Positions 1 through 64,000 of a stretch of 64,000 nt of DNA are shown here, piece after piece. Made by a program: the position numbers and the translations under genes. Numbering within the stretch: position 1 is the first letter of the stretch; every line of letters starts with the position of its first letter. Where the stretch lies: positions 124,001 to 188,000 of the forward strand of contig CACZJZ010000001.1 in assembly GCA_902781655.1 (NCBI GenBank), given 5' to 3'. The stretch comes from an uncultured Lachnospiraceae bacterium. GTDB lineage: Bacteria; Bacillota; Clostridia; Lachnospirales; Lachnospiraceae. The notes below the pieces were generated by a model. That model did no database searches. It was given only the letters and a program-made list of their open reading frames with translations, and was not told the origin of the DNA.

Positions 1-765
1 GCGGAGCTGCTTTTCACCGGAGAGGACGGAACCACGTCAAGGCAGACCGTTTATCAGTTTGAGGGTCCCGGTGTCATTCTGGGGATGCACAACCGCGATG
101 ACAGTATAGAAAGCTTTGCAAGGAGCTGCTTCCAGTATGCGCTTTCGGTAAAAGAGGACCTGTGGTTTTCTACCAAGGACACAATTTCGAAGGTATATGA
201 CGGACGTTTCCGCGACGTCTTCCAGCATCTGTACGATACAGAGTATAAGGAGAAAATGGATGCCATCGGAACGACCTATTTCTATACGCTGATCGATGAC
301 GCGGTGGCCCGCGTCATCCGCTCCGAAGGCGGTTTTGTCTGGGCGCTTAAAAATTACGACGGGGACGTGATGAGCGATATGATGGCCACGGCATTCGGAT
401 CCCTGGCGATGATGACCTCGACTCTGGTTTCCCCGGACGGTGTCTACGAATATGAGGCTGCCCACGGCACAGTGCAGCGTCACTATTACAAGTACCAGAA
501 GGGCGAACCGACCAGCACCAATTCGGTGGCGACGATCTTCGCGTGGACCGGCGCACTCCGGAAGCGCGGAGAGCTGGATGCGCTTCCGGAACTGGTGCAT
601 TTTGCGGATGCGTTGGAGAGGGCTGTCATTCACACGATTGAATCCGGCAAAATGACCGGGGATCTTGCCCTGATTTCCAGACTGCCGCATGTGGAGAGAC
701 TGGACACGGAGACATTCATTCTGGCAGTGCGGAGTTCCCTCGACGCAGAGCTGTCGCGCGGCTGA
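1..765 (+). CDS. icd: NADP-dependent isocitrate dehydrogenase, C-terminal part (5' end outside window)
   Basis: The reading frame is open from base 1 and ends at TGA 763-765, giving about 254 residues of a protein that begins outside the window. It oxidises isocitrate to 2-oxoglutarate with NADP. The text matches the eukaryote-like (type II) homodimeric enzyme: a [14 protein letters not shown] stretch, the [12 protein letters not shown] segment, the metal-binding [11 protein letters not shown] region and the cofactor loop [12 protein letters not shown] followed by [11 protein letters not shown]. These differ from the E. coli type I enzyme. An internal ATG at 85 is not the start, because conserved sequence precedes it. 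The gene faces the ABC-F gene with only 9 bases between stop codons. It probably supplies 2-oxoglutarate and NADPH for biosynthesis. The operon context is not visible. Confidence 0.93.
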
Positions 766-774
766 TACAAAGCC

Positions 775-2778
775 TCATTCATCCTCTGCCATGGAGAGCG
801 TCTCCCACTGATCATACAGCGCTGCGAGCGATTCGTCGTTCGCAGCCTTTTCTTTTGTCAGCGCGTTAAGCTTCTCAAGGTCTGTGCAGTTCTCAGGAAG
901 TGCCATTTCCTGTTCGATGGCGGAATTTCTTTCCTCAAGGGTGCTGATTTTGTCCTCGCATTTCTTCAGATCATTTTCCCGTTTGCGCTGCCTTGCCTGC
1001 TCCTCTTTTCTCGCCTTCCAATCCCTGGAACCGGATGCCGGCTCTTCTGGCACAGAGATGCCGGAAGAAGCTGCGGAATTGCTGTCCTGCTCCCTATCGG
1101 CTAATACACCAGCACCGGCAAGAAGCGCATTCCCGATCTGTCCCGATTTCTCCAGATAATGATCATAACAGCCGAAATAACAGGCCGGTGCCGGCTGGTC
1201 CACATAGCCGGGATAGTCCAGAATCACCTCGTGCGTGAGAGAGAGAATGCGCGATGCCGTATGGTTGATGAAATATCGGTCATGCGAGACGCACAATACC
1301 GTGCCCTCATAGGAATTCAGCGCATTTTCCAGCACTTCCTTCGAAACAATATCCAGGTGGTTTGTCGGCTCGTCCAGCATGAGAAAATTTGCCTCCGAGA
1401 GCATCAGCTTTGCAAGGGAGACGCGACCCTTTTCACCGCCGGACAGAGAACGGATCTGTTTGAACACATCCTCTCCTGTGAACAGAAATGAGGCGAGAAG
1501 ATTGCGGATCTCTGTGTTAGTCATATCCGGATGAGCATCTGCAATTTCCTCGAACACGGTATTATCATCATGCAGGACATGATGTTCCTGGTCATAGTAT
1601 CCGACGTGGACATTGACGCCGGTCCGAATCAGACCCTCATCCGGCGTGAGAATCCCATTCAGAATTTTCAGCAGTGTGGTCTTCCCGGTGCCGTTGTCGC
1701 CGATGAGCGCCACATGCTCTCCTCTGTGGATATCAAAACTGATGCCGGAAAACAGATGATTGCTGCCGAATGACATGGCAAGGTTTTCCACATGAAGGAC
1801 ATCCCGGCCGCTGGCGATACAGGGCTTGAGGGAAAGCCGCATTTCTCCGCCCGGACCCGCTGGCTTTTCGACAATAGTCATTTTCTGGAGCATTTTCTCG
1901 CGGGACTCAGCGCGGCGGATGGACTTCTCCCGGTTAAAGCGGCGGAGTTTCTCGATGACCTCCTCCTGGTGCCGGATCTCAGCCTGATTGTTCAGGTAAG
2001 CATGCATCTGACTGTCGCGGAGTTTCTTCTTCGCATCCGCATACGCTGTATAATTGCCTGGGAAAACGGTACACCGGGTGTTCTCAAGTTCGATGACCTT
2101 CGATACGATCCGGTCGAGAAAATACCGGTCGTGCGAGACAACAAGAACCGATCCCCTGTAGGAGAGAAGGAAACTCTCAAGCCAACCAGTGCTGGCGATA
2201 TCCAGGTGGTTGGTCGGCTCATCCAGAATGATGAGATCGGGATGTTCGAGCAGAAGCTTACCAAGCGCAACACGGGTTTTCTGTCCACCGGAAAGAGTGG
2301 AGATCTGCTGATCCGCTTCTTCGCCGCTGAACCCGAGTCCTGTGAGCACACCGTTGACCTCGCCACGGTATCCGTATCCGCCCAGATTTCGGAATCGGTC
2401 CTGGAGCAGATTGTATTTTTCCATGAGAGCGTCAAGTGACTCTCCCCTGGCAGATGCCATCTGCTGTTCATAATCGGAAAGCTGCTGCTCCATGGCAATG
2501 AGAGGCGCTTTCACGGAGAGAAGCTCCGCGCGGATGGTATTCTGAGAGGAGACATTCTGCTTCTGAGCCAGATAGCCGATTGTTAGGTCTCTTGCCCGTG
2601 TGACCGTCCCGGAATCAGGTTCCAGTTCTCCGAGAATGATGCGCAGAAGCGTGGTTTTGCCCGCGCCATTTGCGCCGACGATCGCTGCTTTTTCTCCTTT
2701 TTCCAGATGGAAGGTGATATCTGTCAGCACAGGCTTCTCCAGAAATGCTTTGCTTATATGACTGAGCGCCAGTATCAT
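775..2778 (-). CDS. ABC-F family ATP-binding protein (ribosome-associated type)
   Basis: A 667-residue protein with two ABC ATPase domains and no membrane segment, the layout of ABC-F proteins that act on ribosomes. Domain 1 has Walker A GANGAGKT at residues 35-42, signature LSGGQK and Walker B/D-loop LDEPTNHLD. Domain 2 has Walker A GDNGTGKT at 360-367, signature LSGGEKGR and again LDEPTNHLD followed by VSHDRYF. A charged linker joins them, and a Lys/Glu-rich coiled-coil tail ends the protein, as in Bacillus YdiF/YkpA-type members. The start ATG (2776-2778, minus) has an AGGAG about 10 bases upstream. It is the only clear minus-strand gene here and is divergent from rex. A housekeeping translation factor or an antibiotic-protection role are both possible from sequence. 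Confidence 0.92.
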   Translation of the reverse strand: MILALSHISKAFLEKPVLTDITFHLEKGEKAAIVGANGAGKTTLLRIILGELEPDSGTVTRARDLTIGYLAQKQNVSSQNTIRAELLSVKAPLIAMEQQLSDYEQQMASARGESLDALMEKYNLLQDRFRNLGGYGYRGEVNGVLTGLGFSGEEADQQISTLSGGQKTRVALGKLLLEHPDLIILDEPTNHLDIASTGWLESFLLSYRGSVLVVSHDRYFLDRIVSKVIELENTRCTVFPGNYTAYADAKKKLRDSQMHAYLNNQAEIRHQEEVIEKLRRFNREKSIRRAESREKMLQKMTIVEKPAGPGGEMRLSLKPCIASGRDVLHVENLAMSFGSNHLFSGISFDIHRGEHVALIGDNGTGKTTLLKILNGILTPDEGLIRTGVNVHVGYYDQEHHVLHDDNTVFEEIADAHPDMTNTEIRNLLASFLFTGEDVFKQIRSLSGGEKGRVSLAKLMLSEANFLMLDEPTNHLDIVSKEVLENALNSYEGTVLCVSHDRYFINHTASRILSLTHEVILDYPGYVDQPAPACYFGCYDHYLEKSGQIGNALLAGAGVLADREQDSNSAASSGISVPEEPASGSRDWKARKEEQARQRKRENDLKKCEDKISTLEERNSAIEQEMALPENCTDLEKLNALTKEKAANDESLAALYDQWETLSMAEDE

Positions 2779-2835
2779 ACTGATCTCAACTCCTGACTTT
2801 CTTTTTATTATTATTGGATCATGACAAACTGCGGC

Positions 2836-2853
2836 TTGTTCACTCTATAACAT
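2836..2853. promoter_or_regulatory. Candidate Rex operator near the ABC-F gene promoter
   Basis: TTGTTCACTCTATAACAT matches the established clostridial Rex consensus TTGTTAA-N4-TTAACAA at 11 of 14 defined positions (left half 6/7, right half 5/7). On the minus strand it overlaps a possible promoter for the ABC-F gene: -10 TATAGA at 2844-2849 and -35 TTGACG at 2865-2870, with a short 15-base spacer. It also lies about 63 bases upstream of the rex -35 box. Rex binding here is an inference. Confidence 0.5.
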
Positions 2854-2915
2854 CAGGTTCTTTCCGTCAAATCTGTATCGCCACCTGTTCCGCACATCCC
2901 GTGGCGCCAAATTGA

Positions 2916-2943
2916 TTGACAGAAAATTAACATTCGCTATAAT
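2916..2943 (+). promoter_or_regulatory. rex promoter with overlapping Rex-like operator
   Basis: A near-ideal vegetative promoter: -35 TTGACA at 2916-2921, 16-base spacer, -10 TATAAT at 2938-2943, upstream of the rex start at 2982. The sequence TTGACAGAAAATTAACAT (2916-2933) matches the Rex box at 10 of 14 positions, with a strong right half (TTAACA). It covers the -35 box and most of the spacer, which suggests that Rex represses its own gene when NADH is low. Confidence 0.7.
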
Positions 2944-2981
2944 ATTGTCAGAATGTTTGCGGCACGGAGGGGGTATCAGAG

Positions 2982-3662
2982 TTGGAAGAGCGGGATATTT
3001 CTCAGGCGGTCATAAGCCGTCTTCCCAGATATTACCGGTATCTTGGCGAATTGAAGAGTGACGGGGTTGACCGGATTTCCTCCAGGGAGCTGAGCCGTCT
3101 CATGCATGTCACCGCATCTCAGATCCGACAGGACTTCAATAATTTCGGCGGATTCGGGCAGCAGGGCTATGGATATAATGTAGAATATCTCTATGAGGAA
3201 ATTGGCAAAATTCTGGGCCTGGACAACGCGCATAATATGATACTGATCGGAGCAGGCCATCTTGGCTGCGCCCTGATCAATTATATGAATTTCCGAAATC
3301 GCGGTTTTTACTTCCGCGGCGCGTTCGATTCCAATCCTCAGCTTGTGGGAACGTCTGTTGCCGGGATCAAAATCTACTCCATGGATGAAATGGAGCAATT
3401 TATCCATGACAATAAAATTGATATTGCGGTTCTGTGCATTCCCAAGACAGATGCGTCCTCCATTGCACAGAAACTGGTCCGGTATGGCATCCGCGGCATC
3501 TGGAATTTTGCTCATGTGGATCTGCCGGTACCGGACCGCGTTCAGGTTGAAAATGTACATTTGTCCGACAGCCTCATGAAATTGTCCTATAATCTGAGAA
3601 GAGAGGATGAAACAGAGAACCTTGTCAGGCCGGACACCGTGCCGGCAGGTGAGGCTACGTGA
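2982..3662 (+). CDS. rex: Redox-sensing transcriptional repressor Rex
   Basis: A 226-residue protein of normal Rex length. The N-terminal winged helix (about 1-80) holds ISSRELSRLMHVTASQIRQD and the typical FGGFGQQGYGY hinge. The C-terminal Rossmann domain has GAGHLG at residues 90-95 for NADH. Family knowledge: Rex binds DNA when NAD+ is high and lets go when NADH rises, controlling fermentation genes. The start is TTG at 2982, with a GGAGGGG stretch upstream; no in-frame ATG fits the family N-terminus. The stop overlaps the GTG start of nnr by the bases GTGA, so the two are translationally coupled. Rex-like operators lie in its own promoter region. Confidence 0.95.
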   Translation: MEERDISQAVISRLPRYYRYLGELKSDGVDRISSRELSRLMHVTASQIRQDFNNFGGFGQQGYGYNVEYLYEEIGKILGLDNAHNMILIGAGHLGCALINYMNFRNRGFYFRGAFDSNPQLVGTSVAGIKIYSMDEMEQFIHDNKIDIAVLCIPKTDASSIAQKLVRYGIRGIWNFAHVDLPVPDRVQVENVHLSDSLMKLSYNLRREDETENLVRPDTVPAGEAT

Positions 3663-5275
3663 CGGAGTCAATGGAATATCTTCTGACAGGAAAACAGATG
3701 AGGGATGCCGACCGATATACGACAGAATCGATCGGCATCCCTGCTATGGTTCTGATTGAGCGGGCAGCCCTCGCGGTGCGGAGGGAGGCACTGCGTCTGC
3801 ATGGATGGAAGCGCTGCGTGGCGTTCTGCGGTCGCGGCAGCAATGGCGCGGACGGCTATGCTGCCGCCAGACTGCTTCTTGAAGAGGGACGGCCCGTTCT
3901 TGTCGTCCAAACAGGAGAGGATCCGGCGCCGAATAGCGCGGCAGCCGCAGAGAAACAACTCTACGGACGCCTGTCCGGAACTGTTCTGCGGTACGGAAGT
4001 GCTGCCTGGCAGCAGACGCTTTCCGGGTGGATTCAGGGAGATCTTCTTGTCATAGATGCTCTCTGCGGAATTGGTTTTACAGGTTCTCTGCGGGGAGAGG
4101 TTCTGTCAGCGGTGAGGACAATCGGAGCAATGAAGCAGCAGGGCGGCGCTCTGATTTTGTCCGTGGATATGCCGACCGGCGTTCAAGCGGACGACGGGAC
4201 TGCCGCGGAGGATGCGGTCTTCGCGGATCTGACTGTCACCTTTGGTGCCCGAAAGGTCGGGCAGATTCTATATCCCGGCGCTGTACACTGCGGAAAGTTG
4301 ATTAAGGAAGACATCGGCATTCCGCGATCGGCGCTGCGCCTTGCATGCGGCAAAACACCCGGCGATTCTTTCTTTACCATGCAGCCGCAGGACCTCGTTC
4401 AGATACCTGGCCGCGAACCGGACGGCAATAAGGGGACGTTCGGCAGAGTTCTGCTTCTTGCCGGAAGCAGGGGCATGGCCGGTGCATCCTTACTGTGCGC
4501 AGAAAGTGTACTCCGGTCCGGTGCCGGAATGGTAAAAATCATAGCGCCGGAAGATAACCGGGCCATTCTGCAGGAACGACTTCCAGAGGCTATGCTGCAC
4601 TGCTATGACGCGCAGCATGGAAATGGTCTTCCCAAGGGGATGGATACAGATGCCGGATGGGCGGACGTCGCGGCTGCCGGTCCGGGTATTGGCAGAGATC
4701 CGGCTGCGGCTGCTGTGCTGCGGACATTTGCATCGGCGTTCTGCAGACAGGGTCGTGGATTTCTCGTGCTCGATGCCGACGGACTTCGGATTCTGGCTGA
4801 GGACAGGCAGCTTCAGCAGATTCTGAAAAGCCGGCCTGCCACCTGCGGTCTGATTATGACGCCGCATCCGGGAGAATTTGCGGCGCTCTCCGGCAAGCCG
4901 CTGCCGGAATTCCTCAAAGAGGGGATTTTGCAGCGGATCGGAGAGGGAAGACGAATTGCGGAGGCCTATCGGGCGTGCATGGTTCTCAAGGATGCCCGCA
5001 CGATGGTCCTGACGCCGGATGGTATCTTTCTAAATTCGCAGGGAGGAAGCGGGATGGCGACAGCCGGTTCCGGAGATGTCCTAACCGGTATCCTGGCAGC
5101 GCTGCTGCATCGCTGCCAGAATCCGTATCAGGCCGCATGCCTGTCGGTTCTGCTTCATGCCGCAGCGGGAGATCTCGCAGCCAGAGAGCTTGGCCCGGAT
5201 GGCATGACCGCGGGCGATATCACCCGGCGGATCGGCCGTGTGATGCAGGAAAATATGCTGCATGGAGTTGAATGA
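3659..5275 (+). CDS. nnr: Bifunctional NAD(P)H-hydrate epimerase / ADP-dependent NAD(P)H-hydrate dehydratase
   Basis: This 538-residue fusion repairs hydrated NADH and NADPH (NAD(P)HX). The N-terminal YjeF-type epimerase domain (about 1-215) starts with the expected MRDADRYT and IPAMVLIERAA segments and has CGRGSNGADGY and SVDMPTGV. The C-terminal ribokinase-like dehydratase domain (about 240-520) has GNKGTFGRVLLLAGS, MTPHPGEFAALSG and the catalytic loop GSGMATAGSGDVLTG. The GTG start at 3659 overlaps the rex stop. ATG 3671 is an alternative that removes four residues and has GGAG nearby. It is coupled to rex upstream and alr downstream, an order compatible with joint redox upkeep. Confidence 0.95.
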   Translation: MTESMEYLLTGKQMRDADRYTTESIGIPAMVLIERAALAVRREALRLHGWKRCVAFCGRGSNGADGYAAARLLLEEGRPVLVVQTGEDPAPNSAAAAEKQLYGRLSGTVLRYGSAAWQQTLSGWIQGDLLVIDALCGIGFTGSLRGEVLSAVRTIGAMKQQGGALILSVDMPTGVQADDGTAAEDAVFADLTVTFGARKVGQILYPGAVHCGKLIKEDIGIPRSALRLACGKTPGDSFFTMQPQDLVQIPGREPDGNKGTFGRVLLLAGSRGMAGASLLCAESVLRSGAGMVKIIAPEDNRAILQERLPEAMLHCYDAQHGNGLPKGMDTDAGWADVAAAGPGIGRDPAAAAVLRTFASAFCRQGRGFLVLDADGLRILAEDRQLQQILKSRPATCGLIMTPHPGEFAALSGKPLPEFLKEGILQRIGEGRRIAEAYRACMVLKDARTMVLTPDGIFLNSQGGSGMATAGSGDVLTGILAALLHRCQNPYQAACLSVLLHAAAGDLAARELGPDGMTAGDITRRIGRVMQENMLHGVE

Positions 5276-5276
5276 A

Positions 5277-6443
5277 ATGACTGGATGTGAGTTCAGAACC
5301 TGGGCAGAGATCGATCTTGGAGCTGCCAGAAAAAATATGGAACGGATGCATGCGGTTCTCAGACCCGGGACAAAAATGGCCGCTGTCGTGAAGACGGATG
5401 GATACGGACACGGCGCTGTGCAGATTGCCCGTGCGCTTGAGGATCTTCCCTACCTGTGGGGCTTCTGCACCGCAACATTTGAAGAAGCGGAGGAACTGCG
5501 CAGAGCCGGGATTGCGAAGCCGATTCTGATTCTGGGTTATGTATTTCCTTCGTGCTATGAAACGCTGATCAGAGAGGGGATCCGCCCCGCTGTTTTCCGC
5601 GAGGATATGCTGGAGCAGCTCTCTGCAGCGGCTGTTGCGGCGCACCGGACTGCCAGAATTTTTCTGGCAGTCGATACAGGAATGTCCAGAATTGGCGTAA
5701 CTCCGGATGAGAACGGAATTGCTTTTCTTCAAAAGGCTCTTTCGCTCCCCGGCATCGAGGCAGAGGGCTGCTTTACGCATTTTGCAAGAGCGGATGAGGC
5801 TGATAAAACCTCCACGCGCCGGCAGTTCTCTCTGTTCGCCTCGTTTCTTGCCAATGCAGAACGCCAGACCGGATACCGGTTTCCGATCAGAACCGCATCC
5901 AACAGCGCCGGAATTCTGGATATGCCGGAGCTGCAGCTTGATATGGTCCGGGCGGGCATTACTTTATATGGACTCTGGCCGTCCGCAGAGGTTTCGAGAA
6001 GTGCGGTTCCGCTCACCCCGGCGCTCTCCTGGTATTCCACAGTTGTTTATCTGAAGACGCTTCCTGCCGGCAGAGAAATCAGCTACGGCGGAACCTATAC
6101 TACAACCGGCCAGACCCGTGTCGCGACGATTTCTGTCGGATATGGAGACGGCTATCCACGGCAGCTTTCCGGGCGGGGGGCTTATGTGCTGATCCGCGGA
6201 AGACGGGCGGAAATTTTAGGCAGGATATGTATGGATCAGCTGATGGTGGATGTCACGGACATTCCAGATGTGTGCGAAGGGGACCGGGTCACGCTCGTCG
6301 GACGGGACGGCACGGAATGCATATCCCTGGAGCAGCTTGGAAATCTGTGCGGCCGCTTCAACTATGAAATTGCCTGCGATATCAACAAGCGTGTGCCGCG
6401 TGTGTATCAGGAATCGCGAATTGACGCGGAACAGACCGGATGA
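5277..6443 (+). CDS. alr: Alanine racemase
   Basis: A PLP-dependent fold-type III racemase of 388 residues that makes D-alanine for peptidoglycan. The PLP lysine lies in AAVVKTDGYGHGA (Lys39). The second catalytic residue is the Tyr in ISYGGTYTTTGQTR. The C-terminal beta domain has GRICMDQLMVDVTDIP and the conserved GDRVTLVG. ATG 5277 is preferred because GGAG sits 9 bases before it. An in-frame ATG at 5262 would overlap nnr by 14 bases but has a poor ribosome binding site. It starts one base after the nnr stop, so it is probably co-transcribed with rex-nnr. Confidence 0.95.
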   Translation: MTGCEFRTWAEIDLGAARKNMERMHAVLRPGTKMAAVVKTDGYGHGAVQIARALEDLPYLWGFCTATFEEAEELRRAGIAKPILILGYVFPSCYETLIREGIRPAVFREDMLEQLSAAAVAAHRTARIFLAVDTGMSRIGVTPDENGIAFLQKALSLPGIEAEGCFTHFARADEADKTSTRRQFSLFASFLANAERQTGYRFPIRTASNSAGILDMPELQLDMVRAGITLYGLWPSAEVSRSAVPLTPALSWYSTVVYLKTLPAGREISYGGTYTTTGQTRVATISVGYGDGYPRQLSGRGAYVLIRGRRAEILGRICMDQLMVDVTDIPDVCEGDRVTLVGRDGTECISLEQLGNLCGRFNYEIACDINKRVPRVYQESRIDAEQTG

Positions 6444-6449
6444 TAAGAT
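6421..6449 (+). promoter_or_regulatory. Possible promoter for the YebC-family gene
   Basis: TTGACG at 6421-6426 and TAAGAT at 6444-6449 are separated by 17 bases. They overlap the last codons of alr and sit 48 bases before the start at 6497. The -35 matches 5 of 6 consensus positions and the -10 matches 4 of 6. This is a prediction only. Confidence 0.4.
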
Positions 6450-6496
6450 TAAAAGGTATGTTTTTATTCAAATCTATATTATGATGGAGAACGATT

Positions 6497-7234
6497 ATGT
6501 CAGGACATTCCAAATTTGCGAACATCAAGCACAAGAAAGAAAAGAATGATGCAGCGAAGGGCAAGATTTTCACAATCATCGGACGTGAAATTGCAGTTGC
6601 CGTAAAGGAAGGCGGTCCGGACCCGAACAACAATTTCAAGCTCGCTCAGGTCGTCGCCAAGGCTAAGGCAAATAACGTGCCGAATGACACGATTGAGCGC
6701 GGCATCAAAAAAGCTGCCGGCGACACAGATGGCGTAAACTATCAGGTCAACACCTATGAAGGGTATGGCCCCAACGGTGTCGCGATCATTGTGGATACGC
6801 TGACGGACAATCCGAACAGGACCGCTTCCGATGTCCGCTCTGCTTTTACCAAGGGCGGCGGAAATGTCGGCACGCCAGGCTGTGTTTCCTTCATGTTCGA
6901 CCGCAAGGGACAGATCATCATCGACAAGGAAGAGTGCGGCATGTCCGCCGACGACCTCATGATGCTGGCGCTGGACGCAGGAGCGGATGACTTTCAGGAG
7001 GAAGAGGACAGCTATGAGGTTCTGACTTCGCCTGATGCCTTTGAGGAGGTCACAAAGGCACTGGAGAAAGAAGGAATTTCAACTGTTTCTGCAGAGGTGA
7101 CCATGATCCCGCAGAATTATGTAGCTGTTCCGGAGGAGAAGGTCAAGAGTATGCGCCGGATTCTCGACAATCTGGACGAACTCGACGATGTGCAGAACGT
7201 CTACACCAACTGGGATGAGCCGGAGGAAGAATAA
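6497..7234 (+). CDS. YebC/PmpR/TACO1-family regulatory protein
   Basis: A 245-residue protein beginning MSGHSKFANIKHKKEKNDAAKGK, the hallmark N-terminus of the YebC family. KEGGPDPNNNFKLAQVVAKAKANNVPND and the TEG/EGYGPNGVA-like segment are also typical. Family members have been described as DNA-binding regulators and, more recently, as ribosome-associated factors easing translation of proline-rich stretches; this sequence does not decide between them. The ATG at 6497 has GGAG about 8 bases upstream. A weak promoter sits in the end of alr, and a very strong terminator follows at 7328-7371, so this gene ends the transcription unit. Confidence 0.93.
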   Translation: MSGHSKFANIKHKKEKNDAAKGKIFTIIGREIAVAVKEGGPDPNNNFKLAQVVAKAKANNVPNDTIERGIKKAAGDTDGVNYQVNTYEGYGPNGVAIIVDTLTDNPNRTASDVRSAFTKGGGNVGTPGCVSFMFDRKGQIIIDKEECGMSADDLMMLALDAGADDFQEEEDSYEVLTSPDAFEEVTKALEKEGISTVSAEVTMIPQNYVAVPEEKVKSMRRILDNLDELDDVQNVYTNWDEPEEE

Positions 7235-7327
7235 TCTGCCCGGCATAAGGCGGAGGTTCCTTCTACTGAAGCCCTGAGGCTGCCATTGGACAAAAGAGAA
7301 CAAAGGGAAAGGCAGGTGCGAACCTGC

Positions 7328-7371
7328 AAAACCGGATTCCACGTCTGCAGCGCAGCGTGGGATCCGGTTTT
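7328..7371 (+). terminator. Strong intrinsic terminator after the YebC-family gene
   Basis: The left arm AAAACCGGATTCCACG (7328-7343) pairs along all 16 positions with CGTGGGATCCGGTTTT (7356-7371), with one G-U pair. A further CTGC/GCAG stem and an AGC loop sit inside, with one bulged T. The right arm ends in TTTT and the left begins with AAAA, so it could act in both directions. It closes the rex-nnr-alr-yebC region. Confidence 0.92.
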
Positions 7372-7492
7372 AATTCATAGCAAAAGAACGCAGCGGGGTG
7401 TTGGTCTGAAGAGAACGCTTCAGTGTTATCTTCAGGTTCCGGGCGGAAAGACTTGTATGGTTGAGGTCCGCAGTATTCCCTGAAGACGTGGC

Positions 7493-7813
7493 ATGGACTG
7501 TGAAATGACGGAAGATAATAACTGTGAAAAAATGATTTTGAAAGCGGCGCTGTCGGAAGCGGCATCTCCGGCCAGCGGCGAAAAGGAGCCGGAGTTCCCC
7601 TATGGAGAACAGGAAGGAGCTCCGGTTCTGACGGTCCGCTCGGTTCTGCAACAAGGGCAGGGCTGTATCGTTCCTTCCTTGTCTTCAAATCAGCTTCCGG
7701 AGAACGGATCGGTGAATCAGGAGAGGCAGAATTTCCTTTCGAAAGAACGGAACACAGATCGTTCAGACGATTTTGATATTGTGATTTCGGACAGCGATGA
7801 TTTTGATATCTGA
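7493..7813 (+). CDS. Hypothetical small acidic protein (doubtful gene)
   Basis: An open frame of 106 residues between the terminator at 7371 and ftsK. I do not recognise it. It is acidic and ends with a short duplication, SDDFDI-VISD-SDDFDI, coded by two copies of a GA(C/T)GATTTTGATAT unit. The proposed ATG lacks a clear ribosome binding site; ATG 7505 is no better. The same frame upstream (7286-7483) is also open but ends at TGA 7481 and overlaps the terminator, so it is probably not coding. Bases 7372-7492 show no clear feature beyond a possible ftsK promoter that I could not define. Either a poorly conserved gene or leader sequence of ftsK. Confidence 0.35.
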   Translation: MDCEMTEDNNCEKMILKAALSEAASPASGEKEPEFPYGEQEGAPVLTVRSVLQQGQGCIVPSLSSNQLPENGSVNQERQNFLSKERNTDRSDDFDIVISDSDDFDI

Positions 7814-7836
7814 TATTCGGCGGATCAGGAGGAAAC

Positions 7837-10800
7837 ATGGCACAGGAAACCCGCAGAAAATCGACTGGAACCGCACGAACGGCATCGACGCAGCGCACCC
7901 GGAAGGACTCCGGTGCGGCGCAGAGTTCCCGCCGCAGTGCCGGCCAGACCAGAAGCAGCACATCCCGCGCTGCGCAGTCAGGGAGAAGTTCTTCCAGAAC
8001 TGTTTCCGGCGCTTCTGGAAATGAATCCGGAAGCCGGGAAAGGCGAAGAGCGTCAGAATATGGAAGAAGCAGCCGCAGGACGGCATCTCCAGACCGCAGT
8101 TATTCCCATGCAGACAGCGCATCCGGCGAGGACATCATACTGATCGTCCTGCTGGCAGTGACAGTTTTTCTGTTTCTGGCTAATTTCCGCATCATGGGAC
8201 CTGTGGGAAACGCGGTCAGCGGTGTCATGTTCGGCCTGTTTGGATTTCCCAATTATGTTCTGCCTCCATTCATGTTTGGCCTCACCGGCTTTTATATCGT
8301 GAGGAGGAATGAGCGCGGAACCATTGCCAGAATCGTGTGCAGCGGAGTTCTTTTTCTGGTGGCCGGCATGATCTGCGAGCTGGCAGCGGGAGGCCTTAAG
8401 AATTCTCCCGGGTATGATCCTGCCGCCATTTTTCTTCGATGCCGGGATGGAAGAAACGGAGGAGGTCTTCTTGAGGGCTCTCTCACCTATCTGCTCTATT
8501 ATTTTTTGAAGCAGGTAGGGACTATTCTCGTATTGATTATGATTGTTTTGATCTGCATCCTGATTCTGTCCGGCAGATCGCTCTTCGATATGATGGAAAA
8601 CAGCCGTCTCTACGGCTATGACGATGACGGATACCCGGAGGAAGGCGTGCGGCCATACGAAGAGGAAGATCGCCGCGCAAGGGATATCCGCACCTGGAAA
8701 GAGGAGGATGCGCTGAAACAGGAAGAACAGGCGGATAAAGAGGAATACCTTCGGCTGCGGGAAGAGGATAGAGCGCTGCGGCAACGCAGCGCCATACGCC
8801 GCAGGCAGGAGGCAGAGGATCTGCGCGCCCGCCGGGAGGAAGAGCGGGAAAAGAGAAGACTGGCACAGGAGGCATGGGAGGCGGAGCAGGCACGGCAGCG
8901 AAGGCAGAAGGCACTCGAAGAAGAGAACCGCCGCATGGCAGATTCTATCGTCAAAGTTCGTACTCCCGGGGAGTATGATAACTACCTGGCCAATGCAACG
9001 CTCTCTGAATCAGAATCGGAGGCGCAGGCTGTGCAGCGTGCCAGTGCGCCTGGAAGTCCGTCTGATTTCGGTATTTCCGGCGGAAAAATGTCGGAAAATG
9101 CTGGCGATGCGGCCGCTGCTGCCGGGAACCAGCGGAACAATCCGGCGCCAGATTCCGTATCCACTGCCGACAGATTGGCTGTGGTCACAAATCAAGCTGA
9201 AAATGCTCAGAACGCAGACATGACAGGAGCAGCGGACACCGCCGTTCCAGGAAATGAGGAGGAGAATTCTCAGCCGGGAACCCCATTATCCGCAGACACA
9301 GCCCCGGGAGAGCCGTATCCGGCGCAGGAGGATGAGGCTGAGCCTTATTCTGTAGACCCATGGCTGCATGAAATCACAGCGAATCCTGCGGCGTACAGTG
9401 CCATCGCGCTGAAGGCAGATATGATAGATCAGAAGGCTGCACACGCCGCGCTGCAGTATTCCGGGATAGGTGTCCCGATCCCGCAGGAGACAAACCCGGA
9501 CTATACATCGAAGGCTTTTGAAGAGCAGATCATCCGGCAGGGAGTGGCAGAATCGATGCAGTCCTCCGCGGAATCAGCTGCGACACCTGCTTCAGAACCG
9601 GCTGCTGTTCCGGATTTCACGAAGGCAGCGAAGCCGGCTGATGAGGCAGATGCTGTGCCTGCGGCGGCACAGGCCGCTGCTCCGGATCCCATACAGGAAG
9701 TGGAGCAGGCTGATCAGACGGAAGCTGTCCCCGCAGCCGCACAGGCTGATGAATCGGCCGTTCCGACTGCCTCTGAGCAGACTTTACAGAAGCAGACCTC
9801 TTCTGCAGCAGACGACCAGGAGAAGCAGACCTCCTCTGCAGCAGACAACCAGGAGAAGCAGACCTCCTCTGCAGCAGACGACCAGGAAATTGAGGAGATC
9901 GAGGTAGAGCGCGAGCGAAGCGACGACAGCAGCCCGATTCACAGTAACAACGCAATCCCAGCAGCACCGCAGTCTCATCCGGCTCCTTCCGCAGAAAAAG
10001 CTTTCAGATCTGTCACCTCCGGCCAGACCTTTGGAGGCGGCATTGAAGAGGCGCAGAGGCAGAGAGATGCGCTGGAGGCGAAAATCAGAACGCAGCCCAG
10101 GGCTCCGTTCCAGTTTCCGCCTGTCACGCTTCTGCGGGAAGGGCGCCATGATCATAGCGAGGAGACAGACCGTGAGCTGAAAGAGACGGCATACAATCTG
10201 CAGAACACGCTGAAAACATTCGGCGTCGATGTCACCATCCCGCGGGTGAGTCAGGGACCGGCTGTCACACGGTATGAGCTGCTGCCGGCGCAGGGAGTCA
10301 AGGTTTCCAAAATTGTCTCCCTGGCAGACGATATCAAGCTGAACCTCGCCGCATCCGACATCCGGATCGAGGCGCCGATTCCGGGTAAACAGGCAATCGG
10401 CATTGAGGTTCCGAACCGCAATCCATCCTCCGTGCCGCTGCGGGAATTATTCGAATCGGATGAATATCAGAATTTTCACGGCAAAATCAGGTTTGGAGTC
10501 GGAAAGGATATCGGTGGCAACGTCGTGGTGACAGATATTGCCAGGATGCCGCATCTTTTGATCGCCGGCTCCACCGGATCCGGCAAGTCCGTTTGCATCA
10601 ACACGATTATTTTGAGCATTCTGTACAGCTATACTCCGGATCAGGTAAAGCTCATTATGATCGACCCCAAAATTGTGGAACTCTCCGTGTACAATGGAAT
10701 TCCGCATCTGCTGCTTCCAGTGGTGACAGATCCAAAGAAAGCGGCCGGCGCCCTGCAATGGGCTGTTGCGGAGATGACGGACCGGTATCGCCGATTCGCC

Positions 10801-11583
10801 GAAGAATCTGTCCGCGATCTGAAGGGATATAATGAAAAGGCGAGGAATGCGCACGACGGCAGCATGACCCCTCTTCCGCAGATTGTCATCATTGTGGACG
10901 AGCTTGCGGATCTGATGATGGTGTCGGCGAAGGATGTGGAGGAAGCGATCTGCCGCCTGGCACAGCTTGCCCGCGCAGCAGGAATCCACCTGATCATCGC
11001 GACCCAGCGTCCTTCCGTGGATGTGATAACCGGATTGATCAAGGCCAATATGCCAAGCCGGATTGCCTTTGCCGTGTCGAGCGGCGTGGATTCCAGAACG
11101 ATTCTGGATATGTATGGAGCGGAGAAGCTGCTCGGCAAGGGAGACATGCTCTTCTACCCGCAGGGATATTCCAAGCCCGCCCGGGTGCAGGGTGCCTTTG
11201 TGTCCGATGAGGAGGTCACCGATGTCGCGAATTACATCAAGTACCACAACCAGACATGGGTGGAGGGCAATGACATCGAGAAAAAGATCGAAATGATGAA
11301 CAGCGGGCAGGACTCTGCCGGGCCATCTGCCATGGGCAGCGCTGGGCAGGATTCCCAGTACGATGAGCATTTCATAGAAGCCGGATACCTGATCATTGAA
11401 AAGAAGAAAGCATCCATCGGCATGCTGCAGCGTGTATTCAAAATCGGCTTCAACCGGGCGGCGAGAATCATGGATCAGCTCTGTGAGGCCGGAGTGGTCA
11501 GTACGGATGAAGGAACAAAGGCAAGACAGGTTCTGATGAGCCAGAGCGATTTTGAAGCATACATCGAAGAGAACGAGATTTAA
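7837..11583 (+). CDS. ftsK: DNA translocase FtsK/SpoIIIE family
   Basis: A 1248-residue membrane-anchored motor that pumps chromosomal DNA through the division or sporulation septum. A Ser/Arg-rich basic head (1-95) precedes four predicted membrane helices (about 100-118, 141-156, 165-186, 228-248). A Glu/Arg-rich coiled-coil region follows (about 265-370), then a long Ala/Glu/Gln/Ser-rich linker (about 375-720) with a 3 x 11-residue tandem repeat. The alpha-beta motor has Walker A GSTGSGKS at 911-918 and Walker B IIVDELADL (Asp1021). A C-terminal winged-helix gamma domain recognises orienting DNA sites. It is much longer than B. subtilis SpoIIIE (about 790 aa) because of the linker. The start ATG follows AGGAGG. 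Confidence 0.95.
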   Translation: MAQETRRKSTGTARTASTQRTRKDSGAAQSSRRSAGQTRSSTSRAAQSGRSSSRTVSGASGNESGSRERRRASEYGRSSRRTASPDRSYSHADSASGEDIILIVLLAVTVFLFLANFRIMGPVGNAVSGVMFGLFGFPNYVLPPFMFGLTGFYIVRRNERGTIARIVCSGVLFLVAGMICELAAGGLKNSPGYDPAAIFLRCRDGRNGGGLLEGSLTYLLYYFLKQVGTILVLIMIVLICILILSGRSLFDMMENSRLYGYDDDGYPEEGVRPYEEEDRRARDIRTWKEEDALKQEEQADKEEYLRLREEDRALRQRSAIRRRQEAEDLRARREEEREKRRLAQEAWEAEQARQRRQKALEEENRRMADSIVKVRTPGEYDNYLANATLSESESEAQAVQRASAPGSPSDFGISGGKMSENAGDAAAAAGNQRNNPAPDSVSTADRLAVVTNQAENAQNADMTGAADTAVPGNEEENSQPGTPLSADTAPGEPYPAQEDEAEPYSVDPWLHEITANPAAYSAIALKADMIDQKAAHAALQYSGIGVPIPQETNPDYTSKAFEEQIIRQGVAESMQSSAESAATPASEPAAVPDFTKAAKPADEADAVPAAAQAAAPDPIQEVEQADQTEAVPAAAQADESAVPTASEQTLQKQTSSAADDQEKQTSSAADNQEKQTSSAADDQEIEEIEVERERSDDSSPIHSNNAIPAAPQSHPAPSAEKAFRSVTSGQTFGGGIEEAQRQRDALEAKIRTQPRAPFQFPPVTLLREGRHDHSEETDRELKETAYNLQNTLKTFGVDVTIPRVSQGPAVTRYELLPAQGVKVSKIVSLADDIKLNLAASDIRIEAPIPGKQAIGIEVPNRNPSSVPLRELFESDEYQNFHGKIRFGVGKDIGGNVVVTDIARMPHLLIAGSTGSGKSVCINTIILSILYSYTPDQVKLIMIDPKIVELSVYNGIPHLLLPVVTDPKKAAGALQWAVAEMTDRYRRFAEESVRDLKGYNEKARNAHDGSMTPLPQIVIIVDELADLMMVSAKDVEEAICRLAQLARAAGIHLIIATQRPSVDVITGLIKANMPSRIAFAVSSGVDSRTILDMYGAEKLLGKGDMLFYPQGYSKPARVQGAFVSDEEVTDVANYIKYHNQTWVEGNDIEKKIEMMNSGQDSAGPSAMGSAGQDSQYDEHFIEAGYLIIEKKKASIGMLQRVFKIGFNRAARIMDQLCEAGVVSTDEGTKARQVLMSQSDFEAYIEENEI
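9790..9888 (+). repeat. 33-bp tandem repeat, three copies, inside ftsK linker
   Basis: Three head-to-tail 33-base units code for KQTSSAADDQE, KQTSSAADNQE and KQTSSAADDQE. They differ by a few bases only (CTC TTC versus CTC CTC, GAC versus AAC, final GAG versus GAA). Such near-identity suggests recent expansion by slippage or unequal crossover within a low-complexity linker, so copy number may vary between strains. Confidence 0.95.
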
Positions 11584-11591
11584 GTGCGATT

Positions 11592-13013
11592 ATGAAATGT
11601 CCAAAATGCGGCAATGAAATCCCAGAAGGCAGCCTGTACTGCGAAACATGCGGAACCGAAATCCGGATCGTCAAGGAATATGATGCAGGACTCGAACAGC
11701 AGATCTCGGAAAATATGGACTCCATCCGGAAGGAAGTGCGCAGGCAGATCGAAGAGGAAGAACAGGAGAAGCGCCAGGCACTTGTCAGGAGACAGAAGAA
11801 GCGTCTGCGACTTGTCATCGCCGCTGCCGCCTTGTCTCTCATTCTTGTCTGCGGAATTGCCGTCTATCTGCTCCGTCCGACGAGAGAATCCTACGTCGGA
11901 CGCGCGTATACGGCGGCGGAGAAAGGCGAGTACGAGAAAGCCGCAAAGCTGATCGACGCCGCGCTCTCACTGGATAAGAAGAGCGACCCGGTCGAACTCA
12001 TTCTCACCAAGACGCGCTATCTGGAGGCTGCCGGAGATCTCGAAGGAGCGGAGAAAACCATCCGTACCGTCACGGACTCTTCGACTTCCTCCGATGACGA
12101 GAAGGTTCGGGCGTATCAACTGCTCATTGACATTTATGCCTCAAAGGAACGCTACCAGGAAATAGCCGCCATGATCGCGGAAAGTCCGGATGCTGTGCGG
12201 AGCGCTTATCATGCTTATCTCAGCTCGCAGCCGGTTTTCAGCGAAAAATCAGGAACCTACGAGGGCAGCCTCTCCCTCACCATTACAGATGATAACGGAG
12301 GATCCATTTTTTACACGCTGGACGGCAGCACGCCGGATCTGCGCAGCAATCTTTATCGAAGCCCTATCGCGCTGACCTTCGGGGAGTACACTGTCACGGC
12401 AATTTCCGTCAATAAATACGGCGTCGTGAGTGAGCCGGTCTCCCAGAAATATGTGATCCATGGCGAAAAGCTGCAGACGCCGGAGGTTTCTCCCGAATCC
12501 GGCAGTTATACCGGGACTGCCCTGATCAGGGTGACAGCCCCGAAAACAGGGAAGGTTTACTACACTACGGATGGCTCTGATCCGGATGAGGATGCCAACC
12601 AATACACCGGCCCCATTGAGATGCCGACCGGATCCTCCTCGTACCGTTTTATAGTCATTGACGAAAACGGAGGGAAGAGCGAAATAGTCTCCCGCAGCTA
12701 TTCCCTTTCCCCTGCGGCGAAAATTTCTGCGGAGGAGGGGCCGTCCTATATTTTGCAAGCGCTGCAGGATGCAGGAGAAACGTCGGATGCGGCGGGGACG
12801 ACACCGGATGGCACAGCCCGGTACAGCTACAGCTGCATCGGATCGAAGACCATCACCGGCTACGGAAGCTTTTATCTTTACCGGGAATATCTGGTGGACA
12901 GCACCGGGAACGCGGCGGAAACCGGCAGAAGATTTGCGGTGAATGTATCCAACGCGACAGTCAATCTCTACGGGGACATCGGAAACGGAGATCAGCTGTT
13001 TCCACTGCCCTGA
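11592..13013 (+). CDS. Zinc-ribbon membrane protein with chitobiase-like extracellular domains
   Basis: A 473-residue protein of unknown role. The cytoplasmic N-terminus is a zinc ribbon with Cys3, Cys6, Cys17 and Cys20, then a charged coiled coil (about 35-70) and one membrane helix (about 73-94). The outside part has a tetratricopeptide-like helical region (about 100-205). Two repeats follow of the chitobiase/hexosaminidase C-terminal beta type, marked by SIFYTLDGSTPD and KVYYTTDGSDPD, each followed by an AIS/IVIDE-GGKS strand. A C-terminal domain (about 375-473) is unassigned. ATG 11592 lies 8 bases after the ftsK stop. The architecture suggests a cell-envelope sensor or scaffold; that is inference. 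Confidence 0.85.
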   Translation: MKCPKCGNEIPEGSLYCETCGTEIRIVKEYDAGLEQQISENMDSIRKEVRRQIEEEEQEKRQALVRRQKKRLRLVIAAAALSLILVCGIAVYLLRPTRESYVGRAYTAAEKGEYEKAAKLIDAALSLDKKSDPVELILTKTRYLEAAGDLEGAEKTIRTVTDSSTSSDDEKVRAYQLLIDIYASKERYQEIAAMIAESPDAVRSAYHAYLSSQPVFSEKSGTYEGSLSLTITDDNGGSIFYTLDGSTPDLRSNLYRSPIALTFGEYTVTAISVNKYGVVSEPVSQKYVIHGEKLQTPEVSPESGSYTGTALIRVTAPKTGKVYYTTDGSDPDEDANQYTGPIEMPTGSSSYRFIVIDENGGKSEIVSRSYSLSPAAKISAEEGPSYILQALQDAGETSDAAGTTPDGTARYSYSCIGSKTITGYGSFYLYREYLVDSTGNAAETGRRFAVNVSNATVNLYGDIGNGDQLFPLP

Positions 13014-13063
13014 TTTTCGCGCTCTGAAATCCCAGGATATCCGGTAGCGGTAATTTGGAAATT

Positions 13064-13093
13064 TTGACACTGTGCAGTGAAATACAGTAGAAT
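13064..13093 (+). promoter_or_regulatory. Promoter of the nfnAB operon
   Basis: TTGACA at 13064-13069 and TAGAAT at 13088-13093 are separated by 18 bases. They lie 39 bases before the nfnA start codon and after the preceding gene has ended. The -35 is a full consensus match and the -10 matches 5 of 6. Confidence 0.7.
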
Positions 13094-13132
13094 GTTTTTT
13101 TGAATACGGACAGCGCGACAGGAGGCACTGAA

Positions 13133-14011
13133 ATGTTCAAAATTTTAAAAAAGGAAAAGCTCTCCGCCAATATTTACCGTATGGTGGTAGAGGCGCCGCG
13201 GGTTGCGGCTCATGCCATGCCGGGACAGTTTTTGATTGTCCGGACAGACGCGGAGGGAGAACGGATTCCACTAACCATCTGTGACGACGATAAGGAAAAG
13301 GGAACCGTCACGATTGTTTTTCAGCCGGTCGGGGGAGAGACCGCACGCATGGCGCTTCTGAAGGAGGGGGATTCTTTTGCAGATGTTGTCGGACCTCTTG
13401 GCAATCCCTCGGAGCTTGTCCATGTCCCGGTGGAAGAACTTCGCAAAATGAAGCTGCTGTTTATCGCAGGCGGAGTCGGAACGGCACCGGTGTATCACCA
13501 GCTCAAATGGCTGCACGCACAGGGCGTGGATGCTGATTGTATACAGGGTGCGCGCAGCCGCGATATCCTCATTCTGGAAAAAGAGATGCAGGAGGTCACA
13601 GGGCACCTGTATTTTGCCACAGACGATGGATCGTATGGAATTCACGGCAATGTCTGCGTAGCGCTGCAGCAGCTTTACGATGAAGGAAAACGGTACGACC
13701 ATTGTGTCGTCATTGGTCCCATGATCATGATGAAGTTTGCCTGCCAGCTGACAAAGAAGCTGGGGATTCCCACGACAGCTTCCATGAATACGCTCATGGT
13801 GGACGGAACCGGAATGTGCGGCGCCTGCCGCCTTCTCGTAGGGGGAGAGGTCAAGTTTGCCTGCGTCGACGGACCGGAATTTGATGGCTGGAAGATTGAT
13901 TTTGATCAGGCGATGCAGCGGGCAAGAATGTATAAAACCGAAGAGGGAAGGCTGTATCTCGAAGAAAAAGAAGGCGAGACGCATCACGGCGGCTGCGGCC
14001 TGTGCCAGTGA
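13133..14011 (+). CDS. nfnA: NfnA-like NAD/FAD subunit of ferredoxin:NADP oxidoreductase (SudB/PyrK type)
   Basis: A 292-residue flavoprotein in the dihydroorotate dehydrogenase electron-transfer / sulfide dehydrogenase beta family. It has an FAD-binding barrel with RIPLTICD, an NAD-binding AGGVGTAPVYHQL motif, and a C-terminal [2Fe-2S] cysteine cluster GTGMCGACRL...FACVDGPEFDG. ATG 13133 is chosen because GGAGG sits 7 bases before it and MFKILKKEKL fits the family; a TTG at 13100 has no such site. It is followed 21 bases later by the large subunit. Together these match NfnAB, the electron-bifurcating NADH-dependent reduced ferredoxin:NADP+ oxidoreductase of clostridia. A glutamate-synthase-linked role is the main alternative. 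Confidence 0.9.
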   Translation: MFKILKKEKLSANIYRMVVEAPRVAAHAMPGQFLIVRTDAEGERIPLTICDDDKEKGTVTIVFQPVGGETARMALLKEGDSFADVVGPLGNPSELVHVPVEELRKMKLLFIAGGVGTAPVYHQLKWLHAQGVDADCIQGARSRDILILEKEMQEVTGHLYFATDDGSYGIHGNVCVALQQLYDEGKRYDHCVVIGPMIMMKFACQLTKKLGIPTTASMNTLMVDGTGMCGACRLLVGGEVKFACVDGPEFDGWKIDFDQAMQRARMYKTEEGRLYLEEKEGETHHGGCGLCQ

Positions 14012-14032
14012 GCGCATCGAAGGAGAACAACA

Positions 14033-15421
14033 ATGGATGGAATGAAAAAGGTGCCGGTGCGGGAGCAGGACCCGAAGGTACGCGCACATAATTTTGACGA
14101 GGTTTGCCTTGGATATAACCGGGAAGAAGCCATGGCGGAGGCAGAGCGCTGCCTGCAGTGTAAAAATCCGCTCTGTCAGCAGGGATGCCCTGTCAGTATC
14201 AACATTCCGGGATTCATCCGTAAGCTCCGGGAGGACGACGTGCCCGGCGCGTATGAAGTGATCAGTGAATCCTCCACGCTGCCTGCTGTCTGCGGCCGCG
14301 TCTGTCCCCAGGAGACGCAGTGCGAGGGAAGATGCGTGCGCGGAATCAGGGGAGAGGCCGTCTCCATCGGCAAGCTGGAGCGCTACGTTGCTGACACCGC
14401 CGCGGAAATGGGTATTCATCCGCAGCCGGCAAAGACAAGAAACGGAAAGAAAGTGGCTGTCATCGGCGCCGGTCCGTCAGGACTTGCCTGTGCCAGCGAT
14501 CTAGCCAGACTGGGATATGATGTGACAATTTTCGATGCGCTGCACAAGGCAGGTGGTGTACTGTCCTATGGCATTCCGGAGTTCCGACTTCCGAAGGAAC
14601 GCGTGGTCGATCGGGAAATTGATAACGTACGTGCACTTGGCGTCAGGATTGAGACGGATGTCATCATCGGCAAATCCGTCACCATCGATGAGCTGATGGA
14701 TCGGGAGGGCTATGACGCCGTGTTTATAGGCTCCGGTGCCGGTCTGCCAAAGTTTATGCATATCCCCGGCGAACAGGCGATGGGCGTGTTCTCTGCCAAT
14801 GAATATCTGACGCGGAGCAATCTGATGCACGCTTACCGTGAGGATGCCCGGACGCCGATCTACCATGCGAAGAAGGCGGTGGTCGTCGGAGGCGGCAACG
14901 TCGCAATGGATGCCGCAAGAACGGCGCTCCGTCTCGGCGCGGATGTCACCATCGTTTACCGCCGCAGCGAGGCAGAGCTTCCCGCGCGGAAGGAAGAGGT
15001 TCACCACGCAAAGGAAGAGGGCATCCGGTTTGAACTTCTGACAAATCCGGAGGAAATTCTGACGGATGAGAATGGCTGGGTGAGCGGCGTGCGCTGCATT
15101 CGTATGGAGCTTGGAGAGCCGGACGCTTCCGGAAGGCGCCGCCCTGTTCCGATTGAGGGCAGTGAGTTCATGATCGACTGCGACGCTGTCATCATGGCTC
15201 TCGGGACGAGTCCGAATCCGCTGATTTCTTCCACCACGGATGGCCTAGCGACCACGACAAAGGGTGGCCTTGTGGTGAACGAGGAGAACGGGGAAACCAC
15301 CAGGCCGGGTGTCTTTGCAGGCGGCGATGCCGTGACGGGGGCAGCTACTGTGATTCTTGCCATGGGAGCCGGCAGGAAGGCTGCCAGAGGCATCGATGAA
15401 TATCTGCGGTCCAGGGATTGA
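14033..15421 (+). CDS. nfnB: NfnB-like large subunit (GltD-family, NADPH-binding)
   Basis: A 462-residue GltD/GltA-type flavoprotein. The N-terminal iron-sulfur domain has ERCLQCKNPLCQQGCPV and CGRVCPQETQCEGRC. An FAD site GAGPSGLACASDLA follows, then GGVLSYGIPEFRLP and an NADPH site GGGNVAMDAARTALRLGA. The C-terminal GGDAVTGAATVILAMGAGRKAA closes the FAD domain. No large glutamate synthase subunit (GltB) is next to it, whereas the NfnA-like gene is, so the bifurcating transhydrogenase reading is favoured over glutamate synthase. ATG 14033 follows AAGGAGA. The enzyme would balance ferredoxin, NADH and NADPH in the cytoplasm. Confidence 0.9.
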   Translation: MDGMKKVPVREQDPKVRAHNFDEVCLGYNREEAMAEAERCLQCKNPLCQQGCPVSINIPGFIRKLREDDVPGAYEVISESSTLPAVCGRVCPQETQCEGRCVRGIRGEAVSIGKLERYVADTAAEMGIHPQPAKTRNGKKVAVIGAGPSGLACASDLARLGYDVTIFDALHKAGGVLSYGIPEFRLPKERVVDREIDNVRALGVRIETDVIIGKSVTIDELMDREGYDAVFIGSGAGLPKFMHIPGEQAMGVFSANEYLTRSNLMHAYREDARTPIYHAKKAVVVGGGNVAMDAARTALRLGADVTIVYRRSEAELPARKEEVHHAKEEGIRFELLTNPEEILTDENGWVSGVRCIRMELGEPDASGRRRPVPIEGSEFMIDCDAVIMALGTSPNPLISSTTDGLATTTKGGLVVNEENGETTRPGVFAGGDAVTGAATVILAMGAGRKAARGIDEYLRSRD

Positions 15422-15435
15422 TTCATGACTCCGAC

Positions 15436-15460
15436 GTGCCGGGAGAGGTTTTCCCGGCAC
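15436..15460 (+). other. Hairpin between nfnB and the next gene
   Basis: GTGCCGGGA (15436-15444) can pair with TCCCGGCAC (15452-15460) around a 7-base loop. There is no T-run after it, so it is not a classic intrinsic terminator. It may stabilise the 3' end of the nfn message or be incidental. Confidence 0.4.
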
Positions 15461-15484
15461 CGGATGAGGGGAGAATAGACGGCG

Positions 15485-16240
15485 ATGTGGTGTCCAAAAT
15501 GCCGGACAGAATATCGGGATGGAGTGAAGGTTTGTGCAGACTGTGGTACTCCTCTGGTGGAATCCCTGGAGGAGTACGACCGCGAGCAGACCAGAAAAGC
15601 TGCAGAGGAAGAGACGATCCGGCTTTCCCAGCTCCAGGATGGAGAATCCGCCTATTATGGTGAGACCTCTTCCGGGAAAGGGGAGGTTTTGTCCGCAAAT
15701 GCAGAACCTCGCCCAACTCAGAGGCACACAGCTTATAAAAGCAGCAGCGAAATGGCGGACGAAAACCGCTCCTCTGCGGCAGCCCTGCTCATTGTCGGAA
15801 CGGCTGGTCTTCTCTTTATCCTGCTGCTTTATTTTGACAAGATCCGCTTTTTTCATGTCACCGGACCAAACCGATATTTTGTGTGCGGCGTACTGGGGGC
15901 CATGTTTGTTCTTTTCCTGGTGATGGGATGCGTCTCCTGGAAATCCGTGAAACGTCTCAGAGAGAAAGCTGTCTCCGAGCATTCCATTGAAGAGGAGATC
16001 CGCAGATGGTGCGGACAGAACCTGACAAGGGAGATGATTGAGGATGCTGTGCGGGAGCGCATGCCAGTATCCGATGCGCTGCATCAGACAGCGCAGGACA
16101 TGGGAGAGGCCTATTTTGCCAGAACGGAAGTGATTCGCGACCGGATATCCGGACAGTTCGTCGGCTTAAGCGATGATTTTCTGGAGCATTTCACGGAAGA
16201 ATATTACAACGCGCTTTATGATATGCCGGTCGAACAATAA
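15485..16240 (+). CDS. Zinc-ribbon protein with two membrane helices, unknown function
   Basis: A 251-residue protein I cannot assign. It starts with a zinc ribbon whose four cysteines have the same spacing (3, 6, 17, 20) as the protein at 11592-13013. A polar linker follows, then two predicted membrane helices (about 98-116 and 131-152). A cytosolic helical C-terminal tail (about 155-251) is rich in charged residues and has DALHQTAQDMGEAYFARTE. The start ATG lies 63 bases after nfnB. The next gene, rlmH, begins 20 bases after its stop, so co-transcription is likely. The two zinc-ribbon proteins flank nfnAB, which may be chance. Confidence 0.8.
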   Translation: MWCPKCRTEYRDGVKVCADCGTPLVESLEEYDREQTRKAAEEETIRLSQLQDGESAYYGETSSGKGEVLSANAEPRPTQRHTAYKSSSEMADENRSSAAALLIVGTAGLLFILLLYFDKIRFFHVTGPNRYFVCGVLGAMFVLFLVMGCVSWKSVKRLREKAVSEHSIEEEIRRWCGQNLTREMIEDAVRERMPVSDALHQTAQDMGEAYFARTEVIRDRISGQFVGLSDDFLEHFTEEYYNALYDMPVEQ

Positions 16241-16260
16241 AATACCGCAGAAAACGCGGC

Positions 16261-16752
16261 ATGGGGATGCGCTTGAATATTGATATCATTGCAGTCGGAA
16301 AACTGAGAGAGCCATTTTACCGCGATGCTGATCTGGAATATGAAAAGAGACTGTCAAGATACGCCCGGGTTCGCATCATTGAGGTGGAGGAAGTGAAAAA
16401 GCCGGATGAAATCAGTCCGGCTCTTTCCGTACAGATCCGGGAAAGGGAGGCGGAACGCATGCAGCGCTTTCTTAAACCGGGAGCTTTCGTCATCGCTCTC
16501 TGCATCGAAGGCCGGGAAATGGATTCTGTCGCCTTTTCCAGGGAACTTGAAAGCGCTGCTCTGCGGGGGTCGGGTCATGTGCAGTTTCTGATCGGCGGTG
16601 CCATTGGACTTGGAGACAGCCTTGTCCGACAGGCGGACCTTTGCCTTTCCTTCTCCAGAATGACCTTCCCGCATCAGCTGATGCGGGTGATCCTTCTGGA
16701 GCAGATCTATCGTGCCTTTCGAATCATGAGAGGAGAACCATATCACAAATGA
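16261..16752 (+). CDS. rlmH: 23S rRNA (pseudouridine1915-N3)-methyltransferase RlmH
   Basis: A 163-residue SPOUT methyltransferase that methylates pseudouridine 1915 in helix 69 of 23S rRNA, using SAM. The knotted SAM site is LIGGAIGLGDS and the highly conserved tail FPHQLMRVILLEQIYRAFRI-MRGEPYHK is present. Start choice is uncertain: ATG 16261, ATG 16267 or TTG 16273. The last gives the usual family N-terminus (MNIDIIAVGKL) with GGGG six bases upstream. The stop TGA overlaps the ATG of the PhoH gene, indicating coupled translation of ribosome-maturation genes. Confidence 0.95.
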   Translation: MGMRLNIDIIAVGKLREPFYRDADLEYEKRLSRYARVRIIEVEEVKKPDEISPALSVQIREREAERMQRFLKPGAFVIALCIEGREMDSVAFSRELESAALRGSGHVQFLIGGAIGLGDSLVRQADLCLSFSRMTFPHQLMRVILLEQIYRAFRIMRGEPYHK

Positions 16753-17765
16753 CGGAGCAGCTTGATTTCACCGCTGCGGTGGAGCGGGATATATTCGGCA
16801 GCTACGATAAGAATATCCGCAGCATAGAAAAAAACCTGGACGTGTCCGTCCTGCTTCGGGATGGACACCTGTGTGTGACAGGGGAGGAGAAAAACGTACG
16901 GGAAGCAGTCAACATTCTGCGTCAGCTCGCCAGGGTAACAGAGAATGGAGGGGCAGTGGATTCACAGCAGGTAAATTACGCGATCGCCATGAAGGAAGAA
17001 AATAAAACGGACGATATGCTGATCAGAATGGATCAGGATATTATCTGCCACACTGTGACAGGTAAACCGGTTCGTCCGAAAACGCTCGGTCAGTCTGAAT
17101 ATATTCGCGCCGTCCGGGAACACATGATTACCTTCGCCAATGGCCCGGCCGGCACAGGTAAAACATATCTCGCCATGGCGCTTGCGGTCACAGCCTTTCA
17201 GAGAGAAGAAATCCAGCGCATCATTCTGACCCGTCCTGCCATTGAAGCCGGAGAAAAGCTTGGATTTCTTCCGGGTGATCTGCAACAAAAGATTGATCCG
17301 TATCTGCGTCCGCTCTATGATGCCCTGTATCAGCTGATGGGTGCGGAAAACTTTCAGCGCAATCAGGAAAAGGGGCTGATTGAAGTCGCCCCGCTCGCCT
17401 ATATGAGAGGAAGAACCCTTGACAATGCGTTCATCATCCTCGATGAGGCGCAGAATACAACTCCGGAACAGATGAAAATGTTTCTCACCAGACTTGGGTT
17501 TGGATCCCGGGCGGTCATCACCGGAGATACGACGCAGAAGGACCTTGCGCCCGGTGCTCCTTCCGGACTGGATATCGCGGAACGTGTACTGAAGAACATC
17601 GAAGGAATTCGTTTTATTACGCTGACAAGCAGAGATGTGGTTCGTCACCCGCTCGTCCAGCAGATAGTCAGGGCATATGAGGACTATGACCGCAAAAACG
17701 CGGCAAAGCAGAAGAGGGAGCATGAGCAGAATCATTCTGAATACCGAAACAGAAACCGAAGATAA
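16749..17765 (+). CDS. phoH: PhoH family ATPase
   Basis: A 338-residue P-loop protein of the PhoH-like (YbeZ) family. Walker A is GPAGTGKT at 132-139 and Walker B is AFIILDEAQNTT. The family segments LTRPAIEAGEKLGFLPGDL, APLAYMRGRTLDNA and VITGDTTQKDL are all present. The N-terminal part (about 1-60) resembles the KH-like start of these proteins. In bacteria it functions with YbeY in RNA quality control, and ybeY follows directly. The ATG at 16749 overlaps the rlmH stop (ATGA), and its 3' end overlaps ybeY by 44 bases. Confidence 0.93.
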   Translation: MTEQLDFTAAVERDIFGSYDKNIRSIEKNLDVSVLLRDGHLCVTGEEKNVREAVNILRQLARVTENGGAVDSQQVNYAIAMKEENKTDDMLIRMDQDIICHTVTGKPVRPKTLGQSEYIRAVREHMITFANGPAGTGKTYLAMALAVTAFQREEIQRIILTRPAIEAGEKLGFLPGDLQQKIDPYLRPLYDALYQLMGAENFQRNQEKGLIEVAPLAYMRGRTLDNAFIILDEAQNTTPEQMKMFLTRLGFGSRAVITGDTTQKDLAPGAPSGLDIAERVLKNIEGIRFITLTSRDVVRHPLVQQIVRAYEDYDRKNAAKQKREHEQNHSEYRNRNRR

Positions 17766-18264
17766 ATTTGACTTCTCTATGAAGGTGGTTGCCCGTCAGG
17801 TAATCAGGCAGGCTATGAAGCAGGAGCACTGTCCCTTCGATGTGGAGGTCAGTCTGGTTCTCACGGATGGACCTGGAATCCGGGAACTGAACCGGCAGTT
17901 CCGAAATATCGATCAGGAGACCGATGTATTGTCATTCCCCAGCCTGTGCTTTTCTGTGCCTTCTGACTTTTCTGCAGCGAATGCGGATCCAGCTGGAACC
18001 TTCGACCCGGAAAATGGAGCGCTGCTGCTCGGAGATATTGTAATCAACACAGCACGGGTGCGTTCCCAGGCAAAGGAGTATGGGCACTCGGAGAAACGGG
18101 AATTTGCGTTCCTTGTGGCGCACAGCTGCATGCATCTGTGCGGATACGATCATATGGTGCCGGATGAGGCATATGTTATGGAAGATCGTCAGAACCGCGT
18201 TCTGAATGCTCTGGGCATTACACGAGAGGAAGGAGGGGAGGATGAAAAGACCAGCCGCTCCTGA
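17722..18264 (+). CDS. ybeY: Endoribonuclease YbeY (rRNA maturation factor)
   Basis: A 180-residue metal-dependent RNase that takes part in 16S rRNA 3'-end maturation and 70S quality control. The zinc site reads HSCMHLCGYDH, a variant of the usual HGxLHLxGYDH with all three histidines kept. Typical flanking text is LNRQFRNIDQETDVLSFP and LLGDIVINTARVRSQAKEYGHS. ATG 17722 is chosen because GAGGGAG precedes it and MSRIILNTETE is a natural N-terminus. The frame is open further upstream without a better site. It overlaps phoH by 44 bases and overlaps the next gene by 23 bases, so this is a tight coupled cluster. Confidence 0.94.
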   Translation: MSRIILNTETETEDKFDFSMKVVARQVIRQAMKQEHCPFDVEVSLVLTDGPGIRELNRQFRNIDQETDVLSFPSLCFSVPSDFSAANADPAGTFDPENGALLLGDIVINTARVRSQAKEYGHSEKREFAFLVAHSCMHLCGYDHMVPDEAYVMEDRQNRVLNALGITREEGGEDEKTSRS

Positions 18265-19852
18265 CCGTAATATAGCTTCCTGCCTTCTTCTAATGGCTGC
18301 CTGGTGCTTCTGCCATACCGAACTTCTCGGCCTGATCGGCAGGCAGGGCCTCGCCTATGCCGGCCCTGCAATGGAAATGACCGCACTCGGATTTACCGCC
18401 TTCACACTCCCGGTGTCGCTCGTCATAAGCCGTATGGTCAGAGCGAGATATGTGCGAGGGAAATTTGCCAGCATTCGCTGTCTCGTCCGAAGAGGAATGC
18501 TCCTTTCCGTACTCGCTGGTGCGCTTCTTACACTCCTGGTCTTTCTGCTCTGTCGTCCACTTGCACTGCTTGTGGGAGGTGAGGCGCATATGGCGCTGGT
18601 GATTGCCGTGATATCACCCGTCTTTGTGCTGATGCTTCCCATGGGAGTGATGCATGGATATTTCCGTGGGATACGCCTGACCATCCCTGCAGTGACGACG
18701 GTTCTGCTGCCCGCGATTCTGCTCATGATATTTCCTGCGGCCTTCGGCTCTGCTGCAAGGAAGGTAGGGACCAGTGTGGCAGCCCTTCTGCGGGACGAAT
18801 CCTATCCGTTTGTATACGGTGCCGCAGGCGCCGCGGCAGGTATCGTTGCAGCGCTCCTGATCACTCTGATTTATTGGATGTTTCTGCTGACTGCGACATA
18901 TCGGAGCCGCAGGAAAAATTTGTCTGCCGAGCAGCAGACTGAACCGGAACAGACGTCTGCGCTCATACATTCTTTCCTGCGTGAAACTGGTGCGATCAGC
19001 TGCGCGCTGTTTCTATCCGGTCTCCCTGTCCTCACGGATTACCGCATTCTGCATATGGCCGTGGATCCCAAAACCCGCGCCATGGCCGGATGGGGCGCCT
19101 ATTATGGAAAAACGCTGTCTCTGGTATTTGGCGTGGCTTTTCTTTTGTTTCTTCCCTTTACCCATTATCCGCAGACTATGATTCGTCTTATGCGCAGGGA
19201 GGACCAGACGACTTTCCGTTCTTTCTTCGGTATGACCATGAGGCTGTCCGGTTACTTATTGTTTCCTGTTTCCTTTTTCTTCATTGCGGCTGCGCGTCCC
19301 ATCACTGCGATCATCGGAAAAGCTCCTGACGATGCAGGAACCGTATCTCTTCAGATCAGCGGGATCCTTGTCCTGCTATCCGGCATCGCGCTTTTTCTGG
19401 TACAGCTTTACATCGGACTTGGACGGACAAAGATGCTGACAATCGCCTGCGTCGCGGCGTATCTTATGCAAACGGCGCTCTGCCTTGCGACAACGCGTCA
19501 AAACGGACCTGGCATCACAGTGTGCGCCATTCCGCTGACAGCCTTCTATCTGCTCCTGGATATCCTTCTGCTGTTTTTTCTCCGCGATTATCTGCTGGAG
19601 AAAAACAGATATTTTCGGGCTTATATTATGCTGCTGATCGCTTCTGTCGCTGCGGCGGTCCCGGTGTATCTGCTGTCAGGGCTGTTGATCCGCGAGACAG
19701 GATACCTGAGTGCCTCTCTGATACTCGCTATTCTGTACGCCCTGATTTATCTGATCATGAGCCTTTTCACGGGAGCTGCGGATCTCCGCAATTTTGACCG
19801 GCTGCCAGGCGGCAGATTGATCATCGCACTGGCTGATCTGCTGGGACTTTAG
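18242..19852 (+). CDS. Polysaccharide/lipid flippase-like membrane protein (MATE/MurJ/SpoVB superfamily)
   Basis: A 536-residue polytopic membrane protein with about 14 hydrophobic segments, the pattern of the MVF/MATE exporter superfamily (Wzx, MurJ, SpoVB). Marks include GFTAFTLPVSLVISRMVRARYVRG near the start and the motif MGVMHGYFRGIRLTIPAVTTVL, close to the SpoVB/MurJ segment GYFRGLQNM-TP. An ATG at 18242 follows GGAGGGGAGG, inside the end of ybeY. A lipid II or other isoprenoid-linked sugar flippase is a reasonable reading. In many Clostridia ybeY is followed by dgkA and era instead, so the placement is unusual. Confidence 0.75.
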   Translation: MKRPAAPDRNIASCLLLMAAWCFCHTELLGLIGRQGLAYAGPAMEMTALGFTAFTLPVSLVISRMVRARYVRGKFASIRCLVRRGMLLSVLAGALLTLLVFLLCRPLALLVGGEAHMALVIAVISPVFVLMLPMGVMHGYFRGIRLTIPAVTTVLLPAILLMIFPAAFGSAARKVGTSVAALLRDESYPFVYGAAGAAAGIVAALLITLIYWMFLLTATYRSRRKNLSAEQQTEPEQTSALIHSFLRETGAISCALFLSGLPVLTDYRILHMAVDPKTRAMAGWGAYYGKTLSLVFGVAFLLFLPFTHYPQTMIRLMRREDQTTFRSFFGMTMRLSGYLLFPVSFFFIAAARPITAIIGKAPDDAGTVSLQISGILVLLSGIALFLVQLYIGLGRTKMLTIACVAAYLMQTALCLATTRQNGPGITVCAIPLTAFYLLLDILLLFFLRDYLLEKNRYFRAYIMLLIASVAAAVPVYLLSGLLIRETGYLSASLILAILYALIYLIMSLFTGAADLRNFDRLPGGRLIIALADLLGL

Positions 19853-19894
19853 ACAGATTGAGACAGTCAGAAGTCAGCAGGGGGGAGTCAGACG

Positions 19895-21208
19895 ATGAAA
19901 AAAACGGTAGCGGTAGCCGGAGCCGGAGCGGGCGGTCTGATGGCCGCGGCGGGGGCGGCTTCTCAGGGCGCACAGGTTCTGCTGTTTGATCAGAATGACA
20001 GGATCGGAAGAAAGCTCAGCGCAACCGGAAACGGAAAAGGGAATATCGCCAACTGTCGGATGGAGGAGCTGTGCTATCGCTCGGAGGAGCCAGAGGAGCT
20101 TTCCAGAATATACAGGGGCATCGACCGGGATGAGGTACTTCAACTGCTGGAGGATCGAGGCATTGTCCTGCACGCCAGGCAGGGGTATATTTACCCAAGG
20201 ACAGATCTGGCTGCCACTGTGACAGAGGGGCTGGGGCAATGGATTGCAGAACGCGGGACGGAGCTTCATCTGCGGGAGGCGGTCACGAACGCACAAATAA
20301 CGGCGTCCGGTTTTCTCATCCGGACAGGCACGGGCGCGGAATACCGGGCAGACGCATTGATACTTGCAACCGGCGGAATGGCAGGGCCACAGTTCGGCTG
20401 CGATGGAAGCGGATACCAGATCGCCCGTTCTCTCGGACATCGGTGCACCGCACTTCGTCCTTCCCTCACAGCATTGAAGACGGAAGACCCTGTTCTGCGC
20501 TTTGCCGCCGGCGTCCGGTGTCTGTCAAAGGTCAGACTGGTCATTGGAAAGCAGGGAGACGCTGCAGAGGCGACGATGTCCGAAGAGTATGGAGAGGTAC
20601 AGTTCGGAAAGGAATCGATCTCCGGTATCCCGGTATTTCAACTGAGTTCCGAGGCAGGAAGAGCACTGACGCAGGGAGAACCCGTCAGACTGATACTGGA
20701 TCTGCTGCCCGAATTTGACCGGAACAGCGGATCTCCGTTTTCCGGCAGAAAAGACGCAGAACTGGTCGGAGGAACCTGGGAGCAGGAATGGGACAGGAGA
20801 ATGCAGGATGCGCGGAATATTTCGATTGCAGAATGGCTGAACGGACTCACCGTGCCTAAGCTTGCTGCAATGATTGCCGCCCGGTCTGGTTTGACTGCAG
20901 AGAACAAAATCAGGAAGCTGACGCGGGAACAAAGAGCAATGCTGCTAGCGCAGCTCCGGCATTTTGAGATTGCCGTGGCGGGCACCGGAGCATATCGGGA
21001 TGCGCAGGTCACGGCAGGCGGAATCCGTCTTTCTGAGATCGCCGGGCCATTCGCTTCCGTGCTCTGTCCCGGTCTGTATTTTGCCGGGGAAATACTGGAC
21101 ATAGAAGGGATGTGCGGAGGCTACAATCTGACCTTTGCCATGAGCAGCGGCTGGTCTGTCGGCAGAGCGGCTGCTTCGGCGGGTGCCGCGGGATCAGTGC
21201 GGAATTGA
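19895..21208 (+). CDS. NAD(P)/FAD-dependent oxidoreductase, HI0933/BaiN-like
   Basis: A 437-residue flavoprotein of the HI0933-like family. The N-terminal dinucleotide site is AGAGAGGLMAAAGAASQG. The family mark RIGRKLSATGNGKGNIAN is intact, as are LILATGGMAGPQFGCDGSGY and the C-terminal LYFAGEILDIEGMCGGYNLTFAMSSGW. The substrate of most members is unknown; BaiN acts in bile-acid dehydroxylation, but sequence alone does not support that role here. The ATG follows AGGGGGGAG. A second, unrelated flavoprotein gene begins 13 bases after its stop. Confidence 0.88.
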   Translation: MKKTVAVAGAGAGGLMAAAGAASQGAQVLLFDQNDRIGRKLSATGNGKGNIANCRMEELCYRSEEPEELSRIYRGIDRDEVLQLLEDRGIVLHARQGYIYPRTDLAATVTEGLGQWIAERGTELHLREAVTNAQITASGFLIRTGTGAEYRADALILATGGMAGPQFGCDGSGYQIARSLGHRCTALRPSLTALKTEDPVLRFAAGVRCLSKVRLVIGKQGDAAEATMSEEYGEVQFGKESISGIPVFQLSSEAGRALTQGEPVRLILDLLPEFDRNSGSPFSGRKDAELVGGTWEQEWDRRMQDARNISIAEWLNGLTVPKLAAMIAARSGLTAENKIRKLTREQRAMLLAQLRHFEIAVAGTGAYRDAQVTAGGIRLSEIAGPFASVLCPGLYFAGEILDIEGMCGGYNLTFAMSSGWSVGRAAASAGAAGSVRN

Positions 21209-21221
21209 TAGAAGGAAAGAT

Positions 21222-22886
21222 ATGATCACATTGTCAGAGCTTCGGCTTCCCTGCGGGGAGCCGCAATCCATTATCGCAGAAAAAGCCGCGCGCCAGCTGC
21301 GGCTCAGACGCGGGCGCATTCCTGATGTTCATGTGCTGCGGCACTCCATCGACTGTCGCCGCAAGCCAGAACTGATGGACGTCTACACCGTCGCTGTGGA
21401 ACTGACGGATCAGGAGGAAGCGGAGGTATTGCGCCGCCGGATTCCGCATGTCAGTGCATATACGCCCGACGTTTATACATTTCCCGGTCCGCAGCCGGGC
21501 GCTGCCCCGATGACAGAGCGTCCTGTGGTGATCGGAGCCGGACCTGCCGGACTTTTTGCCGCCTATATGCTAGCCCTGCACGGGTATTCTCCGCTGCTTC
21601 TGGAGCAGGGGCGTGCCATGGAACATCGCACTGCCGACGTGGAGGCATTCTGGAAGGGCGGACCACTCAATCCCCGCTCCAACATTCAGTTTGGAGAGGG
21701 CGGTGCCGGAACGTTTTCTGACGGCAAGCTCAATACGATGGTAAAAGACAGACAGGGCAGAAATGCCGAGGTGCTGCGGATTTTCACGGCCTGCGGCGCT
21801 CCGGAGGAAATCCGGTATGAGGGAAAACCTCATATCGGGACAGACCGGCTGCGCGAGGTCATCGTGAATCTCCGCAGGGAAATCATCCGCCTCGGCGGTG
21901 AGGTGCGGTTTGAAACCTGCGTGACTGGTTTTGTCATCGAAGGGGGGACTCTCACCGGTATCCGGATCGTGAGGAGCGGCGGAACATCCGATGACATGGC
22001 AGGAACGGAAACCGTTCTGCCGGCACACTGTGCCATTCTGGCGCCCGGTCACAGTGCGAGAGATCTCTTCGAAGAGCTTGACCGGGAAGGCATACCGCTG
22101 GAAGCCAAGGATTTTGCCATTGGATACCGCGTCCTGCATCCGCAGGCCATGATCAACCGGAATCAGTATGGCGTGGATGATCCGGAGGAGATGAAGCGGC
22201 TCGGACTCCCACCGTCCTCCTACAAGCTGACAGAGAAGGCTTCTTCCGGGCGTGGCGTCTATTCCTTCTGTATGTGCCCTGGAGGATATGTCGTCAACGC
22301 TTCATCCGAACCGGGCCATCTTGCTGTCAATGGCATGAGCTTTTATGACCGCGGAAGCTGGCAGGCAAACAGCGCCATCGTCGTCACGGTCTCTCCAAAG
22401 GACTTCGGCGGTACAAAACCGCTGGATGGAGTTGCCTTTCAGCGAAAACTCGAGGAGCACTGTTATCGGCTGGCGGGCGGCCTCGTTCCGGTGGAGCGGT
22501 TCACAGATTTTGAACAGCGGACGCCCAGGGAAACGCAGGCCTCTCTGCCGGATTCTCTCTGCATCAGGGGCACCTATGCGCCGGGCGAACTGCACACACT
22601 TCTTCCGGATAGCCTCTGTACTGACTTTGTGGAAGGAATGCACGCCTTTGACCGCAAAATCAGGGGCTTTTCCGGACCGGACTGCTATCTGGCGGGACTG
22701 GAGAGCAGAACTTCATCCCCAATCCGCATCCCGCGAGACGGGTGTTTTCAGTCGATCGGCGTGCGCGGACTATATCCCTGCGGGGAGGGCGCCGGATATG
22801 CCGGCGGCATTATGTCGGCTGCCATGGACGGCATCAAGACCGCCGAGGCTGTCGGAAATGACTATCTCCCCTTTATACGGGGATAG
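21222..22886 (+). CDS. FAD-dependent dehydrogenase, COG2509 type
   Basis: A 554-residue protein of the uncharacterised FAD-dependent dehydrogenase group (COG2509). The N-terminal 90 residues hold a small domain (IDCRRKPELMDVYTVAVEL). The FAD site VVIGAGPAGLFAAYMLALHG follows. The family stretch GPLNPRSNIQFGEGGAGTFSDGKL and the later FCMCPGGYVVNASSEPG and LYPCGEGAGYAGGIMSAAMDG are clear. The function is not established. ATG 21222 has GAAGGAAAG just upstream; a GTG at 21183 would overlap the previous gene and is less likely. It is followed by proB after a 51-base gap. Confidence 0.88.
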   Translation: MITLSELRLPCGEPQSIIAEKAARQLRLRRGRIPDVHVLRHSIDCRRKPELMDVYTVAVELTDQEEAEVLRRRIPHVSAYTPDVYTFPGPQPGAAPMTERPVVIGAGPAGLFAAYMLALHGYSPLLLEQGRAMEHRTADVEAFWKGGPLNPRSNIQFGEGGAGTFSDGKLNTMVKDRQGRNAEVLRIFTACGAPEEIRYEGKPHIGTDRLREVIVNLRREIIRLGGEVRFETCVTGFVIEGGTLTGIRIVRSGGTSDDMAGTETVLPAHCAILAPGHSARDLFEELDREGIPLEAKDFAIGYRVLHPQAMINRNQYGVDDPEEMKRLGLPPSSYKLTEKASSGRGVYSFCMCPGGYVVNASSEPGHLAVNGMSFYDRGSWQANSAIVVTVSPKDFGGTKPLDGVAFQRKLEEHCYRLAGGLVPVERFTDFEQRTPRETQASLPDSLCIRGTYAPGELHTLLPDSLCTDFVEGMHAFDRKIRGFSGPDCYLAGLESRTSSPIRIPRDGCFQSIGVRGLYPCGEGAGYAGGIMSAAMDGIKTAEAVGNDYLPFIRG

Positions 22887-22937
22887 AACCTGAAAGCGTT
22901 GAACGCTGCGACAATGGACGCGGCGCGGAGTATAGCA

Positions 22938-23828
22938 ATGAATGAACAGTCAGCGGAAAATTTAAGGTATCGCAGCACGCTGTCCGGGCGGAAACGGATT
23001 GTCGTGAAAATAGGTTCCTCCTCCCTTTTACATAAGGGAACCGGAAGAATGAATTTTGAGATGATTGACAGACTGGCGCGTGTCCTGAGCAATTTGAAGA
23101 ACGAAGGACGCGATGTCATTCTGGTCAGTTCCGGCGCGACGGCCGTTGGACGGGAAGTCATCCAACGGGCTGCGGAAATGCCGGAACATGACAGCCCAAT
23201 CACAGTAAAGCAGGCACTGGCGTCCGTCGGTCAGGCGAGACTGATGATGATTTACCAGAAGTGTTTTGACGATTACAATGAGGTAGTCGGTCAGGTTCTG
23301 ATGACGAAGAATACCGTGCTCAATCACCTGAGCCGGTATAATATCCGGAATACCTTTCAGGAACTGCTGAAATTCGGAGTGATTCCGATCGTGAATGAAA
23401 ACGATTCGGTTGCCACCTATGAGTACAGTGTCGGAGATAATGATAACCTGTCCGCGATGGTCGCCTCGCTGGTTCATGCGGATTTGCTGATCCTGCTGTC
23501 AGATATCGACGGTCTTTATACAGATGATCCCAGAACATCGAGTATGGCAAAGTTCATCGATTATGTTCCGCAGATGAACGAAGCCATTCTGAAGATGGGA
23601 AAGGAATCGACCGGGAGCAGCTGCGGTACCGGGGGGATGAGCACAAAGCTGTCCGCCGCCAGGATCGCCACTGCCAGCGGATGCGACATGGCCATTCTGA
23701 ATGCCGGGGAAGTCGGAGGAATCCGCAGACTGATCGAAGGAGAGAATGTTGGAACGCTGTTCCGGGCAGAGCCGGATGACCGTTTTGATCTGGAGGAGTA
23801 TATTGAGGAGATGGATTACGGCGAATGA
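22938..23828 (+). CDS. proB: Glutamate 5-kinase
   Basis: A 296-residue amino-acid kinase that phosphorylates glutamate in proline synthesis. Marks are KRIVVKIGSSSL, LVSSGATAVGRE, QALASVGQARLM, VPIVNENDSVA and LLSDIDGLYTDDPR, with GTGGMSTKLSAARIA at the ATP site. The protein ends soon after the kinase domain, so the C-terminal PUA domain found in many ProB proteins is absent. ATG 22938 has GGAG seven bases before it; upstream TTG 22899 and ATG 22914 lack such sites. proA is not adjacent. The stop overlaps the next start (ATGA). Confidence 0.93.
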   Translation: MNEQSAENLRYRSTLSGRKRIVVKIGSSSLLHKGTGRMNFEMIDRLARVLSNLKNEGRDVILVSSGATAVGREVIQRAAEMPEHDSPITVKQALASVGQARLMMIYQKCFDDYNEVVGQVLMTKNTVLNHLSRYNIRNTFQELLKFGVIPIVNENDSVATYEYSVGDNDNLSAMVASLVHADLLILLSDIDGLYTDDPRTSSMAKFIDYVPQMNEAILKMGKESTGSSCGTGGMSTKLSAARIATASGCDMAILNAGEVGGIRRLIEGENVGTLFRAEPDDRFDLEEYIEEMDYGE

Positions 23829-24469
23829 TATCATGTGAAAACAAACCAGATGATCCCCGGCAAGCGCTCCGTGCCCGGATCCGGGCACGGAGGGATGCGC
23901 TTTCCTCCGCCGACAGAGCTGCCTTTGACGAGAAAATTCTTCTGCATATTTCTTCGCTGTCGTCCTGGAAGAATGCGGACAGCATCCTTCTCTATATGAG
24001 TATGGGCAGTGAAGCCGGGACGGAAGAGATATTCCGTGCCGCTCTGCGCGAAAAGAAAAAGGTCTATTGCCCGGTTTCCTTTCCGCGTCGTGTGATAACC
24101 GAAGAAAACGGAGGGCAGCGGAAGGAGGCTGGCGTCATGGAATTCTTCCGGGTGCAGCATCCGGAGGAGCTCCGGTCTGGCCGTCACGGCATCCGGGAAC
24201 CAGACCCGAATACGGCAGTTCCCTATCGATATGACAGCTCCGGAGCCGCGCTGATCATTGTCCCGGGTATTGCGTTTGATCTCCATGGCGGCAGAATCGG
24301 CTGGGGCGGCGGCTATTATGACCGTTTTCTTGCGTTGCATCCTGACATTCCCACAGCGGCGATCGCGTATGAATGTCAGCTGGTTCAGGCGGTCCCCATG
24401 GATTCGCACGATGTCCGTCTCCGGGCGATCTGCACGGAGCGGCGCATCATCCGGACAGATCTCCTATAA
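23825..24469 (+). CDS. 5-formyltetrahydrofolate cyclo-ligase
   Basis: A 214-residue enzyme that converts 5-formyl-THF to 5,10-methenyl-THF with ATP, returning a storage folate to the one-carbon pool. The family signature VPGIAFDLHGGRIGWGGGYYDRFL is present, as is the N-terminal RIRARRDALSSADRAAFDEKI helix pair and the basic R-R-V-I loop. The ATG at 23825 overlaps the proB stop by four bases, so its translation is coupled. Its link to proline synthesis is probably only co-expression. Confidence 0.93.
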   Translation: MISCENKPDDPRQALRARIRARRDALSSADRAAFDEKILLHISSLSSWKNADSILLYMSMGSEAGTEEIFRAALREKKKVYCPVSFPRRVITEENGGQRKEAGVMEFFRVQHPEELRSGRHGIREPDPNTAVPYRYDSSGAALIIVPGIAFDLHGGRIGWGGGYYDRFLALHPDIPTAAIAYECQLVQAVPMDSHDVRLRAICTERRIIRTDLL

Positions 24470-24503
24470 AATCATCGGATCTGGCAGAAACAGGAGGAAT
24501 AGA

Positions 24504-25577
24504 ATGAGCAGAGAAGATCGCTATGTTGCCTATGTTTCGACGTACACGACAGCGGGAAAGGATAATTTCGGCATTCGCATTTATGACGTCGATATGAAGA
24601 ACGGCAGGTTTTCAGAGAAGGACCAGGTTGAAATCACCAACTCTTCCTACGTGACCATCTCTCATAATCAGAAGTTCCTGTACTCCATCACGGATTTTGG
24701 CGTGGAATCTTATCGTATCATTCACGGTGGAGATCTGGAAATGATCAACCACGCTTCCATCAATGGAATGCGGGGATCCTATCTGTCCACGGACTATACA
24801 GACCGCTGGCTTTTTGTCGCCGGCTATCACGATGGAAAAGTAACGGTGCTGCGTCTCCGGGAAGACGGCAGCATCGGCGAGATCACGGATGAGGTCTGGC
24901 ACAAGGGTATGGGCAGTATCGCGGAGCGGAATTTCCGTCCGCATGTTCAATGCGTCAAGATGACCCGCGATAACCGGTATCTGTGCGCGGCGGATCTGGG
25001 CATGGATCACATCAACATTTACAGTTTTGATGCAAAAAACGGCAAAATCCGGCAGGTCGATATCGTGCATTCCGACATTGAATCGGCGCCTCGCCATGTC
25101 AAATTCAGCCTGGACGGCAGATTTATGTATGTCGTGCATGAGCTGAAAAATTATATCGACGTCTATACATATAAGGATGTCAACGGCGAACCGGAGTTCG
25201 AGAAAATCCAGACAATTTCCACGCTGAACGAGTATCACGCCAGCAGTTCTGCCGCAAGCGCGCTGAATCTGTCTCAGGATGGACGATATCTGGTCAGTTC
25301 CAATGCCGGGGACAACAGTGTCATTCTCTATCATATTGATCCGGGGACCGGGCTTCTCTCAAAGATTCTGTGCCTACCGATCAGCGGAGAGTATCCGAAG
25401 GATGCGGCGCTGTTCCCGGACAACCGGCACCTTGTTTCCCTGAACCATGAATCCAATACCATGACTTTCTTCACGGTTGATTTGAAGAGGGGACTGATTG
25501 TCCTCAACGGCAGGGAGATGCAGGTTGACCAGCCGAACTGCGTCATTTTCCATAAGCTGACGGAAGATCAGCTCTGA
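24504..25577 (+). CDS. Lactonase-family seven-bladed beta-propeller protein (6-phosphogluconolactonase-like)
   Basis: A 357-residue protein of the lactonase/YkgB-like propeller family. Recurrent strands are YVAYVSTYT, FLYSITDFGVESY, WLFVAGYHDGKVTVLRL, RYLCAADLGMDHINIYSFD, FMYVVHELKNYIDVYTY and RYLVSSNAGDNSVILYHID, with the usual HVKFSLDGRFMYV and P-KDAALFPD-RHLVS features. Some members hydrolyse 6-phosphogluconolactone; others have unknown substrates. ATG 24504 has AGGAGGAAT upstream; the frame is open to 24258 but that part overlaps the previous gene. It is followed by aroC after 12 bases. Pentose-phosphate enzymes are not near, so the exact substrate is open. Confidence 0.82.
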   Translation: MSREDRYVAYVSTYTTAGKDNFGIRIYDVDMKNGRFSEKDQVEITNSSYVTISHNQKFLYSITDFGVESYRIIHGGDLEMINHASINGMRGSYLSTDYTDRWLFVAGYHDGKVTVLRLREDGSIGEITDEVWHKGMGSIAERNFRPHVQCVKMTRDNRYLCAADLGMDHINIYSFDAKNGKIRQVDIVHSDIESAPRHVKFSLDGRFMYVVHELKNYIDVYTYKDVNGEPEFEKIQTISTLNEYHASSSAASALNLSQDGRYLVSSNAGDNSVILYHIDPGTGLLSKILCLPISGEYPKDAALFPDNRHLVSLNHESNTMTFFTVDLKRGLIVLNGREMQVDQPNCVIFHKLTEDQL

Positions 25578-25589
25578 GCAGGAGGAGAC

Positions 25590-26708
25590 ATGGCAGGATC
25601 CAGTTTTGGAACAATACTCAGAGTGACGACCTTCGGGGAGTCACATGGGGCGGCCATCGGAGCGGTTCTGGATGGTTTCCCTGCCGGAATGCCTCTGGAT
25701 GAGGCAGATATTCAGGCATATCTTGACCGCAGAAAACCCGGGAGGTCGCCCATCGCCACAAAGCGGGCGGAGTCAGATGCGGTTGAAATTCTTTCCGGCG
25801 TGTTTGAGGGACAGACAGAGGGAACGCCGATCGCGATGCTCATCCGGAATCATGATCAGCATTCCGGAGATTATCGGAATCTGATGGATTGCTTCCGGCC
25901 CGGTCATGCGGATTATGGGTATGCGGTCAAATATGGTATCCGTGACTACCGCGGCGGCGGACGCTCCTCCGGGCGGGAGACTGCCGCGCGGGTCGCGGCA
26001 GGCGCGGTCGCGGAGAAATTTCTGAAATCGCTCGGGATTGACTTTTTGTGCTATGTTTCAGCCATCGGGCCGGTGAAGGTGCATGCGCAGCCGGGAGATC
26101 CGGATTTTGACCGCAGTCTGATTCTGAGCACGCCAACTGCTATGCCGCAGGCAGAGAGCAATGAGGAGGCGCTGCGCTATCTCTCCGGCTGTATGGCGGA
26201 AAGGGATTCGTCCGGCGGAGAGATCACGCTGCGCATTCACGGCGTCCCAGCCGGGATCGGAGATCCGGTGATGAATAAGCTGGACGCAAGGCTTGCCGCA
26301 GCCATGATGAGCATCGGAGCGGTCAAAGACGTGGCTGTGGGAGATGGCGCGGCTGTATCCGAAGCCAGGGGTTCCAACAACAACGATGCCTTTCTTCCGG
26401 ACGGCGGAAATGGAATTCACACGGCATCGAACCATGCGGGCGGAATTCTCGGCGGCATATCGGATGGAAGCGATATTCTGATGCGGCTCAGCGTCAAGCC
26501 GACTCCTTCGATCGCGAGGCCACAGCAGACGGTTGATATCGCTGGACAGCCGCGTGAGCTGGTCATCACCGGCCGGCATGATCCTGTCATTGTGCCACGG
26601 GCTGTCGTTGTCGCCGAGACCATGGCCGCGCTTGTTCTTATGGATTCCATGATGATGAATATGTCAGCAAAAGCAGAGGCAATACGGAGATTCTATGGCA
26701 GAGTATAA
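25590..26708 (+). CDS. aroC: Chorismate synthase
   Basis: A 372-residue FMN-dependent enzyme catalysing the last shikimate step, from 5-enolpyruvylshikimate-3-phosphate to chorismate. All family signatures are present: TTFGESHGAAIGAVLDGFPAG near the start, RPGHADYGYAVKYGIRDYRGGGRSS-GRETAARVAAGA in the middle, and the later SNNNDAFLPDGG and NHAGGILGGISDGSDI. The ATG at 25590 follows AGGAGGAGA. The 3' end overlaps the tgt start by 14 bases. No other aro gene is in the window. Confidence 0.96.
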   Translation: MAGSSFGTILRVTTFGESHGAAIGAVLDGFPAGMPLDEADIQAYLDRRKPGRSPIATKRAESDAVEILSGVFEGQTEGTPIAMLIRNHDQHSGDYRNLMDCFRPGHADYGYAVKYGIRDYRGGGRSSGRETAARVAAGAVAEKFLKSLGIDFLCYVSAIGPVKVHAQPGDPDFDRSLILSTPTAMPQAESNEEALRYLSGCMAERDSSGGEITLRIHGVPAGIGDPVMNKLDARLAAAMMSIGAVKDVAVGDGAAVSEARGSNNNDAFLPDGGNGIHTASNHAGGILGGISDGSDILMRLSVKPTPSIARPQQTVDIAGQPRELVITGRHDPVIVPRAVVVAETMAALVLMDSMMMNMSAKAEAIRRFYGRV

Positions 26709-27837
26709 GTTATTGAAGACGGAGGGGCAGGCGAAGAGAGCCAGATTTACCACGGTGCATGGCGTGATTGAGACCCCGGTGTTCATGAATGTCGCAACCT
26801 GCGGCGCCATCAAGGGAGGACTCTCCGCGGAGGATCTGCGCACCATCCATACGCAGGTCATGCTGTGCAACACCTATCATCTCCATGTCCGGCCGGGGGA
26901 TGATGTGGTCCGCACCATGGGAGGGCTTCACCGGTTTACCGGCTGGGACCGCCCGATTCTGACCGATTCCGGCGGATTTCAGGTGTTTTCTCTCGCAGAT
27001 CTTCGGAAGATTCGGGAGGAGGGCGTCTCTTTTCACTCACATATTGACGGCGCCAGACTGTTTATCGGACCGGAGGAGAGTATGCAGATTCAGTCCCATC
27101 TCGGTTCTACCATCGCCATGGCTTTTGACGAATGCCCGTCCTCCCGTGCTGAACGCTCCTATGTGGAACAGTCTGTGGCAAGAACAACCCGTTGGCTGAT
27201 TCGCTGCAAAAAGGAGATGGACCGCCTCAACGCGCTGGAGGACACGGTCAACCGCGACCAACTCCTTTTCGGCATCAATCAGGGCGCTGTATTCCACGAT
27301 ATCCGCATCGCGCAGGCAAAGGAAATTGCGGATATGCATCTCGACGGGTATGCACTGGGCGGACTGGCTGTCGGGGAAACGGCGGAGGAGATGTATTCTG
27401 TCATCGAGGAGACCACACCGTATCTTCCGAAAGATAAGCCCACCTATCTCATGGGGGTGGGAACCCCGCAGAATATCATCGAGGGAGTATACCGCGGCAT
27501 CGATTTCTTCGACTGCGTGTATCCGAGCCGCAATGGCCGCCATGGCAATCTGTACACAGATCATGGCACACTGCATATCCGGAATGAGCGATACAAAACA
27601 GATCCCCGTCCAATCGACGAACACTGTGGTTGTCCGGTCTGCCGTGCGGGGTACAGCCGTGCATATCTGAGGCATCTTATGAAGGCAGATGAGGCGCTCG
27701 GTCTTCGATTTGCGGTGATGCACAATCTGTGGTTTTATAATCACCTGATGCAGGAGATCCGCGATGCTCTGGACCGGGGAGAATTTGCCGCTTACCGCAC
27801 CCGCAAGCTTTTGGAGCTTTCCGGGGGCATAGAGTAA
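26695..27837 (+). CDS. tgt: tRNA-guanine transglycosylase (queuine tRNA-ribosyltransferase)
   Basis: A 380-residue TIM-barrel enzyme that swaps guanine 34 for preQ1 in GUN-anticodon tRNAs. The active-site segments DSGGFQVFSLADLRKI and GGLAVGETAEEMY are present, with FDCVYPSRNGRHGNLYT. The zinc ligands lie in HCGCPVCRAGYSRAYLRHL. The ATG at 26695 overlaps the end of aroC and has GGAG six bases before it. A hairpin with a T-run follows directly at 27836-27867. The usual downstream neighbour yajC comes next, but from a new promoter, and without secDF. Confidence 0.96.
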   Translation: MAEYKLLKTEGQAKRARFTTVHGVIETPVFMNVATCGAIKGGLSAEDLRTIHTQVMLCNTYHLHVRPGDDVVRTMGGLHRFTGWDRPILTDSGGFQVFSLADLRKIREEGVSFHSHIDGARLFIGPEESMQIQSHLGSTIAMAFDECPSSRAERSYVEQSVARTTRWLIRCKKEMDRLNALEDTVNRDQLLFGINQGAVFHDIRIAQAKEIADMHLDGYALGGLAVGETAEEMYSVIEETTPYLPKDKPTYLMGVGTPQNIIEGVYRGIDFFDCVYPSRNGRHGNLYTDHGTLHIRNERYKTDPRPIDEHCGCPVCRAGYSRAYLRHLMKADEALGLRFAVMHNLWFYNHLMQEIRDALDRGEFAAYRTRKLLELSGGIE

Positions 27838-27867
27838 AAAGGCGCGGTCCCTGCCGGGCTGTTTTTT
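27836..27867 (+). terminator. Intrinsic terminator after tgt
   Basis: An imperfect hairpin (GGCGCGG / CCGGGCT, one mismatch) with AAAAA before it and TTTTTT after it, starting at the tgt stop codon. It probably ends the aroC-tgt transcription unit. Confidence 0.75.
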
Positions 27868-27911
27868 GGATATTAACGCTGCATTAGAGGAAAGTGCTGA
27901 ACAGAAATATC

Positions 27912-27941
27912 TTGTCAGGCAAATACCGCATGTTGTATGAT
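27912..27941 (+). promoter_or_regulatory. Promoter for yajC
   Basis: TTGTCA at 27912-27917 and TATGAT at 27936-27941, spacer 18 bases, lie between the tgt terminator and the yajC start at 27980. Each hexamer has five of six consensus bases. Confidence 0.6.
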
Positions 27942-27979
27942 AGGAACACTGATTTACTACTGAAAGGAAGGTCGTCTCT

Positions 27980-28387
27980 ATGAATATGCAAGGACTTCTC
28001 TTATCTGGCTCCGGCAGTTCCTCCGGAAGCATGGGAGTTGTTACCATCGTTTATCTGGTACTCATCTTCGCATTCTTTTATTTCTTTCTGATTCGCCCCG
28101 GCAAAAAAGAGCAGAAAGAGAAGGAAGCGCTTTTGTCCACTCTGGAGATCGGCGACAGCGTTCTCACCTCATCCGGATTCTACGGCGTGGTAATTGACGT
28201 AACGGATGACACAGTCATCGTGGAATTCGGCAATAACAAGAATTGCCGTATCCCGATGCAGAAGGCGGCGATCGTACAGATCGAAAAACCGGAGCAGTCC
28301 GTGGCAGCGGATGACAGCGCAAAAGCCTCTGCGGCTGATGGCGGCAAGGCAGATAAGAAAGAAAAGAAGGGCCTTTTCAGAAAATGA
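27980..28387 (+). CDS. yajC: Preprotein translocase subunit YajC
   Basis: A 135-residue single-pass membrane protein that associates with SecDF in protein export. One membrane helix (about 19-38, VVTIVYLVLIFAFFYFFLI) is followed at once by the family motif RPGKKEQKEKEALLSTLEIGDSVLTSSGFYGVV. A short beta domain and a Lys/Ala-rich tail ending GLFRK follow. The start ATG 27980 (or ATG 27986, two codons on) has an AGGAAGG upstream. It has its own promoter and a terminator at 28477-28502. secD and secF are not next to it. Confidence 0.94.
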   Translation: MNMQGLLLSGSGSSSGSMGVVTIVYLVLIFAFFYFFLIRPGKKEQKEKEALLSTLEIGDSVLTSSGFYGVVIDVTDDTVIVEFGNNKNCRIPMQKAAIVQIEKPEQSVAADDSAKASAADGGKADKKEKKGLFRK

Positions 28388-28476
28388 TTCCGTTGCGGCG
28401 CTGCACCGGAGTGTATTCGGACAAACGCGGCGCCTTCGCAGAAATTATTTTGGCAGGAAAGTAACTGATACCCCGG

Positions 28477-28502
28477 GGGAGGCTGAATAAGCCTCCTCTT
28501 TT
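28477..28502 (+). terminator. Intrinsic terminator between yajC and leuB
   Basis: GGAGGCT (28478-28484) pairs with AGCCTCC (28490-28496) around GAATA, followed by TCTTTT. It lies 90 bases after yajC and 59 bases before leuB. The simplest reading is the end of the yajC unit. As I find no clear promoter between it and leuB, it could instead be an attenuator in a leuB leader. Confidence 0.8.
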
Positions 28503-28560
28503 GCAATCAGACTGATGCGGAAGCCGGCAGGAATGAAACCGGGCGGAATGGAGTATGATC

Positions 28561-29664
28561 ATGAAGCTTAATATTGCAGTGATTTCTGGAGACGGGATCG
28601 GACCGGAGATTGTCACGGAGGCAGAAAAGGTTCTTGAACGCGTTCTTGAAAAACATGGCCATTCCATCACCTATCACGACGTTTATATGGGCGGATGTTC
28701 CATTGACCGCTTCGGTGTACCGCTGACGGACGAAGCGGTCAGCATCGCCAGGAGCTGCAGTGCTGTCCTGATGGGTTCCATAGGCGGAGATGCCAATACC
28801 TCTCCATGGTATCGCCTTCCACCGGAAAAAAGACCGGAAGCGGGTCTTCTCCGGATTCGGAAGGAGCTCGGCCTCTTCGCCAATCTGCGGCCGGCTTATC
28901 TGTTCCCGGAACTGGCAGATTCCTGTCCGCTGGCTGATAAAAATGGGAAGGCAAGAAATTTTGACCTCATTATTGTGCGGGAATTGACCGGCGGTCTATA
29001 TTTTGGCGCCCGTCACACGGAGGAGAAAGACGGAATCGTGACTGCCGTGGATACTGCCGTCTATCGGGATACGGAGATCAGACGCATCGCCCGGACCGCC
29101 TTCGAAGCAGCAAGACGCAGACGCGGGAAGGTGACCAGTGTGGATAAGGCGAACGTGCTGGATACTTCGAGGCTTTGGCGCCGTGTTGTGGCCGAAACTG
29201 CGGAGGAATATCCGGATGTCACACTGGAAAACATGCTGGTTGACAACTGTGCGATGCAGCTGGTGCGGGAACCGGAGCAGTTCGATGTCATTCTGACTGG
29301 AAACATGTTCGGCGACATTCTGTCAGACGAGGCAAGCATGATCACGGGTTCCATCGGAATGCTGTCCTCTGCCTCTTTGAATGAGACGAGCTTTGGCCTG
29401 TACGAGCCCAGCCATGGCTCGGCACCGGACATCGCCGGCAAGGATCTGGCCAATCCGATCGCAACGATTCTATCTGCAGCCATGATGCTGCGGTACAGCT
29501 TTGATCTGCAGCAGGAGGCTGACGAGATAGAACGTGCCGTACGGGCAGCACTGTCTGACGGATACCGCACAGCAGATCTGCTCCCGAAAAATCCGGATGA
29601 GGCAGCCGCACTGCATCTCGTCCGCTGTTCAGAGATGGGCAGTGTCATCGCGGAGCGCATCTGA
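28561..29664 (+). CDS. leuB: 3-isopropylmalate dehydrogenase
   Basis: A 367-residue enzyme that oxidatively decarboxylates 3-isopropylmalate in leucine synthesis. Signatures are [11 protein letters not shown] at the start, [21 protein letters not shown], the [10 protein letters not shown] loop, and the metal and substrate site [44 protein letters not shown] forms the cofactor region. ATG 28561 has GGAG seven bases before it, while ATG 28555 is only one base from that site. leuA, leuC and leuD are not in the window. ilvD follows after 25 bases, making a leuB-ilvD-ilvB cluster for branched-chain amino acids. Confidence 0.95.
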
Positions 29665-29689
29665 AATCGACTGGAAGGAGATTATGATT

Positions 29690-31363
29690 ATGATTAGTGA
29701 CAGAGTGAAGGTTGGTGTTCAGCAGGCTCCCCACAGAAGCCTGTTCAATGCTCTCGGCTTTACGGAAGAGGAGATGAAGAAGCCACTCATTGGCATTGTC
29801 AGTTCCTACAGTGAGATTATTCCTGGCCATATGAACCTGGATAAGATCACGGAGGCAGTAAAACTCGGCGTTGCCGAGGCCGGGGGCATGCCAGTGGTCG
29901 TCCCGGCCATCGCGGTCTGCGACGGCATTGCGATGGGACACGTCGGCATGAAATACTCCCTGGTGACCCGCGATCTGATCGCGGACTCCACAGAGTGCCT
30001 GGCAAAGGCGCATGGTTTTGACGGCCTTGTGATGATACCCAACTGCGATAAGAATGTCCCGGGTCTTCTGATGGCGGCAGCACGCATCAATATTCCCACC
30101 ATTTTTGTCTCCGGCGGACCTATGCTGGCGGGCCATGTCGATGGCAGAAAGCGGAGCCTTTCCTCCATGTTCGAGGCGGTCGGCGCTTACGATGCAGGCA
30201 AAATTGATGCAGCTGAACTCCGCAATTTTGAGGAAAATGTCTGCCCGACCTGTGGATCCTGCTCCGGAATGTACACAGCCAATTCGATGAACTGTCTCAC
30301 CGAAGCGATCGGCATGGGCCTTCGCGGAAACGGAACGATCCCCGCGGTTTATAGTGCCAGAATCCGTCTTGCCAAGCACGCCGGAAATCAGATCATGACA
30401 CTGGTGAAGAATAATGTCTGCCCCAGGGACATCATGACAAGAGAAGCCTTCCTCAATGCGCTTACGGTGGACATGGCGCTCGGCTGCTCTACGAACACGA
30501 TGCTGCATCTTCCAGCCATTGCGCATGAGGCCGGCATTGAGATCAACATGGAGATCGCAAACGAGGTGTCCGCGCGCACGCCAAACCTGTGCCATCTGGC
30601 GCCTGCAGGCCCCACATATATGGAAGATCTCAATGAAGCCGGCGGCGTCTATGCTGTCATGAAGGAGCTTGCGAAGAAGGATCTGCTCTCCCTTGATCTT
30701 CCAACCGTCACCGGGAAGACCATGAGAGAGAATATTGAGAATGCGGAAAACCGCAATCCGGAGGTAATCCGGCCGATTGATCATCCCTATATGCCGAACG
30801 GCGGCATTGCTGTGCTGAAGGGGAATCTGGCTCCCGATACCGGTATTGTCAAGCGTTCTGCTGTTGTCCCGGAAATGATGGTCCACGAGGGACCTGCAAG
30901 GGTATTTGACTGCGAAGAGGATGCCATCAAGGCAATTACAACCGGTAAAATTGTCCCCGGAGATGTGGTTGTCATCCGCTACGAGGGACCGAAGGGCGGA
31001 CCGGGCATGCGTGAAATGCTCAATCCAACCTCCGCGATCGCCGGCATGGGACTAGGCAGTACGGTGGCGCTGATCACGGACGGACGTTTCTCCGGTGCGT
31101 CGAGGGGCGCTTCTATCGGACACGTCTCCCCGGAGGCAGCCGTAGGCGGGCCGATTGCGCTGGTGCACGAGGGAGACCGGATTTTGATCGATATTCCGAA
31201 CAACCGGCTTGAACTCAAGGTGTCCGATGAGGAACTCGCGCGCAGAAAAGCGGAATGGAAACCGCGCCAGCCCAAGATCACAGACGGATATCTCCGCCGC
31301 TACTGTGCCCTTGTCACCAGCGGCAATACAGGAGCGATTCTGAAGCTGCCGGACGAACAATAA
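29690..31363 (+). CDS. ilvD: Dihydroxy-acid dehydratase
   Basis: A 557-residue iron-sulfur dehydratase that makes the 2-keto acids of valine and isoleucine synthesis. Cysteine ligands lie in [18 protein letters not shown] and [22 protein letters not shown]. The [20 protein letters not shown] and the C-terminal [23 protein letters not shown] stretches are classic. ATG 29690 has AAGGAG nine bases upstream; ATG 29684 is too close to that site. ilvB starts 13 bases after its stop, so the two share a message. Confidence 0.96.
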
Positions 31364-31376
31364 GAGGGAGATTGCC

Positions 31377-33050
31377 ATGAAGCTTACCGGAGCAGAAATC
31401 GTCGTACAGTGTCTGCTCGAACAGGGCGTTGATACGGTGTTCGGATATCCCGGCGGAACAATCCTGAATGTTTATGACGCATTATATAAGAATCAGAACA
31501 AAATCCGTCATATCCTGACAAGTCACGAACAGGGCGCGGCACACGCGGCGGACGGCTACGCACGCGCAAGCGGAAAAGTGGGGGTATGCCTCGCTACCAG
31601 CGGTCCCGGTGCGACAAATCTGGTCACGGGGATCGCCACCGCCTACATGGACTCTGTCCCACTGATCGCCATTACCTGCAATGTCAACCTTCCTCTCCTG
31701 GGCAAGGACACATTTCAGGAAGTAGATATTGTCGGAATCACCATGCCGATCACCAAGCATGGTTATATTGTCAAGGACGTCCACATTCTGGCCGAGACCA
31801 TCCGCAGAGCATTCCGTATCGCAGCAAGCGGCCGGCCGGGTCCTGTCATCATCGATATCACAAAGGATGTCACTGCGGCGTCCTGTGAGTACGAACCCGA
31901 AAAGCCTCTGCCGTTCCGCCGGAAGGCGCAGTACAGTGAGGCCGATATTGACACTGCGGTCCGTATGATTGAGGAGGCGGAGAAGCCTTATCTCTACGTA
32001 GGAGGCGGTTGTGTCATATCCGGAGCTTCCCGGCAGGTGAAAGCGCTGGCGGAGAGAATCGATGCGCCGGTCGGCGAGACGCTCATGGCACAGGGCGTAT
32101 TTGACCAGCATGACCCGCACTACACCGGCATGATCGGCATGCACGGGACAAAAACTTCCAACTATGCAGTGAGCCACTGTGATCTTCTGATCACGCTCGG
32201 CGCGCGCTTCTCGGACCGCGTCACAGGGAATGCCAGTCTGTTTGCGGCTCAGGCCAGAATTCTTCAGATCGATATTGATGCAGCGGAGATCAACAAGAAT
32301 GTCAGAGTGGATGCGGCTGTCATCGGCGATGTTGCAGAAATTCTGGATAAAATCAATGACCGCCTGCCTGTCATGTCACATCCGGACTGGATACAGGAGC
32401 TTGCCGCCTATCAGAAGAAGCATCCGCTGTTCTATGATCGCTCCCGCCTGACTTGTCCCAGAATCATGGAGGTTCTGGACGAGATGACAGATGGAAAGGC
32501 AGTGATCACCACCGACGTGGGACAGCATCAGATGTGGGCAGCCCAATACTATACCTATTCCGAGCCAAGAACTTTTCTGTCCTCCGGAGGTCTGGGAACG
32601 ATGGGATACGGTCTCGGCGCGGCGATTGGCGCTAAGATAGCAAGGCCTGACAAAATTGTCTGCAACATTGCCGGTGACGGCTGCTTCCGCATGAATCTCA
32701 TTGAGCTCGCCACCGCCAGCCGCTACAATATTCCTGTGATCGAGATCGTTATAGACAACCGCGTTCTCGGCATGGTCAGACAATGGCAGACGCTGTTCTA
32801 CGGTCAGCGCTACTCCCAGACAGTTCTTGAAGATAAGGTCGATTATGTCCAAACGGCGGAGGGGCTCGGCTGCCGTGCTTTCCGGGTGACGACTGAAGAA
32901 GAACTCCGCGCTGCCCTGCAGGAGGGTCTGCGTCAGGAGGGACCGGTCGTCCTGGATTGCTGCATTGACAAGGACGACAGTGTTTATCCAATGGTATCCC
33001 CGGGCGCATCCATCGATCAGGCATTTGATGCATCCGATCTGAAACATTGA
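31377..33050 (+). CDS. ilvB: Acetolactate synthase, large (catalytic) subunit
   Basis: A 557-residue ThDP-dependent enzyme that makes acetolactate or acetohydroxybutyrate. Marks are GVDTVFGYPGGTILNVYDAL near the start with the catalytic Glu in SHEQGAAHAADGYARASGK. The FAD region contains MIGMHGTKTSNYAVSHCDL. The ThDP motif is GDGCFRMNLIELATASRYNIP. The regulatory small subunit (ilvN) and ilvC are not adjacent, so the small subunit must lie elsewhere or be absent. The ATG at 31377 follows GAGGGAG. A long hairpin follows at 33058-33095. Confidence 0.95.
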   Translation: MKLTGAEIVVQCLLEQGVDTVFGYPGGTILNVYDALYKNQNKIRHILTSHEQGAAHAADGYARASGKVGVCLATSGPGATNLVTGIATAYMDSVPLIAITCNVNLPLLGKDTFQEVDIVGITMPITKHGYIVKDVHILAETIRRAFRIAASGRPGPVIIDITKDVTAASCEYEPEKPLPFRRKAQYSEADIDTAVRMIEEAEKPYLYVGGGCVISGASRQVKALAERIDAPVGETLMAQGVFDQHDPHYTGMIGMHGTKTSNYAVSHCDLLITLGARFSDRVTGNASLFAAQARILQIDIDAAEINKNVRVDAAVIGDVAEILDKINDRLPVMSHPDWIQELAAYQKKHPLFYDRSRLTCPRIMEVLDEMTDGKAVITTDVGQHQMWAAQYYTYSEPRTFLSSGGLGTMGYGLGAAIGAKIARPDKIVCNIAGDGCFRMNLIELATASRYNIPVIEIVIDNRVLGMVRQWQTLFYGQRYSQTVLEDKVDYVQTAEGLGCRAFRVTTEEELRAALQEGLRQEGPVVLDCCIDKDDSVYPMVSPGASIDQAFDASDLKH

Positions 33051-33057
33051 ATCAGAT

Positions 33058-33095
33058 TCAGATCCCTGCTGCATACGATAACGGCAGGGATTTGA
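33058..33095 (+). terminator. Hairpin after ilvB, probable terminator
   Basis: TCAGATCCCTGC (33058-33069) pairs with GCAGGGATTTGA (33084-33095), 12 pairs with one G-U, around a 14-base loop. There is no T-run after the stem, so it may be a weak or factor-assisted terminator. It begins right after ilvB and ends 18 bases before the next start codon. Confidence 0.5.
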
Positions 33096-33113
33096 TGGTA
33101 TATTGAGGAGATT

Positions 33114-34064
33114 ATGAAGAAGAAAATTACTATGCTGCGGTTTGCAGCAAGAACAGCCACACTGACAACCATGCTGGTGGGAAGCCTTGCAGCCGCTCCC
33201 GAAATACCCGCGGTTTATGCCGCTTCCTCTGCGTCGACAGCGCAGGCTTCTGCAGCCCAGACAGCCCACGGCACAGGACAGGACGCCTGGGCAGGCTTTC
33301 CCCGCGTCAGCCCAGCTGCACTCGAATCGGTTCATCTCACCTATGATCTCGGCGGTGGACGGACTTATGTACTCGACAAGACCGACGCCTCCGCGCTGCT
33401 GATGACCGCAGCGGACGGAACGCCTTACCTGGATCCGGGAACAGATGCTTATATTGTCAATCCTTTTGCCGTACAGACCCTGTTAAGAAATCTCAATCCC
33501 TATGTTGCCTCCGCCACGCCGAATGGGAATGCCTTTCTCACGACAAGCGGCAGACTGCTGACCTTTGACAAAATCAAAACCACCGGCAGAGAGGTGAATT
33601 ATCAGGCGGAGAGCGATTACCTTGTGGCAGCGCTCTGCAGCGGCGCCACGGCGGCACATCCACTGACCACCCGTGACACATACAATATCGGCGATACCTA
33701 TGTTGAGATCGACATGGCCAATCAGATGCTGTATTACTATCAGGATGGCATCTGCGCTCTATCCACGCAGATTGTTACCGGCAATACCTCAAATGGACAT
33801 GCGACGCCGCAGGGCGTTTTCAAGGTGCTCAACAAGGTACGGGACACGAACCTTATTGGCAAGGATTATGTCTCTCACGTCGACTACTGGGTCCCCATCA
33901 TCGGCAATTCTATCGGAATCCATGATGCCACCTGGCGCAGCCGGTTCGGCGGAGATATTTTTGAGACTGGCGGTTCCCACGGCTGCATCAATGTTCCGCT
34001 GGCAAAGATGAAGATTCTGTACCCGCTCCTGACGGTCGGAACACCGGTCGTCGCGTTTTACTGA
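33114..34064 (+). CDS. Secreted L,D-transpeptidase (YkuD domain)
   Basis: A 316-residue exported protein. A basic signal peptide with a hydrophobic core (about 1-36, cleavage near AVYAAS) leads a mature part. An Ala-rich linker and a partial N-terminal domain with a DKTDASALL segment (about 75-190) follow. The catalytic YkuD domain (about 195-316) ends with IGIHDATWRSRFGG and the active site GSHGCINV (His289, Cys291). It cross-links peptidoglycan stems (3-3 links) or attaches envelope proteins. The ATG at 33114 follows GAGGAG. Its placement between ilvB and serC suggests an independent gene. Confidence 0.93.
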   Translation: MKKKITMLRFAARTATLTTMLVGSLAAAPEIPAVYAASSASTAQASAAQTAHGTGQDAWAGFPRVSPAALESVHLTYDLGGGRTYVLDKTDASALLMTAADGTPYLDPGTDAYIVNPFAVQTLLRNLNPYVASATPNGNAFLTTSGRLLTFDKIKTTGREVNYQAESDYLVAALCSGATAAHPLTTRDTYNIGDTYVEIDMANQMLYYYQDGICALSTQIVTGNTSNGHATPQGVFKVLNKVRDTNLIGKDYVSHVDYWVPIIGNSIGIHDATWRSRFGGDIFETGGSHGCINVPLAKMKILYPLLTVGTPVVAFY

Positions 34065-34168
34065 TTTTGCATGTGAAACAGGCACATTCCCTCCGGCTGC
34101 AGCCTGCCTGCGGCAGCTCAGGGGATGCGCTGCATAATAAAAGCAGTATTTGATGAGGGAGGAATTCC

Positions 34169-35254
34169 ATGGCACGTGTGTACAATTTTTCTGCTGGTCC
34201 GGCAATGCTGCCGGAAGAGGTTCTGAAGCGGGCAGCCGCTGAAATGCTGGACTATCACGGGAGCGGACAGTCCGTGATGGAGATGAGTCATCGCAGCGCC
34301 GTTTTTCAGGGAATCATTGATCAGGCAGAGCAGGATATCCGCGATCTCATGGGCATTCCGGATAATTATGAGGTTCTATTCCTGCAGGGCGGCGCCTCGC
34401 AGCAATTCGCCATGATTCCGATGAACATCATGAAGCACCGGAAGGCGGCCTACATCATCACCGGAAACTGGGCGAAAAAGGCCTGGCAGGAGGCACAGCG
34501 CTACGGAGACGCCGTGGCCGTCGCTTCCTCTGCGGATCAGACGTTCTCCTACATCCCCGACTGCAGCGATCTTCCGATCCCGGAGGATGCTGACTATGTC
34601 TACATCTGCCAGAACAATACGATCTATGGAACGACCTATCACAAGCTGCCGAATACGAAGGGGCATGTCCTGGTGTCGGATGTCTCCTCCTGCTTTCTGA
34701 GCGAGCCGGTGCGTGTGGAGGATTATGGCATCATCTACGGCGGCGTGCAGAAGAATGTCGGACCGGCCGGCATGGTCATTTCCATCATTCGCAAGGACCT
34801 GATCCCGGAGGAGCCGGCGGTGGAGAACACACCCACCATGCTTCGTTTCAAAACGCATGCGGATGCTCATTCGCTCTATAATACCCCTCCCTGCTGGACA
34901 ATCTATGTCTGCGGGCTGGTATTTCAGTGGCTGAAGGAAATGGGCGGTCTGTCTGTCATGAAAGAACGCAATGAGAAAAAAGCGAAGCTTCTCTATGATT
35001 TTCTGGATCAGTCCAGCCTTTTCCATGGAACAGTGAGACCGCAGGACCGCTCGCTCATGAATGTGCCATTCGTCACCGGAGACAAGGAGATGGATGCAGC
35101 ATTTGTTGCGGAGGCGGAACGAAACGGTCTGGTCAATATCAAGGGTCACCGCAGCGTCGGCGGAATGCGGGCATCTATTTACAACGCGATGCCATACGAA
35201 GGCGTCGCGAAGCTGGTGGAATTCATGGACCGCTTTGAAAAAGAGCACCGCTGA
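34169..35254 (+). CDS. serC: Phosphoserine aminotransferase
   Basis: A 361-residue PLP enzyme that converts 3-phosphohydroxypyruvate and glutamate to phosphoserine. It opens with the family start VYNFSAGPAMLPEEVLKRAAAEM and has MSHRSAVFQGI, FLQGGASQQFAMIPMN, and the PLP lysine in YGGVQKNVGPAGM (Lys195). The end HRSVGGMRASIYNAMPYEGVAKL is conserved. The ATG follows GAGGGAGGA. The 104-base gap before it (34065-34168) holds a GC-rich imperfect hairpin, but no promoter I would defend. serA follows after 69 bases. Confidence 0.96.
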   Translation: MARVYNFSAGPAMLPEEVLKRAAAEMLDYHGSGQSVMEMSHRSAVFQGIIDQAEQDIRDLMGIPDNYEVLFLQGGASQQFAMIPMNIMKHRKAAYIITGNWAKKAWQEAQRYGDAVAVASSADQTFSYIPDCSDLPIPEDADYVYICQNNTIYGTTYHKLPNTKGHVLVSDVSSCFLSEPVRVEDYGIIYGGVQKNVGPAGMVISIIRKDLIPEEPAVENTPTMLRFKTHADAHSLYNTPPCWTIYVCGLVFQWLKEMGGLSVMKERNEKKAKLLYDFLDQSSLFHGTVRPQDRSLMNVPFVTGDKEMDAAFVAEAERNGLVNIKGHRSVGGMRASIYNAMPYEGVAKLVEFMDRFEKEHR

Positions 35255-35323
35255 TCATGAAACGGGTCCGTGCCATATACTTTTATGAAGCAGACTGACG
35301 CAGCAGAAGGAGGGCTGACGCAA

Positions 35324-36487
35324 ATGTTCAAATACGCTTGTCTCAATAATATTTCTCAGACGGGGCTGGATCGATTTTCGGAGCAGTATAAAAAAACAGA
35401 TGATCCGGCAGAGGCTCAGGGACTGCTGGTGCGAAGCGCCAAGCTTCACGATATGGAGTTTTCCGACAGTCTGCTGGCCATAGCAAGGGCAGGAGCCGGT
35501 GTCAATAACATTCCTCTGGACCGCTGTGCCAGCAGAGGCATCGTCGTCTTCAATACGCCAGGCGCCAATGCCAACGGGGTAAAGGAGCTTGTCATTGCCG
35601 GCATGCTGCTTGCATCGAGGGATATCGTCGAGGGCGTGGACTGGGTCCGCTCCAACTGGAACAACCCCGATATCGTTCAGCAGGTCGAAAAAGAGAAGAA
35701 GCAGTTCGCAGGGACAGAACTGGAGGGAAAGAAGCTCGGCATCATCGGCCTCGGTGCGATCGGCGTCCGCGTCGCCAACGCGGCGGTCTATCTCGGCATG
35801 GACGTCTATGGCTATGATCCGTTCGTCGGTGTGGATAATGCATGGCATCTTTCCCGCAAGGTTACCCATGTTACCGACATCAACGAGCTGTACCGCAGCT
35901 GTGATTTTATCACCATCCATGTGCCGGCCATGGATTCTACCAGAGGATATATCTCGAGAGAGGCCATTTCCCTGATGAAGCCAGGCGTCATCGTGCTGAA
36001 TATGGCCCGCGACGTTCTTGTGGATGAGAAGGCGATGATAGAAGCGATCGATGCAGGCAAAGTCCGCCGATATGTCTCAGACTTCCCGAACCCTGTCGTG
36101 GCTGGCCACCGCGGCTGTATCACGACTCCGCATCTCGGCGCCTCGACAGAGGAATCCGAGACCAACTGTGCCGTGATGGCAGTGGATGAGTTGAAAGACT
36201 ATCTGGAGAACGGAAGCATTGTCCACAGCGTCAACTATCCGGACTGCAGGGCAGGTGTCTGTGAGCACGCCGGCCGGGTCGCTATTTTTCACAGAAATAT
36301 TGCCAATATGATCACACAGTTCACCTCTGTGTGCGGCGACGCCGGCATCAATATTGCCGAAATGACCAACAAATCCAAAGGGGACGTCGCCTACACGCTG
36401 ATGGATCTTGACACGCCCGTCACGCCGGAGGTCGTCGCGCGGCTCAGCAGGATCGACAATGTGTTCCGTGTCCGCGTCATCAAATAA
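35324..36487 (+). CDS. serA: D-3-phosphoglycerate dehydrogenase
   Basis: A 387-residue NAD-dependent dehydrogenase, first step of serine synthesis. It has ARAGAGVNNIPLDRCASRGIVVFNTPGANANGVKEL, the NAD site GIIGLGAIGVRVANAA, the catalytic NMARDVLVDE-like Arg and the ITTPHLGASTEESE His segment. A C-terminal ACT domain (about 315-387, NMITQFTSVCGDAGINIAEM) suggests serine feedback. It lacks the extra intervening domain of longer forms. ATG 35324 follows AAGGAGGG; a GTG at 35270 is less likely. It sits between serC and a DUF1015 gene 27 bases on. serB is not in the window. Confidence 0.95.
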   Translation: MFKYACLNNISQTGLDRFSEQYKKTDDPAEAQGLLVRSAKLHDMEFSDSLLAIARAGAGVNNIPLDRCASRGIVVFNTPGANANGVKELVIAGMLLASRDIVEGVDWVRSNWNNPDIVQQVEKEKKQFAGTELEGKKLGIIGLGAIGVRVANAAVYLGMDVYGYDPFVGVDNAWHLSRKVTHVTDINELYRSCDFITIHVPAMDSTRGYISREAISLMKPGVIVLNMARDVLVDEKAMIEAIDAGKVRRYVSDFPNPVVAGHRGCITTPHLGASTEESETNCAVMAVDELKDYLENGSIVHSVNYPDCRAGVCEHAGRVAIFHRNIANMITQFTSVCGDAGINIAEMTNKSKGDVAYTLMDLDTPVTPEVVARLSRIDNVFRVRVIK

Positions 36488-36514
36488 CAGAACAGGCGGG
36501 GAGGCCTGATCAAA

Positions 36515-37810
36515 ATGGCTGACATCAAACCTTTTGCAGCATTCCGGCCAAGGCACGGAATGGAAGAGACGATAGCAGCACTTCCCTATGATGTGTACAG
36601 CAGCGCAGAAGCCCGCGCCTACACCAGAGAGCATCCGCATTCGTTTCTTGCGATCGACCGGGCCGAGACACAGCTTCCGGAAGGCACGCCCTTCGATGCT
36701 CCACAGGTCTATCTTCGCGCGCGGGATCTCCTCGCTGATGCCATCGCGCGCGGTGACTTTGTCCAGGACCCCAGACCGTATTACTATATTTATGAGCAGA
36801 CCTATGCAGGGCGGACGCAGACCGGCATTGTTGCCTGTGCTTCCATCGATGATTATCTCCACGGCGTCATCCGCAAGCACGAAAACACCCGGGAGGACAA
36901 GGAGCGGGATCGTATCCGCCATGTGGACACCTGCAATATGCAGACGGGTCCGATTTTTCTTGCTTATCGCGGCAATGATACCATCCGCGAAATTGTCAAT
37001 GCCAACCGGAACGATGAGCCGATCTGCGACTTTATTTCGGAAGGAGGCGTGCGAAACCGCGTCTTTCTTATCTCTGACCGCAATGAATGTGTGCTGATCG
37101 AGCATTGTTTCAGAAACATCAGCGAGATCTACATCGCCGACGGACATCACCGGTGTGCCTCGGCGGTCAAGGTAGGTTTGAAACGGAGAGAGGAACGCAG
37201 GTCAGGACAAAATCCGGAGCGAATCTCTTTCGGGCATCGGTCGATCCAGAATGATCTCTTCCGGCAGGGCGTCGAGGAATCCGATTATTTTCTCTCCGTC
37301 CTGTTCCCGGACGAAGAACTTGCCATCATGGATTATAACCGCGTTCTTCGGGACCTGGGCGGTCTGAGTCCGGAAGCATTTCTCTCCCGCATCCGCGACG
37401 CGGGATTTCATGTAGAAGGACCTGTGGCCACACCGGTGCATCCTTCCGAAAGAGGAGAGTTTGGCCTGTGCCTTGCGAACGGCTGGTACTTGCTTCGGGC
37501 TGACAATTCCCTGCGCAGCGATGATCCGGTGGACGATCTGGACGTCTCTATTCTGCAGAACCATGTACTCGGTCCGATTCTCGGCATAGGAGACCCAAGG
37601 ACGGATACCAGAATCGATTTTGTCGGCGGGATCCGTGGCCTCGGGGAGCTGGAGCGGAGAGTCCGCACCGACTGCGCCGCAGCATTCTCCCTGTATCCGA
37701 CGTCGATTCAGGAACTCTTCTCTGTGGCTGACGCCGGTCGCCTGATGCCTCCCAAATCCACCTGGTTTGAACCAAAGCTGCTCAGCGGATTGTTTCTTCA
37801 CGCGCTTTAA
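36515..37810 (+). CDS. DUF1015 family protein in the serine operon
   Basis: A 431-residue cytoplasmic protein of the DUF1015 family. It begins ADIKPFAAFRPRHGMEETIAALPYDVYSSAEAR, the usual N-terminus, and has KHENTREDKERDRIRHVDTCNMQTGPIFL and the invariant-looking IADGHHRCASAVK (Asp209-Arg213). The DGHHR motif resembles that of the ParB-like SerK/SbnI free-serine kinases, so a role in serine or phosphoserine turnover is a fair guess, not shown here. The gene follows serC-serA with 27 bases spacing, an order I recall as common in Clostridia. The missing serB makes a phosphoserine-linked function attractive. Start ATG follows GGGGAGG. Confidence 0.85.
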   Translation: MADIKPFAAFRPRHGMEETIAALPYDVYSSAEARAYTREHPHSFLAIDRAETQLPEGTPFDAPQVYLRARDLLADAIARGDFVQDPRPYYYIYEQTYAGRTQTGIVACASIDDYLHGVIRKHENTREDKERDRIRHVDTCNMQTGPIFLAYRGNDTIREIVNANRNDEPICDFISEGGVRNRVFLISDRNECVLIEHCFRNISEIYIADGHHRCASAVKVGLKRREERRSGQNPERISFGHRSIQNDLFRQGVEESDYFLSVLFPDEELAIMDYNRVLRDLGGLSPEAFLSRIRDAGFHVEGPVATPVHPSERGEFGLCLANGWYLLRADNSLRSDDPVDDLDVSILQNHVLGPILGIGDPRTDTRIDFVGGIRGLGELERRVRTDCAAAFSLYPTSIQELFSVADAGRLMPPKSTWFEPKLLSGLFLHAL

Positions 37811-37858
37811 TCAGGGGCTCAGCGCGGATGCCGCCCGAACTGCGGCAGGGGGATCGCG

Positions 37859-40030
37859 ATGAATAAAAAATTGTATAAAATGATGAACTGGCCCGAAATC
37901 GAATCTGTCATCTATTCCGATGGAGATCGTCCGGATCTGCTTCTGGGCGCCCATGATCATAATGGCGGAGTCCTGATTCAGACCTTTCGTCCCGGCGTCA
38001 ACTGCATCACGGTGGTGCTGGAACGGCAGGACGGGGCAGATCGGACTGGGGCCCGGGCAAGAGTCCCCATGGAACTCGCGGACGAGGATGGATTCTACGC
38101 CTGTTTCCTGCCGGGTAAAAAGGCAGCCGAGATCCGTTATCACTATGAAGTTACTTCGAAGGACGGATCTGTCACTGTGGTACAGGATCCTTACCGCTTT
38201 CCTTCTTATTTTCGGGAAGAGGACGAGCGGTCGCTTTCTGTTGGCAGCCATTCCTCACTCTATGAACGGCTGGGTGCCCATCCCATGCAGTATGACGGGG
38301 TAGAGGGGACATGGTTTGCCTGCCTCGCTCCCTCTGCAACGCGGGTCAGCGTCGTGGGAGATTTCAATGGATGGGATGCCAGGACACATCAAATGAGCCG
38401 GTTCGAGGACACCGGGATTTTCGGCATTTTTGTCCCTGGCGTCCAGGCCGGAACCAGCTATCAGTTCGAAATCAGGGCGAAGTCGGGCATCACTTCCCTG
38501 CGCAGTGATCCCTTTGCTTTTGCCGTCAGGGGAGATAATTCCGGGCAATGCGTCGTGGCACCGCTCAGCGGTTTCCCCTGGAAGGCACAAAATCCGGCGC
38601 CGGCTTCCGCCACTCCGGAGGGAAGACGGCCGCCGCTTTCTATCTACCATTTTGACCCCTCTGCCTTCGGTACGTTTGAGGAGGCAAAATCCGTACTTCC
38701 GGACTATGTCGTCTCTCTCGGTTTCGACGCGGTAGCGTTCTCCCCGGTCTCGGCGGACAATAATACGCTGTTTGCCCCGAACCCGCAGTTGGGCAGCCCG
38801 GTTGAACTGATGTCGCTCGTGGATGCCCTGCACGAAAAGAACCTGCGCTGCTTCTTCACCTGGAACCCTGTCTCTTTCGTCCGGACCCGGAGCGGATTGT
38901 CCCTGTTTGATGCTGCGCCGCTCTTTGAGTCGTCCGATGAAAGGAGGAGAGATACCTCCGATGGAAGGAGCAGCTATTTTGACCTCGCCAATCCGGCGAT
39001 CTGCAGTTTTCTTCTCTCCAATGCACTCTTTTTCGTGCGGGTATACCGTGCGGACGGTCTTCTGACGACGGATCTGTCACCGCAGCTGTATCTGGATTAC
39101 GGAAGACAGGAAATGAGCCACGCCGTCAATATGTACGGCGGTGTTCAGAATCTGGAAGCAGTCGCGTTTTTCAGAAACTGCAACGCGGTTCTTCATCAGG
39201 AACAGCCAGGGATTATAACGATCGCGGAGACGATCTCTGTCTGGTCCGGTGTCACCGGAACCCGGGAAGACAGCTCCCTCGGGTTTGATTACAAGCTGCA
39301 CACTTCATACCGTGACGCGCTGGTCCGATATCTCATGACAGATCCGCTGTTCCGAAAGGGGAAGCACAGCCTTCTTCTGGAGGATATGGTCTATCAGTAC
39401 ACAGAGCAATATATGCTGCCATTTCTCGCGCAGGACATGGGGCCTTCCAGACGGACCATTCTGGATGCCCTGCCAGGGGAGAATGAAGAAACAAAGTATG
39501 CCTCGCTGCGCCTGCTGCTCGCATCGATCATGGTGCACCCGGGTGCGAAAATTTTGAACCTCGGAGAAACGCTGGCAGATGTAAAAGCGGCACTCGTCAG
39601 AGGGAAGCGGCATGCTGCCGCTGTAACGCCGTCAGAAGGCCTCGGCGCGATGACCGCTGCGCTCAATCGTCTCTATCATCAGGATCGCGCTTTCTATGAA
39701 AATGATGATCACCCGGACGGATTTGAATGGATTCGGCAGATGGCCAACGATCAGGATATGCTCTGTTTTCTCCGCAAGGGTTCGCATCCGGATGATTTCG
39801 CCTACATCGCGATCAATTATTCCGGAGCAGCATGGCAGATTTGTGCCGGCGTACCCTATGCCGGATCATACCGCAGGGTCTTTAGCAGCAGTGCCCAGCC
39901 GTATGGTGGAGCCGGATCTGAGAAGCAGGACAGGGCGGATGCCGCACCTGCGGAAATGGATGGGCGCAGCCACTCCATGGTATTTTCCATGGACCCGCTA
40001 TCCCTCTCTGTCTTTCGATATCATCCGTGA
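37859..40030 (+). CDS. GlgB-like GH13 protein lacking catalytic residues (probable pseudoenzyme)
   Basis: A 723-residue homologue of 1,4-alpha-glucan branching enzyme. A CBM48-like domain carries FACLAPSATRVSVVGDFNGWD. The barrel keeps the GlgB-specific LYLDYGRQ, YGGVQNLEAVAFFRNCNAVLHQ, IAETISVWSGVT and SSLGFDYKLH stretches. At the GlgB position RVDAVASM it reads LTTDLSPQ, so the nucleophile Asp is Thr404 and the paired Arg is Leu402. At SHDEVVHGK it reads LAQDMGPSR, so His and the third catalytic Asp are Ala524 and Gln525. The acid/base Glu is kept (Glu457). It therefore probably binds alpha-glucan without normal branching activity. Length is full, with no frameshift. ATG 37859 follows AGGGGGA. 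Confidence 0.85.
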   Translation: MNKKLYKMMNWPEIESVIYSDGDRPDLLLGAHDHNGGVLIQTFRPGVNCITVVLERQDGADRTGARARVPMELADEDGFYACFLPGKKAAEIRYHYEVTSKDGSVTVVQDPYRFPSYFREEDERSLSVGSHSSLYERLGAHPMQYDGVEGTWFACLAPSATRVSVVGDFNGWDARTHQMSRFEDTGIFGIFVPGVQAGTSYQFEIRAKSGITSLRSDPFAFAVRGDNSGQCVVAPLSGFPWKAQNPAPASATPEGRRPPLSIYHFDPSAFGTFEEAKSVLPDYVVSLGFDAVAFSPVSADNNTLFAPNPQLGSPVELMSLVDALHEKNLRCFFTWNPVSFVRTRSGLSLFDAAPLFESSDERRRDTSDGRSSYFDLANPAICSFLLSNALFFVRVYRADGLLTTDLSPQLYLDYGRQEMSHAVNMYGGVQNLEAVAFFRNCNAVLHQEQPGIITIAETISVWSGVTGTREDSSLGFDYKLHTSYRDALVRYLMTDPLFRKGKHSLLLEDMVYQYTEQYMLPFLAQDMGPSRRTILDALPGENEETKYASLRLLLASIMVHPGAKILNLGETLADVKAALVRGKRHAAAVTPSEGLGAMTAALNRLYHQDRAFYENDDHPDGFEWIRQMANDQDMLCFLRKGSHPDDFAYIAINYSGAAWQICAGVPYAGSYRRVFSSSAQPYGGAGSEKQDRADAAPAEMDGRSHSMVFSMDPLSLSVFRYHP

Positions 40031-40047
40031 CAAATCCAAAAAACTTC

Positions 40048-40076
40048 TTGCATAAGCAGGGCATTATTCGTATAAT
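40048..40076 (+). promoter_or_regulatory. Promoter of tRNA-Thr
   Basis: TTGCAT at 40048-40053 and a perfect TATAAT at 40071-40076 with a 17-base spacer, 33 bases before the tRNA. It starts just after the GlgB-like gene ends. Confidence 0.8.
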
Positions 40077-40109
40077 AATACTCGCGTCGGTTGAAAGACG
40101 ACCGGCCAG

Positions 40110-40182
40110 GCTGGAATGGCGCAGCTGGTAGCGCAACTGATTCGTAATCAGTAGGTCGCCGGTTCGAATCCGGCTTCCAGCT
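40110..40182 (+). tRNA. tRNA-Thr, anticodon CGU
   Basis: A 73-base cloverleaf: acceptor arms GCTGGAA (40110-40116) and TTCCAGC (40175-40181), D-stem GCGC/GCGC, anticodon stem ACTGA/TCAGT with loop TTCGTAA (anticodon CGT, reads ACG), and T-arm GCCGG-TTCGAAT-CCGGC. The discriminator is T and the 3' CCA is not encoded. It has its own promoter and terminator. Confidence 0.96.
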
Positions 40183-40196
40183 CATTTTTCTGCGAG

Positions 40197-40238
40197 AGCC
40201 CTGCAGAGCGTATTGCTTCTGCGGGGCTTTATGTTTAT
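40197..40238 (+). terminator. Terminator of tRNA-Thr
   Basis: AGCCCTGCAGA (40197-40207) pairs with TCTGCGGGGCT (40218-40228), 11 pairs with one G-U, followed by the T-rich TTATGTTTAT. Confidence 0.8.
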
Positions 40239-40309
40239 CCACCGACTTTGTGTTGCAGTATCGAACCGATATCATCTTTCAACATCAGGTTTCTACAAAG
40301 GAGAGCATC

Positions 40310-41731
40310 ATGGCACAACTCTGGGGAGGACGGTTCACCAAGCCGACCGATGAACTCGTCAATGAATTCAATGCTTCGATCCGTTTCGACAAGCGGCTGC
40401 TCCGGGAGGATATCGAAGGATCGCTGGCTCACGCAGCCATGCTTGGCAGGCAGGGAATTCTGACATCGGAGGAGACCGCACAGATTTCAGAAGGGCTGCG
40501 CGGCATACTCCTCGATGCGGAGAGCGGGCGTCTCCCCATTACCGAAGAGTATGAGGATATCCACAGCTTTGTCGAGGCAAACCTCATTCTCCGCATCGGA
40601 GACACTGGAAAAAAGCTGCACACCGGAAGAAGCCGCAATGACCAGGTGGCTCTCGATATGAGAATGTATATCCGGCGTGAAACAGCCGCGGTCAGAGCTG
40701 AACTGGACGAGCTGCTCGGTACACTCCTTTCCATCATGCGGCAGAACACTGAAACCATCATGCCGGGATTCACTCATCTGCAGAAGGCCCAGCCCACCAC
40801 GCTGGCGCATCATATGGGGGCGTACTTTGAAATGTTCCGGCGCGACGTCACCCGCCTTTCTGACTGCCGGAAACGGCTCAATGAATGCCCGCTGGGGGCA
40901 GGCGCCCTTGCCGGGACGACTTACCCGCTCGACCGTTCCTACACGGCTGAGCTTCTGGATTTTGACCGTCCAACCCGAAACAGCATGGATTCCGTATCCG
41001 ACCGGGACTACCTCATTGAATTTCTAAATGATCTCTCTCTGATCATGATGCATCTGTCCCGATTCAGCGAAGAGATTATTCTCTGGAATTCGAATGAGTA
41101 TCAGTTCGTGGAACTGGACGACGCCTATTCCACGGGAAGCAGTATCATGCCGCAGAAGAAGAATCCGGACATCGCCGAGCTTGTGCGCGGCAAAACCGGA
41201 CGTGTCTACGGTGCTCTGATGAGTCTGCTCACCACAATGAAGGGCATTCCGCTGGCATACGACAAGGATATGCAGGAAGACAAGGAAGTGGCCTTCGATG
41301 CAATTGATACCACGCTGCACTGCATTCATCTGTTCCGCGGCATGTTGGAAACCATCACTTTTCGAAAGGATATGATGCGGCGGAGCGCAGCCAGAGGGTT
41401 CACCAACGCAACAGATGCGGCGGACTACCTTGTCGGAAAGGGCATCCCTTTCCGTGATGCACACGCTGTGGTCGGCCGTCTGGTTTTATACTGCATCGGG
41501 CAGAACAAATCCATCGAGGAATTGTCGCTGGAAGAGCTTCAGGCGATCCATCCTTCCTTCGGGCCGGACTTATACGATGCGATCCGGCTGGAAACCTGCG
41601 TCTCAAAGCGGCTCACAACCGGTGCGCCGGGTCCGGAAGCGATGCAGGAGGAAATTCGGGAATGCGAGGCATTCTTATCTGCGGAGCAATCGGGGAATCC
41701 GGCTGAGCCACTGGCCGGAGACAGGAAATAA
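40310..41731 (+). CDS. argH: Argininosuccinate lyase
   Basis: A 473-residue member of the fumarase/aspartase superfamily, last step of arginine synthesis, splitting argininosuccinate to arginine and fumarate. It has WGGRFTKPTDELVNEFNASI at the start, LHTGRSRNDQVALDMRM, GFTHLQKAQPTTLAHHM and the superfamily signature GSSIMPQKKNPD. ATG 40310 has AAAGGAGAG upstream; the frame is open from 40250 without a better site. A weak promoter (TTGTGT-N16-TATCAT) may lie just after the tRNA terminator. argG is not adjacent. Confidence 0.96.
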   Translation: MAQLWGGRFTKPTDELVNEFNASIRFDKRLLREDIEGSLAHAAMLGRQGILTSEETAQISEGLRGILLDAESGRLPITEEYEDIHSFVEANLILRIGDTGKKLHTGRSRNDQVALDMRMYIRRETAAVRAELDELLGTLLSIMRQNTETIMPGFTHLQKAQPTTLAHHMGAYFEMFRRDVTRLSDCRKRLNECPLGAGALAGTTYPLDRSYTAELLDFDRPTRNSMDSVSDRDYLIEFLNDLSLIMMHLSRFSEEIILWNSNEYQFVELDDAYSTGSSIMPQKKNPDIAELVRGKTGRVYGALMSLLTTMKGIPLAYDKDMQEDKEVAFDAIDTTLHCIHLFRGMLETITFRKDMMRRSAARGFTNATDAADYLVGKGIPFRDAHAVVGRLVLYCIGQNKSIEELSLEELQAIHPSFGPDLYDAIRLETCVSKRLTTGAPGPEAMQEEIRECEAFLSAEQSGNPAEPLAGDRK

Positions 41732-41762
41732 GATGCCAGAGGATGCGGCACCGTCATAAAAT

Positions 41763-41819
41763 ATTGTATACAATGCGGCGATTCATCCCTTCTGCGCTGA
41801 CATACGGCAGCGCAGAAGG
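41763..41819 (+). promoter_or_regulatory. Palindrome and 12-bp hairpin between argH and asd
   Basis: ATTGTATACAAT (41763-41774) is a perfect 12-base palindrome, of the TTGTATACAA type used by GntR-family regulators. A perfect 12-bp stem follows: CCTTCTGCGCTG (41788-41799) with CAGCGCAGAAGG (41808-41819), 8-base loop. There is no T-run. The region sits 60-116 bases before the asd start, so an operator plus leader hairpin for asd is possible; an argH mRNA end is the alternative. Confidence 0.5.
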
Positions 41820-41878
41820 CGAATTCATATTTCATGGCACAGAAGAACAGAATGAGTTTTCACGACAGGAGGTTTTCC

Positions 41879-42967
41879 ATGAGTGACAAATTACGCGTGG
41901 CAGTTCTTGGCGGTACCGGTATGGTCGGACAGCGGTTCATATCCCTGCTGGCAAATCATCCGTGGTTCGAGGTGACAACCATAGCAGCCAGTCCCAGATC
42001 AGCCGGCAAAACCTATGCAGAAGCAGTGGACGGACGCTGGAAGCTGGGCGATATTCCTGTGCCGGAAAAAGCGAAGAGCATCGTGGTGAAAAGCGTTGAG
42101 GATGTGGAGGATGTCACAAGGGATGTCGATTTCTGCTTCAGTGCTCTCAACATGCCAAAGGATGAAATCCGTGCTCTGGAGGAAACCTACGCCAAAACAG
42201 AGACACCGGTTGTCTCCAACAACAGTGCACACCGCTGGACTCCGGATGTCCCCATGATCATCCCGGAGATCAATCCTGAGGCGTCCGACGTGATCCCGTG
42301 GCAGAGAAAACGCCTTGGAACCACCCGCGGCTTCATCGCAGTCAAGCCGAACTGTTCCATTCAGAGCTATACGCCTGCCCTTGCAGCATGGAAGGAGTTT
42401 GACCCGTACGAGGTTCTTGTGACGACGTATCAGGCAATTTCCGGTGCAGGCAAAAACTTTGGCGACTGGCCGGAGATGAACGGCAACGTCATTCCCTTTA
42501 TCAGCGGGGAGGAAGAGAAGAGTGAGAAAGAGCCGCTCCGCATCTTTGGGCATATCGAGAATGGTTCCATCGTCCCTGCAGACACGCCTCTCATAACGAG
42601 TCAGTGTCTGCGGGTCCCTGTGCTCTACGGGCATACCGCGGCGGTCTTCGTCCGGTTCCGCATGAAACCGTCCAAAGATGAGCTGGTTGCAAAGCTCCGC
42701 AATTTCCGCGGCCTGCCGCAGCAGCTTGGCCTGCCAAGTGCGCCCGCTTCCTTCATTCAATATCTTGAGGAGAATGACCGCCCCCAGGTCCGTCTGGATG
42801 TAAACTATGAGCGCGGCATGGGCATTTCCATCGGCCGTCTTCGCCCGGATACTGTTTTTGATTGGAAATTTGTTGGTCTTTCCCACAACACGATCCGCGG
42901 CGCCGCCGGCGGCGCAGTGGAGTGCGCTGAACTCCTGAAGGTCCAGAACTTTATTACACGAAAATAA
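41879..42967 (+). CDS. asd: Aspartate-semialdehyde dehydrogenase
   Basis: A 362-residue NADPH enzyme that reduces aspartyl phosphate, the branch point to lysine/diaminopimelate, threonine and methionine. The start LRVAVLGGTGMVGQRFISLL binds cofactor. The catalytic Cys lies in VKPNCSIQSYTPAL, and SGAGKNFGDWPEMNGNVIPFI with the later VNYERGMGISIGRLRPD mark the archaeal/fungal-type subgroup. ATG 41879 has AGGAGG seven bases upstream; ATG 41834 is in frame but has no such site. The leader holds a palindrome and hairpin. Confidence 0.95.
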   Translation: MSDKLRVAVLGGTGMVGQRFISLLANHPWFEVTTIAASPRSAGKTYAEAVDGRWKLGDIPVPEKAKSIVVKSVEDVEDVTRDVDFCFSALNMPKDEIRALEETYAKTETPVVSNNSAHRWTPDVPMIIPEINPEASDVIPWQRKRLGTTRGFIAVKPNCSIQSYTPALAAWKEFDPYEVLVTTYQAISGAGKNFGDWPEMNGNVIPFISGEEEKSEKEPLRIFGHIENGSIVPADTPLITSQCLRVPVLYGHTAAVFVRFRMKPSKDELVAKLRNFRGLPQQLGLPSAPASFIQYLEENDRPQVRLDVNYERGMGISIGRLRPDTVFDWKFVGLSHNTIRGAAGGAVECAELLKVQNFITRK

Positions 42968-42989
42968 CGCTTTCATACCAGAGGATTGC

Positions 42990-45251
42990 ATGCCAGGAAA
43001 ACGAGTTTTTATCGCCGAAAAACCAAGTGTTGCCCGTCAGTTTGCCGACGCTCTGGGTATTTCTTTTCGATCCCGGGATGGCTTTCTGGAATCTCCGGAC
43101 ACCATCGTCACCTGGTGTGTCGGTCATCTCGTCACGATGTCATACCCGGATGCCTATGACGAGAAATACCGCCGCTGGTCCTTCGATACACTTCCATTCC
43201 TTCCGGAGACGTACCGCTATGAGGTCATCGGCTCCTGCCGGAAACAGTTCGAAATTGTGAAGCGGATTCTTACTTCCCCGGATGTGGACACGATTTATAT
43301 CTGTACCGATTCCGGACGGGAGGGAGAGTACATTTACCGTCTCGTAGCCATGGAGGCCGGTGTGAAAGGGAAACGGCAGCTTCGGGTGTGGATTGATTCC
43401 CAGACCCGGGAGGAGGTCCTGCGCGGCATCCGCGAGGCGAAGGATGATTCCACCTATGACTGTCTGGGAGATGCCGCCTTCCTTCGTGCGAAGGAAGACT
43501 ACCTGATGGGAATTAATTTCTCGAGGGCGCTCACGCTCCGCTACGGATATACACTGAAACGCTTTCTTGGCGCGGACCGGTGCGTCATCGCTGTCGGCCG
43601 CGTCATGACATGCGTTCTGGGAATGGTGGTGAGCCGGGAACGGGAAATCCGATCCTTCCAGAAAACATCCTTCTACCGCATTCAGGTTATGCTCGCTCTG
43701 CCGCAGACGCAGGCAGCGGAAGAAAAGGGAGGCGCAGATCATACGCCTGCGTTCCGTGCGGACTGGCATTTAAGTGAAAGCTCCGTTGTCCGGGCTGATG
43801 ACCCGCGTCTCTATGGCACGGCCGGATTTCGAAAAAAAGAGGATGCCTTTTCCCTGATTCATTACCTGCAGACGGGAGAATTTCCCTCCACTGAGTCTAT
43901 TCAGCCGCTATCCGAGGATCCGGACGGCACTGCGCATTTCGGCCCGTCTGTCATGGATGCGCCGGGCACGCCGTGCGTGGAAACCATCACCAGGAAAAAG
44001 GAGAAAAAAAGGCCGCCGCTCCTCTATAATCTGGCAGAGCTGCAGAATGACTGTTCCCGTTATTTCAGAATCAGCCCCGATCAGGCACTTGATGCAGCAC
44101 AGGAATTGTATGAAAAGAAGCTGACCACTTATCCGAGGACAGATGCCCGCGTGCTTTCCTCCGCTGTCGCGAAGGAGATTACAAACAATCTAAATGGGCT
44201 GTTCAAAGAGCCTGCCTACAAAGCGTATGTACAGGAAATAGCCTCACTTGGCACCGCGCCGGAAATTGGGAAAACCCGCTACACGGACGATAAAGCGATC
44301 ACGGATCATTACGCGATCATTCCGACAGGTCAGGGGCAGCAGGCGTTATCCTCGCTTTCTCCTGTCGTTCAAAACGTGTATGAACTCATCGTCAGGCGCT
44401 TCCTTGCGATTTTCTATCCGCCTGCTGTCTTTGACAAGATGTCTCTGCAGGTCCGCATTCGGACGGAATTGTTCTCCGCATCCGTGAAATCCTGTGAAGA
44501 GGAGGGGTACCTCAAAGTGCTCCGCTATTCGTTTTCCAGAAAAAAAGCTGTGTCGCAGGACGAGGGGAAGCATACCGCCCGGACCGCATCCGGGGAAACC
44601 CCGGACGAAGAATCAGACAGTCAGGATCCTTCTCTTTCGGCTGCCTTCGCCGGACTCCGCAGAGGAATGAGACTGCGCCCGGATGGCTTTCTCTGTCGGA
44701 CCGGCGAGACAAAACCTCCCGCCCGTTATAATTCCGGCAGTATGATTCTGGCCATGGAAAATGCCGGCCAGCTGATCGAAGAGGACGAACTCAGGGAACA
44801 GATCCGCGGAAGCGGTATCGGAACCAGTGCGACAAGAGCAGAAATACTGAAAAAGCTGGTACAAAACCAGTATCTTTCCCTGGCACGGAACACGCAGATC
44901 ATCACACCCACGCAGTTGGGAGAAATGGTCTATGATACCGTTTCCTGCTCTCTTCGGCCGCTCCTTGAACCAAGACTTACCGCCAGCTGGGAGAAGGGTC
45001 TGTCCGGTGTTGCTTCCGGCACGGTATCAAGAGCAGAATATATGCAAAAGCTTACTGATTTCGTCGTCCGGCGGACAAACCATGTGAAATCCACAGATTA
45101 CCGCGCCGCACTGACTGAGCAGTTCAAGCAAATTTCCCGCTTTTATCAGGGAAAAGGGCAGCGCAGTCAGGGAACATCTGAGACTACTCGCGGTACGAAA
45201 CATACGAAGAAAAGCAGTGCTGCCAGAACAGGCGGCAGAAAGGAAGAATAA
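42990..45251 (+). CDS. topB: DNA topoisomerase III (type IA)
   Basis: A 753-residue type IA topoisomerase that decatenates and relaxes DNA through single-strand passage. The Toprim domain has FIAEKPSVARQFADALG and the acidic motif YICTDSGREGEYIYR. This D-S-G-R-E-G form has Gly where E. coli TopB has a second Asp, like the TDAGREGE variant common in Bacillota TopB. The catalytic tyrosine lies in KLTTYPRTDARVLSS (Tyr381). The later GSGIGTSATRAEILKKLVQNQYL is conserved. A disordered acidic insert (about 515-560) interrupts the barrel domain. No C-terminal zinc fingers are seen. It is adjacent to asd by 22 bases; no mobile-element genes are near, so it appears chromosomal. Confidence 0.93.
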   Translation: MPGKRVFIAEKPSVARQFADALGISFRSRDGFLESPDTIVTWCVGHLVTMSYPDAYDEKYRRWSFDTLPFLPETYRYEVIGSCRKQFEIVKRILTSPDVDTIYICTDSGREGEYIYRLVAMEAGVKGKRQLRVWIDSQTREEVLRGIREAKDDSTYDCLGDAAFLRAKEDYLMGINFSRALTLRYGYTLKRFLGADRCVIAVGRVMTCVLGMVVSREREIRSFQKTSFYRIQVMLALPQTQAAEEKGGADHTPAFRADWHLSESSVVRADDPRLYGTAGFRKKEDAFSLIHYLQTGEFPSTESIQPLSEDPDGTAHFGPSVMDAPGTPCVETITRKKEKKRPPLLYNLAELQNDCSRYFRISPDQALDAAQELYEKKLTTYPRTDARVLSSAVAKEITNNLNGLFKEPAYKAYVQEIASLGTAPEIGKTRYTDDKAITDHYAIIPTGQGQQALSSLSPVVQNVYELIVRRFLAIFYPPAVFDKMSLQVRIRTELFSASVKSCEEEGYLKVLRYSFSRKKAVSQDEGKHTARTASGETPDEESDSQDPSLSAAFAGLRRGMRLRPDGFLCRTGETKPPARYNSGSMILAMENAGQLIEEDELREQIRGSGIGTSATRAEILKKLVQNQYLSLARNTQIITPTQLGEMVYDTVSCSLRPLLEPRLTASWEKGLSGVASGTVSRAEYMQKLTDFVVRRTNHVKSTDYRAALTEQFKQISRFYQGKGQRSQGTSETTRGTKHTKKSSAARTGGRKEE

Positions 45252-45252
45252 A

Positions 45253-45936
45253 ATGGCAATCCGAGATTATACCTGCAGTGCATTGTTTGATATGAACGAG
45301 TCCATTGCGGCCCCTCTTTTTGATGGTGTGGTCTATCCCTGGGAAGTTCTCGGCAAAATAGAGGCCTTCATCCTGAAACTCGGGCCAACGCTTCCAGAGG
45401 ATCGCTTTGAACAGCGCGGCGAGAATGTCTGGGTGGCACGTTCCGCCAGGATCTTCGACAGCGCCTCTATCACAGGACCCTGCATCATCGATGAAAACGC
45501 GGAAATTCGTCAGTGTGCATTTATCCGCGGAAAAGCGATTGTCGGGAAGGGCTGCGTGGTCGGCAATTCCTGTGAACTCAAGAATGCCATTCTGTTTAAT
45601 TGCTGCGAGGTCCCTCATTTTAACTATGTGGGAGATAGCGTTCTGGGCTTTCATGCGCATATGGGAGCCGGTGCTATTACCTCTAACATCAAGAGCGACC
45701 GCACAAATGTCGTTATCCGGGACGGAAAAGAGGAGTTTGCCACCGGCCTTCGCAAAATGGGGGCCATGCTCGGAGACTATGTGGAGGTCGGGTGCAATTC
45801 TGTACTCAATCCCGGGACAGTGATAGGGCGCCACAGTAATATTTATCCACTTTCCATGGTGAGAGGCTGTGTGCCGGCAGAGCATATCTACAAAAGCCGG
45901 GAGGAAGTGGTGCTGAAACATAAGCAGTCAGTGTGA
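45253..45936 (+). CDS. Left-handed beta-helix (hexapeptide repeat) protein, putative acyl/nucleotidyltransferase partner
   Basis: A 227-residue protein with hexapeptide repeats that form a left-handed beta-helix: VARSARIFDSASITGPCIIDENAEIRQCAFIRGKAIVGKGCVVGN and later HAHMGAGAITSNIKSDRTNVVIRDG. The last resembles the acetyltransferase half of GlmU, but the N-terminal nucleotidyltransferase domain is missing; only about 60 other residues precede the helix. Similar orphan proteins are often labelled UDP-N-acetylglucosamine pyrophosphorylase without proof. The ATG at 45253 follows AGGAAG and abuts the topB stop. The function is open. Confidence 0.8.
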   Translation: MAIRDYTCSALFDMNESIAAPLFDGVVYPWEVLGKIEAFILKLGPTLPEDRFEQRGENVWVARSARIFDSASITGPCIIDENAEIRQCAFIRGKAIVGKGCVVGNSCELKNAILFNCCEVPHFNYVGDSVLGFHAHMGAGAITSNIKSDRTNVVIRDGKEEFATGLRKMGAMLGDYVEVGCNSVLNPGTVIGRHSNIYPLSMVRGCVPAEHIYKSREEVVLKHKQSV

Positions 45937-46065
45937 AGGATGCCTTCCTCAGGTATTGAATGGGGCCGGGCATAGATCCTGGGACACAGGCAGTCAATTT
46001 GAAGAGCCGGTAAATCAGTTTTCATCATCCCTGCGCTATCAAAATCAGTCAGAAAGGAGGGCATC

Positions 46066-47862
46066 ATGCCAGGCACGGATCTTGCAGTAATTCAGCTATT
46101 ATGGGACTTGATCAATCAGAAAACAGGAGAACTCGGCAAGGTTGATTTTCTTCCGCAAAAACCCCCTTTTGATTTCCAGTCGCCGATGGAACAGCCCTTT
46201 CCGCGCTGCTCGCCGGAAGCGCAGGGAGTAGATTCTTTGTATTTGCACCGTTTTGTCTCTGAACTGGTTGCCCATCCTTCGATCCATATGCATCAGGTAA
46301 TGATCCTTCGCCACGGCCATGTGATCTATGAGGGTGGGTTCGATCCTTATCCGGCCGGCGTCTGGCATGCCACTTATTCCATGTGCAAGAGCTTCACCGG
46401 TATGGCGATCGGGCTTCTGATCGGGGACGGAAAACTTTCCCTGGATGACCATCTCGTCGAACTGCTTCCCGATCAATGGGCTGCAGCGCATGCGCCGCTC
46501 CTTTCCCTGCTCCGCTACCGCGAAATTACGGTACGCCACCTGCTCACGATGTCAACCGGCGTCGCCTTTAATGAAGCAGGGGCAATCTCCGGTAACGACT
46601 GGGTAAAAAACTATTTTGAATCCGGCGTCAAATTCCAGCCGGGTACACAGTTTGAATATAACAGTATGAATTCCCTGATGCTCTCCGCCATTGTATCTCA
46701 GATCACAGGGACGACGATGTTTGAGTTTTTGAAGGAGCGGCTGTTTGTCCCCATGGGAATCCGGAAGGTCTTCTGGGAGACCAGTCCGAAGGGACTGACC
46801 AAGGGCGGCTGGGGCATGTTCCTCACCGAAGAAGATGCCGCCAAACTTGGCTATCTTTACATGCATTCTGGTGTATGGAACGGAAAGCAGCTGATCTCCA
46901 GGGACTGGGTCCGGGCGGCAGTTTCCCCTCAGATCAAGACGGATCAGGCTGCCAATCCGGAGTACGGCTATCATCTCTGGATGGACTGCAGACCGGGAAG
47001 CTTCTGTTATAACGGCATGCTCGGTCAGAATGTGCACTGTTTCCCGGATATTGACATGGTGATCATCACCAACGCGGGAAACGCGGAAGTATTTCAGGCC
47101 GGTGTCATGACGGATATTCTGCGGCAATATTTTGGCCCGACGTATCATCCGTCAGAGAAAGCCCTGCCGGAAAATCTGTCTGCTTTCCGGACCCTGCAGC
47201 GAATGAAGAGCCAGCTTGCCGGAGAGCCGGTTACACACATGATGATCGCGCGGGGAGGATGGAACCGGCATCACACGGCAGCGCGGGTGTCCGCCGCGAA
47301 GCGGACCAGGGATCTTTTCCGTGGCGTGAATGGCGTTACCTACCATATGAATCGGAGCGGAGTCGGACTATTTCCGCTGATCATGCAGGTTGTGCATAAT
47401 AATTATACGAACGGCATATCCGAACTGACTTTTTCCTGGAAGCAGGGACTTCTCACTCTGACTTTTCAGGAGGGAGCTCAGATTCATGTGATTCCGGTAG
47501 GTTTTGGCCGGGGAAAACAGGCAAACCTGAACATGAACGGGGAGGATTATCTCGTGAGTACGAGAGGACGCCTTTCGATGAATGAGGATATGGTGCCGGT
47601 TCTGTCTCTTCAAATCGCATTCCCTGAGGAGGCAACAGAGCGCCAGCTGAAAATATTCTTTACAGGCCCGGAGCAGATTGAACTTCACTGGAATGAATCT
47701 CCAGGAGATGTCATCATCGCCGACACCATAGAGCAGATCACGATTGGTTCCGGAAATGCGAATCCGATCATGGAAAATCTGTTCAGCCACATGAATCCTG
47801 ACATTATGCAGCGTACACTGCAGAGCGCCATTCAGCCAGTCGTGACGGCGGAAAGAGAGTAA
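46066..47862 (+). CDS. Serine hydrolase, beta-lactamase class C / penicillin-binding-like
   Basis: A 598-residue protein with a class C beta-lactamase-like fold in residues 60-370. The nucleophile motif is YSMCKSFTG (Ser105, Lys108), the second motif is EYNSMNS, and the third is probably YNGMLGQ in place of the usual HTG. LTVRHLLTMSTGV-type sequence lies between. A C-terminal domain of about 200 residues (400-598) I cannot assign. There is no signal peptide, so it is likely cytoplasmic, and an esterase or amidase is more likely than a true beta-lactamase. The ATG at 46066 follows AAAGGAGGG. The 129 bases before it show nothing clear. Confidence 0.85.
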   Translation: MPGTDLAVIQLLWDLINQKTGELGKVDFLPQKPPFDFQSPMEQPFPRCSPEAQGVDSLYLHRFVSELVAHPSIHMHQVMILRHGHVIYEGGFDPYPAGVWHATYSMCKSFTGMAIGLLIGDGKLSLDDHLVELLPDQWAAAHAPLLSLLRYREITVRHLLTMSTGVAFNEAGAISGNDWVKNYFESGVKFQPGTQFEYNSMNSLMLSAIVSQITGTTMFEFLKERLFVPMGIRKVFWETSPKGLTKGGWGMFLTEEDAAKLGYLYMHSGVWNGKQLISRDWVRAAVSPQIKTDQAANPEYGYHLWMDCRPGSFCYNGMLGQNVHCFPDIDMVIITNAGNAEVFQAGVMTDILRQYFGPTYHPSEKALPENLSAFRTLQRMKSQLAGEPVTHMMIARGGWNRHHTAARVSAAKRTRDLFRGVNGVTYHMNRSGVGLFPLIMQVVHNNYTNGISELTFSWKQGLLTLTFQEGAQIHVIPVGFGRGKQANLNMNGEDYLVSTRGRLSMNEDMVPVLSLQIAFPEEATERQLKIFFTGPEQIELHWNESPGDVIIADTIEQITIGSGNANPIMENLFSHMNPDIMQRTLQSAIQPVVTAERE

Positions 47863-47864
47863 AA

Positions 47865-49550
47865 ATGGATCCCGCGGTTCTTACATTTCTGTCTGTGCTC
47901 GCCGCACTGCTGTCGTTCTTCCTGATGATGGGGGTGCGGGATAACCGAAAAAAAGCGGCGGTCTTTCTCCGGATGCTGAAACAGCATGAAGGACAGCTGC
48001 CATGGAAGGAGCATACCGCAGAGTCGGACACGCATTTGCCTGGATATTTCCTTGCCCATCCGGCACCGTTTCAGATCGATGCAAGAACAGCGGTGGATCT
48101 GGATCTGAATTCACTGTTCTGCAGGCTGGATTACACCCAGAGTGCCGCGGGGGAGGAATATTTGTACTGGCTTCTCCGGACACCGGCGCTGCGGGAAGAG
48201 GACCAGTCTCTCCGGGAAGATCAAATCCTGGCCATGCAGTCCTGCAGCACAGACCGGATCTCCATGCAGACCGCGCTGCATCAGATCGGAGGCTGTGGAA
48301 AGTATTCCGTCTACGACCACCTGTCTCTTCTGGACCAGGCAAAAAGAGAACATCCGGTTTTCAATTATCTGCCGATTCTTCTGATTGCATTTTCCGCAGC
48401 GGTTCTGTTTCTTCAGACAGAAGTCGGTATTGTTATGCTTTTCGCTTCCATTGCATGGAATGTCAGCACCTATTACCGCGACCGAAACCAGGTCGCTCCG
48501 TATCTTTTCTCGCTGCATTATATTCTGCGCCTCCTGGATGGCGCAGACCGGCTTCGGACAACTCATCTGTCCGGTACGCAATGTTTCCGTGAGGAGCAGA
48601 AGGAGCTGGCCGCAATCGTCGCGCAAATGAGCGGATTCCGCCGCGGTAGTTTCCTCCTCACGGGGACAGGCAGGATGGCGGGAGGAAATCCGCTCGATAT
48701 TCTTTTTGATTATATCCGAATTCTGCTGCACCTTGATCTGATCAAGTTTAATTCCATGATCGATCAGGCAATCCGATATCGGGATGAGATAGACCGCCTG
48801 ATCACCGTAATCGGCAGGATAGACAGTACCATCTCCATTGCCTGTTATCGCGCTTCTCTCAATACCTGGTGCGAGCCGGATCTGACGGGAGCGGCTTTTG
48901 AAACAAAAGAACTGGTCCACCCACTCCTTCGCTCCCCAGTGGCAAATTCGATCTCCACGGATGGATATGTTCTTCTGACCGGCTCCAATGCCTCCGGAAA
49001 ATCTACTTTTCTGAGAGCTGCAGCCCTGGCGGCGCTGATGGCACAGACTATTCGCACCGTATGTGCCGCTTCCTACCGTGCTGGGTATTATCGGATATAC
49101 AGTTCCATGGCGCTGCAGGATAATCTGTCCGCCGGGGAGAGTTACTATATTGTGGAAATCCGTTCCCTCAAGCGGATTCTGGATGCGGGAAAAGAGAAGA
49201 GTGTTCCCGTGCTGTGCTTCCTGGATGAGGTTCTGAGAGGAACCAACACCGTAGAGCGCATCGCCGCATCCTCAGAGATTCTGCATAGTCTCCGGGAGCG
49301 TGGAATCCGATGCTTTGCCGCCACACATGACTTGGAACTGACTGTCCTGCTTGAGAAGGATTACGACAATTATCACTTCGAGGAGCAGATTCAGAATGGA
49401 GATATCTCCTTTCCGTACCGTCTGCTTCCCGGTCCCGCCCGTTCCAGAAATGCGATTCGCCTGCTTGAGGCAATCGGGTATGACGAGTCAATCATTCATG
49501 CAGCAGAGAACAGAGCGGATACCTTCCTTCAGACAGGGACGTGGAGATGA
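47865..49550 (+). CDS. Membrane-anchored MutS-like ATPase
   Basis: A 561-residue protein with the MutS core and ATPase domains but without the mismatch-binding domain. The P-loop is [10 protein letters not shown] at 372-381, and Walker B with the dimer region reads [20 protein letters not shown], followed by the [10 protein letters not shown] switch. Unlike true MutS it has an N-terminal membrane helix (about 5-23) and a hydrophobic pair near residues 166-200 ([21 protein letters not shown]). Such membrane MutS-like proteins occur in Bacillota and Bacteroidota, with unknown role. It starts two bases after the serine hydrolase stop and its end overlaps or abuts rnhA. Confidence 0.87.
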
Positions 49551-49573
49551 TGGCTTTCAGGGAGATAAAAGCG

Positions 49574-50104
49574 ATGGAAATGCCTTATGTCAAAATCTAC
49601 ACCGATGGCGCAGCCCGTGGAAATCCGGAGGGTCCCGGAGGATATGGCACAATTCTGCAATATGTGGACAAAACAGGCGCAACGCATGAAAAAGAACTCT
49701 CCGGAGGCGTCGAAAAAACATCCAACAACCGCATGGAGCTGACAGCTGCCATTACCGGTCTGGAAGCACTGAGCCGTCCCTGCAGGGTGGAACTGTGGTC
49801 AGATTCCCAATATCTTGTGCGTGCATTCTCAGATCACTGGATAGATGGATGGATAAGGAAAAACTGGAAAACCAGCTCAGGAGAACCGGTGAAAAATCGG
49901 GACCTGTGGGAGCGTCTTCTGACCGCCTGCAGCCAGCACCAGGTGACATTTCACTGGGTGAGAGGCCACAACGGGCATCCGGAAAATGAACGATGCGATA
50001 AACTGGCGACGGCCGCCGCAGATCAGTTCCGTCAGCGCAACGCCGCCGATGCACGAAACCCTGACGGGAAACCGGACGCACAGAAGCAGCTCACAAAACG
50101 ATAA
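49574..50104 (+). CDS. rnhA: Ribonuclease HI
   Basis: A 176-residue enzyme that cuts RNA in RNA-DNA hybrids. The four acidic active-site residues sit in [45 protein letters not shown] and [15 protein letters not shown]. The basic handle ([17 protein letters not shown]) is present. ATG 49574 has GGAG nine bases upstream; ATG 49580 gives the usual [10 protein letters not shown] start and is equally possible, while ATG 49547 overlaps the previous gene. A short Arg/Asp-rich tail extends beyond the core. It heads a nucleic-acid cluster with dut and a helicase. Confidence 0.95.
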
Positions 50105-50172
50105 AGCTCCACTACATTCCGCCAGCTGTATCGCTTAATAGAGACCGCGCAGAGCACGGCATGAGGTGAACT

Positions 50173-50619
50173 ATGAAGGAAACAGAAACAATCCGAATCA
50201 AGTACTTCTGCAAGGATATTCCGCCGCTTCAGGCAATCGGCGGCAGGAAATCAGACTGGATCGATCTGCGCAGCGCAGAAAATGTCTCCCTGAAGCAGGG
50301 AGAATACCGGTTGATCCGGCTTGGCGTCGGCATGATTCTGCCTGACGGCTACGAGGCCCATGTTGTGCCAAGAAGCAGCACTTTTCAAAAATTCGGGATT
50401 CTTCAGACAAACAGCATGGGGGTTATCGATCAGTCCTACTGTGGAGACGGGGATGAATGGAAATTTCCCGCACTTGCCATGCGGGATACCGTCATTCATG
50501 TCGGAGACCGCATTTGTCAGTTCCGTATTTGTGCGCATCAGCCTGCCATTTCCTTTGAAGAGGTGGACCATCTCGGCAGCACCGACCGGGGCGGATTTGG
50601 CAGTACCGGTACAGTCTGA
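50173..50619 (+). CDS. dut: dUTP diphosphatase
   Basis: A 148-residue trimeric-type dUTPase that removes dUTP and supplies dUMP. The five motifs are readable: [10 protein letters not shown] (motif 1, where AG-YDL is usual), [11 protein letters not shown] (2), [16 protein letters not shown] (3), [10 protein letters not shown] (4) and [11 protein letters not shown] (5, the C-terminal lid). The changed motif 1 and the DEWKF insertion make it a divergent member. The ATG follows GAGGTGA. Its stop TGA overlaps the proposed CTG start of the next gene (CTGA). Confidence 0.9.
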
Positions 50620-52523
50620 CGCCGCAGGAGCACGGTCAGATATATTCTCCGGAGCGGCCCGCCCGGGGAAACGCCGCACAGGAATCTGCCATACAGCACG
50701 GTACGGGCCCGTGCCTGGTACTGGCAGGACCTGGCAGCGGTAAGACTTTTGTTCTGGTACAGCATATCTCGCATCTCATCCTGAACCTCCGGTTCACACC
50801 TTCTTCCATCCTTGTCCTGACATTTTCCCGGGCGGCAGCCGCAGAAATGCGCGGGCGTTTTCTCAAATCTACCGGCGGACGTTTTTCACTCGTCACATTC
50901 GGCACTTTCCACGCAGTCTTTTATTCCTTCGTTCGTTCCGCCTCCCCGAAAGACAGCAGACTGATCACTCCTGAACAGCGCCGTGCACTGCTGACACACC
51001 TTCTCTCGGAAGTAAAAATAGACAGCCGGTGCGGAGATCTGACCAGTCTGATCGATGCAGCTGCTCTTGCCATCTCTCTGCTTCGGATCAGGGGAAGTGA
51101 CAGTGCCATGGAGAACTCCTCGTATCGTCTCGCTGCATCCCATTTCCCGGATCCTGATATTCCGGATAAAATCCGAAAGGGGTACGAGGCCTGGATGGCA
51201 GATCACGGATACATTGATTTTGACGATATCGCTCTGCGCTGTGAATCTCTTTGCCGCACGCGCGTCGGATTTCTTGAGAGCCTGCGGAGTCAATACCGGT
51301 ATATCCTGGTGGATGAATTTCAGGATATCAGCCCAACACAATATCGTATTCTGCGTATGATGGCGGAAACAGGTGAGCGGAACTTCTTTGTCGTCGGAGA
51401 TGACGATCAGGCAATTTATAGTTTCCGCGGTGCTTCGCCGGAGAGCTGCAGACAGTTTCTAACAGATTTTCCAGATGCAAAGCGCATTCTTCTCCATGTC
51501 AATTACCGGTGCAGCCAGCCCATTCTGGAAGCTGCCGACCTTGTGATCCGGGAGAACCGGAACCGTTTTGAGAAGAAAACTGCTGCACACCGTCTCGGCG
51601 GGAACAAACCATCCATTCTTTCCTGCTCTTCCGAGGCGGAGGAAGTCCGGCTCATCGCCGGAATACTGCGTTGCCGTCCCCTGGAAGCGCTGAAAAACTC
51701 CGCCGTGATTCTAAGAAACCGCATTCTCGTCAACCGATTCGGGGAGGCCTTGTCCGCAGCCGGGATTCCAGTCCGGCAGGATACGCACGCTCCGGATCGG
51801 GACAGGATGGAAGTGCTTCAGCTTGTCGATTCGTATTTCACATGCGCACTTCTCATGAAAGAAAGCAGTCCACGTCTGCCCAGGTCGCATTTCTATCGTA
51901 TGATGAACATGCCGGAACGATACCTGACAAGAGCTGGCATCCCGGCGGAGGGCGTTTCCTTTCCGCTCCTTGAAGACATTTACCGCGACCGGCCTGCCAT
52001 GGTTCATACCATTCACATACTGCAGCAGGATCTGATCACGCTCTCCAGACTGAAGCCGCTGTTAGCGATCCGCTACCTTCGTCTGAGCATAGGTATTGAA
52101 CCTTCCCTGTGCGATGGAAAAGACGAGCGCCGGAAGGCAAAGATCCTCGCAGCACTGGATGAAATGGAGTCCCTGGGAGCGAAGGCTGGTTCTCTGCGGG
52201 AATTTTTGCGTGTCGCAGCACAAAATTTCACGCAGTATTCCTCCGGGTCCGAACAGTCAGACGGCGTTCGCCTCTGCACTATGCATGCCGCGAAAGGATT
52301 GGAGTTTTCGACCGTCATACTGCCGGATCTCGGCGAAGGAGTTATTCCATGCAGGCAGGCCTCCTCTCAGGAAGACATAGAGGAAGAGCGGCGCCTCCTC
52401 TATGTTGCAATGACAAGAGCGCGGGAAGAATTGTTTCTTCTGTATGTCCGCGGAGGAAGAAACAATCCGCAGAGGCCGTCCCGTTTTTTAAGGCCGCTCG
52501 GCGTGGATGCCGAGTATCTATGA
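50616..52523 (+). CDS. UvrD/PcrA-type superfamily 1 DNA helicase, probable CTG start
   Basis: A 635-residue 3'-5' SF1A helicase. The Q motif NAAQESAIQ is followed by Walker A AGPGSGKT (Gly38-Thr44) and [15 protein letters not shown] (motif Ia). Walker [13 protein letters not shown] (Asp233), [15 protein letters not shown] (III), VNYRCSQPI (IV), [10 protein letters not shown] (V) and [15 protein letters not shown] (VI) are all present. The in-frame ATG at 50847 would delete Walker A, and between the in-frame stop at 50556 and 50847 there is no ATG, GTG or TTG. The best start is CTG 50616, overlapping the dut stop like an ATGA coupling. It is shorter than PcrA because domain 2B is reduced. Confidence 0.85.
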
Positions 52524-52526
52524 AAG

Positions 52527-52555
52527 GGTTGCGAGGAGGTTGCGATAGGTTGCGA
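52527..52555 (+). repeat. Three phased GGTTGCGA direct repeats before the GlgX-like gene
   Basis: GGTTGCGA occurs at 52527-52534, 52538-52545 and 52548-52555. The start-to-start spacings are 11 and 10 bases, one helical turn, so all copies face the same side of the DNA. The block ends 26 bases before the -35 box of the promoter at 52582. This is the layout of an activator array; the regulator is unknown. Confidence 0.65.
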
Positions 52556-52581
52556 TAAAGCTCACCCGAACGATGCTGCCT

Positions 52582-52610
52582 TTGAGCCGGACCGTCTTCT
52601 GTGGTAGAAT
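52582..52610 (+). promoter_or_regulatory. Promoter of the GlgX-like gene
   Basis: TTGAGC at 52582-52587 and TAGAAT at 52605-52610 with an exact 17-base spacer, 40 bases before the start codon. The weak -35 end fits a promoter helped by an activator on the upstream repeats. Confidence 0.65.
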
Positions 52611-52633
52611 AAAAAGCTGAATAACGATTTCAA

Positions 52634-52646
52634 AGAGAGGCCCTCT
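52634..52646 (+). promoter_or_regulatory. Small hairpin covering the ribosome binding site of the GlgX-like gene
   Basis: GAGAG-GCC-CTCTC forms a 5-bp stem that includes the Shine-Dalgarno-like GAGAGG, just before ATG 52650. It could lower translation or respond to a factor, but a 5-bp stem is modest and may be chance. Confidence 0.35.
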
Positions 52647-52649
52647 CGA

Positions 52650-54740
52650 ATGAGAATAGTCGCAAACAGCTATCATGTTGTCCCATCATCCAGTGTTGTT
52701 CCCGGGGCAGTCCGGGAAACGGACGGGATACGATTCACTGTTGTTATCCGCCGCGGAGCACGGATGACGGAGAAAGAAGCACCTCGTCTTGTTCTGTTCC
52801 GGACTGATCTGCAGACAGCTGTCACGATTACTCTGACCGAACAATACCGAATCGGAGATCTTTATTCCTGCAAGGTGCTTGGGCTTTCCGCAGAGCATCT
52901 TGCCTACTGTTATGAAATCGGCGGATGCTTTTTCAACGACCCGTGCGCATCCAGCCTCGGAGTTGTGGAAAACAGTTTCTTCAACGAGAGCCGCCTTGGT
53001 ACAATCTCCGAGGCGCTGTCCGGAACAGGCGTATCTCCGCTGCGCGGAAAATATCAGAATGCAGATCGATTTGTATATCTCCTGCATGTGCGCGGTTTTA
53101 CCATGTCTCACAACAGCGGCGTCCCAAAATCCCATCGCGGTACGTTTGCAGGTGTGACAGACAAAATTCCTTATCTCAGGGAGCTTGGCGTCACCACCGT
53201 AGAACTGATGCCGGTATGCGAATTGACCGCAGGAAAGAGCGGGGCAGGGCGCGGCTATCAGTCTCCGTTTTTTCTTCCAGCGAAGCGGGGCAAGACGCCA
53301 GGCAAAAGCAATCAGGATAGCCCTCAGAATTCCTCCGGGCCGGAACCTCCGATTTCGGAATTTCCAGTCAGGAAAAATTACTGGGGGTTCGGCAGTGCCT
53401 ATTATTATGCACCGGCTTCCAGACTGACAACGCCAGACAATTGCCCTTCCCGGGAATATCTGGAGATGATCCAGGCTCTGCATCATGCGGGAATCGAGGT
53501 CGTGCAGCAGTTCTGGTTTCCTCATGGCATTTCAGCTACTGCCGTGACAGAGGTCAGCCGATACTATGTTTGCCATTTTGGAATAGACGGAATTCATTAT
53601 ATCGGTGCGGACATCCCACTGACGCAGCTCACAAAGGATGCCATTCTGGCAGACACGCAGATCTATTCCGATCATGCAGCCGAAGTCCTGAACCAGGAAT
53701 CGTCTGCGGAGGATTATTCTCTGTCCACGCAGCTGCCTCCTGGCTGCCGCGGCAGTGCCGCTGCCTGGGCGGGAAATCTGATGCAGACAGGGGAGGACTA
53801 CCTCTATCTTGTCCGTCGTTTTGTCAAAGCAGACGATCTGGTACTGTCAGATTTTATTGCGCGATTTCTGCATGTGCCGGAACGCGTGGGAGAGCTGCGC
53901 TTTGCTGCGAATTATTGGGGATTCACGCTTGCTGATACGGTGACATACAGCAGAAAACACAACGAGGACAACGGCGAAGACAACCGGGACGGAACCGACA
54001 ACAATGCCAGCTGGAACTGCGGTGTGGAAGGGCCGAGCCGGAAGAAGGATATACAGCAGCTGCGAAAGCGCCTTATCCGCAATATGCTGACGCTTGTTCT
54101 GCTCTCCCAGGGAACACCCATGCTGACAGCTGGGGATGAACGCGGAAATACGCAGAAGGGCAACAACAACCCCTACTGTCAGGACAATGAAATCGGCTGG
54201 ACAGATTGGAAGAACACGGGTGAGAGTCAGCATCTTCTGACCTTTACAAGGCAGCTCTCAGCATTCCGGCGGGCGCATCCGGTATTTCGCAAAACAGAGC
54301 CGTTCCGGTTCACGGATTATCGCGCACTGGGATATCCAGATCTGTCGTATCATGGCAGGGATGCATGGAAGGCCGACTTCTCCGGGTACAGTCACAGTAT
54401 CGGCCTGTTATTCTGCGAGGATTATGAGGAAGCGCAGACGGAGCTGTCACTTCGGACAGGACACAGGCATCTGCTTTATCTGGCACTCAATATGTACTGG
54501 CAGGAGATGACCTTTGGTCTGCCGAACCTTCCTGCCGGAGAGTGCTGGTGCCGCATCATGGATACCAGCAGGGAAGATCCTTTTCTGCCTGTCGCAGAAA
54601 AAGAACCGAATCTGCACCAGTGCACTGCGCCCGCCAGAACCATCGTTATTCTGACAAACAGACCAGCGGAGGAGGTGCCCCACACTGCAACCCGTGTGAA
54701 AACAGGGCAGAAGAGTTCGCCGCCGGTGAAGACCGAATAG
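52650..54740 (+). CDS. GlgX/isoamylase-like GH13 protein lacking catalytic residues (probable pseudoenzyme)
   Basis: A 696-residue homologue of glycogen debranching enzyme. Conserved GlgX text is NYWGFGSAYYYAPASR, IQALHHAGIEVV, KHNEDNGEDNRDGTDNN, LVLLSQGTPMLTAGDE and QKGNNNPYCQDNEIGW. The active-site motifs are eroded. DIVLNH is QFWFPH, VDGFRFDLA is IDGIHYIGA (nucleophile Asp to Ile318, Arg to His316), AEPWD is ADTQI (acid Glu to Asp335), and AHDGFTL is NYWGFTL (His-Asp to Tyr422-Trp423). The frame is intact, so it is not a decayed gene. A glucan-binding or regulatory partner, like plant ISA2, is a fair inference. It has its own promoter with upstream repeats. Confidence 0.85.
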   Translation: MRIVANSYHVVPSSSVVPGAVRETDGIRFTVVIRRGARMTEKEAPRLVLFRTDLQTAVTITLTEQYRIGDLYSCKVLGLSAEHLAYCYEIGGCFFNDPCASSLGVVENSFFNESRLGTISEALSGTGVSPLRGKYQNADRFVYLLHVRGFTMSHNSGVPKSHRGTFAGVTDKIPYLRELGVTTVELMPVCELTAGKSGAGRGYQSPFFLPAKRGKTPGKSNQDSPQNSSGPEPPISEFPVRKNYWGFGSAYYYAPASRLTTPDNCPSREYLEMIQALHHAGIEVVQQFWFPHGISATAVTEVSRYYVCHFGIDGIHYIGADIPLTQLTKDAILADTQIYSDHAAEVLNQESSAEDYSLSTQLPPGCRGSAAAWAGNLMQTGEDYLYLVRRFVKADDLVLSDFIARFLHVPERVGELRFAANYWGFTLADTVTYSRKHNEDNGEDNRDGTDNNASWNCGVEGPSRKKDIQQLRKRLIRNMLTLVLLSQGTPMLTAGDERGNTQKGNNNPYCQDNEIGWTDWKNTGESQHLLTFTRQLSAFRRAHPVFRKTEPFRFTDYRALGYPDLSYHGRDAWKADFSGYSHSIGLLFCEDYEEAQTELSLRTGHRHLLYLALNMYWQEMTFGLPNLPAGECWCRIMDTSREDPFLPVAEKEPNLHQCTAPARTIVILTNRPAEEVPHTATRVKTGQKSSPPVKTE

Positions 54741-54787
54741 GCGCAGCAGCTTTGAAAGTGGCTCCGTAATAGACATGGGAGAAATGG

Positions 54788-55393
54788 ATGAAACAGCCGC
54801 CAATCACGTTTACAAAAGCAAAAGGTCATTTTCTCACCGTTACGCAGCACCGTCTGGAAGTCTGCAGGAACTGTTTCCGGGTCGGTCTTTACCGGCAGGG
54901 CCTGGTACACGACCTCTCTAAATACAGCCCTGCTGAATTTCTGGTGGGGGCAAGATATTATACCGGGTCAGAAAGTCCGAACAATGGCGAGCGTCGCGTC
55001 CTCGGATATTCCAGCGCATGGCTTCATCATAAGGGAAGGAACCGGCACCATTACGAGTATTGGCTCGATTATCCCGCAGTGCGGGGAAAGAGTCCCTGTT
55101 ACGTGCCGGTAAAAATGCCCGGGCGGTACGTCGTCGAGATGTTCTGCGACCGCGTCGCCGCATCAAAAACATATCACGGCAGCGCGTACCGGGATAGCGA
55201 TCCTATCTCGTATTATCGAAAAGGCCAGACCGCTGCCTTCCTTCATCCGGATACCGCAGCTCTTCTTGAGAAGCTTCTCATTATGCTGGAGGAGAAGGGA
55301 GAAGATCGGACATTCCGATATATCCGCAGGCATCTTCATAAGAAACCGATCCTTGGAGGGATGCGTCCTCATGGCAGACATCAGACGCTTTGA
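54788..55393 (+). CDS. DUF5662 family protein, HD-like
   Basis: A 201-residue protein I recall as DUF5662. The N-terminal part has HRLEVCRNCFRVGLYRQGLVHDLSKYSPAEF, with His21 and the His41-Asp42 pair. SSAWLHHKGRNRHHYEYW adds more histidines, the pattern of a metal-binding HD-type phosphohydrolase. A later conserved stretch is VEMFCDRVAASKTYHGSAY. No substrate is known. The ATG follows GGGAGAA. Its 3' end overlaps the next start by 23 bases, so the pair is probably co-translated. Confidence 0.8.
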   Translation: MKQPPITFTKAKGHFLTVTQHRLEVCRNCFRVGLYRQGLVHDLSKYSPAEFLVGARYYTGSESPNNGERRVLGYSSAWLHHKGRNRHHYEYWLDYPAVRGKSPCYVPVKMPGRYVVEMFCDRVAASKTYHGSAYRDSDPISYYRKGQTAAFLHPDTAALLEKLLIMLEEKGEDRTFRYIRRHLHKKPILGGMRPHGRHQTL

Positions 55394-56132
55394 ATCGGCC
55401 AGGATGCGGGTCCTTACGGAGCTGGAACGGCAGCGGCATGGCATCGGTATGCAGAAGGAAAAAACTCTGCATGCGATCTTCAAGAATTATGAAGATTCGG
55501 ATGCCGATCACCAGGAAATTCCTGTCGTAGGCAACTATATTGCAGATATTTTCAATGGTTCTGAGATCATTGAGATTCAGAACGGTAATTTCGGCAAAAT
55601 GCGGGATAAGCTGCGAGTCTGTCTCCAGCAGTACCCGGTGCGGATCGTTTATCCGATCCCCCACTACAAGTGGATTACCTGGATCGATCCGGTCACCGGC
55701 GAACAGCGCAACAGACGAAGGTCTCCGCGGAAGGGTACCATCTATGATGCCGTGCCTGAACTCTTTAAAATCCGGCCTTATCTCCAGGATCCGCACCTGA
55801 CGATTGATCTTTATCTGACTGATATGGAAGAATACCGGCTGCAGGACGGATGGGGACGGAACGGCAAACGAGGTTCTCATCGCTTTGACCGGATTCCCAC
55901 GAATATCGTCCATGAGCTTAGAATCAGGGACAAGAGAGACTACCTGGCGTTTGTACCGCCGGATCTTCCAGAGCCATTTACCGCGGCTCAGATGGCAGCG
56001 GCGGCCGGACAACGTGGAAAGGCTTTCTCAGATACAGCCCTGCTCCTGACAGAGCTGGGCATTCTAAACCGGGTCGGGAAACGGGGACATGCCTATCTTT
56101 ACCGGATCGGAGATGCGTTCCGGGAATACTGA
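55371..56132 (+). CDS. Unknown protein with PD-(D/E)XK-like core and C-terminal winged helix
   Basis: A 253-residue protein with no function known to me. Residues 28-90 fit a PD-(D/E)XK nuclease-like core: a helix Glu30 (QKEKTLHAIFKNY), then VVGNYIADIFN with Asp59, then EIIEIQNGNFGKMRDKL with Glu68-x-Gln70, where Gln stands in the usual Lys place. YPVRIVYPIPHYKWITWIDPVTGE and RRRSPRKGTIYDAVPELFKI follow. The end (about 205-253) looks like a winged helix (FTAAQMAAAAG...LTELGILNRVGKRGHAYLYRI). ATG 55371 has GGAGGG about 10 bases upstream. It overlaps the DUF5662 gene. A DNA- or RNA-acting role is inference. Confidence 0.75.
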   Translation: MADIRRFESARMRVLTELERQRHGIGMQKEKTLHAIFKNYEDSDADHQEIPVVGNYIADIFNGSEIIEIQNGNFGKMRDKLRVCLQQYPVRIVYPIPHYKWITWIDPVTGEQRNRRRSPRKGTIYDAVPELFKIRPYLQDPHLTIDLYLTDMEEYRLQDGWGRNGKRGSHRFDRIPTNIVHELRIRDKRDYLAFVPPDLPEPFTAAQMAAAAGQRGKAFSDTALLLTELGILNRVGKRGHAYLYRIGDAFREY

Positions 56133-56216
56133 ATCGATAGTTATGTATTATGTCATTGCCAGTGATAGCATGTCCCGTACTTCTGTGGTCAGGACACATA
56201 AAAAAGAAAGGGAATT

Positions 56217-57527
56217 ATGACTCACTATCAGGATATTGGAGAACGTTTTATTCGTTATGCTTCCATCACGACACAGTCAAAGGAGGGCATTGCAGACACC
56301 CCCTCTACGGAATGCCAGCGCGATCTGGCGCGGCTGCTCACGCAGGAGCTGCTGGAAATGGGCGCGGCAGATGTCTTTTTCGATGAGAAGCACTGCTATG
56401 TCTACGCCACAATTCCATCCAATCTTCCGGTCAGGGAGGAGACGCGGGATGCTCTTGCCCTGAGGCCGGATACAGCGCAGAAGCACCGCGAGAATCTGGC
56501 GCCAATTCTTGGCCTCATGGCTCATATGGATACTTCTAATGCGGTGCCGGGTCTGAAGGTATCCCCCCGCCGGATCCGACACTACGATGGCGGGGATATT
56601 GTGCTTGGTGATGGGACCTTCGTCATCTCTCCAGCGCAGTATCCATCCCTTTGCAAGCACGCTGGGGCGGATCTGATTGTCGGCGATGGTACCAGCGTTC
56701 TGGGAGGCGATGATAAGGCGGGAGTTGCTGCAATCATGGAGACCGCAGCTTTTCTCCTGCAGCACCCCGAATATGCGCATGGCACTGTCCGGATCTGCTT
56801 TACACCAGACGAGGAAGTCGGTAACGGTCCGCGAAATCTCGATCAGAACCGATTTGCCTGTGATTACGCCTATACGGTGGACGGCGGCGACCTCGGAGAA
56901 CTGCAATATGAGAACTTCAATGCTGCTTCCGCTGCTGTCACCATTCACGGGATCAGTACGCATCCGGGCAGTGCTTATGGAACCATGATAAATTCTCTCC
57001 TGGTTGCGCAGGAATGGATCAGCATGCTCCCTGCGATGGAGACTCCGGCACATACCCGTGACCACGAGGGCTTCTACCATGTGGAGGAGATGCATGGCAC
57101 AACCGATGAAACTTCGCTGGAATTGATTCTGCGCGACCATGACCGGACACGTTTTGAAGAACGCAAGCGGTATGTGAGAAAAATCACGGAGACAATCAAC
57201 CTTCGCTATGGAGCAGGAACCGTGGAGATGACTCTGCAGGATTCCTATTACAACATGAAGGAGAAAATCGAGCCTCATCCGCAACTTATCACTATTCCAA
57301 AGCATGCTATGGAAAAGCTGGGAATCACGCCGATCATCGTGCCGATCCGCGGAGGGACGGACGGCTGCGTCCTTTCCTACCGCGGCATTCCCTGCCCGAA
57401 TCTCGGGACAGGAGCTTACAATTTCCACAGCCGTTATGAATATGTCTGTGTCCAGGAGATGCAGAAAAATGTTGACCTGTTGGTGAAAATTTTAAATGAA
57501 TTTGCGGAGTATCAGATCGATGACTGA
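56217..57527 (+). CDS. pepT: Peptidase T (tripeptide aminopeptidase)
   Basis: A 436-residue M20 zinc aminopeptidase acting on tripeptides. Metal ligands lie in GLMAHMDTSNAVPG, GGDDKAGVAAIMETA and FTPDEEVGNGP, with VDGGDLGELQYENFNAASA and GISTHPGSAYGTMINSLL. The end PIRGGTDGCVLSYRGIPCPNLGTG is conserved. The ATG follows AAAGGGA. The 84-base gap before it has a TGTCC/GGACA hairpin but no promoter I can defend. Its 3' end overlaps miaB by 8 bases. Confidence 0.96.
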   Translation: MTHYQDIGERFIRYASITTQSKEGIADTPSTECQRDLARLLTQELLEMGAADVFFDEKHCYVYATIPSNLPVREETRDALALRPDTAQKHRENLAPILGLMAHMDTSNAVPGLKVSPRRIRHYDGGDIVLGDGTFVISPAQYPSLCKHAGADLIVGDGTSVLGGDDKAGVAAIMETAAFLLQHPEYAHGTVRICFTPDEEVGNGPRNLDQNRFACDYAYTVDGGDLGELQYENFNAASAAVTIHGISTHPGSAYGTMINSLLVAQEWISMLPAMETPAHTRDHEGFYHVEEMHGTTDETSLELILRDHDRTRFEERKRYVRKITETINLRYGAGTVEMTLQDSYYNMKEKIEPHPQLITIPKHAMEKLGITPIIVPIRGGTDGCVLSYRGIPCPNLGTGAYNFHSRYEYVCVQEMQKNVDLLVKILNEFAEYQIDD

Positions 57528-58971
57528 AGAAGCCCTTCTGGCATCCGTCGATCCAGCCGGCCCGGCGCCGGAGGACGGAGAGCTCAGACAATATTATTTC
57601 ATCCGGAAAATGCAGGAGTTCACACAAAATCGGGAGAGGGTTCTGGGGCGGAAAATGACCGCCTGCGTGGTTACCTTTGGGTGTCAGATGAATGCCCGGG
57701 ATTCTGAGAAGCTCTCCGGAATTCTGTCTCTTTGCGGCTTTGCCATGCAGGATAAGGAAGATGTTGATTTTGTCATATACAACACTTGTACCGTGCGCGA
57801 TAACGCGGATCAGCATCTGTATGGACGGCTGGGACAGTATCATCACCTGATCAGGGAAGATCGCTCCAGAAAAGCTGCGATCTGTGGCTGCATGATGCAG
57901 GAAAAGACAGCGGTCGAAAAAATCAGGCAGAGTTATTCCTTTGTCAGCCTGATCTTCGGAACCTATAATTTGTACTGCTTTCCGGAATATCTGTATCGGA
58001 TTTATCATGGGGAGAAGCATGTCATAGAGCTGTGGGACCGGTCAGATACCATAGCAGAAGATATGCCGGTCAGGCGTAAATTTCCATGGAAGTCCGGCAT
58101 CAACATCATGTTCGGCTGCGACAATTTCTGCAGCTATTGCATCGTTCCCTATGTCCGGGGAAGAGAGAAGAGCCGGGATCCGGAAGATATTCTGAGAGAG
58201 GTGGAGCGGCTCGCCGCGGACGGCGTCGTTGAAGTGATGCTGCTGGGGCAGAATGTCAACTCATATGGAAAGAATCTGGACACACCGGTTTCCTTCGCGC
58301 AGCTGCTTGACGCAGTCTGTAAGGTGCCGAGCATTCGCCGGGTACGTTTCATGACGCCTCATCCGAAGGATTTTTCAGAGGATCTCATCGAGGTGATCCG
58401 CAGAAATCCAAATGCAGCCCGCCACATCCATCTTCCTCTGCAATCCGGATCAGATCGCATTTTGCGAGCGATGAACCGCCATTACACAAAGGAACAATTT
58501 CTTGCGCTGGCCCGACATATCCGCGAGGAGATTCCAGACGCTGCCCTGACCACGGATATCATTGTCGGATTTCCCGGGGAGACCGCTGCCGATGTCGATG
58601 AAACCATCGACGTCGTCCGGAAGGTATCGTTCGACAACGCCTATACCTTCATCTATTCCATGCGCAGCGGAACGCCGGCTGCCCGTATGGAACAGGTCCC
58701 GGAAGAGGAAAAAAAGCGAAATTTTGAACGTCTCCTTCAGACAGTGCAGGAAACAGCCAGAAAGCAGACACTATTGCTGCAGGGTAAGACCTATCCCGCA
58801 CTGATCGAGGAAGAGAACGACCAGGTAAAAGGGTTCGTCACTGGCCGGCTCTCGAACAACATGATTGTACACATGCCGGGAGACGCCTCCCTGATTGGAA
58901 AATTCTGCATGGTCCGACTGGATGACTGCCGGGGATTTTACTATTTTGGCAGCAATCTTGGACTGGCGTGA
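57520..58971 (+). CDS. miaB: tRNA-2-methylthio-N6-dimethylallyladenosine synthase MiaB
   Basis: A 483-residue radical-SAM methylthiotransferase that adds the 2-methylthio group to i6A37 of tRNA. The N-terminal MTTase domain has three cysteines in TFGCQMNARDSE, NTCTVRDNAD and ICGCMMQ. The radical-SAM cluster is FGCDNFCSYC (Cys200, 204, 207). The GQNVNSYG, HIHLPLQSGSD and TTDIIVGFPGET segments and a TRAM domain at the end are present. ATG 57520 has GGAG ten bases before it; the frame is open to 57496. It overlaps pepT and is followed by mutS, the common Clostridia order. Confidence 0.96.
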   Translation: MTEEALLASVDPAGPAPEDGELRQYYFIRKMQEFTQNRERVLGRKMTACVVTFGCQMNARDSEKLSGILSLCGFAMQDKEDVDFVIYNTCTVRDNADQHLYGRLGQYHHLIREDRSRKAAICGCMMQEKTAVEKIRQSYSFVSLIFGTYNLYCFPEYLYRIYHGEKHVIELWDRSDTIAEDMPVRRKFPWKSGINIMFGCDNFCSYCIVPYVRGREKSRDPEDILREVERLAADGVVEVMLLGQNVNSYGKNLDTPVSFAQLLDAVCKVPSIRRVRFMTPHPKDFSEDLIEVIRRNPNAARHIHLPLQSGSDRILRAMNRHYTKEQFLALARHIREEIPDAALTTDIIVGFPGETAADVDETIDVVRKVSFDNAYTFIYSMRSGTPAARMEQVPEEEKKRNFERLLQTVQETARKQTLLLQGKTYPALIEEENDQVKGFVTGRLSNNMIVHMPGDASLIGKFCMVRLDDCRGFYYFGSNLGLA

Positions 58972-59032
58972 TCCTTCCGCTTTCATACAAATCCATGCCG
59001 CAGCATACGCGGCTTGAGTAAGAGGTATCGTT

Positions 59033-61762
59033 TTGGCAAAAGAAGAAGTTTCCCCGATGATGAAGCTATATCTTGAAACAAAGAAGCAGGTCCCGGATTG
59101 CATTCTGATGTACCGGATCGGGGATTTCTTTGAGATGTTTTTTGACGACGCAAAAACGGTTTCAAAGGAACTCGAGCTTACACTGACGGGGAAAAACTGC
59201 GGTCTTGCGGAGCGCGCGCCCATGTGCGGCGTTCCCTTTCACGCGGTTGACACGTATGTGACCAGACTTGTGAACAAGGGATATAAGGTTGCTCTCTGCG
59301 ATCAGGTGGAGGACCCAAAGCTTGCGAAGGGACTGGTCAAACGGGAAATCACCCGTATCGTCACTCCGGGCACAAATACTGATATGCAATCGCTCGACGA
59401 GTCGAGGAACAACTTCCTTCTGTCCATTTATTACGGACAGGGAAGCCACGGCATTGCAGCGGCAGATATTTCCACAGGCGACTTCAGTGTGACAGAAGTG
59501 GACTCTGATCGGAAACTTCTGGATGAAATCATGAAGTATGCACCGAGTGAAATCATATGCAATGCCGCCCTGGAAATGAGCGGCATAGATCTTGGGGATC
59601 TCAGAAGCCGTCTCAGCATGGCAGTCAATCCGCTTGATGCCCACTATTATGAAGAAAATACTGCCAGGCAGACGGTTCTCGACCATTTTAAAGTATCCAG
59701 CCTCATCGGTCTGGGACTTGATGATTTCCGCATGGGCACAGTAGCCGCAGGAGCATTGCTGCGTTATCTGTATGATACCCAGCTCAATGATCTGTCCAAT
59801 CTGACTACCATCCGGCCATATCTTGCAAGCCGATACATGCTCCTCGACAGTTCGACCCGCAGGAATCTGGAGCTCACGGAAACCATGCGGGAGAAACAGA
59901 AGCGGGGATCTCTTCTCTGGGTGCTTGACAAAACCAGAACAGCTATGGGCGCGCGTCTTCTGCACCAGTTTCTGGAGCAGCCGCTCGTAGACAGGGAGGA
60001 AATAGAGGGGCGCCTTGACGCGGTAGACACCTTATCCAAAAACAGCGTGGACCGCGATGAAATCCGGGAATATCTGCAACCGATCTATGACCTGGAGAGG
60101 CTGCTCACAAGGATATCCTACAAGTCAGTCAATGCCAGAGATCTGCTGGCATTTCGGCAGTCGTTGTCTATGTTTGCCCCGATACGCCAGTCGCTGCACG
60201 GCATTCTTGATACGGGGTCGTCTGACACGGCGATTCCCTCCGGCGACAGCAAAACCGGCCAGACCGGATTTTCTCTTACATCTCCGGTAAAAGGAGAGTT
60301 GTACAGGCTCTACGATGAGATTGGAGAGTTTCGTGATCTGGTAGATCTGCTTGGCCGCGCTATCCCGGATGATCCGCCGCTCACAATCCGTGAGGGCGGC
60401 ATTATCCGGGACGGATATGATCCGGACATCGACCATCTTCGGAAAGCAAAGACAGATGGAAAACAGTGGCTCATGCAGCTCGAGGAGGAGGACCGGAAGC
60501 GCACAGGCATCAAAAACCTGAAGATCCGTTACAATAAGGTCTTCGGCTATTATTTTGACGTCACCAATTCATTTCGGGATAAAGTGCCTTCCGACTATGT
60601 GCGCAAACAGACACTGACCGGTTCAGAGCGTTATACCACACCGAAGCTGAAGGAACTTGAGGATACGATTCTGGGTGCGGAGGACAAGCTCAATACGCTC
60701 GAATATGATGCCTTCTGTGCCGTCCGGGATACCATCGGAGCGCAGATGGAAAAAATCCAGCGCTCAGCCAGAGCCATCGCCAGACTCGATGTGTATTGTT
60801 CCCTCTCCCTTGTGGCAGAGCGGAATCATTATATCCGTCCGAAGATCAATGACCGCGGCGCAATCAGCATCCGGAACGGAAGGCATCCGGTAGTGGAGCA
60901 GATGCTGTCCGGAGAGTTTGTCGCAAACGATTGTTTTCTTGACAATCGGAAAAAGGCAATCTCCATCATTACAGGACCAAACATGGCGGGAAAATCGACT
61001 TACTTGCGTCAGGTTGCCCTGATCTCGCTGATGATGCAGATCGGCAGCTTTGTGCCCGCCGATTCCGCTGATCTATGCGTGGTCGACCGCATTTTCACCC
61101 GTGTCGGAGCATCTGACGATCTGGGCAGCGGACAGAGTACCTTCATGGTGGAAATGAACGAGGTGGCGAATATTCTCCGCAACGCAACACCGCAAAGTCT
61201 TATCATCCTGGATGAGATCGGGCGGGGCACATCCACATACGACGGTCTTGCCATCGCCTGGGCTGTCATCGAACATATCAGCAATAAAAAAATACTCGGA
61301 GCGAAAACGCTGTTTGCCACGCACTATCACGAACTCACCGAACTCGAGGGCAAGATTGACAATGTCAATAATTACTGTGTGGCGGTCAAGGAAAACGGAG
61401 ACGACATCGTTTTTCTCCGAAAGATCATCCGTGGCGGCGCGGATCGCAGTTACGGTATTCAGGTTGCCCGGCTGGCCGGACTTCCAGACATGGTTGTTGA
61501 CCGCGCGAAGGAAATCCTGAGCCAGCTGGTGGACAGCGACATCACAGAAAAAGTCCAGTCCATTGCGGTCAAGAACGGATCCGGAAAGGAGAAGGTGACG
61601 CATTATGACGAGGTGGATCTCGGACAGATGACGTTTTCTGCCACAGTTCGGGATGAGGACGTGCTGAAAGAGCTGAAAGAAATGAATCTCTCCGTTATGA
61701 CGCCGCTGGATGCTTTAAATACGCTTTACCGCCTCCAAAATGAACTGGTCAACCGGATCTGA
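59033..61762 (+). CDS. mutS: DNA mismatch repair protein MutS
   Basis: A 909-residue MutS that recognises mismatches. The N-terminal domain opens with SPMMKLYLETKKQVPDCILMYRIGDFFEMFFDDA, including the mismatch Phe-x-Glu (FFEMF). The ATPase domain has Walker A TGPNMAGKST (647-656), the ASDDLGSGQSTFMVEM loop, LDEIGRGTSTYDGLAIAWAV and FATHYHELTEL. The start is taken as TTG 59033 with AGAGG seven bases upstream; ATG 59057 is an alternative, eight codons shorter. An intrinsic terminator separates it from mutL. Confidence 0.96.
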   Translation: MAKEEVSPMMKLYLETKKQVPDCILMYRIGDFFEMFFDDAKTVSKELELTLTGKNCGLAERAPMCGVPFHAVDTYVTRLVNKGYKVALCDQVEDPKLAKGLVKREITRIVTPGTNTDMQSLDESRNNFLLSIYYGQGSHGIAAADISTGDFSVTEVDSDRKLLDEIMKYAPSEIICNAALEMSGIDLGDLRSRLSMAVNPLDAHYYEENTARQTVLDHFKVSSLIGLGLDDFRMGTVAAGALLRYLYDTQLNDLSNLTTIRPYLASRYMLLDSSTRRNLELTETMREKQKRGSLLWVLDKTRTAMGARLLHQFLEQPLVDREEIEGRLDAVDTLSKNSVDRDEIREYLQPIYDLERLLTRISYKSVNARDLLAFRQSLSMFAPIRQSLHGILDTGSSDTAIPSGDSKTGQTGFSLTSPVKGELYRLYDEIGEFRDLVDLLGRAIPDDPPLTIREGGIIRDGYDPDIDHLRKAKTDGKQWLMQLEEEDRKRTGIKNLKIRYNKVFGYYFDVTNSFRDKVPSDYVRKQTLTGSERYTTPKLKELEDTILGAEDKLNTLEYDAFCAVRDTIGAQMEKIQRSARAIARLDVYCSLSLVAERNHYIRPKINDRGAISIRNGRHPVVEQMLSGEFVANDCFLDNRKKAISIITGPNMAGKSTYLRQVALISLMMQIGSFVPADSADLCVVDRIFTRVGASDDLGSGQSTFMVEMNEVANILRNATPQSLIILDEIGRGTSTYDGLAIAWAVIEHISNKKILGAKTLFATHYHELTELEGKIDNVNNYCVAVKENGDDIVFLRKIIRGGADRSYGIQVARLAGLPDMVVDRAKEILSQLVDSDITEKVQSIAVKNGSGKEKVTHYDEVDLGQMTFSATVRDEDVLKELKEMNLSVMTPLDALNTLYRLQNELVNRI

Positions 61763-61801
61763 TTGTCGCACACAATTCATCAAGGCAGAAGGTTCCTGTC
61801 C

Positions 61802-61832
61802 GGGGAAATACCATTCGATCATTTCCCCTTTT
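61802..61832 (+). terminator. Intrinsic terminator between mutS and mutL
   Basis: GGGGAAAT (61802-61809) pairs perfectly with ATTTCCCC (61821-61828) around an 11-base loop and is followed by TTTT. mutL begins only 31 bases later, with no room for a separate promoter after the T-run, so readthrough or a promoter inside or before the hairpin is needed. Confidence 0.8.
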
Positions 61833-61863
61833 GTAAGCCACAGAGAATGCGGTCTGAGTGCAT

Positions 61864-63933
61864 ATGGAAATTCATGTTTTATCGGAAGACACCATCAATA
61901 AAATAGCAGCAGGCGAGGTTGTCGAGCGGCCCGTCAATGTCGCGAAGGAATTGATTGAAAATGCGATAGATGCAGGCGCCACAGCGATCTCCTGTGAGAT
62001 CCGCGACGGAGGAACGACGATGATCCGGGTGACCGATAACGGCTGCGGGATCGAACCCTCACAGATTACGAAGGCATTCATGCGCCATGCCACGTCCAAA
62101 ATCACCGGAGAGGGGGATCTGTCGCGGCTTTCCACTCTGGGGTTCCGCGGAGAAGCACTCTCGAGTATTGCCTCCGTATCAGAAGTAGAGATGATCACCA
62201 AAACCCGCGACAGACTCACAGGCACACGGGCCGTCAATTCCGGTCTCTGCCCCAACAATGAAGATGTGATCCCGCTCGAAATCAGTGAGGTTGGAGCGCC
62301 GGATGGCACGACTGTGATCGTACGGAATTTATTTTACAATGTGCCCGTGCGCAGAAAATTTCTGAAAACCCCTGTCACAGAAGCAGGCTACATCAGTGAT
62401 CTGATCGAACATATGGCACTGTCTCATCCATGTATTTCGTTTCATTTCCGGGCAAATGGTCGGGAGAAGCTGCACACATCCGGAAGTGGCAACATCCGGG
62501 AGATCATCTACCGTATTTATGGAAGAGAAATAGCCAATACCATTCTGCCTGTTAATGCGGAGGATGAAGCCGGCGAGCTTAAACTGACCGGCTTCATCGG
62601 GCGACCGGAAATCAGCCGCGGAACACGGAGCTTCGAGGTCTTTTTTGTAAATGGGCGTGTATTGGAAAGCCCGGTGCTGTCCAAAGGCCTTGAATCAGGA
62701 TACCGGACCGATCTCATGCAGCACCAGTTTCCCTTTGCGATCCTATATCTTACCATGCCGCCTGCCATGGCGGATGTCAACGTACATCCCTCTAAAAAAG
62801 AGGTGCGTTTCTCAGACAGCCAGCGCATATATAATTTTATGGACACAGCTGTGCACCAAACGCTGCACAGAGAGGAACTGATTCCCATGGCGGATCTCCG
62901 CTCTGATGCCGAAATCAGAAAAGAAGCGGTGGCTGCACGACGCGCGGGAACCATTCCACACGAGGAGCCGTTTGAAAAAGCAGGGGCACCGTGGCAGCAG
63001 GGATTCGTATTCCAGGACGGCGGAGTGGTAACCTACGAGACACCGCAAAAATTGCCGTCTGATTCCATGATTCCTGATAAGGCCAGCTTGTCCATGCATT
63101 CTGATCGCCCACCGCTGTCAGGCACATCGGTGGATGATGACAGACCAGCAGACAGTACCGCAGAACAGATAGCCTGCATCGCTGCACAGCCAAAACAGAC
63201 CGATATCGAAGACCAGTTCTTCATTGATCATCTGCCTGAGCCGAAGCCGCACCAGGCTGACTGTACGAAGGTGGCAGACAGGGAGAAAAGCCATGCCATT
63301 TCTCCTTTGCCTCCTGCACGGGAGCGACTGTTTACGCAGGAGCGGGCGGAAACATTCCGTATCGTCGGACAAATTTTTCGCACCTACTGGATCATCGAGA
63401 CAGGAAAGCGCCTTTTGCTTGTAGATCAGCATGCCGCACATGAAAAAGTGCGCTATGAGCACCTGATGCATCAGTACCGCATGCGTCAGCAGGAGCCCGT
63501 TCCGTCACAGATGCTGATGCCTCCGGCTGTCATCACCTTCAGCGGAAAAGAAGAGTCCTGCTTCCTGGAGCTGCAGCCGCTGCTTTCCTCCATGGGCTTT
63601 GAGACGGAAAATCTCGGAGGCGGCTCCTATGCAATCCGTGCTGTTCCGCTGGAATTATATGGCTCCAGTCCGGTTCCGCTCCTTCAGACGATCATTGACG
63701 AACATCTGAGCGGCAAAATGGGAGGCGACCCACAGGACATTCTTGCACGAATTGCCACAGAATCCTGCCGGGGTGCTGTCAAGGGAGGCGATGCCTTGTC
63801 CACGGAGGAAGCAAAAGCTCTTATCCGTGAGATGCTTACACTTGACAATCCTTATCACTGTCCCCATGGCAGGCCTACCTGCATTGAACTGACAGAACAG
63901 GATATCGAACGACGTTTCCGCCGTATTGTATAG
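61864..63933 (+). CDS. mutL: DNA mismatch repair protein MutL
   Basis: A 689-residue MutL. The N-terminal GHKL ATPase has INKIAAGEVVERPVNVAKELIENAIDAGA, DNGCGIEPSQI, ATSKI and LGFRGEALSSIASVSEVEM. The transducer domain keeps VRNLFYNVPVRRKFLK and FVNGRVLESPVL, with DVNVHPSKKEVRF. A variable linker (about 340-480) joins the dimerisation domain. That holds LLVDQHAAHEKVRYEHLM and a zinc-type CPHGRPTCIEL, so the endonuclease form is likely. ATG 61864 is chosen; GTG 61858 is two codons upstream. Ribosome binding sites are weak for both. Confidence 0.95.
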   Translation: MEIHVLSEDTINKIAAGEVVERPVNVAKELIENAIDAGATAISCEIRDGGTTMIRVTDNGCGIEPSQITKAFMRHATSKITGEGDLSRLSTLGFRGEALSSIASVSEVEMITKTRDRLTGTRAVNSGLCPNNEDVIPLEISEVGAPDGTTVIVRNLFYNVPVRRKFLKTPVTEAGYISDLIEHMALSHPCISFHFRANGREKLHTSGSGNIREIIYRIYGREIANTILPVNAEDEAGELKLTGFIGRPEISRGTRSFEVFFVNGRVLESPVLSKGLESGYRTDLMQHQFPFAILYLTMPPAMADVNVHPSKKEVRFSDSQRIYNFMDTAVHQTLHREELIPMADLRSDAEIRKEAVAARRAGTIPHEEPFEKAGAPWQQGFVFQDGGVVTYETPQKLPSDSMIPDKASLSMHSDRPPLSGTSVDDDRPADSTAEQIACIAAQPKQTDIEDQFFIDHLPEPKPHQADCTKVADREKSHAISPLPPARERLFTQERAETFRIVGQIFRTYWIIETGKRLLLVDQHAAHEKVRYEHLMHQYRMRQQEPVPSQMLMPPAVITFSGKEESCFLELQPLLSSMGFETENLGGGSYAIRAVPLELYGSSPVPLLQTIIDEHLSGKMGGDPQDILARIATESCRGAVKGGDALSTEEAKALIREMLTLDNPYHCPHGRPTCIELTEQDIERRFRRIV

Positions 63934-63955
63934 GATAACAGGCTTTTTTCCTGCG

Positions 63956-63978
63956 GGTGCCGCAAAGGAAGCGGCACC
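63956..63978 (+). other. Hairpin after mutL
   Basis: GGTGCCGC (63956-63963) pairs perfectly with GCGGCACC (63971-63978) around AAAGGAA. It has no T-run after it. miaA often follows mutL, but the window ends before any start codon can be judged. Confidence 0.4.
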
Positions 63979-64000
63979 GGGTATAGATATGTGTGAAGAG

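Follow-up and report, generated by a model that had tools for sequence, protein, structure and literature searches.

Within the analysed window—the whole 64-kb stretch of DNA—lies a gene for a full-length GlgX/isoamylase homologue of 696 aa without a GH13 catalytic centre, hereafter pseudo-GlgX (Table 1). Its N-terminal domain, barrel and C-terminal sandwich are arranged homologously to those of GlgX, as judged from a structure model and hhalign. On domain search, Pfam CBM_48 had no match in the protein, the C-terminal domain matched Isoamylase_C and ISOA1-3_C under their cut-offs, and the score with the GlgX equivalog model TIGR02100 was 281.3 bits, below the curated cut-off of 640.9. Upstream lies a gene for a UvrD-like helicase, whose frame stays open 5′ of the first ATG (50601-50847) and carries a Walker A motif (GPGSGKT) there, pointing to a true start further upstream, another start codon or a preceding frameshift. 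The 126-bp gap before pseudo-GlgX contains a promoter-like site, one of four of that type in the region on both strands versus 1.5 expected. Downstream, a DUF5662 gene is followed by genes that, from their sequences, we take to encode PepT, MiaB, MutS and MutL. An Rfam search of the window returned nothing besides the tRNA.

Table 1 Features of the pseudo-GlgX locus (window positions)
Feature	Position	Strand	Remarks
UvrD-like helicase, upstream neighbour	50847..52523	+	Near the gene in 24/29 genus loci and 36/80 wider loci
Promoter-like site, 126-bp gap 5′ of pseudo-GlgX	52582..52610	+	Consensus match only
Pseudo-GlgX gene	52650..54740	+	696 aa; stop inside coordinates
N-terminal CBM48-like domain, residues ~8-118	52671..53003	+	hhalign to GlgX N-terminus; model strands
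(beta/alpha)8 barrel, residues ~137-545	53058..54284	+	Structure model, hhalign
Region I, QFWFPH (287-292) for DIVLNH	53508..53525	+	Gln287 at the region I Asp
Region II, IDGIHYI (312-318) for VDGFRFD	53583..53603	+	Nucleophile Asp replaced by Ile318
Region III, TQIYSDHAA (336-344) for TKLIAEPWD	53655..53681	+	Acid Glu replaced by Asp341
Retained half, residues 416-525	53895..54224	+	KHNEDNGEDNRDG, SWNCGVEG, SQGTPML, GNNNPYCQDNEIGW
Region IV, NYWGFTL (421-427) for AHDGFTL	53910..53930	+	His-Asp replaced by Tyr422-Trp423
C-terminal beta-sandwich domain, residues ~565-672	54342..54665	+	Model, hhalign
DUF5662 protein, downstream neighbour	54788..55393	+	In 27/29 genus loci and 41/80 wider loci

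To map the catalytic positions, we used hhalign with 14 active GlgX sequences from this group. The GH13 triad of nucleophile Asp, acid/base Glu and stabiliser Asp reads I318, D341 and W423, so that none of the residues the mechanism requires is in place. Much of this had been noticed in the initial annotation, whose full-length homologue with lost catalytic motifs is borne out by hhalign and by 129 relatives; its Ile318 for the nucleophile, Tyr422-Trp423 for His-Asp and QFWFPH for DIVLNH all stand, whereas its placement of the acid Glu at Asp335 was six residues off. Loss of a single residue was rejected as a description, for whole stretches around the pocket are absent too: by hhalign, region I is followed by a gap of ~44 GlgX residues and region II by one of ~14. 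GH13 catalysis is thus almost certainly lost in this protein, a conclusion as firm as sequence permits.

A search of genome contigs yielded at least 589 related stretches, of which 80 were retained as wider loci; the nearest relative among the matches listed comes from the uncultured Lachnospiraceae bacterium RUG554. Sorted by profile, 129 of 168 distinct aligned sequences scored better as pseudo-GlgX and 39 as active GlgX. Among the 129, the nucleophile Asp is absent in 128 and the full triad in all; the exception, L156 from genome G064, has the Asp and lacks both acid and stabiliser, and residual letters persist at the acid in 15 sequences and at the stabiliser in 28. Conversely, the catalytic sites are intact in 38/38 active sequences that cover them. 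A further 106 pseudo copies repeat the pattern (nucleophile in 0, triad in 0), as do 11/11 further active copies, all intact. A shorter subclass (L146-L159, L162 and L163; mostly ~570-630 aa) also lacks the triad, with motifs resembling IDGF.(L/V)N in region II and (S/A/G)HTGFTL in region IV. Within the genus of the window genome, every one of 61 genomes has a GlgX-like match; in at least four (G011, G033, G047 and G057), the top match scores as weakly as active GlgX usually does.

That motifs so unlike those of E. coli GlgX might stem from a decaying gene, or from assembly or reading errors, is a notion to which we give practically no credence. The remodelling is common to 129 distinct relatives, the GlgX-like frame is single and unbroken at all 117 loci inspected, and close relatives with intact motifs, which would have betrayed a reading error, do not occur among the 129 sequences or the 106 further loci. 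Moreover, against the copy of the nearest relative of the window genome (G006, whose gene is identical to the RUG554 copy), the window copy shows dN 0.086 and dS 0.66, hence a dN/dS of 0.13. Both error and pseudogene decay were therefore rejected, and ‘eroded’, the word first applied to these motifs, is the wrong one for a family-wide remodelling under constraint.

Phylogeny with mapped catalytic residues, proposed earlier as a check, gives a single clade. FastTree placed 58/58 pseudo-GlgX in one clade (local support 0.65), and IQ-TREE did so for 21/21 in a subsample (UFBoot 96), next to Lachnospiraceae active GlgX plus two sister-family sequences (support 100). GlgX from other families of the order was intact in 14/14 copies read out of 21 matches. 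An order-wide survey of 196 genomes found the full-length pseudo class in 26/28 Lachnospiraceae and in 0/168 genomes of other families, 129 no-match genomes being placed there by inference from table order; weaker GlgX-like matches occurred in 21/168. Across 398 genomes of the phylum, the full-length class was present in 3/5 Lachnospiraceae, and the sole match outside that family at E <= 1e-60 was an intact GlgX. Catalytic loss is consequently a trait of one old family rather than erosion within one genome, and on the best reading of these sequences pseudo-GlgX would have branched off normal GlgX at the root of the Lachnospiraceae or close to it.

Distribution was surveyed in 150 Lachnospiraceae genomes, one per genus and >=90% complete, with presence called by profile score (active GlgX at >=570 bits with the active profile, two of the 43 as pieces) and sequences read for 124/124 pseudo copies and 25/43 genomes with active GlgX. 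Pseudo-GlgX occurs in 124 genera and active GlgX in 43: both in 40, pseudo only in 84, active only in 3 and neither in 23. None of the 124 carrier copies has the triad, three being cut by contig ends and the L161 fragment leaving region IV uncovered. A conserved and catalytically dead bacterial isoamylase homologue, which the initial annotation had considered worth noting, is supported. GlgA, present in 149/150 genomes, makes for an uninformative comparison. GlgB is found in 146/150, including all 124 carriers, and the four genomes without it also lack pseudo-GlgX; since 22 of the 146 GlgB-bearing genomes have no pseudo-GlgX, branched glycogen does not need the protein. Type I pullulanase exceeded its cut-off in 37/150 genomes, and 61/124 carriers have neither this enzyme above cut-off nor active GlgX.

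The window genome (G000; 2.76 Mb, 99.5% complete) illustrates the solitary state. It carries GlgA, GlgB and several other GH13 proteins, yet we recognised no debranching enzyme in searches for GlgX, pullulanase and GDE_C: the sole active-profile match at E <= 1e-40 was pseudo-GlgX itself, type I pullulanase had no match at E <= 1e-60, and GDE_C had none. As regards debranching in this genome, one might guess at a neopullulanase-like GH13 protein noticed in L005. G006 likewise has one GlgX-like match; as that assembly is 93% complete in ~260 contigs, absence of active GlgX there is likely rather than certain. Pseudo-GlgX is under purifying selection between these two genomes, in neither of which active GlgX was detected.

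This bears directly on the proposal that pseudo-GlgX acts as plant ISA2 does, as a subunit that forms a hetero-oligomer with active GlgX and tunes its specificity. Co-occurrence with active GlgX, the earlier suggested check, came out divided, being found in 40/124 carrier genera and missing from 84, the window genome included; it is slightly above expectation (odds 3.65, p 0.034, kinship ignored), and the two genes lie close together in two cases. At L167:4310-10280 they share a strand with a single ABC-type ATPase gene between them, and at L166:4328-10025 they are ~1.6 kb apart on opposite strands. Pairing is thus possible in the 40 genera that hold both. As a general mechanism, however, obligate partnership was rejected on the 84 carriers without active GlgX, and what speaks most strongly against the ISA2 model is the constraint seen where no active GlgX was detected. 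Nor is ISA2 the best-scoring plant relative: the family profile gives 421 bits with plant ISA1, 395, 382 and 310 with bacterial GlgX and 223 with ISA2, whose extra N-terminal domain is also missing here. The ISA1-ISA2 analogy, read as obligate pairing, is accordingly unsupported, and we regard an ISA2-like role as improbable.

Whereas residues 241-415 keep only 6/48 of the columns >=95% invariant in active GlgX (kept meaning in >=80% of pseudo-GlgX), residues 416-525 keep 27/33. The half corresponding to the border lobe of plant ISA1, with its second glucan site, is therefore almost unchanged. According to a 2025 Plant Cell paper (PMC12510319), activity is undetectable in maize ISA1 carrying R504C, N561S, W578R or N628K, although these residues sit in the border lobe >12 Å from the catalytic site; W578 contacts glucan at a second binding site. 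We matched them to R389, N438, W455 and N505 of the window protein by residue number and type rather than by alignment to the maize sequence; the spacings of 17 and 50 are the same, with 66 instead of 74 for the third, and in the rice ISA1 row the maize spacings counted from the SWNCG Trp reach N, N and R. Across covered pseudo-GlgX, the four are conserved in 129/129, 128/128, 119/128 and 127/127 sequences, respectively. Active GlgX keeps these residues too (W in 37/38, with Asn in E. coli GlgX); they therefore represent retention, not gain, and their upkeep could be structural.

The former catalytic half has also acquired recurrent new residues (VDGFH, QFYFP), as might be expected had a new enzyme arisen with a novel active site within the old barrel. 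We consider this very improbable, however, as the segment between regions II and III is poorly conserved and, among seven positions >=75% conserved in pseudo-GlgX but different in active GlgX, just one is acidic (E443).

Gene neighbourhoods give a mixed picture. Near the window copy no adjoining glycogen gene was recognised, and housekeeping genes flank pseudo-GlgX both here and in most relatives. In other lineages they include ABC-type ATPases, TraX, DUF5721 and LuxS, and further genes that presumably encode GltX and TrpS. GlgB lies within ~6 kb in 3/80 wider loci; in the 72 of 124 carriers compared for distance, it shares the pseudo-GlgX contig in 23, always on the same strand and <=41 kb away in 15. 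Genome G160 (L203:3315-9926) carries malQ, an exonuclease III-like gene, pseudo-GlgX and glgB in a tight run on one strand; the MalQ query had no match in 109 other pseudo-GlgX loci.

The absence of a recognised glycogen gene beside the window copy, together with the recurrence of UvrD (36/80) and DUF5662 (41/80) at wider loci, would suit a GlgX fold reused for a glucan-unrelated job, for instance with one of these two proteins; DUF5662, whose function is unknown, is a possible functional neighbour. We nevertheless hold such reuse to be unlikely, because the neighbours vary among lineages (ABC-type ATPase, TraX, DUF5721, malQ/glgB) in the manner of inherited gene order, the glucan-face residues are retained and GlgB is present in every carrier.

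Full-length homology and fold, clade-wide catalytic loss, purifying selection and a mostly solitary occurrence are computed observations. With the cutting site lost, and often no working copy alongside, the pseudo-GlgX of many gut Lachnospiraceae probably has a role other than cutting, for instance to hold or organise glycogen. The reading that we favour, and lean towards on balance, is a non-catalytic protein of glycogen metabolism that binds branched glucan. The GlgX fold is kept without what the GH13 mechanism requires; the retained half, the counterpart of the ISA1 border-lobe face with the second glucan site, would bind branched alpha-glucan (glycogen), and the protein, acting on its own, would hold or organise glycogen for the enzymes of branching, phosphorolysis and glucan transfer. 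Retained residues, co-occurrence with GlgB and the G160 gene run make glucan binding a rather probable property and a role in glycogen metabolism equally so, while scaffolding of GlgB, GlgP and MalQ is a more speculative extension. Taken further, Lachnospiraceae may, we tentatively propose, have evolved from GlgX a stand-alone, non-enzymatic glycogen-shaping protein in cells without isoamylase activity. If so, a glycogen-shaping pseudo-GlgX would represent a natural separation of the non-catalytic function proposed for plant ISA1/ISA2 complexes.

Why a non-catalytic isoamylase stays selected is not understood, according to the Plant Cell paper (PMC12510319). Pseudo-GlgX adds a second such case, bacterial and mostly without an active partner, and makes the question testable outside plants. 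In a literature search that covered few subscription papers, we recognised no published description of a non-catalytic bacterial GlgX. Counting pseudo-GlgX among debranching enzymes can mislead genome surveys. One survey of gut glycogen genes accepted BLASTP homologues with 20% identity across half of their length (PMC10395257); the window protein, 29% identical to E. coli GlgX over 466 columns, passes this rule, so that up to 84/150 genera could be credited with GlgX on a dead copy alone. For Butyrivibrio hungatei MB2003, two genes are listed as debranching enzymes, glgX1 of 726 aa with CBM48 and glgX2 of 648 aa lacking it (PMC5716241), and a second report lists glgX2 as up in pectin monoculture (log2 3.27; PMC6344614 Table 3). 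Judged by size, glgX2 probably belongs to the pseudo-GlgX family.

Among known systems, GlgX/TreX (GH13_11; TIGR02100) differs from pseudo-GlgX, which has no nucleophile, acid and stabiliser set and has shed the ~44 and ~14 pocket residues. Plant ISA2, which has the GH13_11 fold but has lost most of its catalytic residues (PMC12510319), resembles pseudo-GlgX as a protein kept lineage-wide after that loss. It differs in possessing an extra N-terminal beta-sandwich before CBM48—in the model of the window protein, residue 8 already pairs with the first residue of Streptomyces GlgX—and in that pseudo-GlgX mostly occurs in genomes without an active isoamylase. In that source, ISA2 keeps SBS1, with no SBS2 sequence found in it (PMC12510319), whereas pseudo-GlgX keeps the border-lobe/SBS2 residues and so looks like a mirror case. 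Profile scores, and grouping with GlgX in trees of bacterial pseudo-GlgX and active GlgX, give no sign of a common origin with ISA2. Of the relatives with solved structures, plant ISA1 scores highest with the family profile and has matched border-lobe residues, but it is an active enzyme. Beta-amylases belong to GH14. Within this group, plant BAM9 and BAM4 are described as inactive members that regulate starch breakdown (PMC8774843); like pseudo-GlgX on our favoured reading, they keep a glucan-hydrolase fold as a non-enzymatic regulator, although these plastid proteins are not homologous to it.
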